The notes beneath the pieces were generated by a model. That model worked only from the letters and a program-made list of their open reading frames with translations. It was not told the origin of the DNA and ran no database searches. A program made the position numbers and the translations under genes. Of a DNA stretch of 64,000 nt, positions 1 to 64,000 are shown piece after piece (the stretch's first letter is position 1; every line of letters starts with the position of its first letter). This DNA comes from Chryseobacterium indologenes (GTDB lineage Bacteria > Bacteroidota > Bacteroidia > Flavobacteriales > Weeksellaceae): the NCBI RefSeq assembly GCF_018362995.1, contig NZ_CP074372.1, positions 3,038,001-3,102,000 on the forward strand, read 5' to 3'.

Positions 1-841
1 CCATTGCCAAAGCAGGCCCATCCACATTGGGTGTTGAAATATGTCCTCCGTTTGAAGAAAAACCATATCCGATAATTTCTGCAATGATTGGAGCTCCTCT
101 TCTTTGGGCGGATTCTAAACTCTCAACAATCAGACTGGCAGCTCCTCCGCTTGGGATCAATCCGTCTCTTTCTGCATCGAAAGGTCTGGATGCTTTCGTA
201 GGCTCATCTTCTCTCACTGAGAAAACGCCCAATCCGTCAAAGCTAGCCATAGAATATTTATTAGTTTCCTGAGCTCCTCCGCAGATGATCATATCCTGAA
301 AACCATTCTTAATCATCATATAAGCCAGTCCCAATGAATGAGAACCGCTTGCGCATGCTGCACTTATGGTAAGATTGATTCCTTTCAGTTTAAAGATGGT
401 AGAAAGGTTCATCGTCACCGTTGAATTCATTGATTTGAAGATCGCTCCCGATCCCATCAATGTAGTATCTTTCTTTTCTCTTGCAATATCAATAGATTCT
501 ACGACTGCCTGAGAAACACTGTCATTTCCGTATAAAATTCCCACTTCATGAGAATCCAGGAACGTTTCATCCAGATTTGCCTGCTTCAATGCATCCATAG
601 TCGCTAGATAAGCATATTCGCTTTCTTCTCCCATACTGACACGCTGGCGTCTGTTTAAGAGGTTTTTCAGATCGGGTTTTGGAACAACGCCCGTAAGGCC
701 GGACCTGAAACCAAATTCTTTTCTGTCCGGATCTAACACAATACCGGATTTTCCTTGATATAGGGATTCCCTGACCTCTTCTAAAGATGTCCCGATGCAG
801 GAATAAATTCCCATTCCGGTAATTACAACCCTATTTTCCAT
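1..841 (-). CDS. Beta-ketoacyl-ACP synthase, N-terminal part (flexirubin-type pigment cluster)
   Basis: This is the first 280 residues of a FabB/FabF-type ketosynthase; the C-terminus lies beyond the left edge. The start is the ATG at 841, giving MENRVVITGMG, the usual opening of the family. The nucleophile is Cys163 in the motif SAACASGSHSLG, and the first catalytic histidine follows near residue 270 in GGHISTPNVDG. The second catalytic histidine would be off the window. Members of the family extend acyl chains on ACP by decarboxylative condensation with malonyl-ACP. The ketoreductase gene ends one base upstream, so the two are probably co-transcribed. With the neighbouring ammonia-lyase and aryl ligase this points to the polyene chain of a flexirubin-type aryl polyene rather than housekeeping lipid synthesis. 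That assignment rests on context; the enzyme family is clear. Confidence 0.9.
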   Translation of the reverse strand, partial: MENRVVITGMGIYSCIGTSLEEVRESLYQGKSGIVLDPDRKEFGFRSGLTGVVPKPDLKNLLNRRQRVSMGEESEYAYLATMDALKQANLDETFLDSHEVGILYGNDSVSQAVVESIDIAREKKDTTLMGSGAIFKSMNSTVTMNLSTIFKLKGINLTISAACASGSHSLGLAYMMIKNGFQDMIICGGAQETNKYSMASFDGLGVFSVREDEPTKASRPFDAERDGLIPSGGAASLIVESLESAQRRGAPIIAEIIGYGFSSNGGHISTPNVDGPALAM

Positions 842-842
842 G

Positions 843-1574
843 TTATGAATAAATTCCTCCGTTAATATTAATCACTTCTCCTGTAATGTAAGAAGATTTT
901 TTAGATGCTAAAAATGCGACAAGATCTGCCACTTCTTCTGCTTCTCCGAATCTGTTGGCAGGAATCATGGCTTTCAATTCTTCTTCATTGAATTCCTGAG
1001 TCATATCCGTTTTGATAAAGCCCGGAGCTACTGCATTTACAGTAACGTTTCTTTTGGCAACTTCCTGAGCCAAAGCTTTTGTAGCCCCTACTACAGCGCC
1101 TTTTGCCGCGGAATAATTCGTTTGTCCGGCTGTTCCTTTTACTCCGGATACCGAAACCATATTGATGATTCTTCCGTACTTGTTACGAAGCAGCTTTTGG
1201 ATAAAGAAATTGGTTACATTGAAAAACCCGTCCAGACTTGTATTGATCACACTGTTCCAGTCTTCTTTCTGCATCCACATAAAAAGACCGTCTCTTGTGA
1301 TTCCGGCATTATTGACGATCACTTCTACTACTGCATCAGGATTCTTCTCCTGCCAGTCCGTTAAAACAGTCTTTGTCTCTTCGGTATTTCCTACATCAAA
1401 TTTAAGGATTTCTCCGGTAGCACCCAATTCCTCCACTTTAGCCAACGTTTCGTTTGCTGCGGTTTCGTTTGAAGCGTAGTTGATAAGGATATGATAGTTT
1501 TTCTCTTCAGCCAGTTTTATACAGATTGCCCTCCCGATTCCTCTGGAGCCTCCTGTTACAATTGCACATTTCAT
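843..1574 (-). CDS. fabG: 3-oxoacyl-ACP reductase, FabG-type SDR
   Basis: A 243-residue classical short-chain dehydrogenase/reductase. The NADPH-binding glycine motif TGGSRGIG is at residues 7-14, NNAG at 88-91, a catalytic serine in the MVSVSG stretch near 141-143, and Tyr154/Lys158 in YSAAK. The C-terminal sequence TGEVININGG is typical of FabG. The enzyme reduces 3-oxoacyl-ACP to 3-hydroxyacyl-ACP. Its gene stops one base before the ketosynthase start and lies next to the ammonia-lyase, so it is probably the dedicated ketoreductase of the pigment pathway. Flexirubin and aryl-polyene clusters usually carry their own FabG copy. A role in primary fatty-acid synthesis cannot be excluded from sequence. 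Confidence 0.9.
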   Translation of the reverse strand: MKCAIVTGGSRGIGRAICIKLAEEKNYHILINYASNETAANETLAKVEELGATGEILKFDVGNTEETKTVLTDWQEKNPDAVVEVIVNNAGITRDGLFMWMQKEDWNSVINTSLDGFFNVTNFFIQKLLRNKYGRIINMVSVSGVKGTAGQTNYSAAKGAVVGATKALAQEVAKRNVTVNAVAPGFIKTDMTQEFNEEELKAMIPANRFGEAEEVADLVAFLASKKSSYITGEVININGGIYS

Positions 1575-1655
1575 GCGTTAGTGTTTATATCGTTTTTAGT
1601 TTTTTTAAGTTGAGAGGATGTCTTTATTGAATAGACAATTCATGACAGCCAATAG

Positions 1656-3176
1656 TTACATTCCCTTCAGATATTTCTTCACTTCCTCCAGATACGGATA
1701 CATCACCATATCATCTGAGAAAGCAGGAATTATTTTTCTGATTTCATCATACAGTTCTTTTGTAGAGGATGAAACTTTATCCTGGAAACCAAGATATTCA
1801 ACAGCCTGAATAATCGTAATAGCTTCGATCGCTAATACTTCAAAAGCATTTTCAATCACTTTTCTGCAGATCACCGCAGCATTTGTTCCCATGCTAACGA
1901 TATCCTGATTGTCATTGTTGTTTGGAATACTATGAACATACATAGAGTTCGATAACATCTGACTTTCTGCTGTGGTAGAAGTTGCTGTAAACTGTACTCC
2001 CTGCATTCCGAAATTGAAACCTAATTTACCTAGATTCACAAAAGGAGGCAAAATTTCATTGATTTTAGCATTGAGAAGATAGTTTAACTGTCTTTCTGCA
2101 AGCATTGTCAGTTTGGTTACCACAATCTTAAGTTTGTCCATTTCCAGAGAGATGTAATCTCCGTGGAAATTTCCTCCGTGATAAACATGTTGGTCTTCAA
2201 CGTTGATAATCGGGTTATCATTGGCAGAATTAATCTCATTTTCAAGAACTTTCTCTGTATATTCCAACGTATCCAATACCGGGCCTAAGATCTGAGGAAC
2301 ACATCGTAAAGAATAATATTCCTGAACTTTTTCTTTAAATACTTTCTCCTGTTCTTCAAAGTGGGTATAAAGGTGATCTTCTCTTTTTCTGATCAGTTTA
2401 CTGTCTGCCAGATGAGCTCTCATTCTTTCTGCTACTTTCTGCTGACCATAATGCTTTTTCGTTCCGTTCAATGCTTCTGACAGGTGATCATCATAAGCCT
2501 GTACAATTTCATTGATCGCACAAGAAAGTCTCAGAGAAATATCTGTAAGCTGATTCGCTTTATAAGCATTCACAATACCGATTCCTGACATCACGGAAGT
2601 TCCGTTCATCAAAGCAAGTCCTTCACGAATTTCTACTTTTATGGGTTCTAATCCTTCTGTTTCAAAAACCTCTTTGGTAGATTTTCTTTCTCCTTTATAA
2701 AAGACTTCTCCTTCACCGATCAGTACCAAAGCAAGGTGAGCCAGCTGAACAAGGTCACCGCTTGCTCCTACCCCTCCATGTTCAAAGATCAATGGAATAA
2801 TATCCCTGTTGATCAGCTCCTGAAGAAGATAAATAACAGATTGGTGTACTCCTGAATTCCCTAATGACAAAGTATTCAGCCTTGCCAGCATACATGCTTT
2901 TACCTCATCTGCAGGCAAAGGGTTTCCGATTCCTGAAGAGTGGCTTCTGATCAGGTTATACTGAAGCTGGTGTGTATCTTCATCACTGATTTTGAACTGA
3001 GCCATCGGTCCAAAGCCGGTGTTCACACCATATATTACTTTATTTTTTGAAAACTCCTTTAAAAACTGAAAACTCTTATCCACTCTTGATAAAAGTGATT
3101 CATCCAGTTCTATTTTTTCATTCTCAATGATAATTTTTTGAAAGTCTTTCAGTTCTAAAAAGTTATTTATTTTCAT
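1656..3176 (-). CDS. Tyrosine ammonia-lyase (aromatic amino acid lyase family)
   Basis: A 506-residue MIO-type ammonia-lyase. The start is the ATG at 3176; the TTG just upstream would add one residue. The self-cyclising Ala-Ser-Gly that forms the MIO cofactor is at 138-140 in HGGVGASGDLVQL, and the catalytic tyrosine is Tyr49 in VIYGVNTGFG. Length and long stretches match my recollection of the characterised tyrosine ammonia-lyase of Flavobacterium johnsoniae, so I call it a TAL rather than the histidine ammonia-lyase automated annotation often gives. It would convert L-tyrosine to p-coumarate, the aryl starter of flexirubin. The residues at the selectivity loop are Ser78-His79, the pair found in histidine ammonia-lyases, so substrate choice should be tested. 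It is transcribed divergently from the flavoprotein gene. Confidence 0.88.
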   Translation of the reverse strand: MKINNFLELKDFQKIIIENEKIELDESLLSRVDKSFQFLKEFSKNKVIYGVNTGFGPMAQFKISDEDTHQLQYNLIRSHSSGIGNPLPADEVKACMLARLNTLSLGNSGVHQSVIYLLQELINRDIIPLIFEHGGVGASGDLVQLAHLALVLIGEGEVFYKGERKSTKEVFETEGLEPIKVEIREGLALMNGTSVMSGIGIVNAYKANQLTDISLRLSCAINEIVQAYDDHLSEALNGTKKHYGQQKVAERMRAHLADSKLIRKREDHLYTHFEEQEKVFKEKVQEYYSLRCVPQILGPVLDTLEYTEKVLENEINSANDNPIINVEDQHVYHGGNFHGDYISLEMDKLKIVVTKLTMLAERQLNYLLNAKINEILPPFVNLGKLGFNFGMQGVQFTATSTTAESQMLSNSMYVHSIPNNNDNQDIVSMGTNAAVICRKVIENAFEVLAIEAITIIQAVEYLGFQDKVSSSTKELYDEIRKIIPAFSDDMVMYPYLEEVKKYLKGM

Positions 3177-3226
3177 CAATTAAAAGTAATAGTTGATAAT
3201 TTTGTAAAATATTAATTATTTGTCAC

Positions 3227-3245
3227 TAATTTTGCGGCAAAGATA
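3227..3245. promoter_or_regulatory. Back-to-back divergent promoter -7 boxes
   Basis: Two Bacteroidetes-type -7 boxes (consensus TAnnTTTG) lie three bases apart. TAATTTTG at 3227-3234 faces right toward the flavoprotein gene. TATCTTTG on the minus strand at 3245-3238 faces left toward the ammonia-lyase. Neither has a well-spaced -33 TTG, so the call rests on the -7 matches and the divergent layout. The two polymerases would compete for the same DNA. Confidence 0.55.
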
Positions 3246-3274
3246 AAAGTTATTATTAAAATAAAAAATCAAAG

Positions 3275-4531
3275 ATGAGCAAAGAATTTGTTGACGTTCT
3301 TGTAATCGGAGCCGGACCTTCCGGATGCGTGTCTTCTTCATACCTGAAGAACAATAACGTCAGCGTGAAAGTAGTCGAAAAGACAAAATTCCCCAGACTG
3401 GTAGTGGGTGAAAGCTTAATTCCGAGGGTAATGGATCACTTTGAAGAGGCTGGACTTTTCCCCGCATTAGACAAAATGGGCTTTGAAAAAAAGCTTGGGG
3501 CACGTTTCCTTCGTGGTGATGAGGTCTGCATTTTTGATTTCAGCAACAAATTCGGGGAAGGCTGGGACTGGACCTGGCAGGTTCCGAGAGCTGATTTTGA
3601 TAATACTCTTGCTCAGGAAGTCATTAATAAAGGAGTTGATCTTGAATTTGAGACTGAAGTTATTGGCATACAATTTAACGGAACAGATTCTGTAACTACA
3701 GTAAAAAATAAGGATGGAGAAACGAAAGAGATCCATGCGAAGTTTGTGATTGACTCCAGCGGTTACGGAAGAGTGTTGCCTCGTCTGCTAGATCTTGAAA
3801 AACCATCAAAACTGTCTCCTCACTCTGCGATTTTCTCTCATGTACATGATATTAACAGAGCGCCGGGAGAAGAAGGGACTTTAATTTCTTTTGACATTAT
3901 TGAAACAGAAGTATGGCTTTGGGTAATTCCTTTTTCCAACGGAAATACAAGTTTAGGAATTGTAGGCCCTACTGAATATATTGATAAATTATCTGAAAAC
4001 GGAGATACAGCCGAAGCTTTAAGAAAAGCTATTTCTCTATCCGATTATTATGTAAAACGTTTTGGGAATGTAGATTTTCTTTTTGAACCTAAACATCTGA
4101 AAGATTATTCATGTTCAGTTAAAAGTTTATTCGGGGACGGATTTGCTTTAACCGGGAATGCATCAGAATTCCTTGATCCGGTATTTTCTTCGGGAATGGC
4201 TTTTGCCACAGAATCCGGAATGCTGGCAGCAAAACTGGCATTAAGACAATTAAACGGAGAAAAGATCAACTGGCAGACAGAATACACGGATTATATTTTA
4301 TACGGCGTGGATGTTTTCACCACATATGTAAAGGAATGGTATACCGGAAATCTTCAGGAACTATTTTTCCATCAGCCGGAAAATCCGGATGTAAAGAAAA
4401 AGATCTGTGCTGTTTTAGCAGGATATGTCTGGAATAAAGACAATCCTTTTGTGAAAAAGCATTATACTGTGATTAAAAACCTTGCGAACCTGATCAAACT
4501 AGAAAAACAGGAACAGCAAAACCAAGCATAA
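3275..4531 (+). CDS. FAD-dependent oxidoreductase, flavin halogenase-like (pigment cluster)
   Basis: A 418-residue flavoprotein of the halogenase/geranylgeranyl-reductase superfamily. Visible features are the FAD dinucleotide motif GAGPSG at 12-17, GESLIP at 45-50, a lysine pair 72-73 in FEKKLGARF at the place where flavin-dependent halogenases carry their catalytic lysine, WLWVIP at 214-219, and the second FAD motif GDGFALTGNASEFLDPVFSSG near 287-307. The WxWxIP motif is the signature used to tell flavin halogenases from monooxygenases. Some flexirubins are chlorinated on the ring, so a ring halogenase is plausible. A ring hydroxylase or a reductase of the same fold is the alternative. It is divergent from the ammonia-lyase gene and ends at a strong terminator. 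Confidence 0.8.
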   Translation: MSKEFVDVLVIGAGPSGCVSSSYLKNNNVSVKVVEKTKFPRLVVGESLIPRVMDHFEEAGLFPALDKMGFEKKLGARFLRGDEVCIFDFSNKFGEGWDWTWQVPRADFDNTLAQEVINKGVDLEFETEVIGIQFNGTDSVTTVKNKDGETKEIHAKFVIDSSGYGRVLPRLLDLEKPSKLSPHSAIFSHVHDINRAPGEEGTLISFDIIETEVWLWVIPFSNGNTSLGIVGPTEYIDKLSENGDTAEALRKAISLSDYYVKRFGNVDFLFEPKHLKDYSCSVKSLFGDGFALTGNASEFLDPVFSSGMAFATESGMLAAKLALRQLNGEKINWQTEYTDYILYGVDVFTTYVKEWYTGNLQELFFHQPENPDVKKKICAVLAGYVWNKDNPFVKKHYTVIKNLANLIKLEKQEQQNQA

Positions 4532-4562
4532 AAAAACGGTCTGAATTTTCAGACCGTTTTTT
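4531..4562. terminator. Bidirectional intrinsic terminator
   Basis: A perfect 14-bp inverted repeat (AAAAAACGGTCTGA and its complement) with a 4-base loop, giving a T run on both strands. It sits between two convergent genes and would stop transcription from both sides. Confidence 0.9.
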
Positions 4563-4563
4563 A

Positions 4564-5166
4564 TTATTTTATAACTTCTTTGATTTTTTTCCCTAAATCT
4601 TTTCCAGTTTGTTCATATGCCCCTGCAATTCTTCCATATTCCATTACAAAATCCTTATTTTGTGGTTTTCCAAGAATTTTATCTCCTTTTAGTTTCATCA
4701 CCACATTTGACGGATTATCTGTTTCTACGAAAATCAGATCTGAAGTTAATTTAGCTTCCTGTCCTATCAATCCACCATGCCATCCCGCATAAATCCATTT
4801 TGCATCAACAATTAGTGTATACTTAGCATGAGTATCTTTTTTGAAGGCAATTTTTTTAGACTTTCTGTTGATTCCTTTCAGGAAATAATCCAAATATTCC
4901 GTGTTTTTAAACGTTTCCCATGCACCGATCCATTTTCCCCAGGCCTCTTCACTCTTTTTAGCTATGGTTTCTGTTTTTCTTTTCTCAAGATACTGAGCTT
5001 CAGTATAATTCTCTACCTGAAAAGCAACATTTTCAAATTTCACCTGAACATTTACTTCTGTCTGATCTTTCAGAAAGTCAAAATTCCCGGATTCTACATT
5101 AATCTGATTTTGTCCAAATGTTACTACACCGATTACTACAAAGAGTAACAATAATAATTTTTTCAT
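4564..5166 (-). CDS. Secreted hypothetical protein
   Basis: A 200-residue protein I do not recognise. The N-terminus (MKKLLLLLFVVIGVVTFGQ) is a clear Sec signal peptide with likely cleavage after Gly18 or Gln19. The mature part is polar and mixed alpha/beta, with a Trp-rich stretch (WGKWIGAWETF, about 76-86) and AKWIYAGWHGGLIG near 122-135. There is no lipobox, no membrane segment after the signal and no catalytic motif I can name. It lies between the flavoprotein and the aryl ligase, both of which look pigment-related, but is probably transcribed on its own. A periplasmic role is the most that can be inferred. Confidence 0.7.
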   Translation of the reverse strand: MKKLLLLLFVVIGVVTFGQNQINVESGNFDFLKDQTEVNVQVKFENVAFQVENYTEAQYLEKRKTETIAKKSEEAWGKWIGAWETFKNTEYLDYFLKGINRKSKKIAFKKDTHAKYTLIVDAKWIYAGWHGGLIGQEAKLTSDLIFVETDNPSNVVMKLKGDKILGKPQNKDFVMEYGRIAGAYEQTGKDLGKKIKEVIK

Positions 5167-5243
5167 GTTTTTTTATTAGCTTTATATATTCAAGGGCTCA
5201 AAGATATTATAAAAAAGAAATCTTCCGCTCTTTATTTTTAATT

Positions 5244-6536
5244 TTATCTCAGATCAATAAAAGTGATTGGTTTCCTGCTGTTTGGATTAAAAACAGTTTT
5301 AGACAAAATGTCAAAATCAATAATTTCAATCTTCGGACTTACTCTCAATTTTGCCCGGAAATGGTCTCTCACTTCATTGACAAAGCTATCGTGCTCTTCT
5401 TCTGTACTTAGTTTAATGATAATTTCGTCAAGACCTATTTCGTTGGCCTGAATGACAATCTGATAGCATAAGATATTATTGAAATCATTTAAAATATCAT
5501 TCATTGCCGGCGGATACAGCGTTGTTCCTTTATATTTGATCATCTGTTGTTTCCTTCCTACTACAGGTCCTAACCTCATCGTATTTCTTCCACACAGGCA
5601 TGGCTCATGGTGTGCTTTTACAATATCTCCGGTTTTAAATCTTAGCAAAGGGATGGCTTCAACGCCTAAAGTTGTGATCGTAAGCTCTCCACTTTCTCCT
5701 TCTTTAACCGGATTTCCGTTATCGTCCAGAATTTCGGTGATAATTAATTCCGGATGGTGATGCCCTCCTATCTGGAATTCGCATTCTGTGAAAGCAGTGC
5801 TCATTTCGGTAGAAGCATAGGTGGAAAAAAGTTTTATATTCCACTTTTCTTTGATCTTCTGTGAAAGAATATTATCTGTAAAATCCTGATTTTTGATGCT
5901 TTCTCCAATACATACAGCACCATAAACACTTGAGTTTTTATAATCCAATCCATGCTTTTCAGCATAATCAATCATCTTCAGTAGAAAAGAAGGAACAGTA
6001 ATCAGATACTTTGGTTTGTATCTGAAAATGGAATCCCACTGCAGTTCTGGAATTCCTGGCCCCATTCTCACTACGCTTGCGCCCATTTTCCTTAAACCCA
6101 GAAAGTAAGCAAGACCTGCCATAAACCTTTTGTCTATGGTAGTAATCATCTGAACAACATCTCCTTTTTGAATGCCGGCACAGGCAAAAGAAATTGCTTC
6201 ATTATATGCCAGCCTTTCAAGATCATTATCTGAAAGTCCAAAAGTAACCGGATCTCCTAAAGTCCCGGAAGTGGTACTGTAATCAACAATTTTATCTGGT
6301 GTTATACAGAAAAAATCATGATTGTACTGCTGAAGCTCATTCTTCGTCGTGGTAGGAATCTTCTGAAGATCCTCCAAAGTACGAATGTCAGCAATATGAA
6401 TATTATTTTCTTTAAACAGTTTCTGATAAAAGGGTGAATGAGTTTCAAGATAGATCAAAAGCTCACGAAGTTTTTCTTCCTGAAATATTTTGATTTCCTG
6501 AATGCCTGCTTTCTCGATTAACGGACGAAATTCCAA
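5244..6536 (-). CDS. Aryl-CoA/aryl-ACP ligase, phenylacetate-CoA ligase-like
   Basis: A 430-residue adenylate-forming enzyme of the PaaK type. The phosphate-binding loop is STTSGTLGDP at 87-96, the acid/aromatic motif YASTEM at 240-245, TGD at 302-304, and a GRKQQMIKYKG hinge at 327-337. A CLCGR pair of cysteines at 313-317 recalls the zinc-binding CxCG of PaaK-like ligases. No in-frame ATG exists between the upstream stop and residue 129, so translation should start at the TTG at 6536, which gives a normal-length N-terminus. In this cluster the likely substrate is p-coumarate (or a ring-modified form) from the ammonia-lyase, activated for loading onto CoA or ACP. Phenylacetate is the textbook substrate of the family, but no phenylacetate degradation genes are nearby. 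Confidence 0.82.
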   Translation of the reverse strand: MEFRPLIEKAGIQEIKIFQEEKLRELLIYLETHSPFYQKLFKENNIHIADIRTLEDLQKIPTTTKNELQQYNHDFFCITPDKIVDYSTTSGTLGDPVTFGLSDNDLERLAYNEAISFACAGIQKGDVVQMITTIDKRFMAGLAYFLGLRKMGASVVRMGPGIPELQWDSIFRYKPKYLITVPSFLLKMIDYAEKHGLDYKNSSVYGAVCIGESIKNQDFTDNILSQKIKEKWNIKLFSTYASTEMSTAFTECEFQIGGHHHPELIITEILDDNGNPVKEGESGELTITTLGVEAIPLLRFKTGDIVKAHHEPCLCGRNTMRLGPVVGRKQQMIKYKGTTLYPPAMNDILNDFNNILCYQIVIQANEIGLDEIIIKLSTEEEHDSFVNEVRDHFRAKLRVSPKIEIIDFDILSKTVFNPNSRKPITFIDLR

Positions 6537-6626
6537 TGATTTTAATTTTAAAGAACAAATTTATTTAAAATTACATGATTGTAGATGTATTCATGTAAAA
6601 TGTATTCATGATTTCTACCACAGCTT

Positions 6627-8312
6627 TTATCTCTGGAAGGCAAAAGTTTGTGTATTGGTATTTCCGGCAGTATTTATGGTGGTTACTTTTAAAGTATGAG
6701 CACCTGATCCTTTCGGACATTTTTCATCAAAAATATAGACAAAATTATCTTTTACACGGGCAAAGCGAAGCCATTTTCCATCCAGCTCAGCCCGGAATGA
6801 AATAATATCACCCACTTTCGTTGTTCCTTTTAACAATATAGAACTGCTATTTACCAATGCTCCTTCTGCCCATCCAGATGAAACAGACGGCAGGGTATTG
6901 TCTATTAATAATTTCGCCGTACCCAATCTGTTGAACTGCCCTTCTGCCCTGTCACCACTCCATTTTGCTTTTACCACAACCTTATCACTTCCATAATCAA
7001 GAAGGATAACGGCTTTATCTTTTTCAGCGTCAGATAACTTCCTATTGGGTTTTATTTTCAAAGTATATTCATCCTGAACAGGAATGTATGGATTTTGTAA
7101 AACAATGCTGTTTGAAACTGCATTCTGATCGGCATCCGCCATTTCATACATATTGAAATTTACAGCATCATATACCGCATTTTTACTGAAATCAATCTCT
7201 GCATTTTCGGTGGAAATTGTTTTTCCTTCATTAGGCATTACCGTTTTCCCTGTAGCAGATATTTTTTCTGAAGTTTTATTTAACTGGAGTTTTGTTATTA
7301 ATCGACTGGTATTTCCTTTAACATCTTTCAGGACTATTTCAATGTTATGAACCTCCTCATCCTGAAGATTGATAATCCCAGTCAAATTCGGGGTACTGTA
7401 ATTCTGAAGTTTCATTCCCGGTAAATCAGCCAGGTGCTGAATTCCCATTTTATCCCTGATGAATTTGGTATAATCTATACAGCCGTTGATATAGCGGGTA
7501 TCATCATAGTGTATTTTATCAATTTTAAAACTGTAAATCAGCTTGTCATCCATCAATAATTCTGCATTATAAATCCCCAGATTAAAACCCTGATTGGCCT
7601 TGTCTACAGCTTTAATGGCAAAACTTATTTCCGGAGAATTAACCTGAACGAGATTAGCCGTATAAACATTTCCTGCTTTCTTCACTGCAATTCCGTTCGT
7701 TCCAGGTTCATAAGTGCTGAAACGTCTGTCATACCAGTAGAGTCCACTGATAATCGGTGCAACAGTATCAGGAATGGCAAAACCGAAAAGTAACGGGTTG
7801 AGACATTCTTCTGTTTTGGTATCTCTTATTTCAAAATGCAGATGCGGACCTGCAGATCCTCCGGTATTTCCACTTAACGCAATTTGTTGCCCTTTATCCA
7901 CTGGAAACTGTCCGGGTTGAAAAGTAATATCCTGTTCCCATTTTTCATCTTTGTATTGTCTCTCCTTCACATATTCATCAAGCTTACTGAAGTATTTATT
8001 CAAATGAGCATACACTGTGGTATAACCGTTGGGATGAGTAATGTACACAGCGTTTCCAAATCCGTAGCGCTCTACTTTTATCCTGCTGACATAACCTTCT
8101 GCAGCTGCAAGAACAGGCAGATTTTCCTGACTGTTGGTTCTCAAATCCAATCCCATATGAAAATGATTTGTACGGATCGTCCCAAAGTTGGCAGCCAGCT
8201 GCATGGGAATGTTTAATGGGTTCCGAAAATAATTTTGAGGATAATTTTGAGCGTGTGTGATGATGTTATTAATTAAACAAATAATAAGCATCATTTTTGG
8301 AAAGATTTTCAT
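6627..8312 (-). CDS. M23 family metallopeptidase (LytM-type)
   Basis: A 561-residue secreted protein with a signal peptide (cleavage likely after THA, about residue 21) and an N-terminal M23 peptidase domain. Zinc ligands are visible as His52/Asp56 in HMGLDL and His159 in GPHLHFEIRD, with the catalytic histidine His103 in YAHL and a second at 157. These enzymes cut peptidoglycan cross-bridges. The remaining roughly 370 residues are beta-rich, Ig-like in feel, and end in GNTNTQTFAFQR. The long C-terminal extension is typical of Bacteroidetes M23 proteins. All catalytic residues are intact, so activity rather than a regulatory LytM role is likely. It is monocistronic, reading away from the toxin gene. 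Confidence 0.9.
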   Translation of the reverse strand: MKIFPKMMLIICLINNIITHAQNYPQNYFRNPLNIPMQLAANFGTIRTNHFHMGLDLRTNSQENLPVLAAAEGYVSRIKVERYGFGNAVYITHPNGYTTVYAHLNKYFSKLDEYVKERQYKDEKWEQDITFQPGQFPVDKGQQIALSGNTGGSAGPHLHFEIRDTKTEECLNPLLFGFAIPDTVAPIISGLYWYDRRFSTYEPGTNGIAVKKAGNVYTANLVQVNSPEISFAIKAVDKANQGFNLGIYNAELLMDDKLIYSFKIDKIHYDDTRYINGCIDYTKFIRDKMGIQHLADLPGMKLQNYSTPNLTGIINLQDEEVHNIEIVLKDVKGNTSRLITKLQLNKTSEKISATGKTVMPNEGKTISTENAEIDFSKNAVYDAVNFNMYEMADADQNAVSNSIVLQNPYIPVQDEYTLKIKPNRKLSDAEKDKAVILLDYGSDKVVVKAKWSGDRAEGQFNRLGTAKLLIDNTLPSVSSGWAEGALVNSSSILLKGTTKVGDIISFRAELDGKWLRFARVKDNFVYIFDEKCPKGSGAHTLKVTTINTAGNTNTQTFAFQR

Positions 8313-8538
8313 ACAGCATTTGGTTTATAGGTCTATTTAAATGTACAAAATCCCGGCCAATAAGCAGTTCTTTCCACAAACTATTTTTAAATCACTTTTA
8401 TTTTTATACGCCAAGTTTTGTCGTTTCCAGCATTGATATTTGCCTTATAAAGGTTCAGATAAAAGAGTGATTTCTTTTAGCTGAATTTATTTATCACCAA
8501 CCAGAACATGAAAATATTATTAATGAAAAAACTTAAAG

Positions 8539-11208
8539 ATGAATTTTAAAGACCCTTTAAAAAGGATGGACGATTTTGATAAGATAAGTCGCGAAATATG
8601 GGCAGACATGAAAGGAGAAAAAGTCGCTACCAATTCCATAGAACCTTTTTTTACCAACCTGTGGGTGGACGAGGGAAAGCTTTTCAGATTGCTTTCTTCT
8701 TCCACAGATTTCAATACTTATCTGTTTGATGCCAAGAAAAACTTTATAGATTATTCGCAGGAGGTAGAAAAAGTAAACCTGAAAGAAATACCTCCTGAAA
8801 AAATTGACAATGTAAGAGTAAAGACCAAAATGGTTGAAAAACTGATCATCCAGGAACCTAAAATAGATCCGAAACAATTTCAAAACACTTTTTTAGAACG
8901 TATTGACAGAAAGGTATGGGTCAATGTGAGCCCCGGTTATATTGATCCTAAAAATTATACCCATCATACGGAAATAGGAATCAGAGAGAGAAAAATTGAC
9001 TGTACCATCAATATTCCTTATCGTGAATATTACAGGGAAGCCACACAGACTGTGCTCAATGAAGTAGAAACCAGCTTAACCTATTCTTCAAAATCTCCTG
9101 ATGCCATAAAAATCTGCCTCAGTGATGTGGAAGACTATATGGATGTAATCACGTATCTTTTCCCTTATCACCGGGAAATGGCTCAGGTGGGTATCATTGC
9201 TCATTTTGAAGAGGCAGGAAGCAACCTTACCACAATTGACGATCTGATATTCTTCTATAATCAGCTTCCCAATTTTGCCCTGACAGGGGTAGATTACAAA
9301 GGTAAAGCAAAGAAACTTTCAGATGAGATGTTATGGAATCACTTTTTACAGTTTCTAAATTTTGATTCCCAATTGCTTCGTGATATAGATTCAGTAGGCA
9401 AAGCGGCGGCTTTGGCAGTAGAACCTTTCAGAGATAAAAGCCGATATGCCATTCGTATTCTTACTGCTATTTCCGGAGAGTTCGTTTATAAAAAAATTAA
9501 AAATGATCCCAAACTCATCCTTCATATTTATCATTCTTTAGATGGGGAAAGTGTATACATGGGAAAAGGTATCATTTCAGATACTCATCAGGCCGCTCCC
9601 GGGCAAATGTTTGAAAATAAAGAGCTTTTTGTCATTTATGTAACGGCTTTTATGCAGGCTCAGCACGCAATGGATGACGCTCATCAGCCACTGCTGAGAG
9701 GTTCTCTTTTTGCGTTTGGTGTGAGCAGAGATTCTGATACAATAGAAAGACACTGTGAGCTAACAGGATATTTTATGGAAGGAGATGTTGATAATATCGT
9801 AACGCTGATCAATACCGTAAAAGTCTTTAATCTGAAAAACAAGGAAATAGAAGCTGAAAATGAGATTGAAAACGGAGAATTTAGACCTCTGGACATGTTG
9901 CATCTTAAAGTTTATGAAAAGGCAAAACTTCCTTCCGGCAAAATTCAAACTATTGAAACGGACACGGAAGTTCCGGCATTATTTCTTTATCACATCGCGC
10001 AAAAGAAAGCAGTGGAGGATGCATTGAGATGTTTACGTGTTGCCGCTGATCTCATGATAATATCAGCCAGTCTTGCAACCATAGAATCTGGAGTTTCGGG
10101 ATTACCTCTATATGTAGCGTATGCTGATATCGGGATTGCTCTTTCAGATTTTTATATAGAAACTCAACTTAGAGATGAGCTTAAAATGACCCCAAAGGGA
10201 GAAAAGCTTTTAGAATTATGGGATAATATTTATATGGTTCAGGGCACGACAAGTGCCATGGCGAGCATGCTGCCTAAGGCAGAAAAAGCACTGGATGCCA
10301 CCGTAGAAGTATTATACACTTCCAGATATCCGCGTCAACAGGAAAGCATACAAAAGTTAATCAAAAATACATTATATTCGTTTCCTTTAAGGAATTATTC
10401 TAAAAATGGATTAAAAGTTCTTTCAAAGGCCAGTGTTGAAAAGGCTATCACACATTCTTCTGATTTTGAGAAGCTGAGAGTGCTTTTTGTAGAGAATGCG
10501 GCGAAGGAGATTGGTGTACTTCATAAAGGGAAATTATTTTTCCAGGGAAAGTCTCCTACAATGACAAATACCTTTTTAGATTATATCTACAGAAAAGCAG
10601 GAGGAAATGTAGCTAAGCTTGAAGAAGAGTTTAGCAGGCTTACAGGAATGGCAGAAAACCTTCCCATTTCTAACAAAATTATAACTGTAGAAAAGTTCGA
10701 GTCAGGATTAAAGGCACTTCAAGAGTCTAATATTACAGCTGAAAATGCAATAGACTTCTTTAATGAAGCAAGAATTTATTTTAATCATAAAATAGCATTA
10801 AATGAGGAGGGTAAAAAAATTGTTGTGCAAATAGCAAGTCATAATTGTGTAGAAGTGGTAAAAGTAGTAGAAGAATTTTTTAGAACTGGAAATATTCATA
10901 CTGCTGCTGTTTCTGAAGCTCAAGACTATTTGGTAGATCTTAGTTTATGGTTTCAAAATAATTATGGAATTAAGAGAGGTCTTGAACATATTGACAATGT
11001 TGGGGTCTTACATACAAGGATGATTAATAATGAAAGAGGAATTCTTCTTTGTATAAGGGGAGGTAGAAAACAACATCATGTCATAAATGTTATTAAAAAA
11101 AGTGATAGTAAAATTGCAACCTTTATTGATTTACAGACTATCGAAGGGAAAATAAATCTTAAAAAAGGAGAAGAATTCATCAAATTTAAATATATGAAAA
11201 CAAATTAA
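8539..11208 (+). CDS. Polymorphic toxin with C-terminal papain-like (Tox-PL) domain
   Basis: An 889-residue protein whose N-terminal 700 residues I do not recognise. There is no signal peptide and no PAAR, VgrG or Rhs repeat. A hydrophobic helical stretch at roughly 495-545 could be a membrane-crossing or packing segment. The last 130 residues fit the papain-like toxin fold: Cys770 in SHNCVEVVKVVEEFFRTG, His847 in RKQHHVINVIKK and Asp864 in FIDLQ, the order and spacing of a Cys-His-Asp protease or deamidase triad. An Imm35/YrhB-type immunity gene follows 14 bases downstream, the usual polymorphic-toxin layout. The 3' end of the gene is visibly more AT-rich than the rest, as expected for an exchanged toxin tip. 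The secretion route is unknown. Toxin call good; protease versus glutamine deamidase undecided. Confidence 0.78.
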   Translation: MNFKDPLKRMDDFDKISREIWADMKGEKVATNSIEPFFTNLWVDEGKLFRLLSSSTDFNTYLFDAKKNFIDYSQEVEKVNLKEIPPEKIDNVRVKTKMVEKLIIQEPKIDPKQFQNTFLERIDRKVWVNVSPGYIDPKNYTHHTEIGIRERKIDCTINIPYREYYREATQTVLNEVETSLTYSSKSPDAIKICLSDVEDYMDVITYLFPYHREMAQVGIIAHFEEAGSNLTTIDDLIFFYNQLPNFALTGVDYKGKAKKLSDEMLWNHFLQFLNFDSQLLRDIDSVGKAAALAVEPFRDKSRYAIRILTAISGEFVYKKIKNDPKLILHIYHSLDGESVYMGKGIISDTHQAAPGQMFENKELFVIYVTAFMQAQHAMDDAHQPLLRGSLFAFGVSRDSDTIERHCELTGYFMEGDVDNIVTLINTVKVFNLKNKEIEAENEIENGEFRPLDMLHLKVYEKAKLPSGKIQTIETDTEVPALFLYHIAQKKAVEDALRCLRVAADLMIISASLATIESGVSGLPLYVAYADIGIALSDFYIETQLRDELKMTPKGEKLLELWDNIYMVQGTTSAMASMLPKAEKALDATVEVLYTSRYPRQQESIQKLIKNTLYSFPLRNYSKNGLKVLSKASVEKAITHSSDFEKLRVLFVENAAKEIGVLHKGKLFFQGKSPTMTNTFLDYIYRKAGGNVAKLEEEFSRLTGMAENLPISNKIITVEKFESGLKALQESNITAENAIDFFNEARIYFNHKIALNEEGKKIVVQIASHNCVEVVKVVEEFFRTGNIHTAAVSEAQDYLVDLSLWFQNNYGIKRGLEHIDNVGVLHTRMINNERGILLCIRGGRKQHHVINVIKKSDSKIATFIDLQTIEGKINLKKGEEFIKFKYMKTN

Positions 11209-11222
11209 AAATTAATAAAGTA

Positions 11223-11546
11223 ATGTTAACAGAACAACAAGTTATAGAAATCGCAAAAAATTACGTAAAAGAAAGAAAAGAAAAGAGTGGATTAGACCTT
11301 GTCATTTTAGATAACGAAGCAATAAAAAAGCCTTATGGTATTATATTTTTCTACAATACAAAAAAATATAATGATACTAGAAATGATGATGATAATACTT
11401 TACTTGGGAATGCTCCTTTCTTGGTAGAAAACAAAACAGGAAATATTGTAGTATTTGGAACCAGTAAGTCTGAAGAATATTACATACAAGAATATGAAGC
11501 AGGAAGATTTACTAACACATTAGGATTTAACAGTAGCCTGGAATAA
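11223..11546 (+). CDS. Immunity protein, Imm35/YrhB family
   Basis: A 107-residue cytoplasmic protein with the YrhB-like core GNAPFLVENKTGNIVVFGT (residues 60-78) followed by YYIQEYEAG, the pattern of E. coli YrhB and Pfam Imm35. It lies 14 bases after the toxin stop and has its own strong terminator. By context it protects the cell from the papain-like toxin, probably by covering the active site; the mode is inference. Two damaged relatives follow downstream. Base composition is as AT-rich as the toxin tip, so toxin end and immunity gene probably travelled together. Confidence 0.85.
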   Translation: MLTEQQVIEIAKNYVKERKEKSGLDLVILDNEAIKKPYGIIFFYNTKKYNDTRNDDDNTLLGNAPFLVENKTGNIVVFGTSKSEEYYIQEYEAGRFTNTLGFNSSLE

Positions 11547-11552
11547 TTAATT

Positions 11553-11580
11553 AACCACCTTCGGGTGGTTTTCGTATTTT
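11553..11580 (+). terminator. Intrinsic terminator with UUCG tetraloop
   Basis: Stem ACCACC/GGTGGT closed by a C(UUCG)G tetraloop, then a T-rich tail. It ends the toxin-immunity transcript. A near copy follows the third immunity gene at 12301. Confidence 0.85.
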
Positions 11581-11649
11581 TAACAAATAGATTATTATTG
11601 CTAGATAAATAAGAGAAGAGTCTATTGATAAGTCATATAATAAATTAAT

Positions 11650-11958
11650 ATGTTAACAGACAACAAAATGCTAGAAATAGCCAATAAGTATATAAAGCAA
11701 ATAGGGCAAAGAATAAATATTGAACTTGAAATTCCTCACTAATTCATTAAGAAAAGCTATGGCAATGTTTATGATTATGTTGCGAAGGACTCTACAAAAC
11801 ATCGCTTAGCAGGCAATGGCCCATTCCTCGTAAGAAATGACACCGGTATAGTCATTCAGTTTGGAACATCTGACGATGTAGAGTATTATTTAAATGGATA
11901 TGAAAATGGCACATGGAAACCTAGCATTCATGGAGTTTGGGATCCTAACCAGAATTAA
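11650..11958 (+). pseudogene. Imm35-type immunity pseudogene with in-frame stop
   Basis: A 102-codon reading frame starting MLTDNKMLEIANKYIK and containing the family core GNGPFLVRNDTGIVIQFGT and VEYYLNGYENG. It is interrupted by one TAA at codon 31 (11740-11742), the only lesion seen; CAA or GAA there would restore it. The part after the stop has no good start of its own. Sequence differs clearly from the intact copy upstream, so it may once have matched a different toxin tip. It is either an orphan immunity gene lost by one mutation or a site of readthrough. Confidence 0.8.
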
Positions 11959-11994
11959 TATCAAACTCACTCTTGTATTAAAATAAAAACCTAC

Positions 11995-12296
11995 ATGTTG
12001 ACGGAGCAAAAAGCAGAAAATATGTAAAAGAAAAGAGTGGATTGGATCTTGTTATTTTAGATACGAAGCAATTAAAAAATCCTATGGATTCATATTCTTT
12101 TACAACACAAAAAAAATTTAATCATACAAGGGATTTTAATGATAATACTCTTGTGGGCAATTCTCCTTTTTTAGTTGAAAATAAAACTGGAAATATAGTT
12201 GTATTTGGGACGAATCAGTCTACAGCACATTATATTCAGGAATATGAAGCCGGAAGATTGTCCAATACGCAAGGTTTGAATAGTAGTTTAAAATAA
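11995..12296 (+). pseudogene. Imm35-type immunity pseudogene with several indels
   Basis: A damaged close relative of the intact immunity gene at 11223. It opens MLTEQK, then has lost bases in the first helix so the frame meets TAA at codon 11. A one-base loss follows near 12062 (GATAAC reduced to GATAC), corrected about 55 bases later by an extra A in an A8 run. The rest is in frame and conserved through GNSPFLVENKTGNIVVFGT to the end. The ORF from the TTG at 12042 is therefore not an intact gene: about 20 residues of it are out of the ancestral frame. It retains the immunity-type terminator. Confidence 0.82.
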
Positions 12297-12300
12297 TTCA

Positions 12301-12326
12301 CAGCCATCTTCGGGTGGCTATTTTTA
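12301..12326 (+). terminator. Intrinsic terminator with UUCG tetraloop
   Basis: Stem AGCCATC/GGTGGCT (one T-G wobble) with a C(UUCG)G loop and a TATTTTTA tail. It resembles the terminator after the first immunity gene and marks the end of the third immunity unit. Confidence 0.8.
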
Positions 12327-12488
12327 TAGATGAACAGCCTCAATTTCATACTCAAAACAGTCTGAAAAATTCACTTATTGACAATTCGTCATTCATTTTC
12401 TCCCACTTTCTTTATTATATTTCTGAAATTGAACTTTTTAATAGATGATATCAAAATAAAACATATATTATAAACCGACAAATTTTAG

Positions 12489-12496
12489 TAAATTTG
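12489..12496 (+). promoter_or_regulatory. Predicted ileS promoter -7 box
   Basis: TAAATTTG matches the Bacteroidetes consensus TAnnTTTG and lies 36 bases before the ileS start. A -33 TTG at the right distance is not obvious. Confidence 0.55.
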
Positions 12497-12532
12497 CAGA
12501 CTTAATTAATCAACGATATTGAGATATTTACA

Positions 12533-15500
12533 ATGAGCCAATTTAAAGAATACAAAAACCTCAACCTTATTGACGTAGCAGAGAATGTAGCGGAATTTTG
12601 GAAACAAAATAAAACTTTCAATAAGAGTGTTGAGATTCGTCAGGGAAATCCTGAGTTTGTTTTTTATGAAGGTCCGCCTTCAGCAAACGGTATGCCTGGA
12701 ATTCACCACGTAATGGCAAGAGCATTGAAAGATATTTTCTGCCGTTACCAGACTCAAAACGGGAAGCAGGTTTTCCGTAAAGCGGGCTGGGATACGCATG
12801 GCCTTCCTGTGGAACTGGGTGTAGAAAAAGAATTAGGAATTACTAAAGAAGATATTGGCAAAAAAATCTCTATTGAAGACTACAACAAAGCTTGTCGTGA
12901 AGCAGTAATGCGTTATACCGATGTTTGGAATAACCTTACAGAAAAAATCGGATATTGGGTAGATCTTGATGATCCGTACATTACGTACAAGTCAAAATAT
13001 ATGGAAACCGTTTGGTGGTTGTTGAAGCAGTTGTACAGCAAAGACCTGTTGTACAAAGGGTATACTATCCAGCCTTACTCACCGAAAGCAGGAACAGGAC
13101 TTTCTTCTCACGAGCTGAATCAGCCCGGGACGTATCGTGATGTTTCAGATACAACGGTTGTTGCTCAGTTTAAAGTAAAGAAAGGCTCTTCAGCATTATT
13201 TAATGATGTTGACGGTGACGTTCATATCCTTGCATGGACGACAACTCCCTGGACATTGCCCTCCAACACTGCTCTTACCGTAGGTAGAGATATTGAATAT
13301 GTTGTAGTTAAAACTTTCAACCAATATACATTTGAACCCGTAACTGTTGTTTTATCAAGAGTTCTTTTACCTAAAGTTTTCGGTAAAAAATATACAGAAG
13401 GTACAGATGAGGATTTTGCTAACTATACTCCGGAAACTAAAGTAATTCCTTTCAGAGTTTTAAAAGAATTTACAGGAGAAAAACTTGTTGACACAAGATA
13501 TGAGCAATTAGTTCCTTGGTTTACACCAAACGATAATCCTGAGAATGCGTTCAGAGTAATCTTAGGAGATTTCGTAACCACTGAAGATGGTACAGGTGTA
13601 GTTCATACAGCACCTACTTTCGGTGCGGATGATGCGAGAGTTGCTAAAATGGCTCAACCTGAGATTCCGCCAATGTTGGTAAAGGATGAAAATGACAACC
13701 TTGTACCATTGGTAGATTTACAGGGTAGATTCATCAAAGGAGAAAATGTTCCTGAGGTATTCTCCGGAACCTATATCAAAAATGAATATTACGATGAAGG
13801 AACAGCTCCTGAGAAATCATGGGATGTGGAACTTGCGATCCTGTTGAAAACGGAAAACAAGGCTTTCAAAGTAGAAAAATATGTTCACTCCTATCCACAC
13901 TGCTGGAGAACGGACAAACCGGTATTGTATTATCCGTTGGATTCATGGTTTGTAAAAATGACTGCTGTAAAAGACAGACTGGTTAATCTGAACAAAGAAA
14001 TCAACTGGAAACCAAAAGCTACCGGAGAAGGACGTTTTGCCAACTGGCTGGAAAATGTAAACGACTGGAATCTTTCCCGTTCAAGATATTGGGGTATTCC
14101 GTTGCCAATCTGGAGAACAGATGATCTGAAAGAAGAAAAAATCATCGGTTCTGTAGAAGAATTATACAACGAAATTGAGAAATCAATTGCAGCCGGACTG
14201 ATGACTGAGAACCCGTTCAAAGGGTTTATCATCGGAAATATGTCTGAGTCTAACTATGAGCTTGTGGATCTTCACAAAAACGTAGTTGACAAAGTAATAT
14301 TGGTTTCTGATTCAGGAAAGGCAATGAAGCGTGAAAGCGATCTGATTGACGTTTGGTTCGATTCAGGGTCTATGCCTTATGCTCAATTGCATTATCCTTT
14401 TGAAAATAAAGAATTAATCGACAACAATAAAGCATTCCCTGCTGATTTCATCGCAGAAGGTGTTGACCAGACTCGTGGATGGTTCTATACGCTTCATGCG
14501 ATCGGAACAGCTGTTTTTGATTCTGTTGCTTATAAAAATGTAATGAGTAACGGTCTTGTTCTGGATAAGAACGGACAGAAAATGTCAAAACGTTTAGGAA
14601 ATGCAGTAGATCCGTTCGAAACTCTTTCTGTGTACGGACCGGATGCTACCCGTTGGTATATGATCTCTAATGCAAACCCTTGGGAAAACCTGAAGTTTGA
14701 CATTGAAGGAATTGACGAAGTAAGAAGAAAGTTCTTCGGAACACTTTATAATACCTATTCATTCTTTGCTTTATACGCGAATGTGGATGGCTTCAACTAT
14801 TCAGAAAAAGAAGTGGAAAACCGTCCTGAAATTGACAGGTGGGTTCTTTCTGAACTGAATCTTCTGATCAAAGAAGTAAAAGCTTTCTATGAAGATTATG
14901 AGCCAACAAGAGTAGCAAGAGCGATCAGCACTTTTGTAAACGATAACCTGAGTAACTGGTATGTAAGATTATGCAGAAGACGTTTCTGGAAAGGAGATTA
15001 TTCTGATGACAAAATCTCTGCTTACCAGACTTTATATACATGTCTTGAAGTAGTTGCCAAGCTATCTGCTCCAATTGCTCCGTTTTTTATGGATCAGTTA
15101 TATCAGGATTTAAATAAAGTAACAGGTAAAGAAAACTGTGAATCTGTGCACTTAACAGACTTCCCGGTAGCTGATGAAAGCTTGATCGATCAGGATCTGG
15201 TTGAGAAAACTCATTTGGCTCAGAACATTACAAGTATGGTCTTCTCTTTAAGAAAGAAAGAAAATGTAAAAGTTCGTCAGCCATTACAAAAAGTATTGGT
15301 TCCTGTATTGGATTCTAAAACAGAAGAACAGATTCTTGCTGTGGCAGAACTGATCAAACAGGAAGTCAACGTAAAAGAATTACAGTTAATCAATGCTGAA
15401 GAAGCATCTCACTTAATTGTAAAACAGATAAAGCCTAACTTCAAAGCTCTTGGTCCGAAATTAGGAAAAGACATGAAGGTGGTAGGTGCCGAGATTAGCA

Positions 15501-15928
15501 ATCTTACTGCAGAACAGATTTCCAGTCTTGAAAAAGAAGGAAAAATAGACGTTCAGGGATATGAGATCACCATTGATGATGTAGAAATTTCTACAAAAGA
15601 TATCCCGGGATGGACAGTAACTTCTGATGGAAAAACAACTGTGGCATTAGATTTGACATTAACCGATGAGTTAAAATCTGAAGGAATCGCAAGAGAATTC
15701 ATCAACAGAATTCAAAACCTGCGAAAAGATAAAGACTTTGAACTGACAGACAGAATTTCAATCACATTAGAAGAAAGCTCTCCTTTCCTGAGTGATATCA
15801 AGAAAAATGAAGAATATATTTCTTCCGAAGTCTTGTCAAGTAAAATAGAAATTGTATCTTCACTTTCAAATTTTAACGAAATCGAAATAGATGAGGTTAA
15901 TTTTAAGATAAATGTTGAAAAAAATTAA
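12533..15928 (+). CDS. ileS: Isoleucine--tRNA ligase
   Basis: A 1131-residue class I aminoacyl-tRNA synthetase that charges tRNA-Ile and edits misactivated valine. The HIGH-type motif reads PSANGMPGIHHV (residues 49-60), WDTHGLPVE follows near 88-96, an editing domain lies around 200-430, and KMSKR is at 683-687, followed by the C-terminal anticodon-binding region. Length and the GMPGIHH form of the HIGH motif suggest the long, eukaryote-like IleRS class, which tends to be less sensitive to mupirocin; that last point is inference. It appears monocistronic or leads into the DksA-like gene 58 bases downstream. Confidence 0.97.
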   Translation: MSQFKEYKNLNLIDVAENVAEFWKQNKTFNKSVEIRQGNPEFVFYEGPPSANGMPGIHHVMARALKDIFCRYQTQNGKQVFRKAGWDTHGLPVELGVEKELGITKEDIGKKISIEDYNKACREAVMRYTDVWNNLTEKIGYWVDLDDPYITYKSKYMETVWWLLKQLYSKDLLYKGYTIQPYSPKAGTGLSSHELNQPGTYRDVSDTTVVAQFKVKKGSSALFNDVDGDVHILAWTTTPWTLPSNTALTVGRDIEYVVVKTFNQYTFEPVTVVLSRVLLPKVFGKKYTEGTDEDFANYTPETKVIPFRVLKEFTGEKLVDTRYEQLVPWFTPNDNPENAFRVILGDFVTTEDGTGVVHTAPTFGADDARVAKMAQPEIPPMLVKDENDNLVPLVDLQGRFIKGENVPEVFSGTYIKNEYYDEGTAPEKSWDVELAILLKTENKAFKVEKYVHSYPHCWRTDKPVLYYPLDSWFVKMTAVKDRLVNLNKEINWKPKATGEGRFANWLENVNDWNLSRSRYWGIPLPIWRTDDLKEEKIIGSVEELYNEIEKSIAAGLMTENPFKGFIIGNMSESNYELVDLHKNVVDKVILVSDSGKAMKRESDLIDVWFDSGSMPYAQLHYPFENKELIDNNKAFPADFIAEGVDQTRGWFYTLHAIGTAVFDSVAYKNVMSNGLVLDKNGQKMSKRLGNAVDPFETLSVYGPDATRWYMISNANPWENLKFDIEGIDEVRRKFFGTLYNTYSFFALYANVDGFNYSEKEVENRPEIDRWVLSELNLLIKEVKAFYEDYEPTRVARAISTFVNDNLSNWYVRLCRRRFWKGDYSDDKISAYQTLYTCLEVVAKLSAPIAPFFMDQLYQDLNKVTGKENCESVHLTDFPVADESLIDQDLVEKTHLAQNITSMVFSLRKKENVKVRQPLQKVLVPVLDSKTEEQILAVAELIKQEVNVKELQLINAEEASHLIVKQIKPNFKALGPKLGKDMKVVGAEISNLTAEQISSLEKEGKIDVQGYEITIDDVEISTKDIPGWTVTSDGKTTVALDLTLTDELKSEGIAREFINRIQNLRKDKDFELTDRISITLEESSPFLSDIKKNEEYISSEVLSSKIEIVSSLSNFNEIEIDEVNFKINVEKN

Positions 15929-15986
15929 CATGTAGTTATTATATTTCAAATTCCATTTCATAATTTTATTAAAAAAGAGAAAGAAT

Positions 15987-16367
15987 ATGTCAGACGAAAG
16001 AGTTAGATACAGCGATGCTGATTTACAGGAATTTAAAGCGATCATTAAAGAAAAAATAGAAAAGGCAGAAAAAGATCTTCAGCTTATCAGAGAAAGTTTT
16101 ATCAATGACCAGAATAATGGAACTGATGATACTTCTCCTACCTTCAAAGCTTTTGAGGAAGGAGCAGAAACCCTGAGCAAAGAGCAGAACTCTATTCTGG
16201 CAGGAAGACAGGAAAAATTCGTGCGTGACCTTAAAAATGCTTTGATCAGAATCGAAAATAAAACGTATGGTGTTTGCAGAGTTACAGGAAAACTGATTCC
16301 TAAGGAAAGACTTTTGGCCGTTCCTCATGCTACGCTGAGCATCGAAGCGAAAAATATGCAAAAATAA
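15987..16367 (+). CDS. TraR/DksA-family protein lacking the zinc cysteines
   Basis: A 126-residue DksA-like protein: a coiled-coil N-terminal part (about residues 10-90) and a C-terminal globular part YGVCRVTGKLIPKERLLAVP. Classical DksA carries a four-cysteine zinc finger; here only Cys97 remains and the other positions are Thr, Lys and Leu-type residues. This loss is common in Bacteroidetes homologues. The family binds the RNA polymerase secondary channel and tunes rRNA and stress promoters, with ppGpp in Proteobacteria. It lies between ileS and the lspA group. Confidence 0.88.
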   Translation: MSDERVRYSDADLQEFKAIIKEKIEKAEKDLQLIRESFINDQNNGTDDTSPTFKAFEEGAETLSKEQNSILAGRQEKFVRDLKNALIRIENKTYGVCRVTGKLIPKERLLAVPHATLSIEAKNMQK

Positions 16368-16447
16368 CCGCAAGGTTTGTAAAAAATAATATTGGGTTTA
16401 TAACGTATTTACGAATACTTTATAAACCTAATTTTTAATGTATACCC

Positions 16448-16693
16448 ATGAGCGAATTATTAATTTTAGGATTTATTATCGCAATAGTATTACTGTTTTT
16501 CAACAGAGAATGGATCAAAAACAGATTCTTTCCTGATCAGCAAAAAAACTATACTATTGATGACAAGTTCAATTCTGATAAACGTGACCGGGAGAAAGAG
16601 ATCGACAGACTTTTAAGCAAAATGGGTAAAAACGGAGTGAATGATCTGTCTGAGAAAGACAGAAAAAGACTTGACGAATTGTCCAAAATGTAA
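16448..16693 (+). CDS. Small membrane-anchored protein with charged tail
   Basis: An 81-residue protein with one N-terminal transmembrane helix (residues 3-20, LLILGFIIAIVLLFF) and a highly charged cytoplasmic tail. The tail (EKEIDRLLSKMGKNGVNDLSEKDRKRLDELSKM) matches the short C-terminal motif found on Bacteroidetes rhomboid-like proteins (DUF6576-like), usually about 35 residues. No enzymatic function can be inferred. It sits in a run of small genes ahead of lspA and may be co-transcribed with it. Confidence 0.7.
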   Translation: MSELLILGFIIAIVLLFFNREWIKNRFFPDQQKNYTIDDKFNSDKRDREKEIDRLLSKMGKNGVNDLSEKDRKRLDELSKM

Positions 16694-16710
16694 ATATTTA
16701 AATACAAGAA

Positions 16711-16905
16711 ATGGAATCTATTATAGTACATCCAAAAAATGCAATGGAGCTAAGTGCGCTGAAAAGTGTTCTGAAGGAAATGGGCATTAAATTTGAAAAA
16801 GCTCATGTTAAAAGTTCGTATAACGGACAGAAAATAGTCAAGAAAGCAAGCGATAATAAAAATGTAAAGCCGGCTGCAAAGCCTTCAAAACCTAAAGGGC
16901 AGTAA
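16711..16905 (+). CDS. Small conserved hypothetical protein (DUF2683-like)
   Basis: A 64-residue protein. The first half (MESIIVHPKNAMELSALKSV, then LKEMGIKFEK) resembles short Bacteroidetes proteins of the DUF2683 type, sometimes listed as antitoxin-like; the second half is a Lys/Pro/Ala-rich tail. No toxin partner is adjacent. Its TAA stop overlaps the lspA ATG as TAATG, so the two are translationally coupled. Function unknown. Confidence 0.65.
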   Translation: MESIIVHPKNAMELSALKSVLKEMGIKFEKAHVKSSYNGQKIVKKASDNKNVKPAAKPSKPKGQ

Positions 16906-17543
16906 TGAAAAAGATCTTAGCGATAACATTTTTGGTGTTATTAATTGACCAGGCTTCAAAAATTTATATCAAAACTCATTTTAATCTGGATGACAGTGTC
17001 ACTGTTTTGCCGGGATTTAAACTCACCTTTGTGGAAAACCCGGGAATGGCCTATGGATTTCACTTCGGAGGAATCATTGGAAAATATTTCCTGGTGATCC
17101 TAAGAATCTTCCTGATCGGAGGAATGGTGTACATGTTTAAAAAATGGCTGAAAGAAGGAGCCTCCAATTATCTTTTGATCCCTATGGCAATTATTTTTGC
17201 AGGTGCTATCGGAAACCTTATTGACGGAATGTTCTATGGAATGATTTTCGACAGCGGGACGGTATATGACCCAAGTATTGACCGATGGATCGGCTACGGA
17301 GGTATTTCTAAATTTGCTCCTTTCGGACACGGATATTCTACTTTTATGAAAGGATGTGTAGTAGATATGCTTCACTTCCCATTGGTAGACTGGAATGTTC
17401 CTGAAAGCTGGCCTTTGATAGGAGGAAAACACCTTGAGTTTTTCAAATATATTTTTAATGTTGCAGATTCTGCCATTACTATTGGTGCCGCATTCTTATT
17501 AATTTTCAGAAAAAAAGCTTTCCCTAACGGACTGGAGTTTTAA
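16905..17543 (+). CDS. lspA: Lipoprotein signal peptidase (signal peptidase II)
   Basis: A 212-residue inner-membrane aspartyl protease that cleaves the signal peptide of diacylglyceryl-modified prolipoproteins. Conserved blocks are NPGMAYGF at 45-52, GNLIDG at 103-108, Asp154 in VVDMLHFP and Asp188 in FNVADSA, the two catalytic aspartates. It is longer than the usual 160-170 residues because of an insert of about 40 residues (110-150) between GNLIDG and VVDM. This insert lies on the periplasmic side by topology. The window encodes several lipoproteins that would be substrates. Its start overlaps the stop of the preceding small gene. Confidence 0.95.
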   Translation: MKKILAITFLVLLIDQASKIYIKTHFNLDDSVTVLPGFKLTFVENPGMAYGFHFGGIIGKYFLVILRIFLIGGMVYMFKKWLKEGASNYLLIPMAIIFAGAIGNLIDGMFYGMIFDSGTVYDPSIDRWIGYGGISKFAPFGHGYSTFMKGCVVDMLHFPLVDWNVPESWPLIGGKHLEFFKYIFNVADSAITIGAAFLLIFRKKAFPNGLEF

Positions 17544-17557
17544 ATGATCTATTACGG

Positions 17558-18202
17558 ATGAAAAAAATAATCAAAAATATTTTTAAAATTTTCCTGCTTC
17601 TTTTAGTTGCAGGAATTATTTTTGTTGCCTGGGCGAATTACAGCATCAAAAAGGATAGTGAATCTTTCGTTTCTTATAATATCGCTGATATACCTGAAGC
17701 AAAGACAGGTCTTTTATTGGGTACAGGAAAACTTCTGAGCAACGGAACCCCAAATGCTTATTTCTATAACAGAATTAAAGCCGCAGGAGATTTATTTAAA
17801 AGTGGAAAAATACAGTACATCATCGTCAGCGGAGACAACAGTACCAAAGATTATAATGAACCCGAAGATATGCAGCTTGCATTGATGCAGGAAGGTATTC
17901 CACAGGACAAAATCATTCTAGATCATGCCGGATTCAGAACATTGGATTCTGTGGTAAGAGCAAAAGATATTTTCAGCCAAAAAAAACTGGTAATCATTTC
18001 TCAGAAATTCCATAATGAAAGAGCCGTTTTCCTGGCCAGAAAAAATGGAATGAAAGCTTTCGGATATAATGCTGCTGATGTGAATAAATATGCAGGGTTA
18101 AAAACTAATATTAGAGAGTATGCGGCCAAAGCTAAGGCATACTGGGATCTTCTTTTTGGGGTAGAACCGAAATTTGGCGGAAAAAAAATTGTAATTCCTT
18201 AA
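17558..18202 (+). CDS. SanA/YdcF-like DUF218 family membrane protein
   Basis: A 214-residue protein with one N-terminal membrane helix (about 8-27) and a DUF218 fold: GLLLGTGKLLSNGTPNAYFY at 51-70, YIIVSGDN near 87-94, EPEDMQLALMQEGIP and the H-N-E motif KFHNERA. E. coli SanA, of the same family, affects vancomycin exclusion at high temperature and envelope integrity; the molecular activity of the family is unclear. It starts 14 bases after lspA, suggesting one transcript. A 274-base intergenic region with repeats follows. Confidence 0.85.
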   Translation: MKKIIKNIFKIFLLLLVAGIIFVAWANYSIKKDSESFVSYNIADIPEAKTGLLLGTGKLLSNGTPNAYFYNRIKAAGDLFKSGKIQYIIVSGDNSTKDYNEPEDMQLALMQEGIPQDKIILDHAGFRTLDSVVRAKDIFSQKKLVIISQKFHNERAVFLARKNGMKAFGYNAADVNKYAGLKTNIREYAAKAKAYWDLLFGVEPKFGGKKIVIP

Positions 18203-18268
18203 TATTTCCCACAGATTTCACAGATTTTTGCGGGTGATGCGTAAAGACATATAGATTATTGAAGGTTG

Positions 18269-18334
18269 ATAGGTTTTGGCTAAAGCCAATGGAAAGGTGA
18301 TTTATCATTGGCTGGGTTAAAACCCACCCCTATT
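18269..18334. repeat. Structured intergenic repeat, full copy
   Basis: A 66-base element bounded by ATAGG and CCTAT with nested inverted repeats (TTGGCTAAAGCCAA, AGCCAATG/CATTGGCT, GGGTTAAAACCC). Its first half recurs at 58188-58211. Just upstream, 18207-18234 carries the CCCACAGATTTCACAGAT motif that recurs inside the terminator at 31845. Confidence 0.7.
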
Positions 18335-18352
18335 GAATTTTAATAGCAACAT

Positions 18353-18408
18353 CTTTTATCTTTTATCTTTTATCTTTTATCTTTTATCTTTTATCTTTTA
18401 TCTTTTAT
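18353..18408. repeat. 7-bp tandem repeat (CTTTTAT), eight units
   Basis: Eight perfect copies of CTTTTAT, followed by a partial unit. The array ends 25 bases before the predicted trpS -7 box, so changes in unit number could shift upstream promoter elements. Confidence 0.95.
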
Positions 18409-18433
18409 CTTTCGTTATTCCCGGCAAACCTCG

Positions 18434-18441
18434 TAAATTTG
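18434..18441 (+). promoter_or_regulatory. Predicted trpS promoter -7 box
   Basis: TAAATTTG fits TAnnTTTG and lies 35 bases before the trpS ATG. The heptamer array lies directly upstream of where the -33 element should be. Confidence 0.55.
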
Positions 18442-18476
18442 CTATTCATTAATTTTTAAATATAAATTTTAAACCA

Positions 18477-19445
18477 ATGTCAAGAATTCTTACCGGCATT
18501 CAAGCCACCGGAACACCCCATCTTGGAAATTTATTAGGGGCCATTATTCCTGCTATCGAACTATCCAAGCAGGAAGGAAATGAATCATTTTTATTTATTG
18601 CGAATCTTCATACGCTTACACAGATTAAAGATGCGCAGACTTTAAGACAAAATACCTACGAGATTGCTGCGGCTTGGCTTGCTTGTGGACTAGATACTGA
18701 AAAAACATTTTTCTACAGACAAAGTGATATCGCTGAAACCTGTGAACTTTCTTGGCATTTATCATGTTTTTTTCCTTATCAAAGATTAACATTAGCCCAT
18801 TCATTTAAGGATAAGGCTGACAGGCTTCAGGATGTGAATGCAGGACTGTTTACCTACCCTATTCTGATGGCTGCAGATATTTTACTGTATGATGCAGAGA
18901 TTGTACCTGTAGGAAAAGATCAGCTTCAGCACCTGGAAATTGCAAGAGATGTAGCTTCCAGATTCAATAACCAGATGGGAGAAGTGCTTGTTTTACCACA
19001 GGCAGAACTTCAGCAGGACACGAAATATGTTCCCGGAACTGATGGACGTAAAATGTCTAAATCTATGGGAAATATTATCAATATTTTCTTACCTGAAAAG
19101 GAACTGAAAAAACAGGTGATGAGCATTGAATCTGATTCCAAATCTCTGGAGGAACCAAAAGATCCTGAAACGGATAAAACCTTCCAGATCTATGAACTTA
19201 TTGCAACTCCTGAGCAGACTGAAGAGCTAAGAGCTAAATATCTTGCAGGAAATTTCGGATATGGCCACGCTAAGAAAGAATTATTGGATCTTATTCTCGT
19301 ACGTTTTGAGAAAGAAAGAGAAGTATTCACTTATTATATGAATAATCTTGACGAGCTGGAAGCAAAACTACAGCAAGGAGCCGAGAAAACCAGACCTATT
19401 GCACTGGAAACTCTTAAAAGAGTAAGAACAAGCTTAGGATTTTAA
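18477..19445 (+). CDS. trpS: Tryptophan--tRNA ligase
   Basis: A 322-residue class I synthetase of normal bacterial length. The HIGH-type motif is TPHLGN at 13-18 and KMSKS is at 192-196 in DGRKMSKSMGN. It charges tRNA-Trp with tryptophan. The gene stands alone: the upstream neighbour is separated by 274 bases of repeats and the downstream gene is convergent. No tryptophan-rich leader or T-box was seen in the short leader. Confidence 0.97.
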   Translation: MSRILTGIQATGTPHLGNLLGAIIPAIELSKQEGNESFLFIANLHTLTQIKDAQTLRQNTYEIAAAWLACGLDTEKTFFYRQSDIAETCELSWHLSCFFPYQRLTLAHSFKDKADRLQDVNAGLFTYPILMAADILLYDAEIVPVGKDQLQHLEIARDVASRFNNQMGEVLVLPQAELQQDTKYVPGTDGRKMSKSMGNIINIFLPEKELKKQVMSIESDSKSLEEPKDPETDKTFQIYELIATPEQTEELRAKYLAGNFGYGHAKKELLDLILVRFEKEREVFTYYMNNLDELEAKLQQGAEKTRPIALETLKRVRTSLGF

Positions 19446-19465
19446 TTCTAAATTGTAAACATAAG

Positions 19466-19600
19466 AAAGAGGCTATCTCAAAAGTCAATCATTGACTTTT
19501 GTCATTCTGACGAAGGAAGAATCTTATTGATATCAGATATATTAGATTCTTCACTACATTTCATTTCGTTCAGAATGACACTTTTGAGGCAGCCTCTTTT
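19466..19600. repeat. Palindromic intergenic element, complete copy
   Basis: A 135-base imperfect inverted repeat. Outer arms are AAAGAGGCTATCTCAAAAGT and ACTTTTGAGGCAGCCTCTTT; inner arms are GTCATTCTGACGAAGGAAGA and TCTTC...CGTTCAGAATGAC. A shortened copy lies at 58246-58338. Both copies sit between convergent genes and could act as bidirectional terminators. No protein is encoded, so if mobile it depends on an outside enzyme. Confidence 0.85.
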
Positions 19601-19623
19601 TCTATTGATATAAGTTATAATTT

Positions 19624-20910
19624 TTAACGTCCGCTATTCTTTGTCAGGATAAAGTAATGCATCTGGTCTCCGAATTCATAGACAATATCCCATCCCGGGT
19701 ATTGTTTTATAATGGTTTTAATGATAGATAATCCTAATCCGGTAGAGGTATGATCTGATCCTTTTTTATAGAAACGATTAAATATTCTGGATTTATCCAA
19801 AGGAACGGATGCACCACTGTTCTGGAATGTAATCCGGTTATTTTCAACAATAATATTTAACGTCCCTTCTTCATTATTATATTTAACTGCATTTTTCAGA
19901 AGATTGGACAGCAGAATATCTGCAAGATTCTGATTAAAATCTGCAACAAACTTTCCTTTCTCTATAATATTGACCTCAACTTTTTTAAATGCGATAAAAT
20001 CTTCATAATTCTGAACCAAATGAGCTATCATTCCGTTAAAATCAACGTCTGACGTTTTATTAAACTGACTGTTTTCAATTTTGGAAAGCATTAATAAAGA
20101 CTTGTTTAAGCCTACCATTCTTCGCAGATCATTTTTAACTTCGGTAAGGAAGGTCAGACTCTTTTTATCAAGGTCATCATTCTGAATCAGAAGATCAATT
20201 TTGTTAATAACAATAGCCAAAGGGGTCTGAAGTTCGTGGGAAGCATTTTCAATAAATTGCTTCTGCTGATAAAAAGCAAGTTCGTTACGTTCAATCATTT
20301 CATTGATTTCCACATTCAATTCTTCAAACTCGGTGATTTTATAAGTCTGCTTTTCCTGTGAAAAAGGAATTCCAAACTGATATTTTTTAAGTTTATCCAA
20401 AATCAGATAGAACGGCCTCATTGCTTTATTCAACAGATATCCGTTGATTACGACAATACTTATTACCAAAAGAAGATAAAGCACAATTAAAGCAGTCGTA
20501 AGGTCGTAGATCAATTCGTCCTCTTCAACGGTAGAGGTTCTTATGACAAGCCTCTGCTGATTTTTAAACTGATCGATAAAGTCTGCCTCAAGAACCCTGT
20601 AAGGCTGGTCTTTATCATCATATTCCATATAATACATCTTATTGTACAGCCTGCTTTTATTCTGATATTCTTCAGCTTTAATGGGATTGATTTTAAATTC
20701 ATTAAATCCAAAATCATTATTTTTCAACAGCTGAGGGTTCAGGTAAACAGCTTTGATAATCTGTATTTTTCGATCTTTCAATCCGTCATCCACATTATCA
20801 TGCACTTCATCCAGGATATAAGCATAAAACAGCCCTGCCCAAACTGCAATAATGAACAGCAGGATAATGATCAGGTATTTTATGGTATAATATTTTAAAG
20901 AAATTTTCAT
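19624..20910 (-). CDS. Sensor histidine kinase (OmpR-partner type)
   Basis: A 428-residue membrane kinase. Two transmembrane helices (about 10-30 and 137-160) enclose a periplasmic sensor of about 105 residues, followed by a HAMP-like linker, the phosphoacceptor His225 in ENASHELQTPLAI and an HATPase domain with an N box (LLSNLLKNAVKYN) and a GLGLSIIK glycine box. The start ATG overlaps the TGA of the response regulator gene, so the two are translated as a pair. The signal sensed is unknown; PepSY-like proteins encoded nearby are frequent neighbours of such systems in Bacteroidetes. Confidence 0.93.
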   Translation of the reverse strand: MKISLKYYTIKYLIIILLFIIAVWAGLFYAYILDEVHDNVDDGLKDRKIQIIKAVYLNPQLLKNNDFGFNEFKINPIKAEEYQNKSRLYNKMYYMEYDDKDQPYRVLEADFIDQFKNQQRLVIRTSTVEEDELIYDLTTALIVLYLLLVISIVVINGYLLNKAMRPFYLILDKLKKYQFGIPFSQEKQTYKITEFEELNVEINEMIERNELAFYQQKQFIENASHELQTPLAIVINKIDLLIQNDDLDKKSLTFLTEVKNDLRRMVGLNKSLLMLSKIENSQFNKTSDVDFNGMIAHLVQNYEDFIAFKKVEVNIIEKGKFVADFNQNLADILLSNLLKNAVKYNNEEGTLNIIVENNRITFQNSGASVPLDKSRIFNRFYKKGSDHTSTGLGLSIIKTIIKQYPGWDIVYEFGDQMHYFILTKNSGR

Positions 20911-21581
20911 CAGATAAATTTATATCCTATTCCGTACACCGCCTGGAAATCAGCTTCGGCATTGAGCGTTTTTAATTTTTTACGAAGATTTTTAATTTGT
21001 GAATAAATAAAATCCAGACTGTCTGCCTGATCGATATAATCTCCCCAGATAGCTTCTGCCAATGTCGTTTTCTGCAAAGTTTTTTCGGGATGGATCACAA
21101 AATAGTACAACAAATCATACTCTTTACGGTTAAGGACCAATTCTTCATTTCCTACTTTCACCGTTCTGCTCTCCGGATCAATACTTATATTTTTATATCG
21201 GATGATATTTTCACCATCCTGGTTTTTTCTTCTGATCACGGATTTGATTCTCGCCATTAGTTCTGCAAGATGAAAGGGTTTGGCAAGGTAATCATCAGCC
21301 CCTATTTCCAATCCGGTTACCTTATCATCTACTGAATCTTTGGCAGAAAGGATAATTACGGGATCTTTCTTGTGCATTTTTTTTATCTCTTTCAGCAGAT
21401 CCATTCCGTTTCCGTCAGGCAGCATAATATCCAGCAAAATACAGTCATATTCATAAGAAATAATTTTCTCCAGTCCGTTGCTGTAATTCTCTGCATACTC
21501 CACAATGAAATGTTCTGCCTCCAGAAATTTCTGTACCGTATCTTTCAGTTCGGGCTCATCTTCTACTATTAAAATCTTCAT
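20910..21581 (-). CDS. Response regulator, OmpR family
   Basis: A 223-residue regulator with an N-terminal receiver (acidic pocket EDE at 7-9, phosphoacceptor Asp51 in LLDIMLPDGNG, conserved Lys in AKPF) and a C-terminal winged-helix DNA-binding domain (LNRKEYDLLYYF, IYSQIKNLRKKL). It overlaps the kinase gene by one base and lies first in the pair. Its targets cannot be read here; the closest candidates are the PepSY-like genes upstream on the same strand. Confidence 0.95.
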   Translation of the reverse strand: MKILIVEDEPELKDTVQKFLEAEHFIVEYAENYSNGLEKIISYEYDCILLDIMLPDGNGMDLLKEIKKMHKKDPVIILSAKDSVDDKVTGLEIGADDYLAKPFHLAELMARIKSVIRRKNQDGENIIRYKNISIDPESRTVKVGNEELVLNRKEYDLLYYFVIHPEKTLQKTTLAEAIWGDYIDQADSLDFIYSQIKNLRKKLKTLNAEADFQAVYGIGYKFI

Positions 21582-21787
21582 ACCACTGGGTCTATATGCT
21601 CTGCTGCACGATTAACTTATATCAAATATAGGAAATTATAAGGAGGGAAGCTGGAGAAAGGGATATACATCCGAAAGTCTACGAAAATATGATCAATATA
21701 AGGGTTATATGATAAATTACCGATAAGATGTCTATAAAATGGAAATGTTCTCTGCCTTCTTCCCTCACGCACTTTTTCATGATTACT

Positions 21788-21994
21788 CTAATTTGATTTC
21801 ACATTACGGCCATCTGCATCAAAAACAAGACACAGACCGTTCATCAAATGAATTTTGTAAGCATTATATTTTTTTTCAATAGATTCAATTACGCTGCAAG
21901 GATGGTTCCTTGTCATAAATGAAATCATATTCTTTCTAATCTGAGCAGAAGAAATCTTTCTTCCGTTGCTGTTTATTAAATTCCAGTTGATCAT
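21788..21994 (-). CDS. Short PepSY-like protein without signal peptide
   Basis: A 68-residue reading frame starting MINWNLINSNGRK and containing one half-repeat of the kind seen twice in the neighbouring 149-residue protein: a region ending YKIHLMNGLCLVFDADGR, compared with the neighbour's YKVYLTNGMKMEFDSNG. It has no signal peptide although the related protein is exported. It looks like a truncated or partial duplicate of the neighbour, and may not be functional. Confidence 0.55.
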   Translation of the reverse strand: MINWNLINSNGRKISSAQIRKNMISFMTRNHPCSVIESIEKKYNAYKIHLMNGLCLVFDADGRNVKSN

Positions 21995-22029
21995 ACTATT
22001 AAAATTTAGTGTTTATATTCAGTTAAGCA

Positions 22030-22479
22030 TTAATCATCAATTCTTTTAAAATTTCCGTTTCTGTCAAATTCAAGCTCCAATCCGTTGGAAAGTTCTGCTT
22101 TATAAGACCATCTTTTCTTTTCGATCTTGATGATGTAAGTGTTGGGAAAATTCTTCGTGCTGTAGTTTCGGATTGATACCGGGATAAAACCATATGGAAT
22201 TTTCTGATGTTTCCCATCCACTTCTTTCCAGTTTCCATTGCTGTCAAACTCCATTTTCATTCCGTTAGTCAGATATACTTTGTATTCATCTACTCCATAG
22301 ATTTCTCTGTCTTCTATAGCAGAGTTTACAGGTATTCCTTTAAAATGGGCCGCTAGAAAGTTTTTGGCTGTTTTGGGTAGCTGATTAGCATTGATCGCTC
22401 TGTCCTGTGCAGAAACAAAGCTTCCCATCAATAAAAACATGATCATCAATACTCCTGCGATTTTCTTTACATTTTTCAT
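22030..22479 (-). CDS. Secreted PepSY-like protein (DUF2874 type)
   Basis: A 149-residue protein with a signal peptide ending at FVSAQ (about residue 25) and two PepSY-like repeats: one ending EYKVYLTNGMKMEFDSNGNW, the second WSYKAELSNGLELEFDRNGN. Such two-repeat periplasmic proteins are frequent in Bacteroidetes beside two-component systems; they resemble beta-lactamase-inhibitor folds and their function is unknown. It lies about 450 bases upstream of the response regulator gene on the same strand, with the short related frame in between. Confidence 0.85.
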   Translation of the reverse strand: MKNVKKIAGVLMIMFLLMGSFVSAQDRAINANQLPKTAKNFLAAHFKGIPVNSAIEDREIYGVDEYKVYLTNGMKMEFDSNGNWKEVDGKHQKIPYGFIPVSIRNYSTKNFPNTYIIKIEKKRWSYKAELSNGLELEFDRNGNFKRIDD

Positions 22480-22650
22480 ACTATTACATTTTTCTGTTAT
22501 TATTATGAAGCAAAGTTCTTAATCAATTTGGGAAAGAATTGGGAAAAATGATTTTGGTGGGGAATATTTAATTTAACCACAGATTGGCACAGATGACCAC
22601 AGATGTTTGCCTTGATTTTTCAAAATGTATGATTAGTCCTGAAAAATAAA

Positions 22651-22679
22651 AGAGCCACCAAGTTGAACTTAGCGGCTCC
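22651..22679 (-). terminator. Intrinsic terminator after the HAD gene
   Basis: On the minus strand a GAGCC...GGCTC hairpin with an AAGTT/ACTT upper stem is followed by TTTTATTTTT. It lies 23 bases past the stop of the HAD phosphatase gene. Confidence 0.8.
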
Positions 22680-22701
22680 TTTATTAGATTTTATGATCTA
22701 T

Positions 22702-23397
22702 TTATAGATACTCTTTGATCTGCTGTAGATGGGTAATGGCTTTTAATCCTTCTTTCTGCTTATCTTCCTTATAAACATCAAAGAAAATGGCATCCATTCC
22801 AAAGTCTGTTGCTCCCATGGCATCAGCAATCCAGTCATCCCCAATCAGGATACTCTCTTCTTTTCTGGCTTCAGAAAGTCCTAAGGAGTATTCAAAAATC
22901 CTTGGATTAGGTTTTCTTACTCCCACGGAATCTGCACTGGTAATGGTTTTAAAATAAGGTGCAATTCCGGAGAGAGTACATTTTCTTTCTGTTACCTCCT
23001 GAAATCCATTGGAGATAATGTGTAATGTATAATTCTTAGCTTTCAGATATTCCAAGACATCTTCAGCTCCTTCTACCAATTCATTATGACTCACGATATT
23101 GTCAAGAAAGTGCTCTTCAAAATAAAGGGCAAGTTCTTTATCTTCTACCCCAAAATGTTTGAATGAGTCATAAAAACGGTGTTCTCTCAAATACTCTTTG
23201 CCAATAATCCCATCTCTGATCTTTTCCCATAAATCTTCATTGATGTCATGGTAAACAGAGTGAAACTCTTCAAAGTCAATATTGTACTTTGAAGTTATAT
23301 CCTGTTTTTCAAAAAGTTCCCTGATGGTAAGATAGGCATTTCTACGGTGATCCCAGAGTGTATTATCCAGGTCAAAAAAAACATGCTGCATTTTCAT
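22702..23397 (-). CDS. HAD-family nucleotidase, YjjG type
   Basis: A 231-residue haloacid-dehalogenase phosphatase. Motif I is FFDLDNTLWD near the N-terminus, motif II the ISN of LHIISNG, motif III a lysine in VRKPNPRIF and motif IV IGDDWIADAMGA. An alpha-helical cap follows motif I. The arrangement matches YjjG-type 5'-nucleotidases, which clear non-canonical nucleotides. I take the ATG at 23397 as the start rather than the TTG at 23406. It ends at a strong terminator and appears monocistronic. Confidence 0.88.
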   Translation of the reverse strand: MKMQHVFFDLDNTLWDHRRNAYLTIRELFEKQDITSKYNIDFEEFHSVYHDINEDLWEKIRDGIIGKEYLREHRFYDSFKHFGVEDKELALYFEEHFLDNIVSHNELVEGAEDVLEYLKAKNYTLHIISNGFQEVTERKCTLSGIAPYFKTITSADSVGVRKPNPRIFEYSLGLSEARKEESILIGDDWIADAMGATDFGMDAIFFDVYKEDKQKEGLKAITHLQQIKEYL

Positions 23398-23599
23398 ACA
23401 GCACAAAGTTAGTCATTTTAATTTTTTGTAATAGGATAATTCTTGCTCTTGCTTTTCACAATTTCAAGGCTTTTAGAAAAATTCAGCAAAAAATCAATTG
23501 TTTGTTTCTTAGGTTTCAAAGTTTTCACTTTTAAGGAGTCATTTTTTTTCATAAGCGAAGTATGTTTTCCTTAAAACGTGAAATTTCCCGAAATATTAT

Positions 23600-24190
23600 T
23601 TATCTGGTTAATATTATGTTATTTTCATCCATGATTTTTCTCAGGTTGATCAGTGCATACCGTACTCTTCCAAGGGTCGTATTAATGCTCATATCTGTAT
23701 GATCTGCAATTTCCTTGAAACTCAGGCCGTCAAAAAATCTCAGTTTGATTACTTCTTGCTGATTTTGTGGTAAAAACTGCAGCATCCTTAAAAGATCTTC
23801 CTGTATCTGGTTTGTTACAAGCTGATCCTCGATATTTTCAGAAGGTTCTCTGATCAAATCAAAAATAGAATACTCATCGGTTTCAAAAGTAGTTTCTGAA
23901 ACTTTGATATTCTTTGCTTTTGATCTGAAATGATCGATGATTAAATTATGGGAAATTCTTTTTGCCCAAAGAATAAATTTACCTTCTTCGTTATAACGCC
24001 CTTCTTTAAGCATAACAATAATTTTCATGAATGTATCCTGAAAGATATCATTAGCTAAATCTTCATCATTAATTTTGTAAAAAATGAATGTAAACAGTTC
24101 TCTCTGATGTCGGTGAATAAGGGTTGACAATGCACCCTCGTCTCCTTTCTGGTAAAGGGAAATTAGTAAACTATCCGATTTTGATTTCAT
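23600..24190 (-). CDS. ECF-type RNA polymerase sigma factor
   Basis: A 196-residue sigma-70-family factor of the ECF class. Region 2 reads DEDLANDIFQDTFMKI with ISHNLIIDHFR, and region 4 is LPQNQQEVIKLRFFDGLSFKEIA with a helix-turn-helix to NTTLGRVRYAL. The start is the ATG at 24190; the upstream TTG adds four residues. No anti-sigma gene is adjacent, and the flanking genes are unrelated, so its signal is unknown. The 195 bases upstream are strongly AT-rich and hold its likely promoter. Confidence 0.92.
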   Translation of the reverse strand: MKSKSDSLLISLYQKGDEGALSTLIHRHQRELFTFIFYKINDEDLANDIFQDTFMKIIVMLKEGRYNEEGKFILWAKRISHNLIIDHFRSKAKNIKVSETTFETDEYSIFDLIREPSENIEDQLVTNQIQEDLLRMLQFLPQNQQEVIKLRFFDGLSFKEIADHTDMSINTTLGRVRYALINLRKIMDENNIILTR

Positions 24191-24385
24191 AACTCTTCTC
24201 AATATAAATATTTGTAGACAGGCATTCTACCAGATATTTCATCTGGCTTTTGCTGTATAAACAAAACAGTTCTAGAGTAGAGTCTCTTCTATAGGCAGTA
24301 GTACAATTATTATGATGTAAATATAATAATTTTTTAATAACTGTTAACCTATTATTAAATTTTATAGAGAAAAATCTAAAAAAAA

Positions 24386-24877
24386 TCATTTAAACATGTC
24401 ATGAATGAACACGGTAGGGATATTTAATGTAAAATTAACATTCAGTCCTTTCATCTCTTTTCCATTCAAACGGGTGTCTCCGATGGGAAAAGCATAGCCT
24501 CCTGTAAGATCCAGCATTCCAAATAGGGTAACTCCTATTTTAGGGGCAATATATTTATTGGTTCCTTCTACTCCAGCTAAAAAGTAATAAGAGTGATAGA
24601 AATCTACATTTTTTTGAAAATTAAGAAGAACATCCGCCTGCAGCTTCGGCATAATAGCAAACTTAGAATCTACAGATCCCATTAAAGCAGATCCGCCCAA
24701 TCTGTAAATCACATCATCATTTTTAAGAAAAAGTAATTTACCTCCTACTTCACCAAAACTTTGATTCTGGTAGGTATACCCCACACTGATCATTTTATGC
24801 ATTGTATATTGAGCTTTTGCCAATGTACTTAGCAAAAACAGGGACAGGACAGCAACTACAGTTCGAAAATTCATCAT
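24386..24877 (-). CDS. Secreted hypothetical protein, probably outer-membrane
   Basis: A 163-residue protein with a signal peptide ending near LAKAQ (about residue 23). The mature part has alternating hydrophobic strands and aromatic-glycine turns (YTYQNQSFGEVGGKLLFL, YFLAGVEGTNKYIAPKIGVTLFG), consistent with a small beta-barrel or porin-like fold. I do not recognise a family. It lies between the sigma factor and metK with its own short leader. Confidence 0.7.
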   Translation of the reverse strand: MMNFRTVVAVLSLFLLSTLAKAQYTMHKMISVGYTYQNQSFGEVGGKLLFLKNDDVIYRLGGSALMGSVDSKFAIMPKLQADVLLNFQKNVDFYHSYYFLAGVEGTNKYIAPKIGVTLFGMLDLTGGYAFPIGDTRLNGKEMKGLNVNFTLNIPTVFIHDMFK

Positions 24878-24908
24878 CTTTCTATATTATTAAGGTGTAA
24901 AATTAAAA

Positions 24909-24938
24909 AAAACTGCCTTATCCAAAGATAAAGCAGTT
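24909..24938 (-). terminator. metK terminator
   Basis: Inverted repeat AACTGCCTTATC/GATAAAGCAGTT (one mismatch) just past the metK stop, with a run of T on the minus strand. Confidence 0.85.
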
Positions 24939-24961
24939 CATTATTATTCTTTAAAGAGAAA

Positions 24962-26242
24962 TTAAATTCCAAAAGCGGCTTTAATCTCCTCTACTTTGTC
25001 AAGTTTCTCCCAAGTGAAGAATTCAAGGTCTTTCAACGTAAGCTCGTTTTTATGTCCTTTATTGAACGTTTTATCAGCTACATAATGCTCTTTACCCATA
25101 TGTCCGTAAGAAGCTGTTTCCTGATAAATAGGATTTCTTAATTTTAAATTCTGTTCAATAGCATAAGGTCTTAAATCGAAAATCGTAGAAACTTTTTTAG
25201 CGATATCACCATCATGAAGATCTACTTTCGCAGTTCCGTAAGTGTTGATATACAAACCACAAGGTTCAGCTACTCCGATTGCATAAGAAACCTGTACCAA
25301 AACTTCATCAGCAATTCCTGCAGCAACCAAGTTTTTAGCAATATGTCTTGTTGCATAAGCTGCACTTCTGTCTACTTTAGAAGGATCTTTTCCAGAGAAA
25401 GCACCACCACCGTGAGCTCCTTTACCACCGTAGGTATCAACGATGATTTTTCTTCCTGTAAGACCTGTATCTCCGTGAGGTCCTCCGATTACGAATTTTC
25501 CTGTAGGGTTGATGTGATATTTGATCTGATCGTTGAATAAAGCTTTGATTTCCTCTGTTTGTTGTGCTACAACTCTTGGAACCAGAATGTTCTTAATATC
25601 CTCACGGATCTTGTTCAGCATTTCCTCTTCAGCTGCGAAATCATCGTGCTGAGTAGAAACTACGATAGAATCAATTCTGATTGGCTTGTGGTCATCAGAA
25701 TATTCAATAGTTACCTGGCTTTTTGCATCAGGACGAAGATAAGTGATTTCTTTATTTTCTCTTCTGATTGCAGAAAGTTCTTTCAGAATAGTGTGAGCAA
25801 GGTCCAATGCAAGAGGCATATAGTTAGCCGTTTCATTGGTAGCATACCCGAACATCATTCCCTGGTCTCCTGCTCCCTGTGCATTTGCTTTCGCTTCGAA
25901 AGACTCATCATTTACAGCTCTGTCAACTCCCTGGTTGATATCAGGTGACTGCTCATGGATGGCAGAGATTACTCCACAAGAATCTCCATTGAACATGTAT
26001 TCCCCTTTTGTATACCCAATTCCGTTGATTACTTCTCTGGCAATGGTCTGTACATCAAGGTAAGCATCAGATTTTACTTCTCCTGCCAATACCACCTGTC
26101 CGGTAGTTACAAGAGTTTCACATGCTACTTTTGAGTCTTTATCATATGCTAAAAAATGGTCGATTAATGCATCGGAGATTTGGTCGGCAATTTTATCCGG
26201 ATGTCCTTCTGAAACTGATTCAGATGTAAATAAATAAGACAT
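24962..26242 (-). CDS. metK: S-adenosylmethionine synthetase
   Basis: A 426-residue MAT enzyme making S-adenosylmethionine from methionine and ATP. It shows [16 protein letters not shown] at 13-28 with the catalytic His14, the methionine-site GAGDQG, and the P-loop-like GGGAFSGKD. Length is slightly above the 384 residues of E. coli because of insertions usual in Bacteroidetes. It is monocistronic with a 237-base leader region upstream in which I found no S-box-like element, although a candidate S-box lies before the TonB receptor at 52643. Confidence 0.97.
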
Positions 26243-26479
26243 ATAATTCTTTTGTTTTTAAAGATTTAAAAATAGTATTTACGAAAAATATGAATGAAAT
26301 TGCCCAGAAAAAAAGAATACTGTTTTAGCATATTTTTATAGAGGTTGCAATCAGGTCAAATTTTTCCTCGTAATAAACGTCAGCAAATTTAAGCACTATT
26401 TTCGTAATACTCAAAGATTTTGTTTATTAATTATAATTTTATTTAAATTGATGATTTCTATCACTTTAAAGCATTTCCA

Positions 26480-27430
26480 TTACTGAGGCTTAATGCTTAC
26501 AAATTCTTTTGGACTTTCGTGATAATTCAACTTAAGTTCTAAAGAAGTTTTGATAGAATGTGACAATTCATCAATAATTTTTTGCTTAAAAGTTGGCTTA
26601 TAATAAATAATACTGATTTCTCTATAAGGGAAAGGTTTTTTGAATCTGAAAACATTTTTCTTCTGTTCTTCCGAAAGCTGGCTCAATGCAAGTTCCGGCA
26701 GAATACTGATTCCTCCTACTTTATCTACCATGTGTACCAGGGTCTGGATATTGGAAGCTAAGAAATCTAAGTTTTTAGGCTTTAATGTATTTTCTTTCAG
26801 ATGACAGATGTTTTCAAACTGATTTCTAAGACAGTTTCCTTCTTCAAGCAGCCATACTTTTTCTACATTCAGGTCTTCCGGAATGATGTAAGAATTCTTT
26901 TTGTTGGCTTCTGTATTGGAACTGTAAATCATAAGTTCCTCATTGAATAAGAAATCCTGATAAAACTCGTCAGCAGTATCATAAGGAGTTGAGATAATTC
27001 CCGCATCCAGTTCTCCGGCTTTTAAAGCTTTAATAATATTATCCGTTGTCATTTCTTTTACATTCATCTGAATCTTTGGATTATCTTCAAGGAATTTGAA
27101 GATTTCCGTAGGCAGAATGAAAGAAGAAACCGTAGGAATAATTCCCAGATTAAGAGTTCCTCCTAAAATATTATTCAAAAGGTTTGCTTTGTTTTTCAGC
27201 TCATTGACAGACTCTATAATAACTTTTGCCTGATCAATAATCTGAAGACCTACATCTGTGGTACGGATGGGGTGAGTAGTTCTGTCGAAAACCTTCACAT
27301 CCAGTTCGTCCTCAAATTTCTGTATCATGGCACTTAACGTAGGTTGTGTGATAAAACATGCCTGAGCTGCTTTACCAAAATGTTTATACTTATCAACAGC
27401 GATAAGATACTCCAGTTGCTGAATGTTCAT
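26480..27430 (-). CDS. oxyR: Hydrogen peroxide sensor OxyR (LysR family)
   Basis: A 316-residue LysR-type regulator with an N-terminal helix-turn-helix (about 18-37, FGKAAQACFITQPTLSAMIQ) and a substrate-binding-like domain. Cys200 and Cys209 in EGNCLRNQFENICH have exactly the nine-residue spacing of the redox pair Cys199/Cys208 of E. coli OxyR, so peroxide sensing by disulphide formation is expected. It is transcribed divergently from katA across 134 bases, the classic OxyR-catalase layout. Confidence 0.93.
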   Translation of the reverse strand: MNIQQLEYLIAVDKYKHFGKAAQACFITQPTLSAMIQKFEDELDVKVFDRTTHPIRTTDVGLQIIDQAKVIIESVNELKNKANLLNNILGGTLNLGIIPTVSSFILPTEIFKFLEDNPKIQMNVKEMTTDNIIKALKAGELDAGIISTPYDTADEFYQDFLFNEELMIYSSNTEANKKNSYIIPEDLNVEKVWLLEEGNCLRNQFENICHLKENTLKPKNLDFLASNIQTLVHMVDKVGGISILPELALSQLSEEQKKNVFRFKKPFPYREISIIYYKPTFKQKIIDELSHSIKTSLELKLNYHESPKEFVSIKPQ

Positions 27431-27450
27431 TTGATTAATATTATCTATTA

Positions 27451-27500
27451 CAAAGATATAACGTTTTTGTTATTAGCAATTAAAAATTCAAGTAAATTTG
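27451..27500. promoter_or_regulatory. Divergent oxyR/katA promoter region
   Basis: The oxyR promoter shows a minus-strand -7 box TATCTTTG (27458-27451) with a -33 TTG at 27479-27477, 18 bases away. The katA side has TAAATTTG at 27493-27500 with a TTG at 27467-27469, a longer spacing. The two promoters are interleaved, so OxyR bound here could control both. Confidence 0.65.
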
Positions 27501-27564
27501 ATATTCACTACCTTTACACTTCGATTTAGAAAAAGGAAAAAGAATTATTCAAATCATCAATTAT

Positions 27565-29052
27565 ATGGATTCTAAAAAATTAACGTTAAGCAACGGAGCA
27601 CCTTACTTTGAGCATCAGGATTCACAGACGGTAGGACCAAGAGGCCCTGTATTGCTGCAAGACTTTATTCTTCAGGAAAATCTTGCGCATTTCGTTAGGG
27701 AAAGAATTCCTGAAAGAATAGTGCATGCCAAAGGAAGCGGAGCCTACGGAACCTTTACCGTAACCCATGATATCAGCCAATACACAAAGGCAAAGCTATT
27801 TTCGAAAGTAGGAAATACATGCAGAATGTTTGCCCGTTTCTCTACCGTGGGTGGAGAAAAAGGAAGCGCAGATACCGCAAGAGACCCAAGAGGTTTTGCT
27901 TTAAAATTTTACACTGAAGACGGAAACTGGGACCTTGTAGGAAATAATACGCCGGTATTCTTTATTAAGGATGCTAAAAAATTCCCGGATTTTATTCATA
28001 CCCAAAAAAGGGTGCCAAAAACAAACTTAAAAAGTGCCACCATGATGTGGGATTTCTGGAGCTTAAATCCGGAATCACTTCATCAGGTTCTGATATTAAT
28101 GTCAGACAGAGGAACTCCATATGGTTACAGACATATGCACGGTTTCGGGTCTCATACTTTCTCCATGATCAATGATAATAATGAAAGAGTATGGGTGAAA
28201 TTCCACTTCAAGACAAAACAGGGAGTGAAAAATTTCACTGATGAAGAAGCTGTAAAAATGGCCGGAGAAAACCCGGACTTCGCCCAGGAAGATCTTTGCA
28301 ATGCTATTGAAAACGGTGATTTCCCGAAATGGACTATGTACATCCAGGTGATGACCGAGGAACAGGCAAAAGATTTCAGATGGAATCCTTTCGATGTAAC
28401 AAAAGTATGGTTCCATGATGATTTCCCTTTGATTGAGGTAGGAGAAATGGAGCTTAATGAAGTTCCTGTTAATTACTTTGCCCATGTTGAACAATCTACA
28501 TTTTCACCAAGCAGTCTGATTAATGGAATTAGTTTCTCTCCTGATAAAATGCTGCAGGGAAGATTATTCTCTTATCCTGATGCCCACCGTTACAGAGTAG
28601 GTGTCAACGCGCATCAGCTGGAGGTGAACAGATGTCCTTTTGCTGTCAATAATTATCAGAGAGATGGCTATATGGCAGACTCAAGCTACTATCAGGACAA
28701 GCCGAATTATCATCCGAACAGTTTTGATGATATCAAAGCTGATTCTGATTACAAAAATTTTGAGTATGAATTAGACAGTGCTCATGTTGCCAGCTATAAC
28801 AGAAATGACAACGACAGCGATCATTATACCCAACCTGGTTTGCTTTATTCAAAAGCAATGAATGCAGAAGACAGAGATCGTCTGATCCAAAATATTATAG
28901 GAAGCATGAAAGGCATCAGCGGCCCTAAAAAAGATGAGATCATTAACCGACAATTATGTCACTTTTTCAGAGCCAACATTGAGCTTGGCATGAAAGTGGC
29001 ATCTCAGCTAAACGTCAATATTGATGCAAATATGATGAATCATTCCAAATAA
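27565..29052 (+). CDS. katA: Monofunctional haem catalase
   Basis: A 495-residue small-subunit catalase that splits hydrogen peroxide into water and oxygen. Distal His54 lies in RIVHAKGSGAYG, the distal Asn127 in GNNTPVFF, and the proximal haem ligand is Tyr337 in RLFSYPDAHRYRVG. Length and these motifs fit clade 3 catalases. There is no signal peptide, so it acts in the cytoplasm. Its promoter overlaps that of oxyR, which is the likely regulator. It ends at an A/T-stem terminator. Confidence 0.97.
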   Translation: MDSKKLTLSNGAPYFEHQDSQTVGPRGPVLLQDFILQENLAHFVRERIPERIVHAKGSGAYGTFTVTHDISQYTKAKLFSKVGNTCRMFARFSTVGGEKGSADTARDPRGFALKFYTEDGNWDLVGNNTPVFFIKDAKKFPDFIHTQKRVPKTNLKSATMMWDFWSLNPESLHQVLILMSDRGTPYGYRHMHGFGSHTFSMINDNNERVWVKFHFKTKQGVKNFTDEEAVKMAGENPDFAQEDLCNAIENGDFPKWTMYIQVMTEEQAKDFRWNPFDVTKVWFHDDFPLIEVGEMELNEVPVNYFAHVEQSTFSPSSLINGISFSPDKMLQGRLFSYPDAHRYRVGVNAHQLEVNRCPFAVNNYQRDGYMADSSYYQDKPNYHPNSFDDIKADSDYKNFEYELDSAHVASYNRNDNDSDHYTQPGLLYSKAMNAEDRDRLIQNIIGSMKGISGPKKDEIINRQLCHFFRANIELGMKVASQLNVNIDANMMNHSK

Positions 29053-29071
29053 TCATATTGAATGATAAATT

Positions 29072-29111
29072 AAAAAAAAGGAAAAAAAAATAATATTTTT
29101 TCCTTTTTTTT
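29072..29111 (+). terminator. katA terminator, A-rich/T-rich stem
   Basis: A long A8GGA5 arm pairs with a T5CCT8 arm around TAATA, downstream of the katA stop. Strong pairing but a nearly pure A/T stem. Confidence 0.7.
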
Positions 29112-29157
29112 GTAAAAAATTCATAATTTGCAAAGGATGATATTTTAAAGTGGAAAA

Positions 29158-29925
29158 ATGAGTTACGAGAACATATTATTAAAAAAAGAAGATAAATTAT
29201 CTATCATTACCATAAACAGACCTGAAAGTTTAAATGCTTTAAATGCAAAAACGATTCAGGAAATCAGTACCGCACTGGACGAGCTTAACGCTGACACTTC
29301 ATGCAGGGTAATCATCCTTACCGGAAGTGGAGAAAAATCTTTTGTAGCAGGTGCTGACATCAAGGAATTCAGCGAATTCGGACAGGAAAAAGCAGAAGAA
29401 CTTGCAAGAAACGGACAAAATACACTGTTCAATAAAATTGAAAATATGTCTAAGCCTGTCATTGCAGCCGTTAACGGTTTTGCATTAGGCGGAGGTTTAG
29501 AGCTTGCTATGGCATGCCACATCAGATATGCATCGGAAAACGCCAGATTAGGGCTTCCTGAAGTGACTCTTGGATTAATCCCGGGATACGGAGGAACTCA
29601 AAGGCTTCCGAAGCTTGTAGGAAAAGGTATTGCCAACGAAATGATCTTCTCTGCCAAAATGATTCCTGCCCAAAAAGCAAAAGAGATCGGCCTGGTCAAT
29701 GAAGTATATCCTATTGAAGAATTATTAACCAAAACGAAAGAATTAGCAAACACTATTGCCTACAATTCACCAATGGCAATATCCAAGGCTATAAACGCCG
29801 TGAATTTATCTGACACGGAGAAAGGTTTTGAAACTGAAATTAAATATTTCGGGGAACTTTTTGAAATGGAAGATAAGAAAGAGGGAGTTACTGCGTTTCT
29901 AGAGAAGAGAAAGCCTAACTTCTAG
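29158..29925 (+). CDS. Enoyl-CoA hydratase/isomerase (crotonase family)
   Basis: A 255-residue crotonase. The oxyanion hole is formed by SFVAGADIKEF and ALGGGLELAMAC, and both catalytic glutamates of hydratases are present: Glu115 in GGGLELA and Glu135 in LPEVTLGLIPG. It should hydrate 2-enoyl-CoA in beta-oxidation or amino-acid degradation. It is not embedded in a fatty-acid operon; the dCMP deaminase gene follows after 53 bases on the same strand. Exact substrate chain length cannot be told. Confidence 0.93.
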   Translation: MSYENILLKKEDKLSIITINRPESLNALNAKTIQEISTALDELNADTSCRVIILTGSGEKSFVAGADIKEFSEFGQEKAEELARNGQNTLFNKIENMSKPVIAAVNGFALGGGLELAMACHIRYASENARLGLPEVTLGLIPGYGGTQRLPKLVGKGIANEMIFSAKMIPAQKAKEIGLVNEVYPIEELLTKTKELANTIAYNSPMAISKAINAVNLSDTEKGFETEIKYFGELFEMEDKKEGVTAFLEKRKPNF

Positions 29926-29978
29926 TCTTTCTAAAAGACTTTAATCCAAATTATTTCGAAAAAAAACAATGCTGCTGT

Positions 29979-30401
29979 ATGAATAAGTTTGATAAAGCTT
30001 ATCTAAAAATGGCTCAGGAATGGGCAAAACTCTCCTACTGTAAGAGAAAACAGGTGGGAGCTCTTATCGTAAAAGATAGGATGATTATTTCAGATGGTTA
30101 CAACGGGACTCCTTCGGGATTCGAAAACTGCTGTGAAGATGGAGAGGGGAAAACACACTGGTACGTATTGCATGCTGAAGCCAACGCCATATTAAAGCTG
30201 GCCGCTTCTACTCAATCTGCAAAAGGGGCAACGTTATATCTGACGTTGTCTCCCTGTAAAGAATGCAGCAAGCTGATTTTACAGGCAGGAATTACGAGAC
30301 TGGTGTATATTAATGAGTATTCGGATGACGATGGAATATCGTTTCTGAGGAACCACAACATTGAAATAGAACAAATATCGGACTGTGAACTAAAAAAATA
30401 A
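29979..30401 (+). CDS. Deoxycytidylate (dCMP) deaminase family protein
   Basis: A 140-residue zinc deaminase. Zinc ligands and catalytic residue are His65 and Glu67 in HAEANAIL and Cys93/Cys96 in SPCKEC. The N-terminal GYNGTPSGFENC is typical of dCMP deaminases and ComEB-like proteins. It would turn dCMP into dUMP for thymidylate synthesis. It lies six bases before xerD and is likely co-transcribed with it and the Nudix gene. Confidence 0.9.
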   Translation: MNKFDKAYLKMAQEWAKLSYCKRKQVGALIVKDRMIISDGYNGTPSGFENCCEDGEGKTHWYVLHAEANAILKLAASTQSAKGATLYLTLSPCKECSKLILQAGITRLVYINEYSDDDGISFLRNHNIEIEQISDCELKK

Positions 30402-30407
30402 GCACAA

Positions 30408-31322
30408 ATGACTTGGGATGAAAAGATCAAAGATTTTGAAATATTTCTTCGTTTCGAAAGGAATTTTTCAGAAAACACTCTCGACGCCTACGTTCGGGAC
30501 ATTAAGAAATTAAAAGATTATGCAAAAGAAGATCTGGCAAACGTCGGTCCAGATTCTATCGGTTACGAAAACCTGCAGGAATACATTTTCAATCTTTCTA
30601 AACAGAAATTCAGTGAAAGATCACAGGCAAGATGGATATCTTCCATCAAAGCTTTTTTCAAATTTCTGCTTGAGGATGAATATCGTGAAGACAACCCTGC
30701 GGCGTTACTTGAAGGCCCTAAACTGGGATTATACCTGCCTGATACCTTAAGCCTGCCTGATATCAACAAAATTATCGCTGCTATTGAAGTCAATACAGAT
30801 CTTGGAAAAAGAAACCACTGCATCATAGAGGTACTATATGGATGCGGACTCCGTGTTTCTGAACTGATTGATCTGAAAATCTCCAATATCAACTTTAAGG
30901 AGCAATACATCAAGGTACACGGAAAAGGAAACAAAACCCGTTTTGTTCCTTTGGCCGACTATACTGCTGATTTATTGGAAAGTTATATCAAAGAGGTACG
31001 TTCTAAAGGCAAAATCAATAAGAAATATGAAGACACTCTGTTTTTAAACAGTCGTGGGACATCTATGTCCAGAGTGATCGTATTTCTTATCATTAAAGAA
31101 CTTACAGATAAAGCAGGGGTTAACAAAAAAATATCTCCACACACCTTCAGACATTCATTTGCTACGCATTTACTGCAGAATGGAGCAGATCTACGTTATA
31201 TTCAGGAAATGCTGGGACATTCCAGTATTACCACAACGGAAATCTATACGCATCTGAAGACGGAAGAATTAAGGGATGTTATTTTGAGTTATCACCCGAG
31301 AAATATTAATATTGCTCAATGA
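30408..31322 (+). CDS. xerD: Tyrosine recombinase XerD
   Basis: A 304-residue site-specific recombinase with an N-terminal core-binding domain (about 5-90) and a catalytic domain with the full set Arg149, Lys173, His245, Arg248, His271 and Tyr280 (GCGLRVSEL, HTFRHSFATH, LGHSSITTTEIYTH). Xer recombinases resolve chromosome dimers at dif. Length and motifs fit the housekeeping XerC/D group, not a phage or transposon integrase; no attachment site or mobile genes are nearby. Its stop overlaps the Nudix start (ATGA). Confidence 0.92.
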   Translation: MTWDEKIKDFEIFLRFERNFSENTLDAYVRDIKKLKDYAKEDLANVGPDSIGYENLQEYIFNLSKQKFSERSQARWISSIKAFFKFLLEDEYREDNPAALLEGPKLGLYLPDTLSLPDINKIIAAIEVNTDLGKRNHCIIEVLYGCGLRVSELIDLKISNINFKEQYIKVHGKGNKTRFVPLADYTADLLESYIKEVRSKGKINKKYEDTLFLNSRGTSMSRVIVFLIIKELTDKAGVNKKISPHTFRHSFATHLLQNGADLRYIQEMLGHSSITTTEIYTHLKTEELRDVILSYHPRNINIAQ

Positions 31323-31831
31323 AACTATTGAAATATTGCCCAAGCTGTGGCAAAGAGTCCTTACACTGGGACGGCGAAAAAAAATGGAGCTGTCCGGAAT
31401 GTGGTTTTACTTTGTATAATAATGTAGCAGGTGCCGTAGCAGTTGTCATCAGATGTGGAGACGAAATTTACCTTACCCGAAGAAACAGAGATCCTAAAAA
31501 AGGAAAACTTGATCTTGCCGGAGGATTCGTTGACCCTAAAGAAAGTGCAGAAGAAACCTGTAAAAGAGAACTTTTTGAAGAACTTCAGCTTGATATCGAT
31601 ATTTCCAACCTGAAATACCTTACTAGCCTTCCAAACATCTATCAATATAAAGAAATTGATTACAACACCATCGATCTCTTTTATGAGTATCATGTTTCAG
31701 AAAAGTTTGAGGTAAATCTTGAACTCTCAGAAATTTCAGAAGCAGTCTGGATTTCCTTACAGGAGCTAGACCTTGAAGATATTGCTTTTGATTCTCAGAA
31801 GAGATTTTTTGAGGGCTATTTAAAGAAATAA
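31319..31831 (+). CDS. Nudix hydrolase with N-terminal zinc ribbon
   Basis: A 170-residue protein. Cys7, Cys10, Cys25 and Cys28 form a zinc ribbon (CPSCGKE, CPECGF), followed by a Nudix domain with the box from Gly69 to about Leu91 (GGFVDPKESAEETCKREL, then FEELQL). The usual glycine before the last hydrophobic residue is Gln. Zinc-ribbon Nudix enzymes include NudC-type NADH pyrophosphatases and related hydrolases; the exact nucleotide is unknown. It overlaps xerD by four bases. Confidence 0.9.
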   Translation: MKLLKYCPSCGKESLHWDGEKKWSCPECGFTLYNNVAGAVAVVIRCGDEIYLTRRNRDPKKGKLDLAGGFVDPKESAEETCKRELFEELQLDIDISNLKYLTSLPNIYQYKEIDYNTIDLFYEYHVSEKFEVNLELSEISEAVWISLQELDLEDIAFDSQKRFFEGYLKK

Positions 31832-31844
31832 TTTTTGTAAATAT

Positions 31845-31922
31845 ACTCCCGTAGATTTCACAGATCAGGCAGATAATTGTTTTAAACAATATGCTTAGTT
31901 TGTAAAATCTGCGGGAGTTTTT
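31845..31922. terminator. Terminator built from a repeat
   Basis: Outer arms ACTCCCGTAGATTT and AAATCTGCGGGAGT enclose a long loop that holds a second small palindrome, then a T run. It lies between convergent genes. The left arm shares the GTAGATTTCACAGAT motif with 18207-18226. Confidence 0.75.
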
Positions 31923-31934
31923 TTATTGTAGAAC

Positions 31935-32393
31935 CTAATACGTCTTAGTCTTCAGCATTTCTTCAAAATACTGAACCAGCAATGCTCTTTCTGCTTCTGA
32001 AAGATTGGCTTCTTTATGATAGACAATATAACCCGGCATTGGCATTGCTTTGCTTTGGATCGTCTGAATAGATTTAGTGATCATATTCTCCTTCAGATCC
32101 TTATTATAAGTTTCCCAGGTAGAAAAGTTAAGATGCTCTCTGCCTTCATTCACATGACTTTTTACAGACCATGATACAGGTGCGATAAAAGCATATTTCG
32201 GGTAAACGGTTTCATTAGAGTGACAGTCATAACATGCATTTTTAAGAAGTGTTCTGATCTTTTCGGGTGTTTTCCTTGCATCAACGAAGTTTGCCGCAGA
32301 ATCAACAGGTTTATTGGTCCTGTCGATAGGAAAAAACTGAATCAGGGCAAATGCCACCAATGTCCAGAATATTATTTTCTTAGCCGTTTTCAT
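31935..32393 (-). CDS. Haem-binding domain protein (c-type, membrane anchored)
   Basis: A 152-residue protein with an N-terminal membrane anchor or uncleaved signal (residues 5-22) and one c-type haem site CYDCH at 54-58 in the Haem_bd family context (NETVYPKYAFIAPVSW, MPMPGYIVYH). Such proteins sit on the periplasmic face and bind haem covalently; their electron partners are unknown. It lies four bases after the lipoprotein gene upstream and is likely co-transcribed with it. Confidence 0.85.
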   Translation of the reverse strand: MKTAKKIIFWTLVAFALIQFFPIDRTNKPVDSAANFVDARKTPEKIRTLLKNACYDCHSNETVYPKYAFIAPVSWSVKSHVNEGREHLNFSTWETYNKDLKENMITKSIQTIQSKAMPMPGYIVYHKEANLSEAERALLVQYFEEMLKTKTY

Positions 32394-32397
32394 CTGT

Positions 32398-34209
32398 TTA
32401 CTTTGACGGAGTTAAAACAGCATTGCCAGACTTAAATTCTTTTTTCAGCACTTGTTTCGTCGTAGTAGCAGGTGCAGCAGACTGAGATTCTGATGATGAA
32501 GCAGGCGTTGATACTGGGGTTGAAGTTGGTGCTGTAGTCGGAGAAGTTGATTTAGGGCTGTCAAGTGTTCTGGTATCCTTCAGATCCCAGTCTTCTCTTG
32601 TTTCCCACAATCCTCTTACGATCACTTTTTTATGGAAAATATATGCATCTTCGGCAAAAATGTCATTGGCGAAATCGGCTTCATCCCAATATTTATTTCC
32701 GTTATTATCCACCAGAATTCTTACAATATATTCTCCTGGTTTCAGTATATCAAACTTTACTTTATCTCCTTTTAGATATTTCTGATAGCTGATTTTGTCT
32801 GAAGAATCTATCAGCTGAATCCAATAATTTGCTTCCGGAGCATTTACAATGGAAAACTCAACGCTTCCAAACTGATCTGCTTTAGCAACATCAAAATCAA
32901 ATCGTTTTGACTGGCTGTTCTTTGCATAGAATGAAGATACCGTTTCCTTAGGAACAGTAAGCTCATAGCTTTTTCCCATCACAAAATCTGATTGAACATG
33001 GATCTGATAAGGATTTGTTTCTGAAATTTTAGCGGTGAATGGTAAAGCTGTTAAACTGTCACCTTTCATTTTTAATGTCCATTTTGATGGGTCTATTTTA
33101 TCAACAATATAGTTTGATGCAAGCTTTAAATCTGCTTTTGGAGCGATTGAAGTTCCGTCGTTATCGCTAACAACATCCATTACATTCTTCTTATTGTATC
33201 TGTAAAATAAAGAAACGCTGTAGGCACTATCTTTTTTCGGACCTTTATTGTGAGTAAATGTGAGTTTTTCATTGGCTGTCTGGCCCACATCATCTTTTAC
33301 GGCATCAAACCAGATTCTGACAGAGTCGGATTTTGGGTTGTGCGTTATTTTGATATCTTTTATTTTTTCATTCAGTGACTGAACTTTTACGTCATCCGGA
33401 TTTCCTTCGAAAGACATTAAAATCCCGCCTGCAATTTCTTTCATCTCCGAATACTTCACAGCTTTTCTGGAAGGATATACTTTTAAATTCAATCCTGAAA
33501 TAGATTTCTCTACTTCTATCGGATCTTTCTGGAACCCAACCTTTTCTTTTCCCGGGTCGTACATAGAATTTCCATTCTCGTCGTCAAAAGCAATAATCTT
33601 ATATTTTCCAGGAGTCAGATAATTCAATTCATAATATCCGTCTTCATCTACCTTGGTGATATAGTAAGGCTTTTTCTTATAATCCATTGTATCTTTTACC
33701 TGATACAATCCAACCACAAGTTTATTTTCCGTTGTTGTTCCCGTTTTCTTTTTGGTATCCAGTGCATCTTTTACTTCACCACTGATATAAAGATCATCCA
33801 GTTTGTCTCCGGTAGAAAAAGCAAAATTGAAGTACCTCAGTATATTCGACTCATTATTATCTACAATGGAATTTCCGAAATTGAAGTTATAAGTTGTATT
33901 GGCCTGAAGAGTATCCGTCCATTGGATCAGTACAAATTTGTTGGCTATATTGGAAGGAAGAATCCTCGTTATCCCTTTAATCGGAGGTGAAATAATCAGG
34001 TTTTTATTGATGTCCTTCAATGTCACATATTCATCAAAATCCAGACGAAGCTCGTGAATATCTTTTTTAACATTAATTCTTGTAGTATCAATGTTTGAAC
34101 TTAAAAACCTTGGTGCTAAAGTATCTTTAGGCCCTCCAACAGGAGATCCCACTCTTGCACATGAATGCACAAGAAAACAGATAACAAATAATAAAAGAAA
34201 CCTTTTCAT
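32398..34209 (-). CDS. Lipoprotein with bacterial Ig-like domain
   Basis: A 603-residue lipoprotein. I take the ATG at 34209 as start; the longer frame begins with a TTG. The signal MKRFLLLFVICFLVHSC has a lipobox with lipidated Cys17. The region GSPVGGPKDTLAPRFLSSN and the following beta-rich segment match the Ig-like domain common in Bacteroidetes lipoproteins. There are repeated carboxypeptidase-regulatory-like turns (KYKIIAFDDENGN, EYIVRILVDNNGNKYWDEAD), and the C-terminus is Ser/Thr/Pro rich (about 545-590). A surface or periplasmic binding role is likely. It overlaps no gene but follows the serine hydrolase gene by 25 bases. Confidence 0.85.
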   Translation of the reverse strand: MKRFLLLFVICFLVHSCARVGSPVGGPKDTLAPRFLSSNIDTTRINVKKDIHELRLDFDEYVTLKDINKNLIISPPIKGITRILPSNIANKFVLIQWTDTLQANTTYNFNFGNSIVDNNESNILRYFNFAFSTGDKLDDLYISGEVKDALDTKKKTGTTTENKLVVGLYQVKDTMDYKKKPYYITKVDEDGYYELNYLTPGKYKIIAFDDENGNSMYDPGKEKVGFQKDPIEVEKSISGLNLKVYPSRKAVKYSEMKEIAGGILMSFEGNPDDVKVQSLNEKIKDIKITHNPKSDSVRIWFDAVKDDVGQTANEKLTFTHNKGPKKDSAYSVSLFYRYNKKNVMDVVSDNDGTSIAPKADLKLASNYIVDKIDPSKWTLKMKGDSLTALPFTAKISETNPYQIHVQSDFVMGKSYELTVPKETVSSFYAKNSQSKRFDFDVAKADQFGSVEFSIVNAPEANYWIQLIDSSDKISYQKYLKGDKVKFDILKPGEYIVRILVDNNGNKYWDEADFANDIFAEDAYIFHKKVIVRGLWETREDWDLKDTRTLDSPKSTSPTTAPTSTPVSTPASSSESQSAAPATTTKQVLKKEFKSGNAVLTPSK

Positions 34210-34234
34210 GAAAATGTTTAAGCAAAAATAAACA

Positions 34235-35497
34235 TTATTCTCCAAAAACTTCCTGTCCGGAATTTAAAGTATCTTTATTGTCATGCATAACAGTGTGCAG
34301 CTTCTCTTTCTGTAAAGGAAAATCTTCGAATAATCCTGATAATGCAAGAGCTGTATATACTTTGTTTGAATATTTGTTTCCAATCGCTACAATCGTAACT
34401 TTAGATTTTAAAAGGTGTGCAAATACCGCGTTGGAGCCATGCCACCATCCATTATGATACGTTAGTTTTTCACCGTTATCAAATATTTTCATTCTAAATC
34501 CTAACCCATAGTTATTCATTCCCATCTTTTCATTGCTATAAGGCGTAAATACCATCTGCATGAGTTCAGGTTTCAGGAAGTTTTTTGAAAACATTGCTTT
34601 TGAGAAATTATATAAATCTCTTGGCGTGGTGTAAACATTTTTATCTCCGTAAATAAGATCAAGTTTGTCTAAAGGATACAGTTTGCTGCCTCCATAATAG
34701 AAAGACTGTGACGCTGTGGGAATATCTTTTTCCTGGAAGATGTAGGTGTTATTCATTTTCAACGGAGTGAAAACCATTTCTTTCATCGCCTGCGGAAAAG
34801 GAGTTTTTGTTATTTTCTCTACCAATAAAGCCAATAAAGCAAAGTTGGTATTACAGTACATAAATCCTGTATCGGTATCTCTTGCCAGATCAGGTTTGTA
34901 TTTGATAATCATATCCAATACATCCTGGTTCGTAATAAACTGTTTGGAAAGTTCTGCCGGTGCAGGCTGTATTTTGGTAATAAAATATTCGTATTTCGGA
35001 AGACCGCTTCTTTGGTCCAGTAAAGTCTGAACGGTAACATCCGGATATGGAAATCCCGGAAAAAACTGGGTAAGATGATCTGTAAGTTTTATTTTTCCTG
35101 CCTCAATCAGTTTCATCATCGCCATCGCCGTTAATGTTTTTGAAACCGAAGCTACGTGCAATGGTGTATTTTTATCAATCGGCATCTGATTGCCTTCTCT
35201 TCCGAAGCCTCTGTAGTTTTCGTAAAGAATTTCATCTCCCTTAGCAACCAGAATTCCTCCGCTAAGGTTACCCTCTTCCCATATTTTTTTGTAATACTGA
35301 TCTATATAGCTTACCGTTGTTTGTCTGTTCAACAGCTGGCCATCACCTTTGACGAAAATACTTCCGAAGTCTACATTTCCATAGTTGGGTAGATTGGTCG
35401 TATTTTCAGCTGAAGCTTCTTTGGTTTCAGACTTTTTTTTACAGGAAAATAGTGATAAAAGAACAGTTAGGATAAGTACAAAATTACGCTTCGTCAT
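34235..35497 (-). CDS. Serine hydrolase lipoprotein (class C beta-lactamase/PBP4-like fold)
   Basis: A 420-residue lipoprotein with start ATG at 35497 and a lipobox LSLFSC (Cys19). Catalytic SxxK is Ser117-Val-Ser-Lys120, the YxN motif is Tyr214-Cys-Asn216, and a K-T-G-like box reads YHNGWWHG near residue 350. This set defines the beta-lactamase/transpeptidase-like serine hydrolases, which include penicillin-binding-like peptidases, esterases and class C beta-lactamases. Its variant HNG box makes a D-amino peptidase or esterase more likely than an efficient beta-lactamase. Operon with the downstream lipoprotein and haem genes. Confidence 0.88.
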   Translation of the reverse strand: MTKRNFVLILTVLLSLFSCKKKSETKEASAENTTNLPNYGNVDFGSIFVKGDGQLLNRQTTVSYIDQYYKKIWEEGNLSGGILVAKGDEILYENYRGFGREGNQMPIDKNTPLHVASVSKTLTAMAMMKLIEAGKIKLTDHLTQFFPGFPYPDVTVQTLLDQRSGLPKYEYFITKIQPAPAELSKQFITNQDVLDMIIKYKPDLARDTDTGFMYCNTNFALLALLVEKITKTPFPQAMKEMVFTPLKMNNTYIFQEKDIPTASQSFYYGGSKLYPLDKLDLIYGDKNVYTTPRDLYNFSKAMFSKNFLKPELMQMVFTPYSNEKMGMNNYGLGFRMKIFDNGEKLTYHNGWWHGSNAVFAHLLKSKVTIVAIGNKYSNKVYTALALSGLFEDFPLQKEKLHTVMHDNKDTLNSGQEVFGE

Positions 35498-35642
35498 GAG
35501 ATTCAAAATGAGCGGCAATTTAATAAAACTCAAAAATAAATAGTAAGCATGAGAGGGATATTATGAATTATTTAACATAAATGAGAGAAAAATTCGCGAA
35601 CAGGCAAAACAGCCAGAATTATCAGGAACGTAAATTTGTTTT

Positions 35643-35999
35643 CTAAATAGGGGGCCCTGACTGTCCTATAATCCTTCCTCCGAATGTGATAATACTATAA
35701 AGACTCAAAATTGCTGTACGGAGTTCATCCTGGTTACAATAGTAATGATCGATTGTCCCGTATTCTGTATATTCTGAAATATTAAATCCTTCTTCAATAT
35801 CATTATAATAGATGACTCTTCTTCCCATTAAACCTACTACCCAAAAGCCACCACCTTCTTGCCCGTAATCTTCTTCATACCATTTTTCAGGATCTATTTT
35901 GATTAGATCCCAGAAGTTTAAAAGATTACCATTTAACTCTTTTTCTGTTGAGAAAATCATTTCTAAGATTTCTTCAATTGTTATTGGTTTCCAAATCAT
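35643..35999 (-). CDS. Hypothetical protein, possible orphan immunity protein
   Basis: A 118-residue cytoplasmic protein, start ATG at 35999 (MIWKPITIEEILEMIFSTEK). The longer frame to 36053 adds a hydrophobic stretch that does not look like part of the fold. Recognisable features are an N-terminal helix, LLNFWDLIKI, a Gly-rich EGGGFWVVGL and an acidic IYYNDIEEGFNISEY. The style, acidic and Trp-rich with no signal peptide, is like many immunity proteins in Bacteroidetes, but I do not recognise the family and no toxin gene is adjacent. It is expressed, if at all, from its own promoter. Confidence 0.6.
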   Translation of the reverse strand: MIWKPITIEEILEMIFSTEKELNGNLLNFWDLIKIDPEKWYEEDYGQEGGGFWVVGLMGRRVIYYNDIEEGFNISEYTEYGTIDHYYCNQDELRTAILSLYSIITFGGRIIGQSGPPI

Positions 36000-36114
36000 G
36001 ATCACAGAGTTTATTACTTGTTTAAAAATCAATATAAAATTGAAAATATACAAAAAAGCGAATTTACTTTTTTTGTAAATCCGCCTTTAGCTTTTATTTT
36101 CTTCGTTTATTAGC

Positions 36115-37044
36115 TTAACAATGTGACGCTACAATTTTATCTACAATAAACTGGGCCAGTTTTTCTTGGCTCTGATGGGTCCATCCGGCAATATGTGGTG
36201 TTACAATTGCTTTTTCAGATTCAAGAAGATATTTTAAATCTTCATTTTCTGTTTCAATATGCTCGAAAGAAGACTTTTCGTATTCCAATACATCCAGACA
36301 AGTGCCCTTTACCTTTCCTGACTTCAATGCTTCTACTAAACTTTTAGTTTTCACATTCTTTCCTCTTGCCGTATTGACAAAATAGAAGTCGTTTTTCATT
36401 TCTGCAATGAACGTTTCATCAATAAGATAATGAGTTTCTGAAGTCAAAGGAATATGAAGGCTCAAAACCTCAGCAGACTGCTTCAGTTCTTCCAGTGATA
36501 CCTGTGTTGCATATTCATCCGAAAGACCAGGAAGGATATCATGGAAGATCACTTTACATCCGAATCCTGAAAGCCTTTTAGCGGTAGCTTTACCCATATT
36601 TCCATATCCGATAAGCCCTACTGTTTTTTCCAGCAATTCATCTCCTCTGTTCTCTTCTCGCTTCCATATCCCATTTTTCACTTCCTGAGAAGCAATAAAA
36701 AGTCTGTTCATAATCACAAGCAGCATTCCTACCACATGTTCTGCTACAGAATCCCTGTTTCCTTCAGGAGAATTGATCAGTTGGATTCCAAGTTTTTCAG
36801 CAACAGGAATATCTATATTTTCCATTCCGGCTCCTACTCTTGCAATAAACTTCAGGTTTTTTCCTTTCTCCAGAAAATTTTGGTCTAATGGAATACGGCT
36901 TCTGATGATAATCCCGTCATAATTTTCAATTTTATCACAAACCTCATCATAAGACGACGTAAAATCCTCTTCCAGTATAAAGTTTTTAGCAATCAACTGT
37001 TCTGTGATAAGAGGATGGTTTTTATCTAAAAGAAGTATTTTCAT
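36115..37044 (-). CDS. D-2-hydroxyacid dehydrogenase (phosphoglycerate dehydrogenase-like)
   Basis: A 309-residue NAD-dependent dehydrogenase. The Rossmann motif GLIGYGNMG is at 143-151; catalytic residues are Arg227 in NTARGKNV, a glutamate in the DVLEYE segment near 254, and His284 in TPHIAGWTH. The ending is short, without the ACT regulatory domain of E. coli SerA. It could be the 3-phosphoglycerate dehydrogenase of serine synthesis or another D-2-hydroxyacid enzyme; no serine gene is adjacent. Confidence 0.88.
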   Translation of the reverse strand: MKILLLDKNHPLITEQLIAKNFILEEDFTSSYDEVCDKIENYDGIIIRSRIPLDQNFLEKGKNLKFIARVGAGMENIDIPVAEKLGIQLINSPEGNRDSVAEHVVGMLLVIMNRLFIASQEVKNGIWKREENRGDELLEKTVGLIGYGNMGKATAKRLSGFGCKVIFHDILPGLSDEYATQVSLEELKQSAEVLSLHIPLTSETHYLIDETFIAEMKNDFYFVNTARGKNVKTKSLVEALKSGKVKGTCLDVLEYEKSSFEHIETENEDLKYLLESEKAIVTPHIAGWTHQSQEKLAQFIVDKIVASHC

Positions 37045-37132
37045 TTTTTATTTAATGGTTTTAGAGATAGGAACATATTCCTAAGATTACTGTTTTTATT
37101 CTACCGCAAAGTTCGCAAATTTCTGAAAAAAC

Positions 37133-37186
37133 AAATGCTTTTAAGCTCGCAAAGGCGTTAGCACTCAGCAAAGTTTAAAAGCATTT
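37133..37186 (-). terminator. Terminator after the thioesterase gene
   Basis: Arms AAATGCTTTTAA and TTAAAAGCATTT with a 30-base loop of CGCAAAG-type repeat sequence, downstream of the minus-strand thioesterase stop and followed by T-rich sequence. Confidence 0.65.
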
Positions 37187-37207
37187 TTATGGATAAAGTA
37201 TATAACT

Positions 37208-37750
37208 CTATTTTTTGTCTTTCTTAGATTCCTGCGGTTCCTGGAAGAGTTTTTTAAGTTCTACAGATTCCAAAGGTTTCATTCTTCCGGAAAGGATTAA
37301 TGAAAGTTCTTTTCTACGGAATGCAGCTGCAAATCTTTCTTTTTCTTCATCTGTTTCAGGAATCATTTCCGGAATAGGAATCGGGCGGTTGAATTCATCC
37401 ACTGCAACGAAAGTATAAATACCTGCATTGGTGTGAATTTTCTTCTGATTGATTGGGTCATCCAACCATACATCCACATAAACTTCCATAGAAGTAGAGA
37501 ACGCTCTGGAAACTTTAGATTCCAAAACCACTACTCCACCTTCCGGAATCGGGTGGTTGAAAGATACGTGGTTTACAGAAGCGGTTACAACTCTTCTCTC
37601 GCAGTGTCTTGCTGCAGAAATAGACGCACAACGATCCATTTTTGCTAACAATTCACCCCCAAAAAGATTTCTTAAAGAATTGGTTTCGTTCGGAAGAACG
37701 ATATTGGTCATAATGGTCAGAGATTCTGACGCTTTTTTTATTTTTGCCAT
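37208..37750 (-). CDS. Acyl-CoA thioesterase (hotdog fold)
   Basis: A 180-residue hotdog-fold thioesterase of the YciA/ACOT group. The helix motif NETNSLRNLFGGELLAKMDR with the catalytic Asn/Gly region, VVTASVNHVSFNHP and the tail with FVAVDEF fit the family; it hydrolyses acyl-CoA to acid and CoA. Its start lies inside the 3' end of the HU-CCDC81 gene (13-base overlap), so translation is coupled. Substrate range is not readable. Confidence 0.9.
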   Translation of the reverse strand: MAKIKKASESLTIMTNIVLPNETNSLRNLFGGELLAKMDRCASISAARHCERRVVTASVNHVSFNHPIPEGGVVVLESKVSRAFSTSMEVYVDVWLDDPINQKKIHTNAGIYTFVAVDEFNRPIPIPEMIPETDEEKERFAAAFRRKELSLILSGRMKPLESVELKKLFQEPQESKKDKK

Positions 37751-38490
37751 CTAGTCTTAGTGTTGTTTGGAACGGTCGGAGCTTGTTTTACAGCTTTTCC
37801 GACAGGTTTTGCTAATGAATCTTTTTTCAAAGAATCTGAAACGGTTGCTTTCGGGGTATGTACCATCACTTTAATGGTATCTTTTACAATTCTGTGGGTA
37901 GAGGTCTGTACAGAAACCTTATTGAAAGATTTCTTACCAAAAAGAAGTTCCTGCTGGGTAAAAGCAAGGTATAAAATCCCCAAAACCGGAATAATCAAAA
38001 GGAAAACCCAGAGAATCGTTTTTCTGAATTTGAAATCCTTTTCACGATTAACTGAAGGATCTACCTTTTCTCCGTTATTGATATCTGAAAATCTGATCTC
38101 TTCCAGTCCATAAAAGTCCGGACGTCCGGATTCTATTCTTTTTCCTCTGAAATGGGTATGTCCTTCTTCAATGAAAACTGTTCCAAGGTTTTGAATTTCA
38201 AGAACCTGCTCGGCCTGAAGTTTTTTCTTCCAAAAATCTGTCTGGATCTTAAGATCACTTCTTGAAGCTTCTAAGGACATCTGCTTCTGTCCTGCAATAA
38301 AAGCAGTAAGATCTTCAGCCTGTACCTCGTAGTCTATTGTAAATTCAATCTGACTGGCTGGAGGTAAGATGCTCCCGTTTTCGGAATTGATAATTGCCTT
38401 AGAATTTTTCAGTGAAAACACCCCAAAGCCTGGAACCGTGGCAGTTCCAAATTGTTTTAAGTATTCTAAAATGTATGCTGAAATATTCAT
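37738..38490 (-). CDS. CCDC81-like HU-domain membrane protein
   Basis: A 250-residue protein with an N-terminal pair of HU-like domains of the CCDC81/prokaryotic type (MNISAYILEYLKQFGTATVP, then GFGVFSLK, to about residue 135), one transmembrane helix (about 169-187, ILWVFLLIIPVLGILYLAF), and a basic Lys/Thr-rich tail. Related Bacteroidetes proteins often end in a SPOR domain that binds denuded peptidoglycan; none is clear here. A role in linking envelope and chromosome or division is only inferred. Its stop overlaps the thioesterase gene by 13 bases. Confidence 0.82.
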   Translation of the reverse strand: MNISAYILEYLKQFGTATVPGFGVFSLKNSKAIINSENGSILPPASQIEFTIDYEVQAEDLTAFIAGQKQMSLEASRSDLKIQTDFWKKKLQAEQVLEIQNLGTVFIEEGHTHFRGKRIESGRPDFYGLEEIRFSDINNGEKVDPSVNREKDFKFRKTILWVFLLIIPVLGILYLAFTQQELLFGKKSFNKVSVQTSTHRIVKDTIKVMVHTPKATVSDSLKKDSLAKPVGKAVKQAPTVPNNTKTRWQK

Positions 38491-38546
38491 TTGGCAGCAA
38501 ATTTATAACTTTTTCATGACTTTTTAAGATATTTAACCTATATAAA

Positions 38547-38570
38547 AAAAGACTGCCGAAACAGTCTTTT
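38547..38570. terminator. Intrinsic terminator between receptor and HU-like genes
   Basis: AAAAGACTG/CAGTCTTTT with loop CCGAAA, giving a T run on the plus strand and an equivalent run on the minus strand. It lies between the TonB receptor stop and the upstream end of the next gene on the same strand. Confidence 0.8.
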
Positions 38571-38693
38571 GATTATTCTTTATCAAAACTGGAATACAGC
38601 TATTTAAACTTCTTTTTTTAAGCTTAACAATTATAATGAAACGAGTAAAAGGGCAAATTTTCAAATTCACTTATTTGCTCTCCAACTTTCTCA

Positions 38694-40811
38694 TTACTGA
38701 ATCTTCCAGCTCACTCCAAACATAAAATTGGTTCCTGCCTGTGAAAAATAATAAGGCTGCCCTTCGTACACAGATCCGTTGTTGACATATTTCTTGTTGA
38801 ACAGGTTATTGACCAATAGTTTTAATGCAATTTCATTATTGGCAATTTTAAACTGATACTGGGCATTGAAATCGGTCAGGAAATAATCTTTAAGCTGCAG
38901 ATTGGCATCTTCCGTATTGTCGAGATATTGTTTCCCGACATACTGATTCATTAAAGCAAACTGAAAGTTTTTGGTAGGGTTGAATTTCAGACTTAGATTG
39001 GCAATCACATTCGGCGAGAATGAAATCTGTGTATTTCCTAGGCTTTTAGGAACATCGCCATTTTGGATATTAAAGTCCTGATTTCTACTCTGGCTTAAGG
39101 TCACATTTCCTGAAACCTCCCATTGTTTGGATAATTTTGCCAACGCACCAAGTTCCACTCCTCTTCTGTAGCTCTTCCCTGAATTGGTTCTGATGAATGC
39201 TCCTACATTGTTAAGTTCACCATTTAAAACCAATTGGTTGACATAATACATATAATACACATTCGCAGTAAATGATACGATCCCAAACTGTTTTTCAAAA
39301 CCCGCTTCAATATCATGAAGTTTTTCAGCTTTCACATCGTTATTTGCCATCAGATCATCTCTGTTCGGTTCACGGTGGGCATGAGCGTATGAAAGGAACA
39401 CTTTACCTCCTTCAATTCTATAATTTACACCAGCTTTTGGATTAAAAAACAACCAGTTTTTGCTTAAATCAGCACCTTCACCATCGCCAGCCATCAAGAT
39501 CTTAGTGTTGTAATTTATTTTTCTAAGCTGCAAATCACCAAAAAATTCAAAATTATCTACTATGAACAAAGCTTTTGCAAAACCGGATACTTCATTCTTT
39601 ATCGAACGGCTTCTGTAATACTCGCTTTCATCAATCTGAGGAAAAAATACACCTGTAACATTTCCGTAGTGTCTACCGTAATATTGATTGGCGACAACTC
39701 CCACGTTCAGGTCTAAGTTTTCAAACTTTCCGTAAAGCGTTGAAACAACTCCATAAAAATCATTGTTCAGCCATTTTTTTCTGATAAAATCTGAATATTT
39801 TACAGTTTGCCCTCCTTCAGTCAGATCAGGTAAATTGTATCTGGAAAAAGGGTCTCCCTGCTTGTAATTTTCGTAATATCCTTTTCCTTTGGTATAGTGA
39901 AAAGTAGTTTCAAGATTCCACCGGTCACTGAATTTCTGTTCCCAAAGCAATTGATAATGGTTCTGTCTGTAATTGTCTGTTTCGTTGTCATAGAAGCTTA
40001 CAATATTCTCCCAGCTGGCATCATAAATTGCACCTGAAACATTGAATTTAGGATCGGTTTCCCATGTTTTACGGTCAATCCCGTTCCATGCCTGGTAGGT
40101 TTTTTCTTTTCCACCGAAAGCCATTAACCGTAACTTGGTATTCCCTTCTTCAAATAAGGCCGTAAAATTATAAGAATGTAAATTTGAAGAAGCCCTGTCG
40201 ATATAACCGTCAGAATGAATATGAGTATATCTTCCCATTACAGAAAGGCGGTTTTTCCAGAACTTACCGGAACCTATCTCAGCTGAATATTTATAGGTAT
40301 TGAATGAGCCGTAGCTGTCATCTGTCTTAAAATAAAACTTTTCTTCAGGATCTTTAGAAATTACATTGATACTTGCCCCGAAAGCAGAAACACCATTATT
40401 GGAGGTTCCCACCCCTCTTTGAATAACAATCTGTGAAGCAGAACTTGTAAGGTCCGGAACATTGACAAAAAAAGTTCCCTGGCTCTCAGAATCATTATAT
40501 GGAACACCATTCATCATTACATTAATCCCGCTTCCTGAAACTCCACGAATTCTAAAACCGGTATATCCTACCCCATTTCCTGCATCTGAAGTAGAAATAA
40601 TGGAGGTTTGATTTTTTAAAAGAATAGGAAGATCCTGTCCTAAATTTTTCCCGTCTAAATCTTTCTGTACATTGATGATTTCCTTTGCAACTGGCAGTCT
40701 TTTGGTAAAGTTGACCGCCTCAATTTCTCTGACTTTCAGAGAATCCTTATTCTGAGCCTGCATAAAGGCTACTGAGCCTACGCTAAGCCCTAAAAAAAAT
40801 AATCCTTTCAT
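38694..40811 (-). CDS. TonB-dependent outer-membrane receptor, probable thiamine importer
   Basis: A 705-residue receptor; I take ATG at 40811 (MKGLFFLGLSVGSVAF, then MQAQ) as start. It has a signal peptide, a plug domain (EIEAVNFTKRLP, GVGYTGFRIRGVSGSGINVMMNGVPYNDS) and a beta-barrel ending in a C-terminal aromatic, FGVSWKIQ. Such receptors carry ligands across the outer membrane with TonB energy. A TPP riboswitch lies in its leader, and a thiamine synthesis operon is in the window, so thiamine or its phosphate or precursor is the likely cargo; this is inference from regulation. The leader promoter box is TAATTTTG. Confidence 0.9.
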   Translation of the reverse strand: MKGLFFLGLSVGSVAFMQAQNKDSLKVREIEAVNFTKRLPVAKEIINVQKDLDGKNLGQDLPILLKNQTSIISTSDAGNGVGYTGFRIRGVSGSGINVMMNGVPYNDSESQGTFFVNVPDLTSSASQIVIQRGVGTSNNGVSAFGASINVISKDPEEKFYFKTDDSYGSFNTYKYSAEIGSGKFWKNRLSVMGRYTHIHSDGYIDRASSNLHSYNFTALFEEGNTKLRLMAFGGKEKTYQAWNGIDRKTWETDPKFNVSGAIYDASWENIVSFYDNETDNYRQNHYQLLWEQKFSDRWNLETTFHYTKGKGYYENYKQGDPFSRYNLPDLTEGGQTVKYSDFIRKKWLNNDFYGVVSTLYGKFENLDLNVGVVANQYYGRHYGNVTGVFFPQIDESEYYRSRSIKNEVSGFAKALFIVDNFEFFGDLQLRKINYNTKILMAGDGEGADLSKNWLFFNPKAGVNYRIEGGKVFLSYAHAHREPNRDDLMANNDVKAEKLHDIEAGFEKQFGIVSFTANVYYMYYVNQLVLNGELNNVGAFIRTNSGKSYRRGVELGALAKLSKQWEVSGNVTLSQSRNQDFNIQNGDVPKSLGNTQISFSPNVIANLSLKFNPTKNFQFALMNQYVGKQYLDNTEDANLQLKDYFLTDFNAQYQFKIANNEIALKLLVNNLFNKKYVNNGSVYEGQPYYFSQAGTNFMFGVSWKIQ

Positions 40812-40882
40812 TCTATAAATCTTGACATTTAATGAATAAAAGGGGATCGATAAGATATTATACAATTCAGCGTTTTATGAAG

Positions 40883-40953
40883 ACGCATCCCTAAACAGCA
40901 TTATCTGTTCCAGGTTCATTGGGTATAATCTCAGCCTGTTAAAGCACCCCTTT
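40883..40953 (-). promoter_or_regulatory. TPP riboswitch (THI element)
   Basis: Reading the minus strand, the conserved blocks appear in order: GGGGTGC, AGGCTGAGATTATACCC, GAACCTGG, TAATGC, and TTTAGGGATG. These match the THI box, in particular CTGAGA (40934-40929) and ATACCC...GAACCTG. The element starts about five bases from a predicted transcription start and lies 72 bases before the receptor ATG. TPP binding should shut the receptor off. No terminator hairpin follows, so translational control is likely. Confidence 0.93.
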
Positions 40954-40963
40954 ATTTCAGCTG

Positions 40964-40971
40964 CAAAATTA
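40964..40971 (-). promoter_or_regulatory. Predicted promoter -7 box for the TPP-controlled receptor
   Basis: TAATTTTG on the minus strand matches TAnnTTTG and places the transcription start right at the 5' end of the riboswitch. Confidence 0.6.
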
Positions 40972-41089
40972 CAAAAAATATATCAATTGAGATTCGCGGT
41001 GTGAGGTGCGGGGTTTTGAGTAACGGGATAGAAAAAAGTAGAATGAAAAGTAGAAGTTATTGGATGAATCATTCATCATTTATAATTCT

Positions 41090-41869
41090 TTAGTAGGTTT
41101 TATTGTTTGAGTCAATATAATAGTAATTCGACCCATCTTTGGTCACTTCAAACATCTTACCCAGCTTCCAGCTGAAGTTTCTTTTAATATTAGCGTATTC
41201 AAAAGGAATAATGATCTTATTGTTAACATCAATCACTCCAAATTTATCATTATTGGAAGCAACAATCATAGGATTGGCCACATCATCTCCTTCCATAATA
41301 TACAGATACTGATATTGAGGATAAATCTGAAACTGCCTGTAATCTGCGGCATTCACAAATTTTGATTTTTCAATAATTCCGTAAAAGCCATTCATAGTAT
41401 ACGCCTGAAATAGCTGCTGTTTATATTCTTCGAAGATACATTTTCCAAAATCTGCTTCTTTGAACTGGTATACTCTTTTTCCGGACTGGTCTATCCTATA
41501 AGAGATCATATCTTTTTCTACTGTAGCATATTCTTTTGTTCCAAATTTTCTGACTTTTTCATTAGGAGAATTCAAAAGGTTGCAATCTTCATAAAAAAAT
41601 ACGGCAATGTGGTATTCAGGTTGAATAATGAATTTCCCGTTCTGGTTAACATACCCAAAATGATCTCCTTTTTTCTTAGGAATCAAAACCGGAAGATCTT
41701 TATTGATTACTACTAAATCAGGATTAGGTTTATTGGCTGCAGGCCCTTTCTTAACCGCAGTTTTCACACCTTTCTTCACCGTTATTTTCTTCACAGATTT
41801 AGTCTGTGAAAAAACAAAAACCGAAGTAAAAATGCATAAAACATTAAGGATATTTTTCATATTCGCCAT
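41090..41869 (-). CDS. Secreted WG-repeat protein
   Basis: A 259-residue protein with a signal peptide (cleavage after VFSQ, about residue 22) and a Lys-rich linker. At least two WG-type repeats are visible: FGYVNQNGKFIIQPEY (about 71-86) and FGVIDVNNKIIIPFEY (about 211-226), with a degenerate unit between. WG repeats form beta-structures of unknown binding role. It stands alone between the receptor and acnB. Start ATG at 41869; a second ATG three codons in is possible. Confidence 0.82.
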   Translation of the reverse strand: MANMKNILNVLCIFTSVFVFSQTKSVKKITVKKGVKTAVKKGPAANKPNPDLVVINKDLPVLIPKKKGDHFGYVNQNGKFIIQPEYHIAVFFYEDCNLLNSPNEKVRKFGTKEYATVEKDMISYRIDQSGKRVYQFKEADFGKCIFEEYKQQLFQAYTMNGFYGIIEKSKFVNAADYRQFQIYPQYQYLYIMEGDDVANPMIVASNNDKFGVIDVNNKIIIPFEYANIKRNFSWKLGKMFEVTKDGSNYYYIDSNNKTY

Positions 41870-41963
41870 ATGTCTACAAAAATATGACCAAAAATAGATA
41901 TTATAAAATTCATATTTATAAAGAATCTAAATAAATTCGTTTCTATAAAATATTAAAAATTCG

Positions 41964-41971
41964 TAATTTTG
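41964..41971 (+). promoter_or_regulatory. Predicted acnB promoter -7 box
   Basis: TAATTTTG matches TAnnTTTG. It implies a leader of about 170 bases before acnB that contains the small frame at 42060. Confidence 0.6.
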
Positions 41972-42059
41972 GGAACATTTTGAATTGTTTGATAATTTAA
42001 AAAACTTTTAAAAAAAAGTGTAGATTATGCTGACTTTATTCGGTTAATGTTGCATCAAA

Positions 42060-42152
42060 ATGCGAAAACTCAAAATGTCATTAACTGTATTTGTACAGAC
42101 CGGTAAAGAAGAAGCAGGCCTACCTTTAATGTTGAAAGACCTTCTATTATGA
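42060..42152 (+). CDS. Putative 30-residue leader peptide overlapping acnB
   Basis: A 30-codon frame (MRKLKMSLTVFVQTGKEEAG at its start, ending in LLL) whose TGA overlaps the acnB ATG as ATGA. It lies in the transcribed leader of acnB. Such overlaps usually mean translational coupling. No match to a known leader is recognised, and the frame could be chance. Confidence 0.4.
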   Translation: MRKLKMSLTVFVQTGKEEAGLPLMLKDLLL

Positions 42153-44932
42153 ATATTTATAAGGATTACATCAAAGAGATTGAAGAAAGAAAAACCCAGG
42201 GGCTTCATCCAAAGCCAATTGATGGTGCTGAATTACTAAGCGAAATCATTACACAGATTAAAGATTCAGGTAATGCTGACCGATCGGATTCTCTTAAATT
42301 TTTCATTTACAACACGCTACCCGGAACGACAAGTGCAGCGGGAGTGAAAGCAAAATTTTTAAAAGAAATTATTCTGGGTGAATCCATAGTAGAAGAAATT
42401 TCCCCGGCATTTGCCTTTGAATTATTATCTCATATGAAAGGCGGCCCTTCTATTGAGGTACTGCTGGACCTTGCTTTAGGTAACGATCCTGCTATTGCTA
42501 AAGAAGCTGCAGCTGTTCTTAAAACACAGGTTTTCCTTTATGAAGCAGATACAAACCGTCTGAAGGAAGCGTTCAACAGCGGTAACGAAATTGCAAAAGA
42601 AATCCTTGAAAGCTACGCAAAAGCTGAATTCTTCACTAAGCTTCCTGAAGTTGCTGAAGAAATTAAAGTTGTAACTTATATTGCTGGTGAAGGAGATATC
42701 TCTACAGATTTACTTTCTCCGGGTAACCAGGCCCACTCAAGATCAGACCGTGAACTTCATGGTAAATGTATGATCACTCCCGAAGCTCAGGAAGAAATTA
42801 AGGCTTTACAGGCAAAGCATCCTGATGCAAGCGTTATGCTTATCGCTGAAAAAGGAACAATGGGTGTAGGTTCATCTAGAATGTCCGGAGTAAATAACGT
42901 TGCTCTTTGGACAGGAAAACAGGCAAGCCCGTATGTACCGTTCGTAAACATTGCTCCAATTGTAGGAGGAACAAACGGAATTTCACCTATCTTCCTTACA
43001 ACTGTAGACGTTACCGGAGGTATTGGTGTTGACCTTAAAAACTGGGTAAAGAAAGTTGACGAAAACGGAAACCCAATTCGTAACGAAAATGGTGACATTG
43101 TTCTTGAAGAAGCTTATTCAGTAGCAACCGGAACTGTTTTAACGATTAATACAAAAGAAAAGAAATTATATAACGGCGATAAAGAACTTATCGACCTTAC
43201 TAAATCTTTCACTCCGCAAAAGATGGAATTCATCAAAGCGGGTGGATCTTACGCGATCGTATTTGGTAAAAAACTACAGACATTTGCAGCTCAGCTTTTA
43301 GGAATTGAAGCTCCTGCTGTTTTTGCTCCATCAAAAGAAATTTCTCATGAAGGACAAGGACTTACTGCTGTAGAAAAAATATTCAACAGAAATGCTGTTG
43401 GGACTACTCCAGGAAAAGTACTACATGCCGGTTCTGATGTTCGTGTACAGGTAAATATCGTTGGATCTCAGGATACGACAGGTCTTATGACTTCTCAGGA
43501 ATTGGAGTCTATGGCAGCAACAGTGATTTCTCCAATCGTTGATGGTGCTTACCAGTCAGGATGTCACACCGCTTCTGTTTGGGATAAAAAAGCTCAGGCT
43601 AACATTCCTAAACTAATGAAGTTCATGAACGAGTTCGGTTTGATTACAGCCCGTGACCCGAAAGGTGAATACCACGCAATGACTGACGTTATCCACAAAG
43701 TTCTTAACGACATCACTGTAGATGAGTGGGCTATCATTATTGGTGGTGACTCTCACACAAGAATGTCTAAAGGAGTGGCTTTCGGAGCTGACTCAGGAAC
43801 TGTGGCACTTGCATTAGCTACTGGTGAAGCATCTATGCCTATTCCTGAATCTGTGAAAGTAACCTTCAAAGGAAACATGAAAGAACACATGGACTTCCGT
43901 GATGTGGTTCATGCTACTCAGGCTCAGATGTTGAAGCAGTTTGGAGGAGAAAACGTATTCCAGGGCAGAATCATTGAGGTTCATATCGGAACACTTCCTG
44001 CTGACCAGGCATTTACCTTTACAGACTGGACTGCTGAAATGAAAGCAAAAGCTTCTATCAACATTTCTGAAGACAATACTTTGATTGAATCACTGGAAAT
44101 TGCAAAAGGCAGAATCCAGATCATGATTGACAAGGGTATGGATAACCATAATAAAGTTCTTCAGGGATTAATTGACAAAGCTGATAAGAGAATTGCAGAG
44201 ATCAGATCAGGAGAGAAGCATGCCTTGACTCCGGATGCAAATGCTAAATATTACGCTGAAGTAGTAGTAGATCTTGACGTAATCGTTGAACCAATGATTG
44301 CTGACCCGGATGTAAACAACGATGATGTTTCTAAGAGATATACTCACGATACCATCAGAGACCTTTCTTATTATGGAGGGGAGAAAAAAGTAGACCTTGG
44401 TTTCGTAGGATCTTGTATGGTTCACAAAGGTGACCTTAAGATTGTTTCTCAGATGCTTAGAAACATTGAAAAGCAACAAGGGAAGGTAGAATTTAGCGCT
44501 CCTCTTGTAGTAGCAGCACCTACTTATAACATCATTGATGAACTGAAGGCAGAAGGAGACTGGGAATTATTAGAGAAATATTCAGCTTTTGAATTTGATG
44601 ATAATGCTCCAAAAGGAGAAGCTCGTGTTGAATACAAAAATGTAATGTATCTTGAGCGTCCAGGATGTAACCTTTGTATGGGTAACCAGGAAAAAGCAGC
44701 TAAAGGAGATACCGTTTTAGCAACGTCTACACGTCTTTTCCAGGGAAGAGTCGTTGAAGATTCTGAACGTAAAAAAGGAGAATCCCTGCTTGCTTCAACT
44801 CCGGTTGTTGTTCTTTCTGCAATCATCGGAAGAATTCCTAACATTGATGAGTATAAAGCAGCTGTTGAAGGCATTGACCTTACAACTTTTATACCTTCTA
44901 TTAAAGAATTAACAAGTACAAGCGCTCACTAA
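42149..44932 (+). CDS. acnB: Aconitate hydratase B
   Basis: A 927-residue AcnB-type aconitase that isomerises citrate and isocitrate, and in many species also 2-methylisocitrate. The N-terminal helical HEAT-like domain (1-165) is followed by a swivel domain and the catalytic core. The 4Fe-4S ligands are Cys756 (GSCMVHKG) and Cys840/Cys843 (PGCNLCMGN). The protein is somewhat longer than E. coli AcnB, with an insertion between the first and second cysteines. It ends at a strong terminator; a second aconitase gene follows. Confidence 0.97.
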   Translation: MNIYKDYIKEIEERKTQGLHPKPIDGAELLSEIITQIKDSGNADRSDSLKFFIYNTLPGTTSAAGVKAKFLKEIILGESIVEEISPAFAFELLSHMKGGPSIEVLLDLALGNDPAIAKEAAAVLKTQVFLYEADTNRLKEAFNSGNEIAKEILESYAKAEFFTKLPEVAEEIKVVTYIAGEGDISTDLLSPGNQAHSRSDRELHGKCMITPEAQEEIKALQAKHPDASVMLIAEKGTMGVGSSRMSGVNNVALWTGKQASPYVPFVNIAPIVGGTNGISPIFLTTVDVTGGIGVDLKNWVKKVDENGNPIRNENGDIVLEEAYSVATGTVLTINTKEKKLYNGDKELIDLTKSFTPQKMEFIKAGGSYAIVFGKKLQTFAAQLLGIEAPAVFAPSKEISHEGQGLTAVEKIFNRNAVGTTPGKVLHAGSDVRVQVNIVGSQDTTGLMTSQELESMAATVISPIVDGAYQSGCHTASVWDKKAQANIPKLMKFMNEFGLITARDPKGEYHAMTDVIHKVLNDITVDEWAIIIGGDSHTRMSKGVAFGADSGTVALALATGEASMPIPESVKVTFKGNMKEHMDFRDVVHATQAQMLKQFGGENVFQGRIIEVHIGTLPADQAFTFTDWTAEMKAKASINISEDNTLIESLEIAKGRIQIMIDKGMDNHNKVLQGLIDKADKRIAEIRSGEKHALTPDANAKYYAEVVVDLDVIVEPMIADPDVNNDDVSKRYTHDTIRDLSYYGGEKKVDLGFVGSCMVHKGDLKIVSQMLRNIEKQQGKVEFSAPLVVAAPTYNIIDELKAEGDWELLEKYSAFEFDDNAPKGEARVEYKNVMYLERPGCNLCMGNQEKAAKGDTVLATSTRLFQGRVVEDSERKKGESLLASTPVVVLSAIIGRIPNIDEYKAAVEGIDLTTFIPSIKELTSTSAH

Positions 44933-44972
44933 GAGATTTATAGATACGTCGAAAGACTATTGAAAATTATAC

Positions 44973-45019
44973 AATTGGAAGATTTTAGCCCTTTAGGATT
45001 TAAAATCTTCCAATTTTTT
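44973..45019 (+). terminator. acnB terminator
   Basis: Perfect arms AATTGGAAGATTTTA and TAAAATCTTCCAATT with a 13-base loop, then TTTTTTG. The remaining 230 bases to acnA are AT-rich and hold only its likely promoter; nothing else was seen. Confidence 0.9.
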
Positions 45020-45250
45020 GTTTAGAATGTTTCTATTTTAAGATAAATACATTTTTTTTCTGACAAAATCTTGAAAACAGAATCTATTTTTTCTTAAATT
45101 GAAAGTTATAAAATCTCTTAAAATCACACCCAAAATCGTCCTGCTGATGGATTATAGGAACGTTTTTTGATGTATAGAGAATTGATTTTTCTTTTTCAAA
45201 CATGAGAAAAAGAAGCATTAAACGGAAAAAGAACAAAATTAAAATACGAT

Positions 45251-47518
45251 ATGACTTTTGATATTGATATGATCAAAAAAGTGTACGAGCGTTACCCTGA
45301 AAGAATTGCTGCGGCAAGACAAATCGTGGGAAAACCTCTTACCCTTTCAGAAAAAATCCTTTACACCCACCTTTGGGAAGGAAATGCGACACAGGCTTAT
45401 GAAAGAGGAAATTCTTATGTAGACTTCGCACCAGACCGAGTAGCAATGCAGGATGCCACTGCACAGATGGCACTTTTACAGTTCATGCAGGCAGGAAAAA
45501 CCAAAGTTGCTGTTCCTTCCACTGCTCACGCGGATCACCTGATCCAGGCGAAGGTAGGCGCTGATAAAGATTTACAGGAAGGTATCAACAAAAACTCCGA
45601 AGTATTCAACTTCCTGAGCTCTGTATGTGATAAATACGGAATCGGATTCTGGAAGCCGGGAGCGGGTATCATCCACCAGGTAGTATTAGAAAATTATGCC
45701 TTCCCTGGAGGAATGATGATTGGTACTGACTCTCACACCGTAAATGCAGGAGGGCTTGGAATGGTGGCTATCGGTGTAGGTGGTGCTGATGCAGTAGATG
45801 TAATGGCAGGAATGGCCTGGGAGCTTAAAATGCCAAAACTTATCGGAGTAAAATTAACCGGTAAAATGAGCGGATGGACTTCTGCAAAAGACGTTATCTT
45901 AAAAGTAGCCGGAATCCTTACCGTAAAAGGAGGAACAGGATGCATCGTAGAATATTTCGGTGAAGGAGCAGAATCTCTTTCAGCTACAGGTAAAGGAACT
46001 ATCTGTAACATGGGTGCAGAAATCGGAGCAACAACTTCTACTTTCGGATATGACGATTCTATGAGAAGATATCTTGCTGCTACCGGAAGACAGGATGTGG
46101 TAGATGCTGCCGATAAAATTGCTGAGCATTTAACAGGTGATGCAGAAGTATATGCAAACCCTGAACAATATTTTGACCAATTAATAGAAATCAACCTTTC
46201 TGAACTGGCTCCACACTTAAACGGACCTTTCACTCCGGATTTGGCGACTCCTGTTTCTGAATTCAGAGCTAAAGCTGAGGCTAACGGATGGCCTCTAGAA
46301 GTGGAATGGGCACTTATCGGATCTTGTACCAACTCTTCTTATGAAGATTTATCAAGAGCTGCTTCTATTGTAGAGGATGCTGTTTCAAAAGGAGTAAAAC
46401 CTAAAGCTATCCTGGGGATCAACCCAGGTTCTGAGCAGGTGAAATTCACAGCAGAAAGAGACGGATTCTTAGATTCTTTCAGAAAATTTGAAAACGCAAG
46501 AATCTTTACCAATGCCTGTGGACCTTGTATCGGGCAATGGGACAGAGAAGGTGCTGAAAAAGGAGAGAAAAACTCAATTATTCACTCTTTCAACAGAAAC
46601 TTTGCAAAAAGAGCGGATGGTAACCCAAATACCCATGCATTTGTAGCTTCTCCTGAAATGGTAGCAGCTGTTGCAATCTCAGGTAGATTAGACTTTAACC
46701 CAATTACAGATACATTAACTAACGAATCAGGTGAGCAGGTGAAACTTGACGAGCCTAAAGGTTTCGAGCTTCCTTCAAAAGGATTTGCTGTAGATGACAA
46801 CGGATATCAGGCTCCATCAGAAGATGGTTCCAGCGTTGTTGTTAACGTAAATCCTACTTCAGACAGACTTCAGCTACTGGAAGAATTCCCGGCTTGGGAT
46901 GGTAAAAATATTGTGGGAGCCAGAGTATTGATCAAAGCTTTCGGAAAATGTACCACTGACCATATTTCTATGGCTGGCCCATGGCTGAAATACAGAGGAC
47001 ACCTGGATAATATTTCAAACAACATGTTGATCGGAGCAGTGAATGCTTACAACATGGAAACCAATAAAGTTAAAAATGAATTAACCGGTGAATACGGTGA
47101 AGTTCCGGCTGTACAGAGAGCTTACAAAGCAGCAGGCATTCCAACGATTGTTGTAGGAGACCAGAACTATGGTGAAGGCTCATCAAGAGAGCACGCAGCC
47201 ATGGAGCCAAGACACCTTGGGGTGAAAGCTGTATTGGTAAAATCATTCGCGAGAATCCACGAAACCAACCTTAAGAAACAAGGGATGCTTGGAATCACTT
47301 TCGCTAATGAAGCAGATTACGACAAGATCCTGGAAGATGATGTTGTTAATTTCTTAGATCTTGACCAGTTCGCTCCGGGAAAACAACTGACTTTAGAATT
47401 CATTCATACCGATGGAACTAAAGACATCATCATGGCTAACCATACTTACAACGATCAGCAGATTGACTGGTTTAAGGCTGGTTCTGCCCTGAATCTGATC
47501 AAACAACAGGAAAAATAA
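45251..47518 (+). CDS. acnA: Aconitate hydratase, mitochondrial/AcnA type
   Basis: A 755-residue aconitase of the eukaryotic-mitochondrial type. Cluster cysteines are Cys359 (IGSCTNSS) and Cys423/Cys426 (CGPCIGQW), and the C-terminal swivel domain carries [13 protein letters not shown]. It has the same reaction as AcnB but unrelated domain order, and the two usually differ in stability and expression. Having both in tandem is common in flavobacteria. It has its own promoter and terminator. Confidence 0.96.
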
Positions 47519-47544
47519 AATTAATTGTTAGATTAATTAATATA

Positions 47545-47570
47545 AAGGCGGCTTCAATTGAAGTCGTCTT
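47545..47570. terminator. acnA terminator
   Basis: AAGGCGGCTTCAA pairs with TTGAAGTCGTCTT (one wobble), followed by TTTTTATTT; convergent with the response regulator gene. Confidence 0.85.
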
Positions 47571-47658
47571 TTTATTTACCAAAAAATCCTGCTTTAAACA
47601 ATTGGAGCAGTCAGCTTTTAAAATCATAAAATACATAGCTTCAGACAAATCTACAATC

Positions 47659-48336
47659 TTACTTTAATCTATCCAGAAGACCTGCTCTATAACTTTCTCC
47701 AATGGGAATTTCAAACTCGGGAAGAATAACTTTTTTTGCCCCGATGCTTTTGATTTTATCAAGATTGACAATAAAGGATTTGTGAATTCTTACAAATTTT
47801 TCAGAAAGCTGATTTTCCATAGATTTAAGAGTGTCCAGGACGATATATTCATTATTTTCTGTTCGGATATTGACATAGTCTTTGATGCTTTCAACGTAAA
47901 GAATTTCATGAAAACCGATACGATGCCTTTGCCCCGAAGATTTCACAAAGAAATGTGTATTTTCTTCCTGTGGAAAAGAGAAACGTTCCTGAGCTTTTAA
48001 TACGCTTTTCTGAAACCTGTCGAAGGAAATAGGCTTCAGAAGGTAATCTACCACATTATGTTCATAGCCTTCCAGTGCATATTCCGAATAAGCGGTTGTT
48101 AAAATATATTTTTGATTGGTTCCCACGATCTTCATAAAATTGATTCCCGTAAGTTCCGGCATCTGAATATCCAGAAAGATGAGGTCAGAATCATTTTTCT
48201 GCAGATATTCTAAAGCCAGAATTGGGTTTTCTGTAGAGAAAACCAGTTCAAGAAAAGGAACTTTCTCCACATAATGCTCCAGAAGAGACATTGCTAATGG
48301 CTCGTCATCAACGATAATACATTTTATCTTATTCAT
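47659..48336 (-). CDS. LytTR-family response regulator
   Basis: A 225-residue regulator: receiver domain with Asp56 in LIFLDIQMPELTG and a C-terminal LytTR DNA-binding domain (HRIGFHEILYVESIKDYVNI, IHKSFIVNLDKIKSIGAKKV). LytTR proteins often control surface, biofilm or nutrient genes. Its gene overlaps the kinase gene by eight bases. The divergent neighbour is an outer-membrane receptor, a possible target. Confidence 0.94.
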   Translation of the reverse strand: MNKIKCIIVDDEPLAMSLLEHYVEKVPFLELVFSTENPILALEYLQKNDSDLIFLDIQMPELTGINFMKIVGTNQKYILTTAYSEYALEGYEHNVVDYLLKPISFDRFQKSVLKAQERFSFPQEENTHFFVKSSGQRHRIGFHEILYVESIKDYVNIRTENNEYIVLDTLKSMENQLSEKFVRIHKSFIVNLDKIKSIGAKKVILPEFEIPIGESYRAGLLDRLK

Positions 48337-49348
48337 CTCTTAAATCAATTTTTAAATCTACAATAAATTCCGTTTCCGAATCTTTGATTTCCAGCTGATG
48401 TTTAGGATATAAAATTTCCAATCTTTTCTTCACATTCTGAATTCCTATTCCGGAAACAGTATCTTTCATTTTCTGTGTCTTAAAATTTAAAAGATAAAAA
48501 TGCAGCACCTTGTCATGATCTGAAATTTTCATCTCAAACCCTTTATTACGGAAATCACCGTGTTTAAAAGCATTCTCAACAAATGGAACCAACAGCATCG
48601 GTGAAATCTTCAGATGAGGATGCTGAATATTTTTTTCTATAATCAATAACTCAGGATTCCTGATTCTAAGTTTCTCCAAAGCAATAAGACTGTCAATATA
48701 TCCGATTTCTTTATCCAGAGAAATAGTGTCTCTTTCTAGGTCTTTTGTGCTATACCTCAGCAATTGCCCAAGTTCTTCAATAGCAGGCAATGCTTTATCT
48801 GATTTTTGATATACGAGGGAGTAGATATTATTTAATGAGTTAAAAATAAAATGCGGATTAATCTGAGTTTTCAGTGCCTGAAGTTCTGCCTGTTTCTTTT
48901 CGATCAGAAGCTGCTTTTTATCATTTTCCGCAACTCCATATTTTTCCAGAATCCAAAGAATACCCGCTATAAAAGTAGTCAGAGAACTGTTGTATATATT
49001 ATCGAAGAAATAGTAGAGAAGCCCGGTTCCTTCATCATAATTCCGGAAGCCGAGAGTAGAAGGCAGAATCATTTCTTCCAAAGCATATCTCATGCTGGCA
49101 AAACATAACAATGTCAGGATAAAAACAAAGACCGCCGAATACAGTTTCTCAAGTTTAAAAATCTTTGGAAATATAAACAGATAGGAAATATAGAATGTGG
49201 TAATTTTTACAATAAAATAGGTAATTCTCAGAATATGCAATTCAGGACGATTGGTCTCTGGGACAAAAAAATTAGGTGTAATGACGGTTCCAAAAAAATT
49301 GAACCCCCAGTAAATAATTTGAAGCCAGATAATTTGCTTTTTATTCAT
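48329..49348 (-). CDS. Membrane sensor kinase, LytS/YehU-like
   Basis: A 339-residue kinase (start ATG at 49348; an ATG at 49381 would add 11 residues). Four hydrophobic helices fill the first 140 residues. The His_kinase domain begins QINPHFIFNSLNN with phosphoacceptor His166 and an HATPase part with MLLVPFVENAFKHG. It pairs with the LytTR regulator by gene overlap. The family senses small molecules or envelope state, details unknown. Confidence 0.92.
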   Translation of the reverse strand: MNKKQIIWLQIIYWGFNFFGTVITPNFFVPETNRPELHILRITYFIVKITTFYISYLFIFPKIFKLEKLYSAVFVFILTLLCFASMRYALEEMILPSTLGFRNYDEGTGLLYYFFDNIYNSSLTTFIAGILWILEKYGVAENDKKQLLIEKKQAELQALKTQINPHFIFNSLNNIYSLVYQKSDKALPAIEELGQLLRYSTKDLERDTISLDKEIGYIDSLIALEKLRIRNPELLIIEKNIQHPHLKISPMLLVPFVENAFKHGDFRNKGFEMKISDHDKVLHFYLLNFKTQKMKDTVSGIGIQNVKKRLEILYPKHQLEIKDSETEFIVDLKIDLRDE

Positions 49349-49484
49349 ATTCAAATATAAATCTCTGCACGGATAATTCATCAACCCTTTTCGATAAAAA
49401 CCTGTTTTTTTCCGACGAAACTATTTTGACATCCATAATCATCGCCTTCATCTAAATGCTATTTCCTTTCAAAGGGCCTTATTA

Positions 49485-49492
49485 TACTTTTG
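49485..49492 (+). promoter_or_regulatory. Predicted promoter -7 box for receptor at 49540
   Basis: TACTTTTG fits TAnnTTTG, 48 bases before the receptor start, in the divergent region shared with the sensor kinase. Confidence 0.5.
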
Positions 49493-49539
49493 TCAGAGAA
49501 ATTTAACACAATTATCATTTAACCTGTTATTTACATCTT

Positions 49540-51663
49540 ATGAAAAAACAGTTTTTATTTATAACTACCCTTGTATGTTCTTTGGTAACCGCACAGACAA
49601 AAGATACTGCTAATGTCAACAAAATTGAAGCAGTAACGGTAAATGGTAAAAAAGTTCTGGTAGAGCGAAAAGTGGATCGTCTTGTTTATAATGTTCAGAA
49701 TTCTATGCTTTCACAGGGAAGCTCCGGAGCTGAGGTTTTGGCAGGAACACCTTTATTACAGATAGATGAAAACAAAGGTCTGCTTTCTATTGCAGGAAAA
49801 AATGGAGTTTCCGTGATGGTGAATGACCGCATGCTCAATCTTTCCGGATCTGAACTGATTAATTATCTGAGAAATCTTCGTTCTGAAAACATCCTTAAAA
49901 TTGAAGTGATAACCACGCCGCCTGCCAAATATGAGGCTCAGGGAAACAGCGGGATTATCAATATTGTTCTTAAAAAGAATCAGAATCTCGGGTGGAACGG
50001 TTATCTGACTACAAATTATACTCAAAAAACATACGCTGCATTCGGCACAGTAGCAGGAATAAACTATCAGAATGAAAAGATGAAAGCTTCGGTAAAAATC
50101 CAGGGATATGACGGAGCCAAAAGATCAGTAGAAAACTATAAAATAATAGGCGAAAAATCCTCTATCAGCAGAGATGAAAGGAGAGATATGAATGATGGAT
50201 TAGGTCTGAATGCCAATTTTGATTATTCCCTCACTAAAAATTCCAATATCGGATTGGTATATGATATTTCGAAAGGACATTCTGATATGGATATCAATTC
50301 AAAACAGAACTACTTCACCGGAAGCAATCCCACATTGCAGACAATTACGGATTCAAAACATCGCTCTTCTTTTACTTCACAAATGCTGAATTTATATTTT
50401 GATCAGAAATTCGGGGAACATAAGCTAAGTCTGGGTGCCAATTACTATGGGAATCTTCCCAATACTGAAGTTAACTTTACCACAAAAAACATTGCCAGCA
50501 ATTCAACACAGGTTGTCAAGAATCTTTCGTCAGTAGATTATAAAATCTATTCCGGACAGGCAGATTTAACTTTAAACTTCAAAAAAATTCAGTTAGAAAC
50601 CGGTGCGAAATTCAGTCAGTTTTCTAATAATTCAGAGATTGGATATTTTGATGTTATCAATGGAAATTACATTATAGATCCTGCAAAAAGCAATCTTTTT
50701 GATTATAATGAAAAGAATTATGCGGCGTATATCAGCGCCAGTAAAGATCTGGGTGAAAAATGGTCTGTGAAGGCAGGTCTCCGTTATGAATATTCGCAAA
50801 CCAACGGTTTCTCTCCCACTACACAATCAAAATCTGAGAATAATTACGGAAAATTTTTCCCGACAGCTTATGTATCTTATAAAGCCAATCACGATAATCA
50901 GTTCAGCATTAATTATTCCCGAAGAATAAACCGTCCCTATTTCCGGGCTTTAGACCCGTTCCGATGGTATTCTAATCCAAACACTTACTATTCAGGAAAT
51001 CCAAGCCTGCAGCCTTCTTTCAATCACAATATTGAATTCAATTATATTTTTAAAAATAAATTTTCTGCCAATCTTTATTACCAGAGAACAACGAATAATT
51101 TTGATCAGATCTCCTTCCTGAACGGAATTGATCTCACCAGCACTTTTGAAAATTACTACAATCAGAATATTTACGGAATCAATTTGAATTATACCGATAC
51201 GTTCTTCAAAATCTGGGAAAGTAATATTTCCACTTCGTTCAGTTATAATGAGACTCAAATTACGAGGTTCAACCTGGTTCCTAAAAACGGACAGTCATTT
51301 TATTATTCTCTCAACAATACATTCCAGCTGAATAAGGCTAAAACATTTATGCTGTTTATCAACTACTGGAATAATCTGCCTTCCCGGGACGGATACCTTT
51401 CTGTGAAGAACAGAGCAAGTCTTGATGCCGGAGTAAAGATGAGCTTTGCGGAAAAAGCGCTTCAGGTTAATCTTTCGGTGAGTGATATTTTCAAGCAGTC
51501 CGGATTTAAGGCTGATATGTATTTTACTGATAATACACAGTCGTTCAACAACTATTGGGATGCCAGAAGAATGACACTCAGCATCACATACAATTTTGGA
51601 AATCAGAAAGTAAAATCAAACAACAGAGCGGTGAATTTTGAAGAGAAAAACCGTGCTCAATAA
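49540..51663 (+). CDS. TonB-dependent outer-membrane beta-barrel protein
   Basis: A 707-residue protein: signal peptide (to about LVTAQ, residue 19), a plug-like region (VNKIEAVTVNGKKV, NGVSVMVNDRMLNLSG, NILKIEVITTPPAKYEAQGN) and a barrel rich in aromatic strands. It belongs to the OMP_b-brl_3 group, which resembles TonB receptors but often lacks a normal plug motif order. Substrate unknown. It is divergent from the LytS/LytTR system and followed after 28 bases by the DUF5694 gene, so the two are probably co-transcribed. Confidence 0.9.
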   Translation: MKKQFLFITTLVCSLVTAQTKDTANVNKIEAVTVNGKKVLVERKVDRLVYNVQNSMLSQGSSGAEVLAGTPLLQIDENKGLLSIAGKNGVSVMVNDRMLNLSGSELINYLRNLRSENILKIEVITTPPAKYEAQGNSGIINIVLKKNQNLGWNGYLTTNYTQKTYAAFGTVAGINYQNEKMKASVKIQGYDGAKRSVENYKIIGEKSSISRDERRDMNDGLGLNANFDYSLTKNSNIGLVYDISKGHSDMDINSKQNYFTGSNPTLQTITDSKHRSSFTSQMLNLYFDQKFGEHKLSLGANYYGNLPNTEVNFTTKNIASNSTQVVKNLSSVDYKIYSGQADLTLNFKKIQLETGAKFSQFSNNSEIGYFDVINGNYIIDPAKSNLFDYNEKNYAAYISASKDLGEKWSVKAGLRYEYSQTNGFSPTTQSKSENNYGKFFPTAYVSYKANHDNQFSINYSRRINRPYFRALDPFRWYSNPNTYYSGNPSLQPSFNHNIEFNYIFKNKFSANLYYQRTTNNFDQISFLNGIDLTSTFENYYNQNIYGINLNYTDTFFKIWESNISTSFSYNETQITRFNLVPKNGQSFYYSLNNTFQLNKAKTFMLFINYWNNLPSRDGYLSVKNRASLDAGVKMSFAEKALQVNLSVSDIFKQSGFKADMYFTDNTQSFNNYWDARRMTLSITYNFGNQKVKSNNRAVNFEEKNRAQ

Positions 51664-51691
51664 TTTAATACAAACAAAAAATAATAATCCT

Positions 51692-52531
51692 ATGAAAACC
51701 ATTATTTATATTTTCCTATTATGCCTGTCTACATCTGTTTTTGCTCAGACAAAACCTTCAGATTATTTTAAAAATCCAAAGACTAAAGTGCTGGTGGTGG
51801 GTTCTTTCCATTTTGATTATCCTAATCTTGATGCTAATAAAATCAATAAGGAAGATCAGATAGATGTTCTTTCACCCAAAACCGCAAAGGAAGTCACTGA
51901 GCTCGTAGAATATATCAAAAAATTTAAGCCTACGAAGATTGCTATTGAAGCCTGGCCAAACTGGAATGCCAATCAAAAGCTTAAAGAATACAGCGAGGGC
52001 AAACTCCGGGACAAAAGAGACGAACGGTATCAGCTTGCTATGAGAATCGCCAATGAACTTAAAATCAATGAACTTTTCAGCATTGATGCGGAATCTATTT
52101 GGGATGATCTTCAGAAGCAGTTTGGAAAAACCGATTCTACATTTTTTAATAACCTCAGCAAAGATTATGATTTTAGTAGTGATGATGTGATTTCCCAGCA
52201 GTTTAACCGTTTCTTCAAGAGTTCTGAACCTAAGAATTTCAAATCGCTCTTAGACACTTTTATTTATATGAATTCAAAAGAAAGTCATCAATACGGATAT
52301 GGTGCTTATTTAAGCGGAGATTTTAAACTAAGAGAACATGATGGTGCCGATATGCTTGCCCTTTACTGGTACAGCAGAAACCTGAGAATGTTCCGCAATA
52401 TTCAAAACATACCGCACAACAGCGAAGACAGAATTCTTGTGATTGCAGGAAATGGCCATGCGGCAGTATTAAGACAGCTTTTCACATCTTCAGCAGAATA
52501 TGAATTTATCGAATTTTCTTCATTGAAATAA
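51692..52531 (+). CDS. DUF5694 secreted protein
   Basis: A 279-residue protein with start ATG at 51692 and a signal peptide (cleavage after VFAQ, about residue 17). The mature part matches the DUF5694 family: VLVVGSFHFDYPNLDANK, a middle helical part and the ending GNGHAAVLRQLF. Function of the family is unknown; the conserved His and Asp residues suggest an enzyme such as a hydrolase, but that is a guess. It lies 28 bases after the barrel gene on the same strand. Confidence 0.85.
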   Translation: MKTIIYIFLLCLSTSVFAQTKPSDYFKNPKTKVLVVGSFHFDYPNLDANKINKEDQIDVLSPKTAKEVTELVEYIKKFKPTKIAIEAWPNWNANQKLKEYSEGKLRDKRDERYQLAMRIANELKINELFSIDAESIWDDLQKQFGKTDSTFFNNLSKDYDFSSDDVISQQFNRFFKSSEPKNFKSLLDTFIYMNSKESHQYGYGAYLSGDFKLREHDGADMLALYWYSRNLRMFRNIQNIPHNSEDRILVIAGNGHAAVLRQLFTSSAEYEFIEFSSLK

Positions 52532-52589
52532 ATAAAATTACAACAACGGCGACAACAAAAAACTCATTTTTTATTGAGTAACAGGATAT

Positions 52590-52619
52590 AAAAAAACAGA
52601 GAATAAATCTCTGTTTTTT
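52590..52619. terminator. Bidirectional terminator
   Basis: AAAAAACAGAGA and TCTCTGTTTTTT with a five-base loop between convergent genes. Confidence 0.9.
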
Positions 52620-52642
52620 ACTAAATTTCCAAGCTTTATTGA

Positions 52643-55387
52643 TTAGAATCTGAATTCAATTCTTGCAAATAAGAACCTTCCTCCTATCCCATATTGGGAA
52701 ACCTGTCTGGAATAGACAAACTGATTATCAGCTGTTAAAGAGCTTATACCTGGGCTTTTGGAAGGCAGTATATTTAAGATATTATTACTTCCGATGGTGG
52801 CAGAAATATTTTTATTAAAATCATATCCTACAGATAAATCTGTCACCAGACGGCTATTCAGAATGAAATGCTCTGTGCTTCCTGTTACCCCATCAAAATT
52901 AGCATCCACAACATCTGCATCTGTCACTTTACCGAAGAAAGAATTACGCAGTACAAAAGTAAAGGCGGAAAATCTTAAAGTATTGGATAAGGTAGCTTTT
53001 ACACGTGGAACAGCTTCTTCAAAATACACTCTGTTCGGTTCTGAGAAATAATTATCGATCTGGCTCACCAATTTAGGAGATGCATGGATATCCCCGATTC
53101 TTTTGGTTTGATTAAAATTGACTCCTAAATTATTCTCCAAAGAAACTGCCGATGAGATTTTTGAGTTCTGAGAAATGGTAATATCCAAACCTTTCGTCTG
53201 AGAATCTACAGCATTGGCAAAAAAGTTAGCAGCACTTGCTCTCGCCAGATCAAAAGCACTCTGCAGAACAGCCTGATCAGAACCTGGAGTAAAACTACCA
53301 TCAGGACGATAGAAAAGATCTGTAAGCACTACCCTATCTTTAATCTTTATTAAATAAGCATCTGCTGTGAAGGTCAGGCTTAATGCCGGAATCTTCCAGG
53401 TAATTCCCGTGCTGTAAGATTGTGAAGTCTCCTGTTTTAATTTGGGAATGCCCAATGCCTGTGCAGCCTCAGAATTATTTCTGAAAGTACCTACTTGTGT
53501 TGTTTTCCCCTGCTGAATCAACGTAGAAGTGGAACTATAATAGATTTGTGCTAAAGAAGGCGCTCTGAATCCTGTGGAAACCGCTCCTCTCCAGTTCAGA
53601 TTGGGAGCCAGCTTTACATTCGTTGCCACCTTATAATTAAATGTAGACCCGAAGTCTGAATAGTTCTCATATCGTAAGGCTCCTTCCAACAGCCATCCGT
53701 CAGTAACCTCTAGCTCTGCATCAGCATAAGCAGCGACACTGTTTCTGTTTCCTGAAACTGCATTTTCCGGACTGAAGCCTGGAAAAACCTGAGCCCCAGC
53801 TGGTCTTACTTTGTCAAAGAAATCGGTAACTTTTTCATTTTCAGGAGTGTTAGCGGTTACTACACGTCCATAAATGTCGTAAGAAGCATAAGAATTTTCT
53901 TTTCCTGCATTGACTTTATAATTTTCATGTCGGTATTCACCTCCGAATGCTATATTCAAACCTTTCAGCACATCGTATTTTTTGGAGAAATCCAGATTGA
54001 CGGTATTTTGTGAAAATTCAGATCCTCCGGCATCAAATGTTCTTGGAGAACTGTCTGTAAGCGAAGCATTATAGGTATTTACCACTCCGAAACCAAAGGT
54101 ATTTTTCCCGAATGTATTACTGAAATCCACATTCCAGCCATTCCATTTTCCTTTAATTCCGGCAGCAAGTGAATAATCATTTACGGTTGCTTCAATCTGA
54201 GGAAGATATCCATTGGGAGTAACGGCATTGATGTTTCTTTCATTATTAGGAAGACGGTAAAAGCCTCCTGCATTTCCAAGACGATAGCTGTAGCCTCCAA
54301 ATGAATAAATCTTCCATTCATCATTCACAGGAATTTCAGAGTTGAAAAAGAGCTGCCCTGACTGTAGTTTAGATTGTCCTGCCCTCAGACTGAAATCTTT
54401 TCTCTCCAATCCTCTGTGATTAAGCTCCTGGGAGGTAAAATCTCTCCTTAATAAATCTTGAAGCTCAGAAATGCTGTTTGCCCCTGAGATCTGAGACTGA
54501 AAATCATTCCCAAAATAATCTACTTGGGCTGCATACTGTTTAATCGTGTTGATAATCTGCTGAGTATTGGGAGTATTGGTAATATTTTTATATAATCCAT
54601 CAATATTAACTCCATCCTGTAATGCTCTGTAATTAATTGCATTATAAGCATTAAAGATATCTCCTTCCCTCACTCCTGCTCTGGAATATGGATCACGATA
54701 TTGGGCAGAACCGGTAACATTAAAAAACCCGGACTTTCCTATTTTAGCTCCATAATTAAGATCCACAGAAATGGTCTGTCCATCCACTCCTCCGGAGAAA
54801 TTATTGGCAACAGGTGAAGCATATCCACCTAAAAATACCTGTCCGGAAAGTCCAAGTCTTTTTTTCAATCCCAGGTTAACGACTCCGGCAATAGCATCGG
54901 AACCATATTGGGCAGAAGCACCGTCTCTTAAAACTTCAATTTTCTCTAAAGCAAAAGCTGGAATGGCATTAAGATCAGTTCCCACAGAACCTCTTCCCGG
55001 CGTAAGGGTAACATTAATCAATGAAGATTGGTATCTTCTTTTTCCGTTTAACAAAACTAAAACCTGATCTGGACCTAACCCTCTTAAAAGAGCTGGATCT
55101 ACGAAATCAGTTCCATCATTAACGGTGTGAGAAGTGGATGAAAATGAGGGTACGATATAATTTAAAGCCTGGCTGATATTATTAGTAGGACTCTGTTTTA
55201 AAATTTTTGATATGTTAATGATATCTACAGGAACAGGGGTCTCCGTCAATGATCTTCCGGAGCCTCTTGATCCAAGGATTACTACATCTTCTATTTTTTT
55301 AGATTGTAAAGTGTCCGTCTGTGCGTAATAAAATGTAGAAATGAGCGCGATAGAAGGAACAAAGATTCTTTTTTTGAAATTGTGCAT
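52643..55387 (-). CDS. TonB-dependent receptor behind an S-box-like leader
   Basis: A 914-residue receptor with signal peptide (ending near YYAQ, residue 22), a plug (TETPVPVDIINISKILKQSP, RGLGPDQVLVLLNGKRR, SAQYGSDAIAGVVN) and a barrel ending GGRFLFARIEFRF, a terminal aromatic as required for barrel assembly. Its long leader holds a compact S-box-like RNA and a Met/Cys-rich upstream frame, so I infer that it imports a sulfur compound such as methionine, cystine or a derived organosulfur. The receptor family itself gives no substrate information. Confidence 0.92.
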   Translation of the reverse strand: MHNFKKRIFVPSIALISTFYYAQTDTLQSKKIEDVVILGSRGSGRSLTETPVPVDIINISKILKQSPTNNISQALNYIVPSFSSTSHTVNDGTDFVDPALLRGLGPDQVLVLLNGKRRYQSSLINVTLTPGRGSVGTDLNAIPAFALEKIEVLRDGASAQYGSDAIAGVVNLGLKKRLGLSGQVFLGGYASPVANNFSGGVDGQTISVDLNYGAKIGKSGFFNVTGSAQYRDPYSRAGVREGDIFNAYNAINYRALQDGVNIDGLYKNITNTPNTQQIINTIKQYAAQVDYFGNDFQSQISGANSISELQDLLRRDFTSQELNHRGLERKDFSLRAGQSKLQSGQLFFNSEIPVNDEWKIYSFGGYSYRLGNAGGFYRLPNNERNINAVTPNGYLPQIEATVNDYSLAAGIKGKWNGWNVDFSNTFGKNTFGFGVVNTYNASLTDSSPRTFDAGGSEFSQNTVNLDFSKKYDVLKGLNIAFGGEYRHENYKVNAGKENSYASYDIYGRVVTANTPENEKVTDFFDKVRPAGAQVFPGFSPENAVSGNRNSVAAYADAELEVTDGWLLEGALRYENYSDFGSTFNYKVATNVKLAPNLNWRGAVSTGFRAPSLAQIYYSSTSTLIQQGKTTQVGTFRNNSEAAQALGIPKLKQETSQSYSTGITWKIPALSLTFTADAYLIKIKDRVVLTDLFYRPDGSFTPGSDQAVLQSAFDLARASAANFFANAVDSQTKGLDITISQNSKISSAVSLENNLGVNFNQTKRIGDIHASPKLVSQIDNYFSEPNRVYFEEAVPRVKATLSNTLRFSAFTFVLRNSFFGKVTDADVVDANFDGVTGSTEHFILNSRLVTDLSVGYDFNKNISATIGSNNILNILPSKSPGISSLTADNQFVYSRQVSQYGIGGRFLFARIEFRF

Positions 55388-55510
55388 AGTATTGTTGTGT
55401 TCTTTTTGTTGTTAAAATTATTTTTGAGCAATACAAATCCTGTAGCCTTAATTTTAAGGTTACCATTGGTCTTTGAAAATGTTTGTATTATTTTTTAGAA
55501 ATAGAAATGG

Positions 55511-55555
55511 CTAGAAGCAACAACACATGCGCATGTAGAAATGGCATGAAAACAT
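55511..55555 (-). CDS. Putative Met/Cys-rich leader peptide
   Basis: A 14-codon frame encoding MFSCHFYMRMCCCF, then TAG, lying between the S-box-like RNA and the receptor gene (124 bases before its ATG). Three Met and four Cys residues in 14, with a run of three Cys, suggest ribosome stalling when Cys or Met is scarce. The palindrome ACATGCGCATGT (55525-55536) lies inside it. A hairpin at 55443-55462 (GTAACCTTAAAATTAAGG, then CTAC) follows. Candidate only; no homologue was looked up. Confidence 0.4.
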   Translation of the reverse strand: MFSCHFYMRMCCCF

Positions 55556-55693
55556 ATGGGAATAATGAAGATTCACTTCATGATCCGAAGAATAAAAAAT
55601 TACTGATGGAATGTGATTTCCCTTGTCTTTAAACATTTGGCTTTAACTTTAAAACAAAAATTCAAGATGGGAGTAATGATAGAATGATAAACA

Positions 55694-55776
55694 TTTTTTC
55701 CGGAAGATCCGGCTTATCGATTGCAGCACCTTGCTTGTTTTTGCAGGTTGCTATCCCATCTAGAGATTCTTGATAA
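55694..55776 (-). promoter_or_regulatory. Compact S-box (SAM-I)-like riboswitch candidate
   Basis: Minus-strand RNA with a three-way junction. P1 TTATC (55776-55772) pairs with GATAA (55718-55714) and is followed by the S-box J1/2 sequence AAGA. A short P2 ATCTC/GGGAT (55767-55763, 55757-55753) follows, then P3 AGCA-A-CC-TGC with GCA-A-GG-TGCT (55752-55743, 55734-55725), which is the S-box GCAACC...AAGGTGCT core. Canonical P4 and the long P2 with its pseudoknot loop are missing. The RNA starts at a predicted promoter. SAM binding is not shown. Confidence 0.55.
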
Positions 55777-55784
55777 TTACCTGG

Positions 55785-55792
55785 CAAAGATA
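55785..55792 (-). promoter_or_regulatory. Promoter -7 box of the S-box-like leader
   Basis: TATCTTTG on the minus strand; transcription would begin near 55778, at the first base of P1. The rest of the 512-base gap 55388-55899 holds the leader elements on this strand and the promoter of the plus-strand receptor, with nothing else recognised. Confidence 0.6.
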
Positions 55793-55899
55793 TAATTATT
55801 TCGGAAATAAAAAAATATTTAGCCTAAATTTTCGATTTTCAACATTTTAGCGTAACAAATTATGTTTTTCAGCGTCTAACCGGATATCAGTAAAACATT

Positions 55900-58125
55900 A
55901 TGAAAAAAACGATTTTCGCTTTATCTTTATTAAGCTCTATTTTTGTTTTTTCACAGGAAAAAAATAATAAACCTCAGGAAAAGCAAATTGAAGGTGTAGT
56001 CATCACCAAAACTAAAAAAGCCGTTGAACAAAAGGCAGACCGTACCATTTTTGACTTTTCCGAGCAACCTCAGCTGAACAACGGAAACGTTTTGGAGGGA
56101 ATTAAAAAACTTCCGGGACTTGTATCTACCGACATCGCAGGAATGATGTATCAGGGAAAAATGCTTGAAGTATATCTTAACGGAAGACCACTGAATATCA
56201 CATCCAATGAATTGAACTCTTTCCTGGAAGGAATGCCTGCCAATTCTGTAGAAAGAATTGAAGTGATCACTCAGCCCGGCGCTGAATTTCCAGCCACTTC
56301 CGGAGGTGCGATCATGAATATCATCACGAACAAAAATGCCAATAAATATTTAACTGCTACTTATTCAGGTAATTATTCTTTTACAAATTACGACAAGTAT
56401 AGAAGCAGAACGACCAACTCCGTTAATTTAAATGCCAGAAATAAATATTTCGGATGGCAGCTGAATGTAGGACAAAACTACCGTGAAAGCATGTTAAACG
56501 GTCAGCAGGATGAACTTTTAACGAGTCATACGGACAGATACGGACGCGGATATTTTGCAAAGTCAGGATTAACTTTTGATTTAGGGCAGGACAGATTATT
56601 ATTAAACTATGACATTTACCACAACAATAATGACAACTACACTTTAAGTAACGGTCATGGAGATTTGCCTTTTGAAAATAATCCAAAGGATTTAAGAGAG
56701 GCATTTTATACTTCTTCGGATGTTGCCCATACCAATAGTTTGAGACAGGAAGCAGTTGTAACCTATCAGAAACGCTTTGCTGACAAATCTCAGAAGCTGG
56801 ATTTCCAATTTGGTTATACAAGGTCTAACAGCAAGTTCGCTCAGGACAATTATTTCCAGAACGGTACATTTGTAATACCTGCAAACACTCCTATCAATAG
56901 CGCTATGAGTGGCTTAAAAGATATTCTGAACAATGAATCTGTGATGAATATTGCCAACTTCAAAGTAGATTATGCCCAGCCTATCAAGCTTCTTGATGGC
57001 GGAAAAGTAAGCTTTGGAGGATTATATGAGAAGCAGGATTATGATACGGAAAGTTTTGGCTTAACCAATCTTGAATATCAGAGACAGACGGCTTCAACTT
57101 ATCTGGAGTTCCAAGCTAAATTGAAAAAGTTTGATTTTACATTGGGTTCCCGTGCTGAAAACTATGATATTTCCGGGGTAACAAGATATTTTGATAAGGA
57201 TGCAAAACTTGTAGAGGCTAATCTGATTCCCTTCAATAAATTTAAATTTTTCCCGAACGCAAGTGTGCAGTATAACATGATGAATCAGGTTTATATTGCT
57301 GCGAACTACAACAGAAAAATCAGTTTACCAAGTATTTCTGCCCTGAACCCGAATAACGTAACGTTCTCCGGACCAAGTACGGAGGTAAACGGTAACCCGA
57401 ATCTGCAGCCCACAATTTTTGATAATTATGAAATAAAAGTATCTGCATTTGATTATGCATTTATCGGGTATAGCGTAAGCTCGGCAAGTAATCAGGTGGC
57501 ACAGATCATCAGAAAAGACGGAAGAAAACTCTTTAATGAACAGGTGAATATTTCAAATATGAAAATTCACAATTTCAACGTTGGGCTACCTGTCCCTTTT
57601 ATGATTTTCAGTAAGCCTTTGAGTGAGATCATGAAATTTGATTTCAATCCCGACAAAATCAACTTCATGTACTTATACGCAGGTTATCAGAAACATGAAA
57701 TCGACAATCTGAATAATAAAGGATTCTGGATTTTCAATATCATGACTCAGATTCTTTTGCCTAAAGACATCAAAATGACAGCCAATTACAGCTATCTGAC
57801 GCCAAAAGCAGGATATTTCTACTTCACGGCAGAGAAACCATTCAACAACTCTCTTGATATCACATTGACGAAGAAGTTTATGAATAACCGTCTGACACTA
57901 TCTGTTTTTGCGAATGATATTTTCAACGGACAGATGATGCAGGTACGTTCTAACCCGCCATCTGGAACTCCGGTAATGATCAGCAGCAAGTATGACACGA
58001 GAAATTTCGGATTTTCTATCAACTATAAAATTCCAACGAGAAATAAGCTGGCGAAAGAAGACCCGAATATCCTAAATCAGACGAAAAAAGAGGATAACGG
58101 AGGCGTAATGCAGCAGGCACAATAA
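55900..58125 (+). CDS. TonB-dependent receptor-like outer-membrane barrel
   Basis: A 741-residue protein with signal peptide (MKKTIFALSLLSSIFVFSQ), a carboxypeptidase-like or plug-like N-terminus (QIEGVVITKTKKAVEQKADR, MLEVYLNGRPLNITSNELNS, ERIEVITQPGAEFPAT) and a beta-barrel. It is the same OMP_b-brl_3 type as the protein at 49540. Its C-terminus continues past the barrel in a polar Asn/Lys-rich tail. Substrate unknown. It stands alone and is divergent from the S-box-controlled receptor. Confidence 0.9.
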   Translation: MKKTIFALSLLSSIFVFSQEKNNKPQEKQIEGVVITKTKKAVEQKADRTIFDFSEQPQLNNGNVLEGIKKLPGLVSTDIAGMMYQGKMLEVYLNGRPLNITSNELNSFLEGMPANSVERIEVITQPGAEFPATSGGAIMNIITNKNANKYLTATYSGNYSFTNYDKYRSRTTNSVNLNARNKYFGWQLNVGQNYRESMLNGQQDELLTSHTDRYGRGYFAKSGLTFDLGQDRLLLNYDIYHNNNDNYTLSNGHGDLPFENNPKDLREAFYTSSDVAHTNSLRQEAVVTYQKRFADKSQKLDFQFGYTRSNSKFAQDNYFQNGTFVIPANTPINSAMSGLKDILNNESVMNIANFKVDYAQPIKLLDGGKVSFGGLYEKQDYDTESFGLTNLEYQRQTASTYLEFQAKLKKFDFTLGSRAENYDISGVTRYFDKDAKLVEANLIPFNKFKFFPNASVQYNMMNQVYIAANYNRKISLPSISALNPNNVTFSGPSTEVNGNPNLQPTIFDNYEIKVSAFDYAFIGYSVSSASNQVAQIIRKDGRKLFNEQVNISNMKIHNFNVGLPVPFMIFSKPLSEIMKFDFNPDKINFMYLYAGYQKHEIDNLNNKGFWIFNIMTQILLPKDIKMTANYSYLTPKAGYFYFTAEKPFNNSLDITLTKKFMNNRLTLSVFANDIFNGQMMQVRSNPPSGTPVMISSKYDTRNFGFSINYKIPTRNKLAKEDPNILNQTKKEDNGGVMQQAQ

Positions 58126-58150
58126 TTCTTCTTTTTTTATACAACAAAGT

Positions 58151-58185
58151 AAAAATAGGCAGTAAAATTTTACCGCCTATTTTTT
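58151..58185 (+). terminator. Terminator after the receptor gene
   Basis: AAAAATAGGC pairs with GCCTATTTTTT around an AGTAAAATTTTAC inner palindrome; the tail is a T run. Confidence 0.8.
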
Positions 58186-58187
58186 TT

Positions 58188-58338
58188 ATAGGTTTTGGCT
58201 AAAGCCATTGGAGGTACTTTTAAAAGTAAAATAAATTGTCTTTTTGTCATTCTGACGAAGGAAGAATCTTATTAATAAAAGCGTATGAGATTCTTCACTA
58301 CACTTCATTTCGTTCAGAATGACACTTTTGAGACAGCC
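58188..58338. repeat. Partial intergenic repeat cluster
   Basis: 58188-58211 repeats the start of the element at 18269 (ATAGGTTTTGGCTAAAGCCA). 58246-58338 is a shortened copy of the palindromic element at 19466: it keeps GTCATTCTGACGAAGGAAGA and TTCATTTCGTTCAGAATGAC with ACTTTTGAGACAGCC, but has lost the left outer arm. Both lie between convergent genes. Confidence 0.8.
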
Positions 58339-58398
58339 ATTTCTATTGATAGTAAAATAGTGTTATTTGTGAAAATATTTGTGATATTAGTGTTTACA

Positions 58399-59109
58399 TC
58401 AAAAATCTATCGTCTGAAATCTCCAGTCCAGCGTATCTACCAATGTCAGCTGATTAATACTCACCGGAAGATCCGTGATAATTTTCAGCGTCTGAAAAGC
58501 CATCATGCTGCCTATGATTCCGGGAAGAGCTCCCAATACACCAAGGCTGTCACAATCCGGCACATCTTTATCGAAAGGCGGTTCAGGAAAAATATCTCTT
58601 AAATTTTTACTTCCGTTATGATTAAATACAGATATCTGTCCTGAGAATCCCAGAATGCTTCCGTAGACCAAAGTCTTTTTTAAATTCACGCAGGTATCAT
58701 TTACAAGATATCTTGTTGAAAAATTGTCTGAACCATCCACGATAACATCGTACTGAGAAAGAATTTCTTCAGCGTTTCTTTCATTGAGTTTTTCCTCAAT
58801 CCCATTCAATGTAACCTGATGATTAAGATTTTCTACAAATTTCTTAGCACTCTTTACTTTTGAAAATCCTACCCTTTCTTCAGTATGAATGATCTGTCGG
58901 TTCAGATTATGAAGTTCAACCTCATCAAAGTCTGCAATTCCCAGAGTTCCTACTCCTGCAGCGGCCAGATATTGAATAACAGGACTTCCCAAGCCTCCTG
59001 CACCTATGACAAGGACTTTTGAAGCCATTATTTTCTTTTGTCCTTCCAATCCTATTTCTTCAATAAATATCTGCCGGCTGTACCGTGAAAAATAGTCTTC
59101 TTTTTTCAT
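58399..59109 (-). CDS. thiF: Thiamine sulfur-carrier adenylyltransferase ThiF
   Basis: A 236-residue E1-like enzyme. Motifs: Arg11, ATP loop GAGGLGSP (36-43), DFDEVELHNLNRQ (60-72), Lys84, DGSDNFSTRY, and Cys in PDCDSLGVLG as the likely acyl-acceptor cysteine. It adenylates the C-terminal glycine of ThiS for sulfur transfer. The two CxxC pairs of zinc-binding ThiF/MoeB are missing (the first place reads NLRDIFP), which is unusual among annotated ThiF and would need checking. It is the last gene of the thi operon, separated from thiH by 147 bases. Confidence 0.88.
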   Translation of the reverse strand: MKKEDYFSRYSRQIFIEEIGLEGQKKIMASKVLVIGAGGLGSPVIQYLAAAGVGTLGIADFDEVELHNLNRQIIHTEERVGFSKVKSAKKFVENLNHQVTLNGIEEKLNERNAEEILSQYDVIVDGSDNFSTRYLVNDTCVNLKKTLVYGSILGFSGQISVFNHNGSKNLRDIFPEPPFDKDVPDCDSLGVLGALPGIIGSMMAFQTLKIITDLPVSINQLTLVDTLDWRFQTIDF

Positions 59110-59256
59110 ACTTTATGATAATTGAACCATTAAGATTCTTTAAGTTTTTAAGGAAAGTTAAGCTGAGCTTCGCTTTAAAGAGATGTTATCTTAAAAATCT
59201 TCGATTTTTTCTTAATTAAACTTTACTTCTTCAAAGTCCTTAATGGTTTAAAAATT

Positions 59257-60375
59257 TTAAATTCCACTATAAACAGAATCCCAATCTTTCATGACAGGAT
59301 CGTAACCTGCTTTTTTGATCATGAGTCTGATTTCATCCATACTTCGTTCGTCACTGGTTTCAAACTGTTCCAGAGATTCTTTATCTACGGCATAGCCACC
59401 CGGATTGGTTTTTGAGCCTGCACTCATTGCAGTAGCCCCCAGAGACACTATATTATTTCTGAAGACTTCATTTTCTCTGGTAGAAATGGAAATTTCAAGG
59501 TCTTCATTCCAGATTCTGTAGGCACAAATGAGTTGAAGAAGGTCTTTGTCTTCCATGATAAAATTGGGTTCGATAATTCCTTCTGCTGGTCTGAGCCTTG
59601 GAAAGGAAACAGAGAATTTACTTTTCCAATACTGTTTCTGAAGATAATCAATGTGTAAAGCATTGAAAAAACTATCTACTCTCCAATCTTCAAGTCCAAG
59701 GAGAACTCCGAGTCCAATTTTATGAATGCCCGCTCTTCCTATTCTATCCGGAGTCTCCAGGCGAAAATGGAAATTTGATTTTTTACCTTTCGGATGATAT
59801 TCTCTGTAAACATCCTGATGATAGGTTTCCTGATATACCAAAACAGAATGTACTCCCTCCTCATGAAGCAATCTGTATTCTTCTTCCATTAAGGGTTGAA
59901 CTTCAATGGAAATATTGGAAAAATGAGGTTTTAACTTACGGACAGCATTCTGAAAGTAAGGAACTCCAACTATTTTATTGGCTTCACCACTCACCAGCAA
60001 TACATGATTCACTCCCATAGATTTCAATACTGATGCTTCGATCATCAGCTCCATATCGGAAAGTGTTTTCCTTTTCAGTTGATTATCAAGACTGAATCCG
60101 CAGTAGGTGCAGATATTCTGGCATTCATTGCTGAGATACAACGGAGCATAGAGCTGAATGGTTTTTCCGAATCGTTTTTGGGTAAGGATCTGTGTCATTC
60201 CCGCCATCAGTTCCAATTCCTGAGAAGCGGCTGGTGAAAGCAAATTCAGAAAGTCATCAAGGTTTTTAGTCTTTTTCTGAAGACTGTTTCTTACATCAGC
60301 CAGAGTTACTTTTTCAAGCTTATTCTTTACTTCCTCCCATTGATAACGTTCAAAAACATCTTTAAAGCTTTTCAT
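59257..60375 (-). CDS. thiH: 2-iminoacetate synthase (tyrosine lyase) ThiH
   Basis: A 372-residue radical SAM enzyme. The 4Fe-4S ligands are Cys85, Cys89, Cys92 in ECQNICTYCGF (CxxxCxxC). It splits tyrosine into dehydroglycine and p-cresol, giving the glycine imine for the thiazole ring; this is the anaerobe-tolerant branch as opposed to ThiO. The C-terminal part is the BATS-type domain. It reads with thiG just upstream. Confidence 0.94.
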   Translation of the reverse strand: MKSFKDVFERYQWEEVKNKLEKVTLADVRNSLQKKTKNLDDFLNLLSPAASQELELMAGMTQILTQKRFGKTIQLYAPLYLSNECQNICTYCGFSLDNQLKRKTLSDMELMIEASVLKSMGVNHVLLVSGEANKIVGVPYFQNAVRKLKPHFSNISIEVQPLMEEEYRLLHEEGVHSVLVYQETYHQDVYREYHPKGKKSNFHFRLETPDRIGRAGIHKIGLGVLLGLEDWRVDSFFNALHIDYLQKQYWKSKFSVSFPRLRPAEGIIEPNFIMEDKDLLQLICAYRIWNEDLEISISTRENEVFRNNIVSLGATAMSAGSKTNPGGYAVDKESLEQFETSDERSMDEIRLMIKKAGYDPVMKDWDSVYSGI

Positions 60376-60384
60376 AATTTTGAT

Positions 60385-61161
60385 TTATTCAAACAAAAAC
60401 GAAGTAAGCGGACTTGAAGCTTCAGCATGATTAGCAATGGCTCCCAACCCTGATTCAAAAGCTCTTCTTCCGGCAATAACTCCTTCTTTAAAAGCCACAG
60501 CCATATTCAACGGATTTTTAGCAACAGCAATGGCGGTATTCACCAAAACTGCATCTGCTCCCATTTCCATGGCTTTTGCTGCATCTGATGGTGCCCCGAT
60601 TCCTGCATCTACTACGACAGGAACGTTACTCTGACTGATGATTATTTCCAGAAAATCCTGTGTTCTTAATCCTTTATTCGTTCCGATGGGTGCTCCCAAA
60701 GGCATTACCACAGCGGTTCCGGCATCTTCAAGACGTTTGCATAAAACAGGATCGGCATGAATGTAAGGCATCACCACAAATCCCAGTTTCGCAAGTTCTT
60801 CAGTTGCATATAAAGTTTCAATAGGATCTGGTAACAAATATTTCGGATCGGGATGAATTTCCAGTTTTACCCAGTTTGTTTCCAGTGCTTCCCTGGCCAA
60901 TTGTGCTGCTAATACAGCTTCCTTTGCGGTTCTGGCTCCTGAAGTATTAGGCAGAAGATGAACATTTGTTTCTCTTAATGAATCGAGAAGATCATCTTCA
61001 CTGGATTGTGCATCAATTCTTTTTAATGCCATAGTCACCATATCAGTTTCGGATGCGATGACAGACTGTACCATATCTCTCAGACTTCCAAATTTTCCTG
61101 TTCCTAAAAACAGTCTTGATTCAAAAGTTCTTCCTGCTATTTCTAATTTCTGATGGTTCAT
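60385..61161 (-). CDS. thiG: Thiazole synthase ThiG
   Basis: A 258-residue TIM-barrel enzyme. Lys99 in [17 protein letters not shown] is the conserved Schiff-base lysine. It assembles the thiamine thiazole from DXP, ThiS-thiocarboxylate and the glycine imine made by ThiH. The start overlaps the stop of thiE (4 bases). Downstream genes thiH and thiF complete the thiazole branch. Confidence 0.95.
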
Positions 61162-61772
61162 ATCATTACTTTTTTTAGTTCATTAATAATGGTCGGCTTC
61201 TTTGTAATAATCCCGGATATGGCAACACCATAAATTCCGATCTCCTGTAACGGGAAAATATCTTCAAGGCCAACACTTCCGATCGCAAATATTTTGGGAA
61301 TATCTATTGATTTTTCTCTTAATCCGTTAATGATATTCTGGTAGCCTTCAAACCCGAGAACAGGGCTTAGTTTTTCTTTGGTTGTAGTAAATCTCAATGG
61401 TCCTAAACCGATATAATCACAAGATTCATTGATTCTCTGGATAACGTCTGAAAGGGTATTGGCTGTTCCACCAATGATTTTATTTTCACCTAAGATCAAT
61501 CTTGCTTCTTCGATGGCGCTGTCATTTAAGCCTAAGTGCACACCATCGGCGTCAATTTCTTTCGCTATTTGTACATGATCATTGATGATGCAAACCGATT
61601 GATATTCTGAACAAAGTTGTTTTGATATTTCACAAAGATGAATCAATTCATTTTCAGGAGCATTTTTCCATCTTACCTGTACCCATTTGATTCCGTTATC
61701 AAGGGCTTTTCGGATATGAAATTCCTGTTCCTGTATTGTGTTTCCTTGTGATATGTATTGTAATTTTTCCAT
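61158..61772 (-). CDS. thiE: Thiamine-phosphate synthase ThiE
   Basis: A 204-residue ThiE. Conserved blocks: [27 protein letters not shown], and the pyrophosphate-contacting [15 protein letters not shown]. It joins HMP-PP and thiazole phosphate to thiamine phosphate. It is the better-conserved of two ThiE-like genes in this operon. Overlaps thiG by four bases; thiD is just upstream. Confidence 0.94.
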
Positions 61773-61777
61773 ATTTT

Positions 61778-62490
61778 CTATGAATGCGTTCCCAGTAAAG
61801 AGGAATTGCTTTTTAAAAATTTTTCGATGTATAGTTTCCCATTTCGGCAGGCAGTTTTCATATTTTCACCTTTGGCGAGTTCTGCTGTAATGGCTGATGA
61901 TAAAACACAGCCCGAACCATGTTTAGGAAAGTATTCTTCATTATGGCTGTTGGGTTGTAAAACAATTTCTTTTTCGTTTTCAACTAAAACATCCGTTCCT
62001 AAATGATCATCTCTATGCCCTCCTTTGATCAGCAATGAGCATTTATTGGAATCCGGTAAAAGATTCTTTTCCTTTAAAACATTGTACTCATTGTAATTGG
62101 GAGTTATCAAACTGAGTTTATTAACAACCGTTTTTAATTGAGAAAGGGTTTCAAGATCAAAGAAATTGAATTCGGAAGTGCTTTTCAGAACGGGGTCCCA
62201 GACGACTTTCACATGAAGATTTCCTTTTTGAACAGTTTCTACAATTTTATTCAGAAATTCAGCATCCTTCACTATTCCTATTTTCACGGCAGATACGGGA
62301 TAGGTTTCCATCAACACGTGAATGGCTTCGGTGACTTCATCTATAGGTCGCCATTCCAGACTTAAGCATTTGGAAGCAGTTTGTAATGTCAATGCTGTAC
62401 ATACTCCCAACCCCATTACTTTTGATTGCTCAAAGGTTTTACTATCTGATAATAAGCCTGCTCCACCGCTGGGATCGAAACCAGCGATAC

Positions 62491-62515
<25 letters not shown>
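61778..62515 (-). CDS. thiD: Hydroxymethylpyrimidine/phosphomethylpyrimidine kinase ThiD
   Basis: A 245-residue ribokinase-fold kinase. It starts with the GFDPSGGAGLLSDSKTF block (about 12-28), has VKIGIV and VWDPVL near the middle, and the KGGH and GSGCVLSSAITAELAKG anion-hole region near the C-terminus. It makes HMP-PP from HMP-P for ThiE. Its start lies 25 bases inside the gene before it, so translation is coupled. Confidence 0.93.

Positions 62516-64000
<1,485 letters not shown>

Follow-up and report, generated by a model that had tools for sequence, protein, structure and literature searches.

A candidate two-stage sulfur-sensing leader in Chryseobacterium: a SAM-I/IV aptamer followed by a cysteine-ending upstream reading frame before a TonB-dependent receptor gene

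SAM and cysteine, both central pools in the metabolism of sulfur amino acids, are usually seen as being sensed by separate leaders. In this paper we looked at one leader on the minus strand of a 64,000-nucleotide stretch of Chryseobacterium DNA (the window), where a preliminary description had noted a compact S-box-like RNA before a TonB receptor. The question raised by this locus is to which class the RNA belongs and how it may act on a receptor whose ATG lies ~300 nt further downstream, with an upstream open reading frame (uORF), absent from that description, in between. Our analysis confirms the earlier observation and partly supports the interpretation given to it. The leader begins with the following elements:

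55785–55792, minus strand: promoter -7 box TATCTTTG of the TAnnTTTG type, seen in the sequence just upstream of the aptamer
55684–55781, minus strand: SAM-I/IV riboswitch aptamer (RF01725), by cmscan at 53.2 bits against a gathering cut-off of 41.1
55772–55776 with 55714–55718, minus strand: P1, TTATC/GATAA, from the sequence
55763–55767 with 55753–55757 (element 55753–55767), minus strand: P2, ATCTC/GGGAT, from the sequence and covariation
55755–55761, minus strand: AGATGGG, covering the loop and 3' side of P2, predicted as one of two pairing partners of the switch strand
55743–55752 with 55725–55734 (element 55725–55752), minus strand: P3 with the S-box core AGCAACCTGC/GCAAGGTGCT, from the sequence and the Rfam match
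55700–55712, minus strand: hairpin 3' of P1, CCGG-ATCTT-CCGG, with two pairs changed on both sides, G-C to A-U, in alignment A5
55689–55692 with 55737–55740, minus strand: pseudoknot of the 3' tail GTTT with the P3 loop, from alignment A5

All of the stem and core elements named in the preliminary description were found on the minus strand, and the covariance models return the positive SAM-clan score that it predicted, 53.2 bits to RF01725. In the Rfam scan of the window this match is full length, covering positions 1–99 of the 99 in the model, with E-values of 6.6e-6 for the whole 64-kb window and 9.3e-8 for 901 bases; an end-to-end match at these E-values puts the leader RNA far beyond chance. 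Since RF01725 passes its curated cut-off at full length, the earlier idea of a miniature S-box variant or of a ligand class not yet known is rejected. The element is longer than the extent first given (55694–55778), and two of its parts, the hairpin 3' of P1 and a pseudoknot, had been missed. The preliminary description noted the absence of P4 and of a long P2 with its pseudoknot loop; the pseudoknot found here pairs the P3 loop with the 3' tail.

Alignment A5 holds 22 distinct aptamer sequences, 17 from leaders of the receptor and 5 from other genes. It is paired in 99.8% of 572 cells (at most 39.0% in slid controls), with 20 double-changed cells versus 4.5 in shuffles and 5 double-changed pairs versus 2.8 (3 of 500 shuffles reach 5); these five belong to P2, the 3' hairpin and the pseudoknot. 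The count of further pair types is not above the shuffles (8 versus 8.9). The five uninterrupted pairs of P2 form in 22/22 rows and two of them are double-changed. The pseudoknot is paired in 100% of its cells, one pair occurring in three types (A-U 17, C-G 4, U-A 1) and the remaining three being invariant. The P3 core pairs are invariant in all 22 rows and P1 likewise never varies, so that covariation says nothing for or against these two stems. P1, P2 and P3 are all conserved in the homologous leaders; the covariation that had been expected of all three is seen in P2 alone.

P4 and a kink-turn are defining features of SAM-I. Both of these hallmarks, the kink-turn loop in P2 and a P4 inside the junction, are absent from the aptamer sequence, and a genome-wide search with RF00162 (SAM-I) gives three other places, the aptamer locus not among them. 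P2 here lacks the internal loop that SAM-I and SAM-IV have in this stem; the 3' hairpin is present in the Rfam structure line of RF01725, in which the pseudoknot is unmarked. We take the pseudoknot between P3 loop and tail to be a feature of the SAM-I/IV family. In excerpts of the literature, P4, the kink-turn and pseudoknots are all mentioned, the first two for SAM-I (PMC5393176), the SAM-I/IV family (2010) comprises SAM-I/SAM-IV variants without an internal loop in P2 (PMC2864571), and the structure 4L81 of a SAM-I/IV riboswitch is reported to bind SAM in a SAM-I-like region (PMC5393176). Our aptamer shares with this family (RF01725; PMC2864571; 4L81) P1, the P2 without internal loop, the P3 core, the 3' hairpin and the pseudoknot of P3 loop and tail; no family-defining difference is known, and what is distinctive is the following uORF and the ~300-nt leader. 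Judged by its sequence, the leader RNA is with near certainty a member of the known SAM-I/IV riboswitch class, and by analogy with that family its ligand would be SAM. The predicted start site is supported by the -7 box, as TAnnTTTG lies at most 30 nt upstream of TTATC in 33/33 orthologous loci; PMC9723704, in excerpt, gives this motif as the F. psychrophilum sigma-A consensus.

The gene that follows is:

52643–55387, minus strand: TonB-dependent receptor of 914 aa, the regulated gene, with Plug (PF07715) and barrel (PF00593) domains

Its position agrees with the preliminary description, and the control of sulfur-compound uptake proposed there is probable, from a SAM-clan aptamer before a TonB receptor. 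The best PDB sequence matches of the receptor are ferric enterobactin receptors, mostly over the plug and the neighbouring region. The three SAM-I riboswitches above cut-off in the source genome lie before a frame with MetX as its best NCBIfam matches (below their cut-offs), before a TonB receptor 39% identical to ours (G000:C1:3160000-3172000, L234), and before a protein that has the plug domain of TonB receptors and is SusC-like by eye. An amino-acid permease gene lies 7 nt downstream of the 39%-identical receptor, and this suggests a receptor group that feeds amino-acid uptake. No short ORF with at least two Cys was found within 400 nt of the aptamer start at these three SAM-I loci. At least three outer-membrane receptor genes of this genome are thus behind SAM-clan RNAs, with the Cys uORF at only one. 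Elsewhere in the window, a SAM-II long-loop riboswitch (RF01726, 63.7 bits, 26315–26375, minus strand) precedes a SAM synthetase gene (metK, 24962–26242); it is the sole other Rfam match above cut-off there, so that two different SAM riboswitch classes are present in one window.

Between the aptamer and the receptor lies the reading frame that had not been noticed:

55511–55636, minus strand: uORF of 41 codons and a stop, MFKDKGNHIPSVIFYSSDHEVNLHYSHMFSCHFYMRMCCCF, Cys-ending in 26/26 leaders of the genus and in 33/33 named orthologous loci
55517–55525, minus strand: three consecutive Cys codons after Met-Arg-Met, from the sequence and comparison

How closely is this uORF tied to the aptamer? 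RF01725 is above cut-off in 26 of 98 genomes of the genus, with 27 matches, and is found in 23 of 246 genomes of the order at E <=0.001, 22 of them above cut-off; all 26 leaders of the genus that have the aptamer also have the Cys-ending uORF. Our receptor search of GTDB species genomes gave 71 loci, 33 at >=81% identity and 38 at <=57%. The aptamer and the Cys-ending uORF occur together before all 33 of the former, which are all titled Chryseobacterium. Before the 38 distant homologues there is neither the aptamer (by regular expression) nor a comparable Cys-ending uORF (0/38 for each), two of these loci, L182 and L184, holding only 385 and 4 nt upstream. Another of the 38, L163, has an unrelated 7-residue ORF with CC. 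At the level of the family, the DNA pattern for MCCCF-stop is present in 42 of 296 genomes, and 28 of the 30 loci examined have the aptamer upstream. These comparisons of leaders show a serial arrangement, the aptamer and then the Cys uORF.

The arrangement was ruled out as a companion of all receptor homologues, since in genus genomes without RF01725 the leader is present in 0/20 receptor-homologue loci (20 of 37 matches). Three of these 20 have a SAM-I-like leader, confirmed as RF00162 for L092, and one (L082) has an unrelated 8-residue ORF with CC. The NhaC family includes methionine transporters. Six related SAM-I/IV aptamers with the same P3 core (L059, L060, L063–L066) precede similar genes, and the proteins of L060 and L063, two scanned of the six loci, belong to this Na+/H+ antiporter (NhaC) family; the leaders before such NhaC-type genes are short and without a Cys uORF. 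Two further RF01725 matches of ~44 bits, L027:1501-1604 and L079, lie before similar genes and have a structure unlike the receptor leaders. They may be a distant variant or a false match, and L027, for its other structure and its phage-integrase family gene, was excluded from the leader analyses. In L183 and L024, apparently one genome, the uORF is frameshifted in its first half, and a shorter ORF from an internal ATG keeps a readable Cys end; L024 has no downstream frame of 200 codons and no long receptor frame. This frameshift is possibly an assembly error.

Another question is whether the uORF is translated. Its peptide starts with MFKDKG and ends with FSCHFYMRMCCCF before the stop, the Cys end being MCCC in 27 of 28 rows and MGCC in one. 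The ratio pN/pS was calculated for 28 distinct uORFs of 126 nt, without L149, L152 and L049 (129 nt), L133 (123 nt), L183 (frameshift), L131, L139 and L155; alignment A1 is without L131, L133, L139, L155 and L183. The ratio is 0.39 overall and 0.16 in codons 26–41, compared with 1.03 and 1.01 overall and 0.76 and 1.95 in codons 26–41 for the shifted frames, and of 200 out-of-phase column shuffles (12-sequence subset) 3 attain the ratio observed for the whole uORF. Three divergent members have one extra codon, a 3-nt insertion that keeps the frame. We see in this strong signs of amino-acid selection on the peptide, strongest at the Cys end, and the uORF is very likely a cysteine leader peptide. 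A ribosome-mediated cysteine attenuator would have a short translated reading frame with a run of Cys codons close to the stop, and on comparative evidence this is found here. A chance Cys run was also considered and rejected. The pattern TGY-TGY-TGY-NNN-TAR occurs at 30 places in the source genome, versus 9 for a reversed control pattern, with an in-frame ATG before the Cys run at three (the uORF locus, L111 and L125). In the DNA inspected at L111 and L125, the 1.1 kb after the Cys run contains no start of an ORF of 90 residues.

The RNA of the uORF is itself structured, and a third hairpin follows it:

55557–55588, minus strand: hairpin in the uORF, TCGGA..ATGAAG/CTTCAT..TCCCA, from covariation in 31 sequences
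55526–55548, minus strand: hairpin in the uORF, CATGCCAT/ATGCGCATG, ending just before the Cys codons, with 98.6% of cells paired
55442–55463, minus strand: third hairpin, after the uORF, GTAACCTTA/TAAGGCTAC, with 92.9% of cells paired (28 sequences)

The three uORF helices counted are paired in 97.8% of cells versus 96.5% in shuffles (31 sequences) and at most 52.7% in slid controls, with 8 double-changed cells versus 2.6. Less striking are the double-changed pairs, 4 versus 2.0 (23 of 500 shuffles reach 4), and the pair types are not above the shuffles (337/500). In the hairpin at 55557–55588, whose second outer pair is mismatched (C-C) in the window, a pair joining third codon positions is A-U in 22 sequences, G-U in 5 and G-C in 4; this change from A-U to G-C agrees with a constraint on the RNA in addition to that on the peptide. 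One pair of the second uORF hairpin is G-C in 22, G-U in 6, A-U in 2 and unpaired in 1. This hairpin contains both Met codons, so the conservation of Met may be structural. The third hairpin has 4 of its 9 pairs double-changed and 10 double-changed cells versus 2.2 in shuffles. Alignment A2 is without the five insertion-bearing leaders, L131, L139 and L155.

What, then, would be the output of such a leader? The terminator scan found no intrinsic terminator on the minus strand of the leader, the third hairpin is without a U-tract, and the sole terminator-like call in the region is on the opposite strand. No mutually exclusive terminator and antiterminator hairpins were found after the uORF. In 5 of the 33 leaders (L142, L144, L145, L146 and L176), ~250 nt are inserted between the uORF stop and the receptor, ahead of the third hairpin, which survives beyond. 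In these five the hairpin is out of direct reach of a stalled ribosome, and the insertions argue against a terminator/antiterminator pair of the classical kind. The classical attenuator with a terminator after the uORF is unsupported, the third hairpin having no U-tract and lying about 250 nt further away in some leaders. The insertions inspected contain ACGCAAAG and its inverted copy; the inserted segment is possibly a mobile repeat. In the leader after the aptamer C exceeds G in 33/33 loci, weak evidence that is compatible with Rho. The lack of a standard terminator together with the insertions favours Rho or decay as the last step, with translation of the uORF then protecting the leader; this output, the weakest step of the model, and the direction of control are inferred.

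If the two elements are coupled, this could be through the spacer between them:

55664–55671, minus strand: switch strand CCCATCTT, complementary to AGATGGG of the aptamer and to uORF codons 3–6
55651–55660, minus strand: U-rich run TTTTTGTTTT, in 13/14 rows of alignment A3, not called part of a terminator
55620–55630, minus strand: AAAGACAAGGG within the uORF, the other sequence with which the switch strand may pair, from predicted pairing and codon use

The switch strand is kept in 13/14 rows of A3 while the surrounding spacer changes quickly, and its partner in the uORF is AAGA..GGG in codons 3–6. Because the strand hardly varies, covariation says nothing on the pairing. In six leaders, the pairing of AGATGGG with the strand is 0–3.1 kcal/mol above the free minimum and the aptamer fold 3.5–7.3 kcal/mol above it, ligand and pseudoknot not being counted; in the aptamer fold the strand is then predicted to pair with the uORF. 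With the aptamer modelled as a separate domain in 34 distinct leaders, the predicted pairing of the strand with uORF codons 1–7 has a mean of 0.74. The start codon is unpaired at 0.28 in the SAM-bound model versus 0.42 in the SAM-free one (strand removed) and is less accessible in 32 of the 34 leaders, L149 and L055 going the opposite way. A shuffled strand brings this value to only 0.34, which means that the strand accounts for only part of the masking of the start codon. In 12 leaders, shuffled strands pair at 0.33 versus 0.79 for the native one, and synonymous recoding of codons 2–7 lowers the pairing from 0.79 to 0.50 on average. Codon 4 is GAC in 27 of 31 rows and never GAT, and codon 5 is AAG in 26 of 31 and never AAA, GAC and AAG being the rarer choices in the long ORFs of the window (28% and 21%). 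Together these results support such a gate without proving it; the predicted change in accessibility is modest, and we give about even odds to a gating of uORF translation by SAM.

Do similar leaders exist elsewhere in the order? The pattern Met-x-Met-Cys-Cys-Cys is found in 44 of 395 genomes, and of 30 loci examined, 4 are the leader of the receptor described here. Eight others belong to one related genus (g35; L206, L207, L209–L212, L214 and L215) and have MRM followed by six to nine Cys, interrupted by Ser in two, 54–56 nt before a gene with a PhyH domain in the three scanned; no SAM aptamer was found near them by regular expression, nor by Rfam in L206 and L209. A locus before cysH (L205, about 1456–1630) has a Cys-rich uORF (..TCCCTMTMCCCNCCC..) and then, by eye, a terminator-like hairpin with a long T-run, and resembles a cysteine attenuator of the classical kind in a member of the order. 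In L227:81-476 a canonical SAM-I aptamer (82.6 bits) is followed by a uORF ending in MPMCCCCC before a MetX-like gene, the SAM-I leader (L227/L236) having, by eye, its own terminator-like hairpin ahead of the poly-Cys uORF. This was not upheld as a conserved parallel, since three sister loci (L237–L239) keep the SAM-I aptamer and not the Cys run, L237 keeping CC. Most of the other 16 pattern loci look incidental. The poly-Cys uORFs of the order support, without proving, the view that Cys runs in Bacteroidota mark leader peptides that sense sulfur. A Cys uORF as a general habit of SAM-I leaders was rejected: a CC-containing uORF between aptamer and first gene is present in 0/30 best-scoring SAM-I loci from the 395 genomes. 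In L240 and L252 the CC ORFs lie inside the gene, and the truncated loci L245, L259 and L263, scanned whole, gave one match, ~1.2 kb beyond the aptamer in L263.

The reading that we prefer, with a probability of roughly one half, is a two-stage sulfur-sensing leader in which a SAM aptamer is coupled to a Cys leader peptide, with the receptor as output. The first stage would be the SAM-I/IV aptamer at the promoter, a class well established here for an RNA whose ligand is assigned from its family, and the second a translated leader peptide, which on comparative evidence has the final residues Met-x-Met-Cys-Cys-Cys. When SAM is absent, CCCATCTT is predicted to pair with AGATGGG of the aptamer. 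SAM would lock the aptamer and free the strand, which would then pair with uORF codons 3–6 and make the uORF start less accessible. When SAM is low the uORF would be translated, and the ribosome would slow at the Cys codons if Cys-tRNA is short; the Met codons perhaps also read tRNA charging. Ribosomes that translate the uORF and stall at its end would protect the leader from Rho or decay, and synthesis of the receptor would be highest when SAM and cysteine are both scarce. The stronger form of this proposal, in which SAM binding determines whether a ribosome can begin the cysteine-reading uORF, so that the riboswitch acts through translation of a peptide that senses tRNA, and in which SAM and cysteine together set an outer-membrane importer throughout a clade of Chryseobacterium, we put somewhat short of an even bet.

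The inputs could also be independent, the aptamer controlling transcription or RNA decay alone and the Cys uORF being a separate attenuator without coupling by the strand. The modest predicted accessibility effect, the tolerance of the ~250-nt insertion after the uORF in 5/33 leaders and the one genome (L227/L236) in which a SAM-I leader with, by eye, its own terminator-like hairpin precedes a poly-Cys uORF would all fit this. It is made less likely by a switch strand that stays constant while the spacer around it varies and that, by prediction, pairs with either partner, and by the absence of a terminator call after the SAM-I/IV aptamer. The same strand could serve a SAM ON switch, in which, without SAM, the helix of AGATGGG and CCCATCTT with the U-run terminates transcription and SAM prevents this. 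Such a helix lies within 0–3.1 kcal/mol of the free minimum in six leaders and is followed, after 3–4 nt, by TTTTTGTTTT; this spacing exceeds the 0–2 nt limit of the scan, which called no terminator on the minus strand, and uptake would be expressed while SAM is plentiful. SAM-clan switches are generally OFF switches, which also counts against the ON reading, and we consider it very unlikely.

Two other options concern the uORF itself. Cys, His and Met are concentrated at its end (SCHFYMRMCCCF), where amino-acid selection is strong, as might be expected of a functional micropeptide that binds metal or thiols, or of a copper or zinc sensor, rather than a reader of cysteinyl-tRNA. Yet the His and the first Cys vary, the uORF is tied to a SAM aptamer, poly-Cys uORFs of the order precede cysH and a MetX-like gene (single loci), and the Cys codons abut the stop as in the Cys leader peptides of PMC1262725 (in excerpt), all of which makes a micropeptide unlikely. 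That the aptamer alone matters and the uORF is incidental would agree with the other SAM-I/IV loci, such as those before NhaC-type genes, whose short leaders without a Cys uORF indicate that the aptamer can do without one. Given the codon-phased constraint and 33/33 conservation, an incidental uORF is very unlikely, and the coupled two-stage leader remains our preferred reading.

Cysteine-responsive attenuators reportedly exist in mycobacteria, to go by the title of a 2020 paper by Canestrari. Excerpts of published work describe Cys leader peptides in actinobacteria (Mycobacterium cys operons) with Cys codons abutting the stop (PMC1262725) and a Cys uORF before cysS, uORFC-8-2, in Rhodobacterales (PMC8632094), and suggest attenuation before amino-acid operons of F. 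psychrophilum (PMC9723704). Our leader shares with Cys leader peptides a short ORF in the 5' leader, adjacent Cys codons and a position before a sulfur- or cysteine-related gene, and with the mycobacterial ones the lack of a terminator hairpin among the structures found. It differs in belonging to Bacteroidota, in lying behind a SAM aptamer, in the two conserved hairpins inside the uORF and in preceding a TonB receptor. In the mgtA/mgtL leader of enterics, alternative RNA structures and a leader peptide have a Rho-dependent outcome (PMC11552253, in excerpt); there too one leader joins alternative structures with a peptide read by the ribosome, Mg2+ acting through proline and acidic codons in place of the SAM aptamer and Cys codons of Chryseobacterium. 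A Xanthomonas SAM-I riboswitch reportedly also senses uncharged initiator tRNA (PMC7270179, in excerpt) and so combines SAM and tRNA state on one leader; the tRNA sensor reported there is the RNA, whereas in Chryseobacterium it would be a translated peptide. Among the matches listed, with subscription literature mostly outside them, none put a cysteine leader peptide in series behind a SAM riboswitch, whether in general or in Chryseobacterium or Bacteroidota.

If the two-stage reading is true, a SAM aptamer and a cysteine-reading ribosome in series on one leader would combine the two pools without a protein regulator. Cysteine leader peptides would extend to Bacteroidota, and the TonB receptor would be predicted to import a sulfur source.
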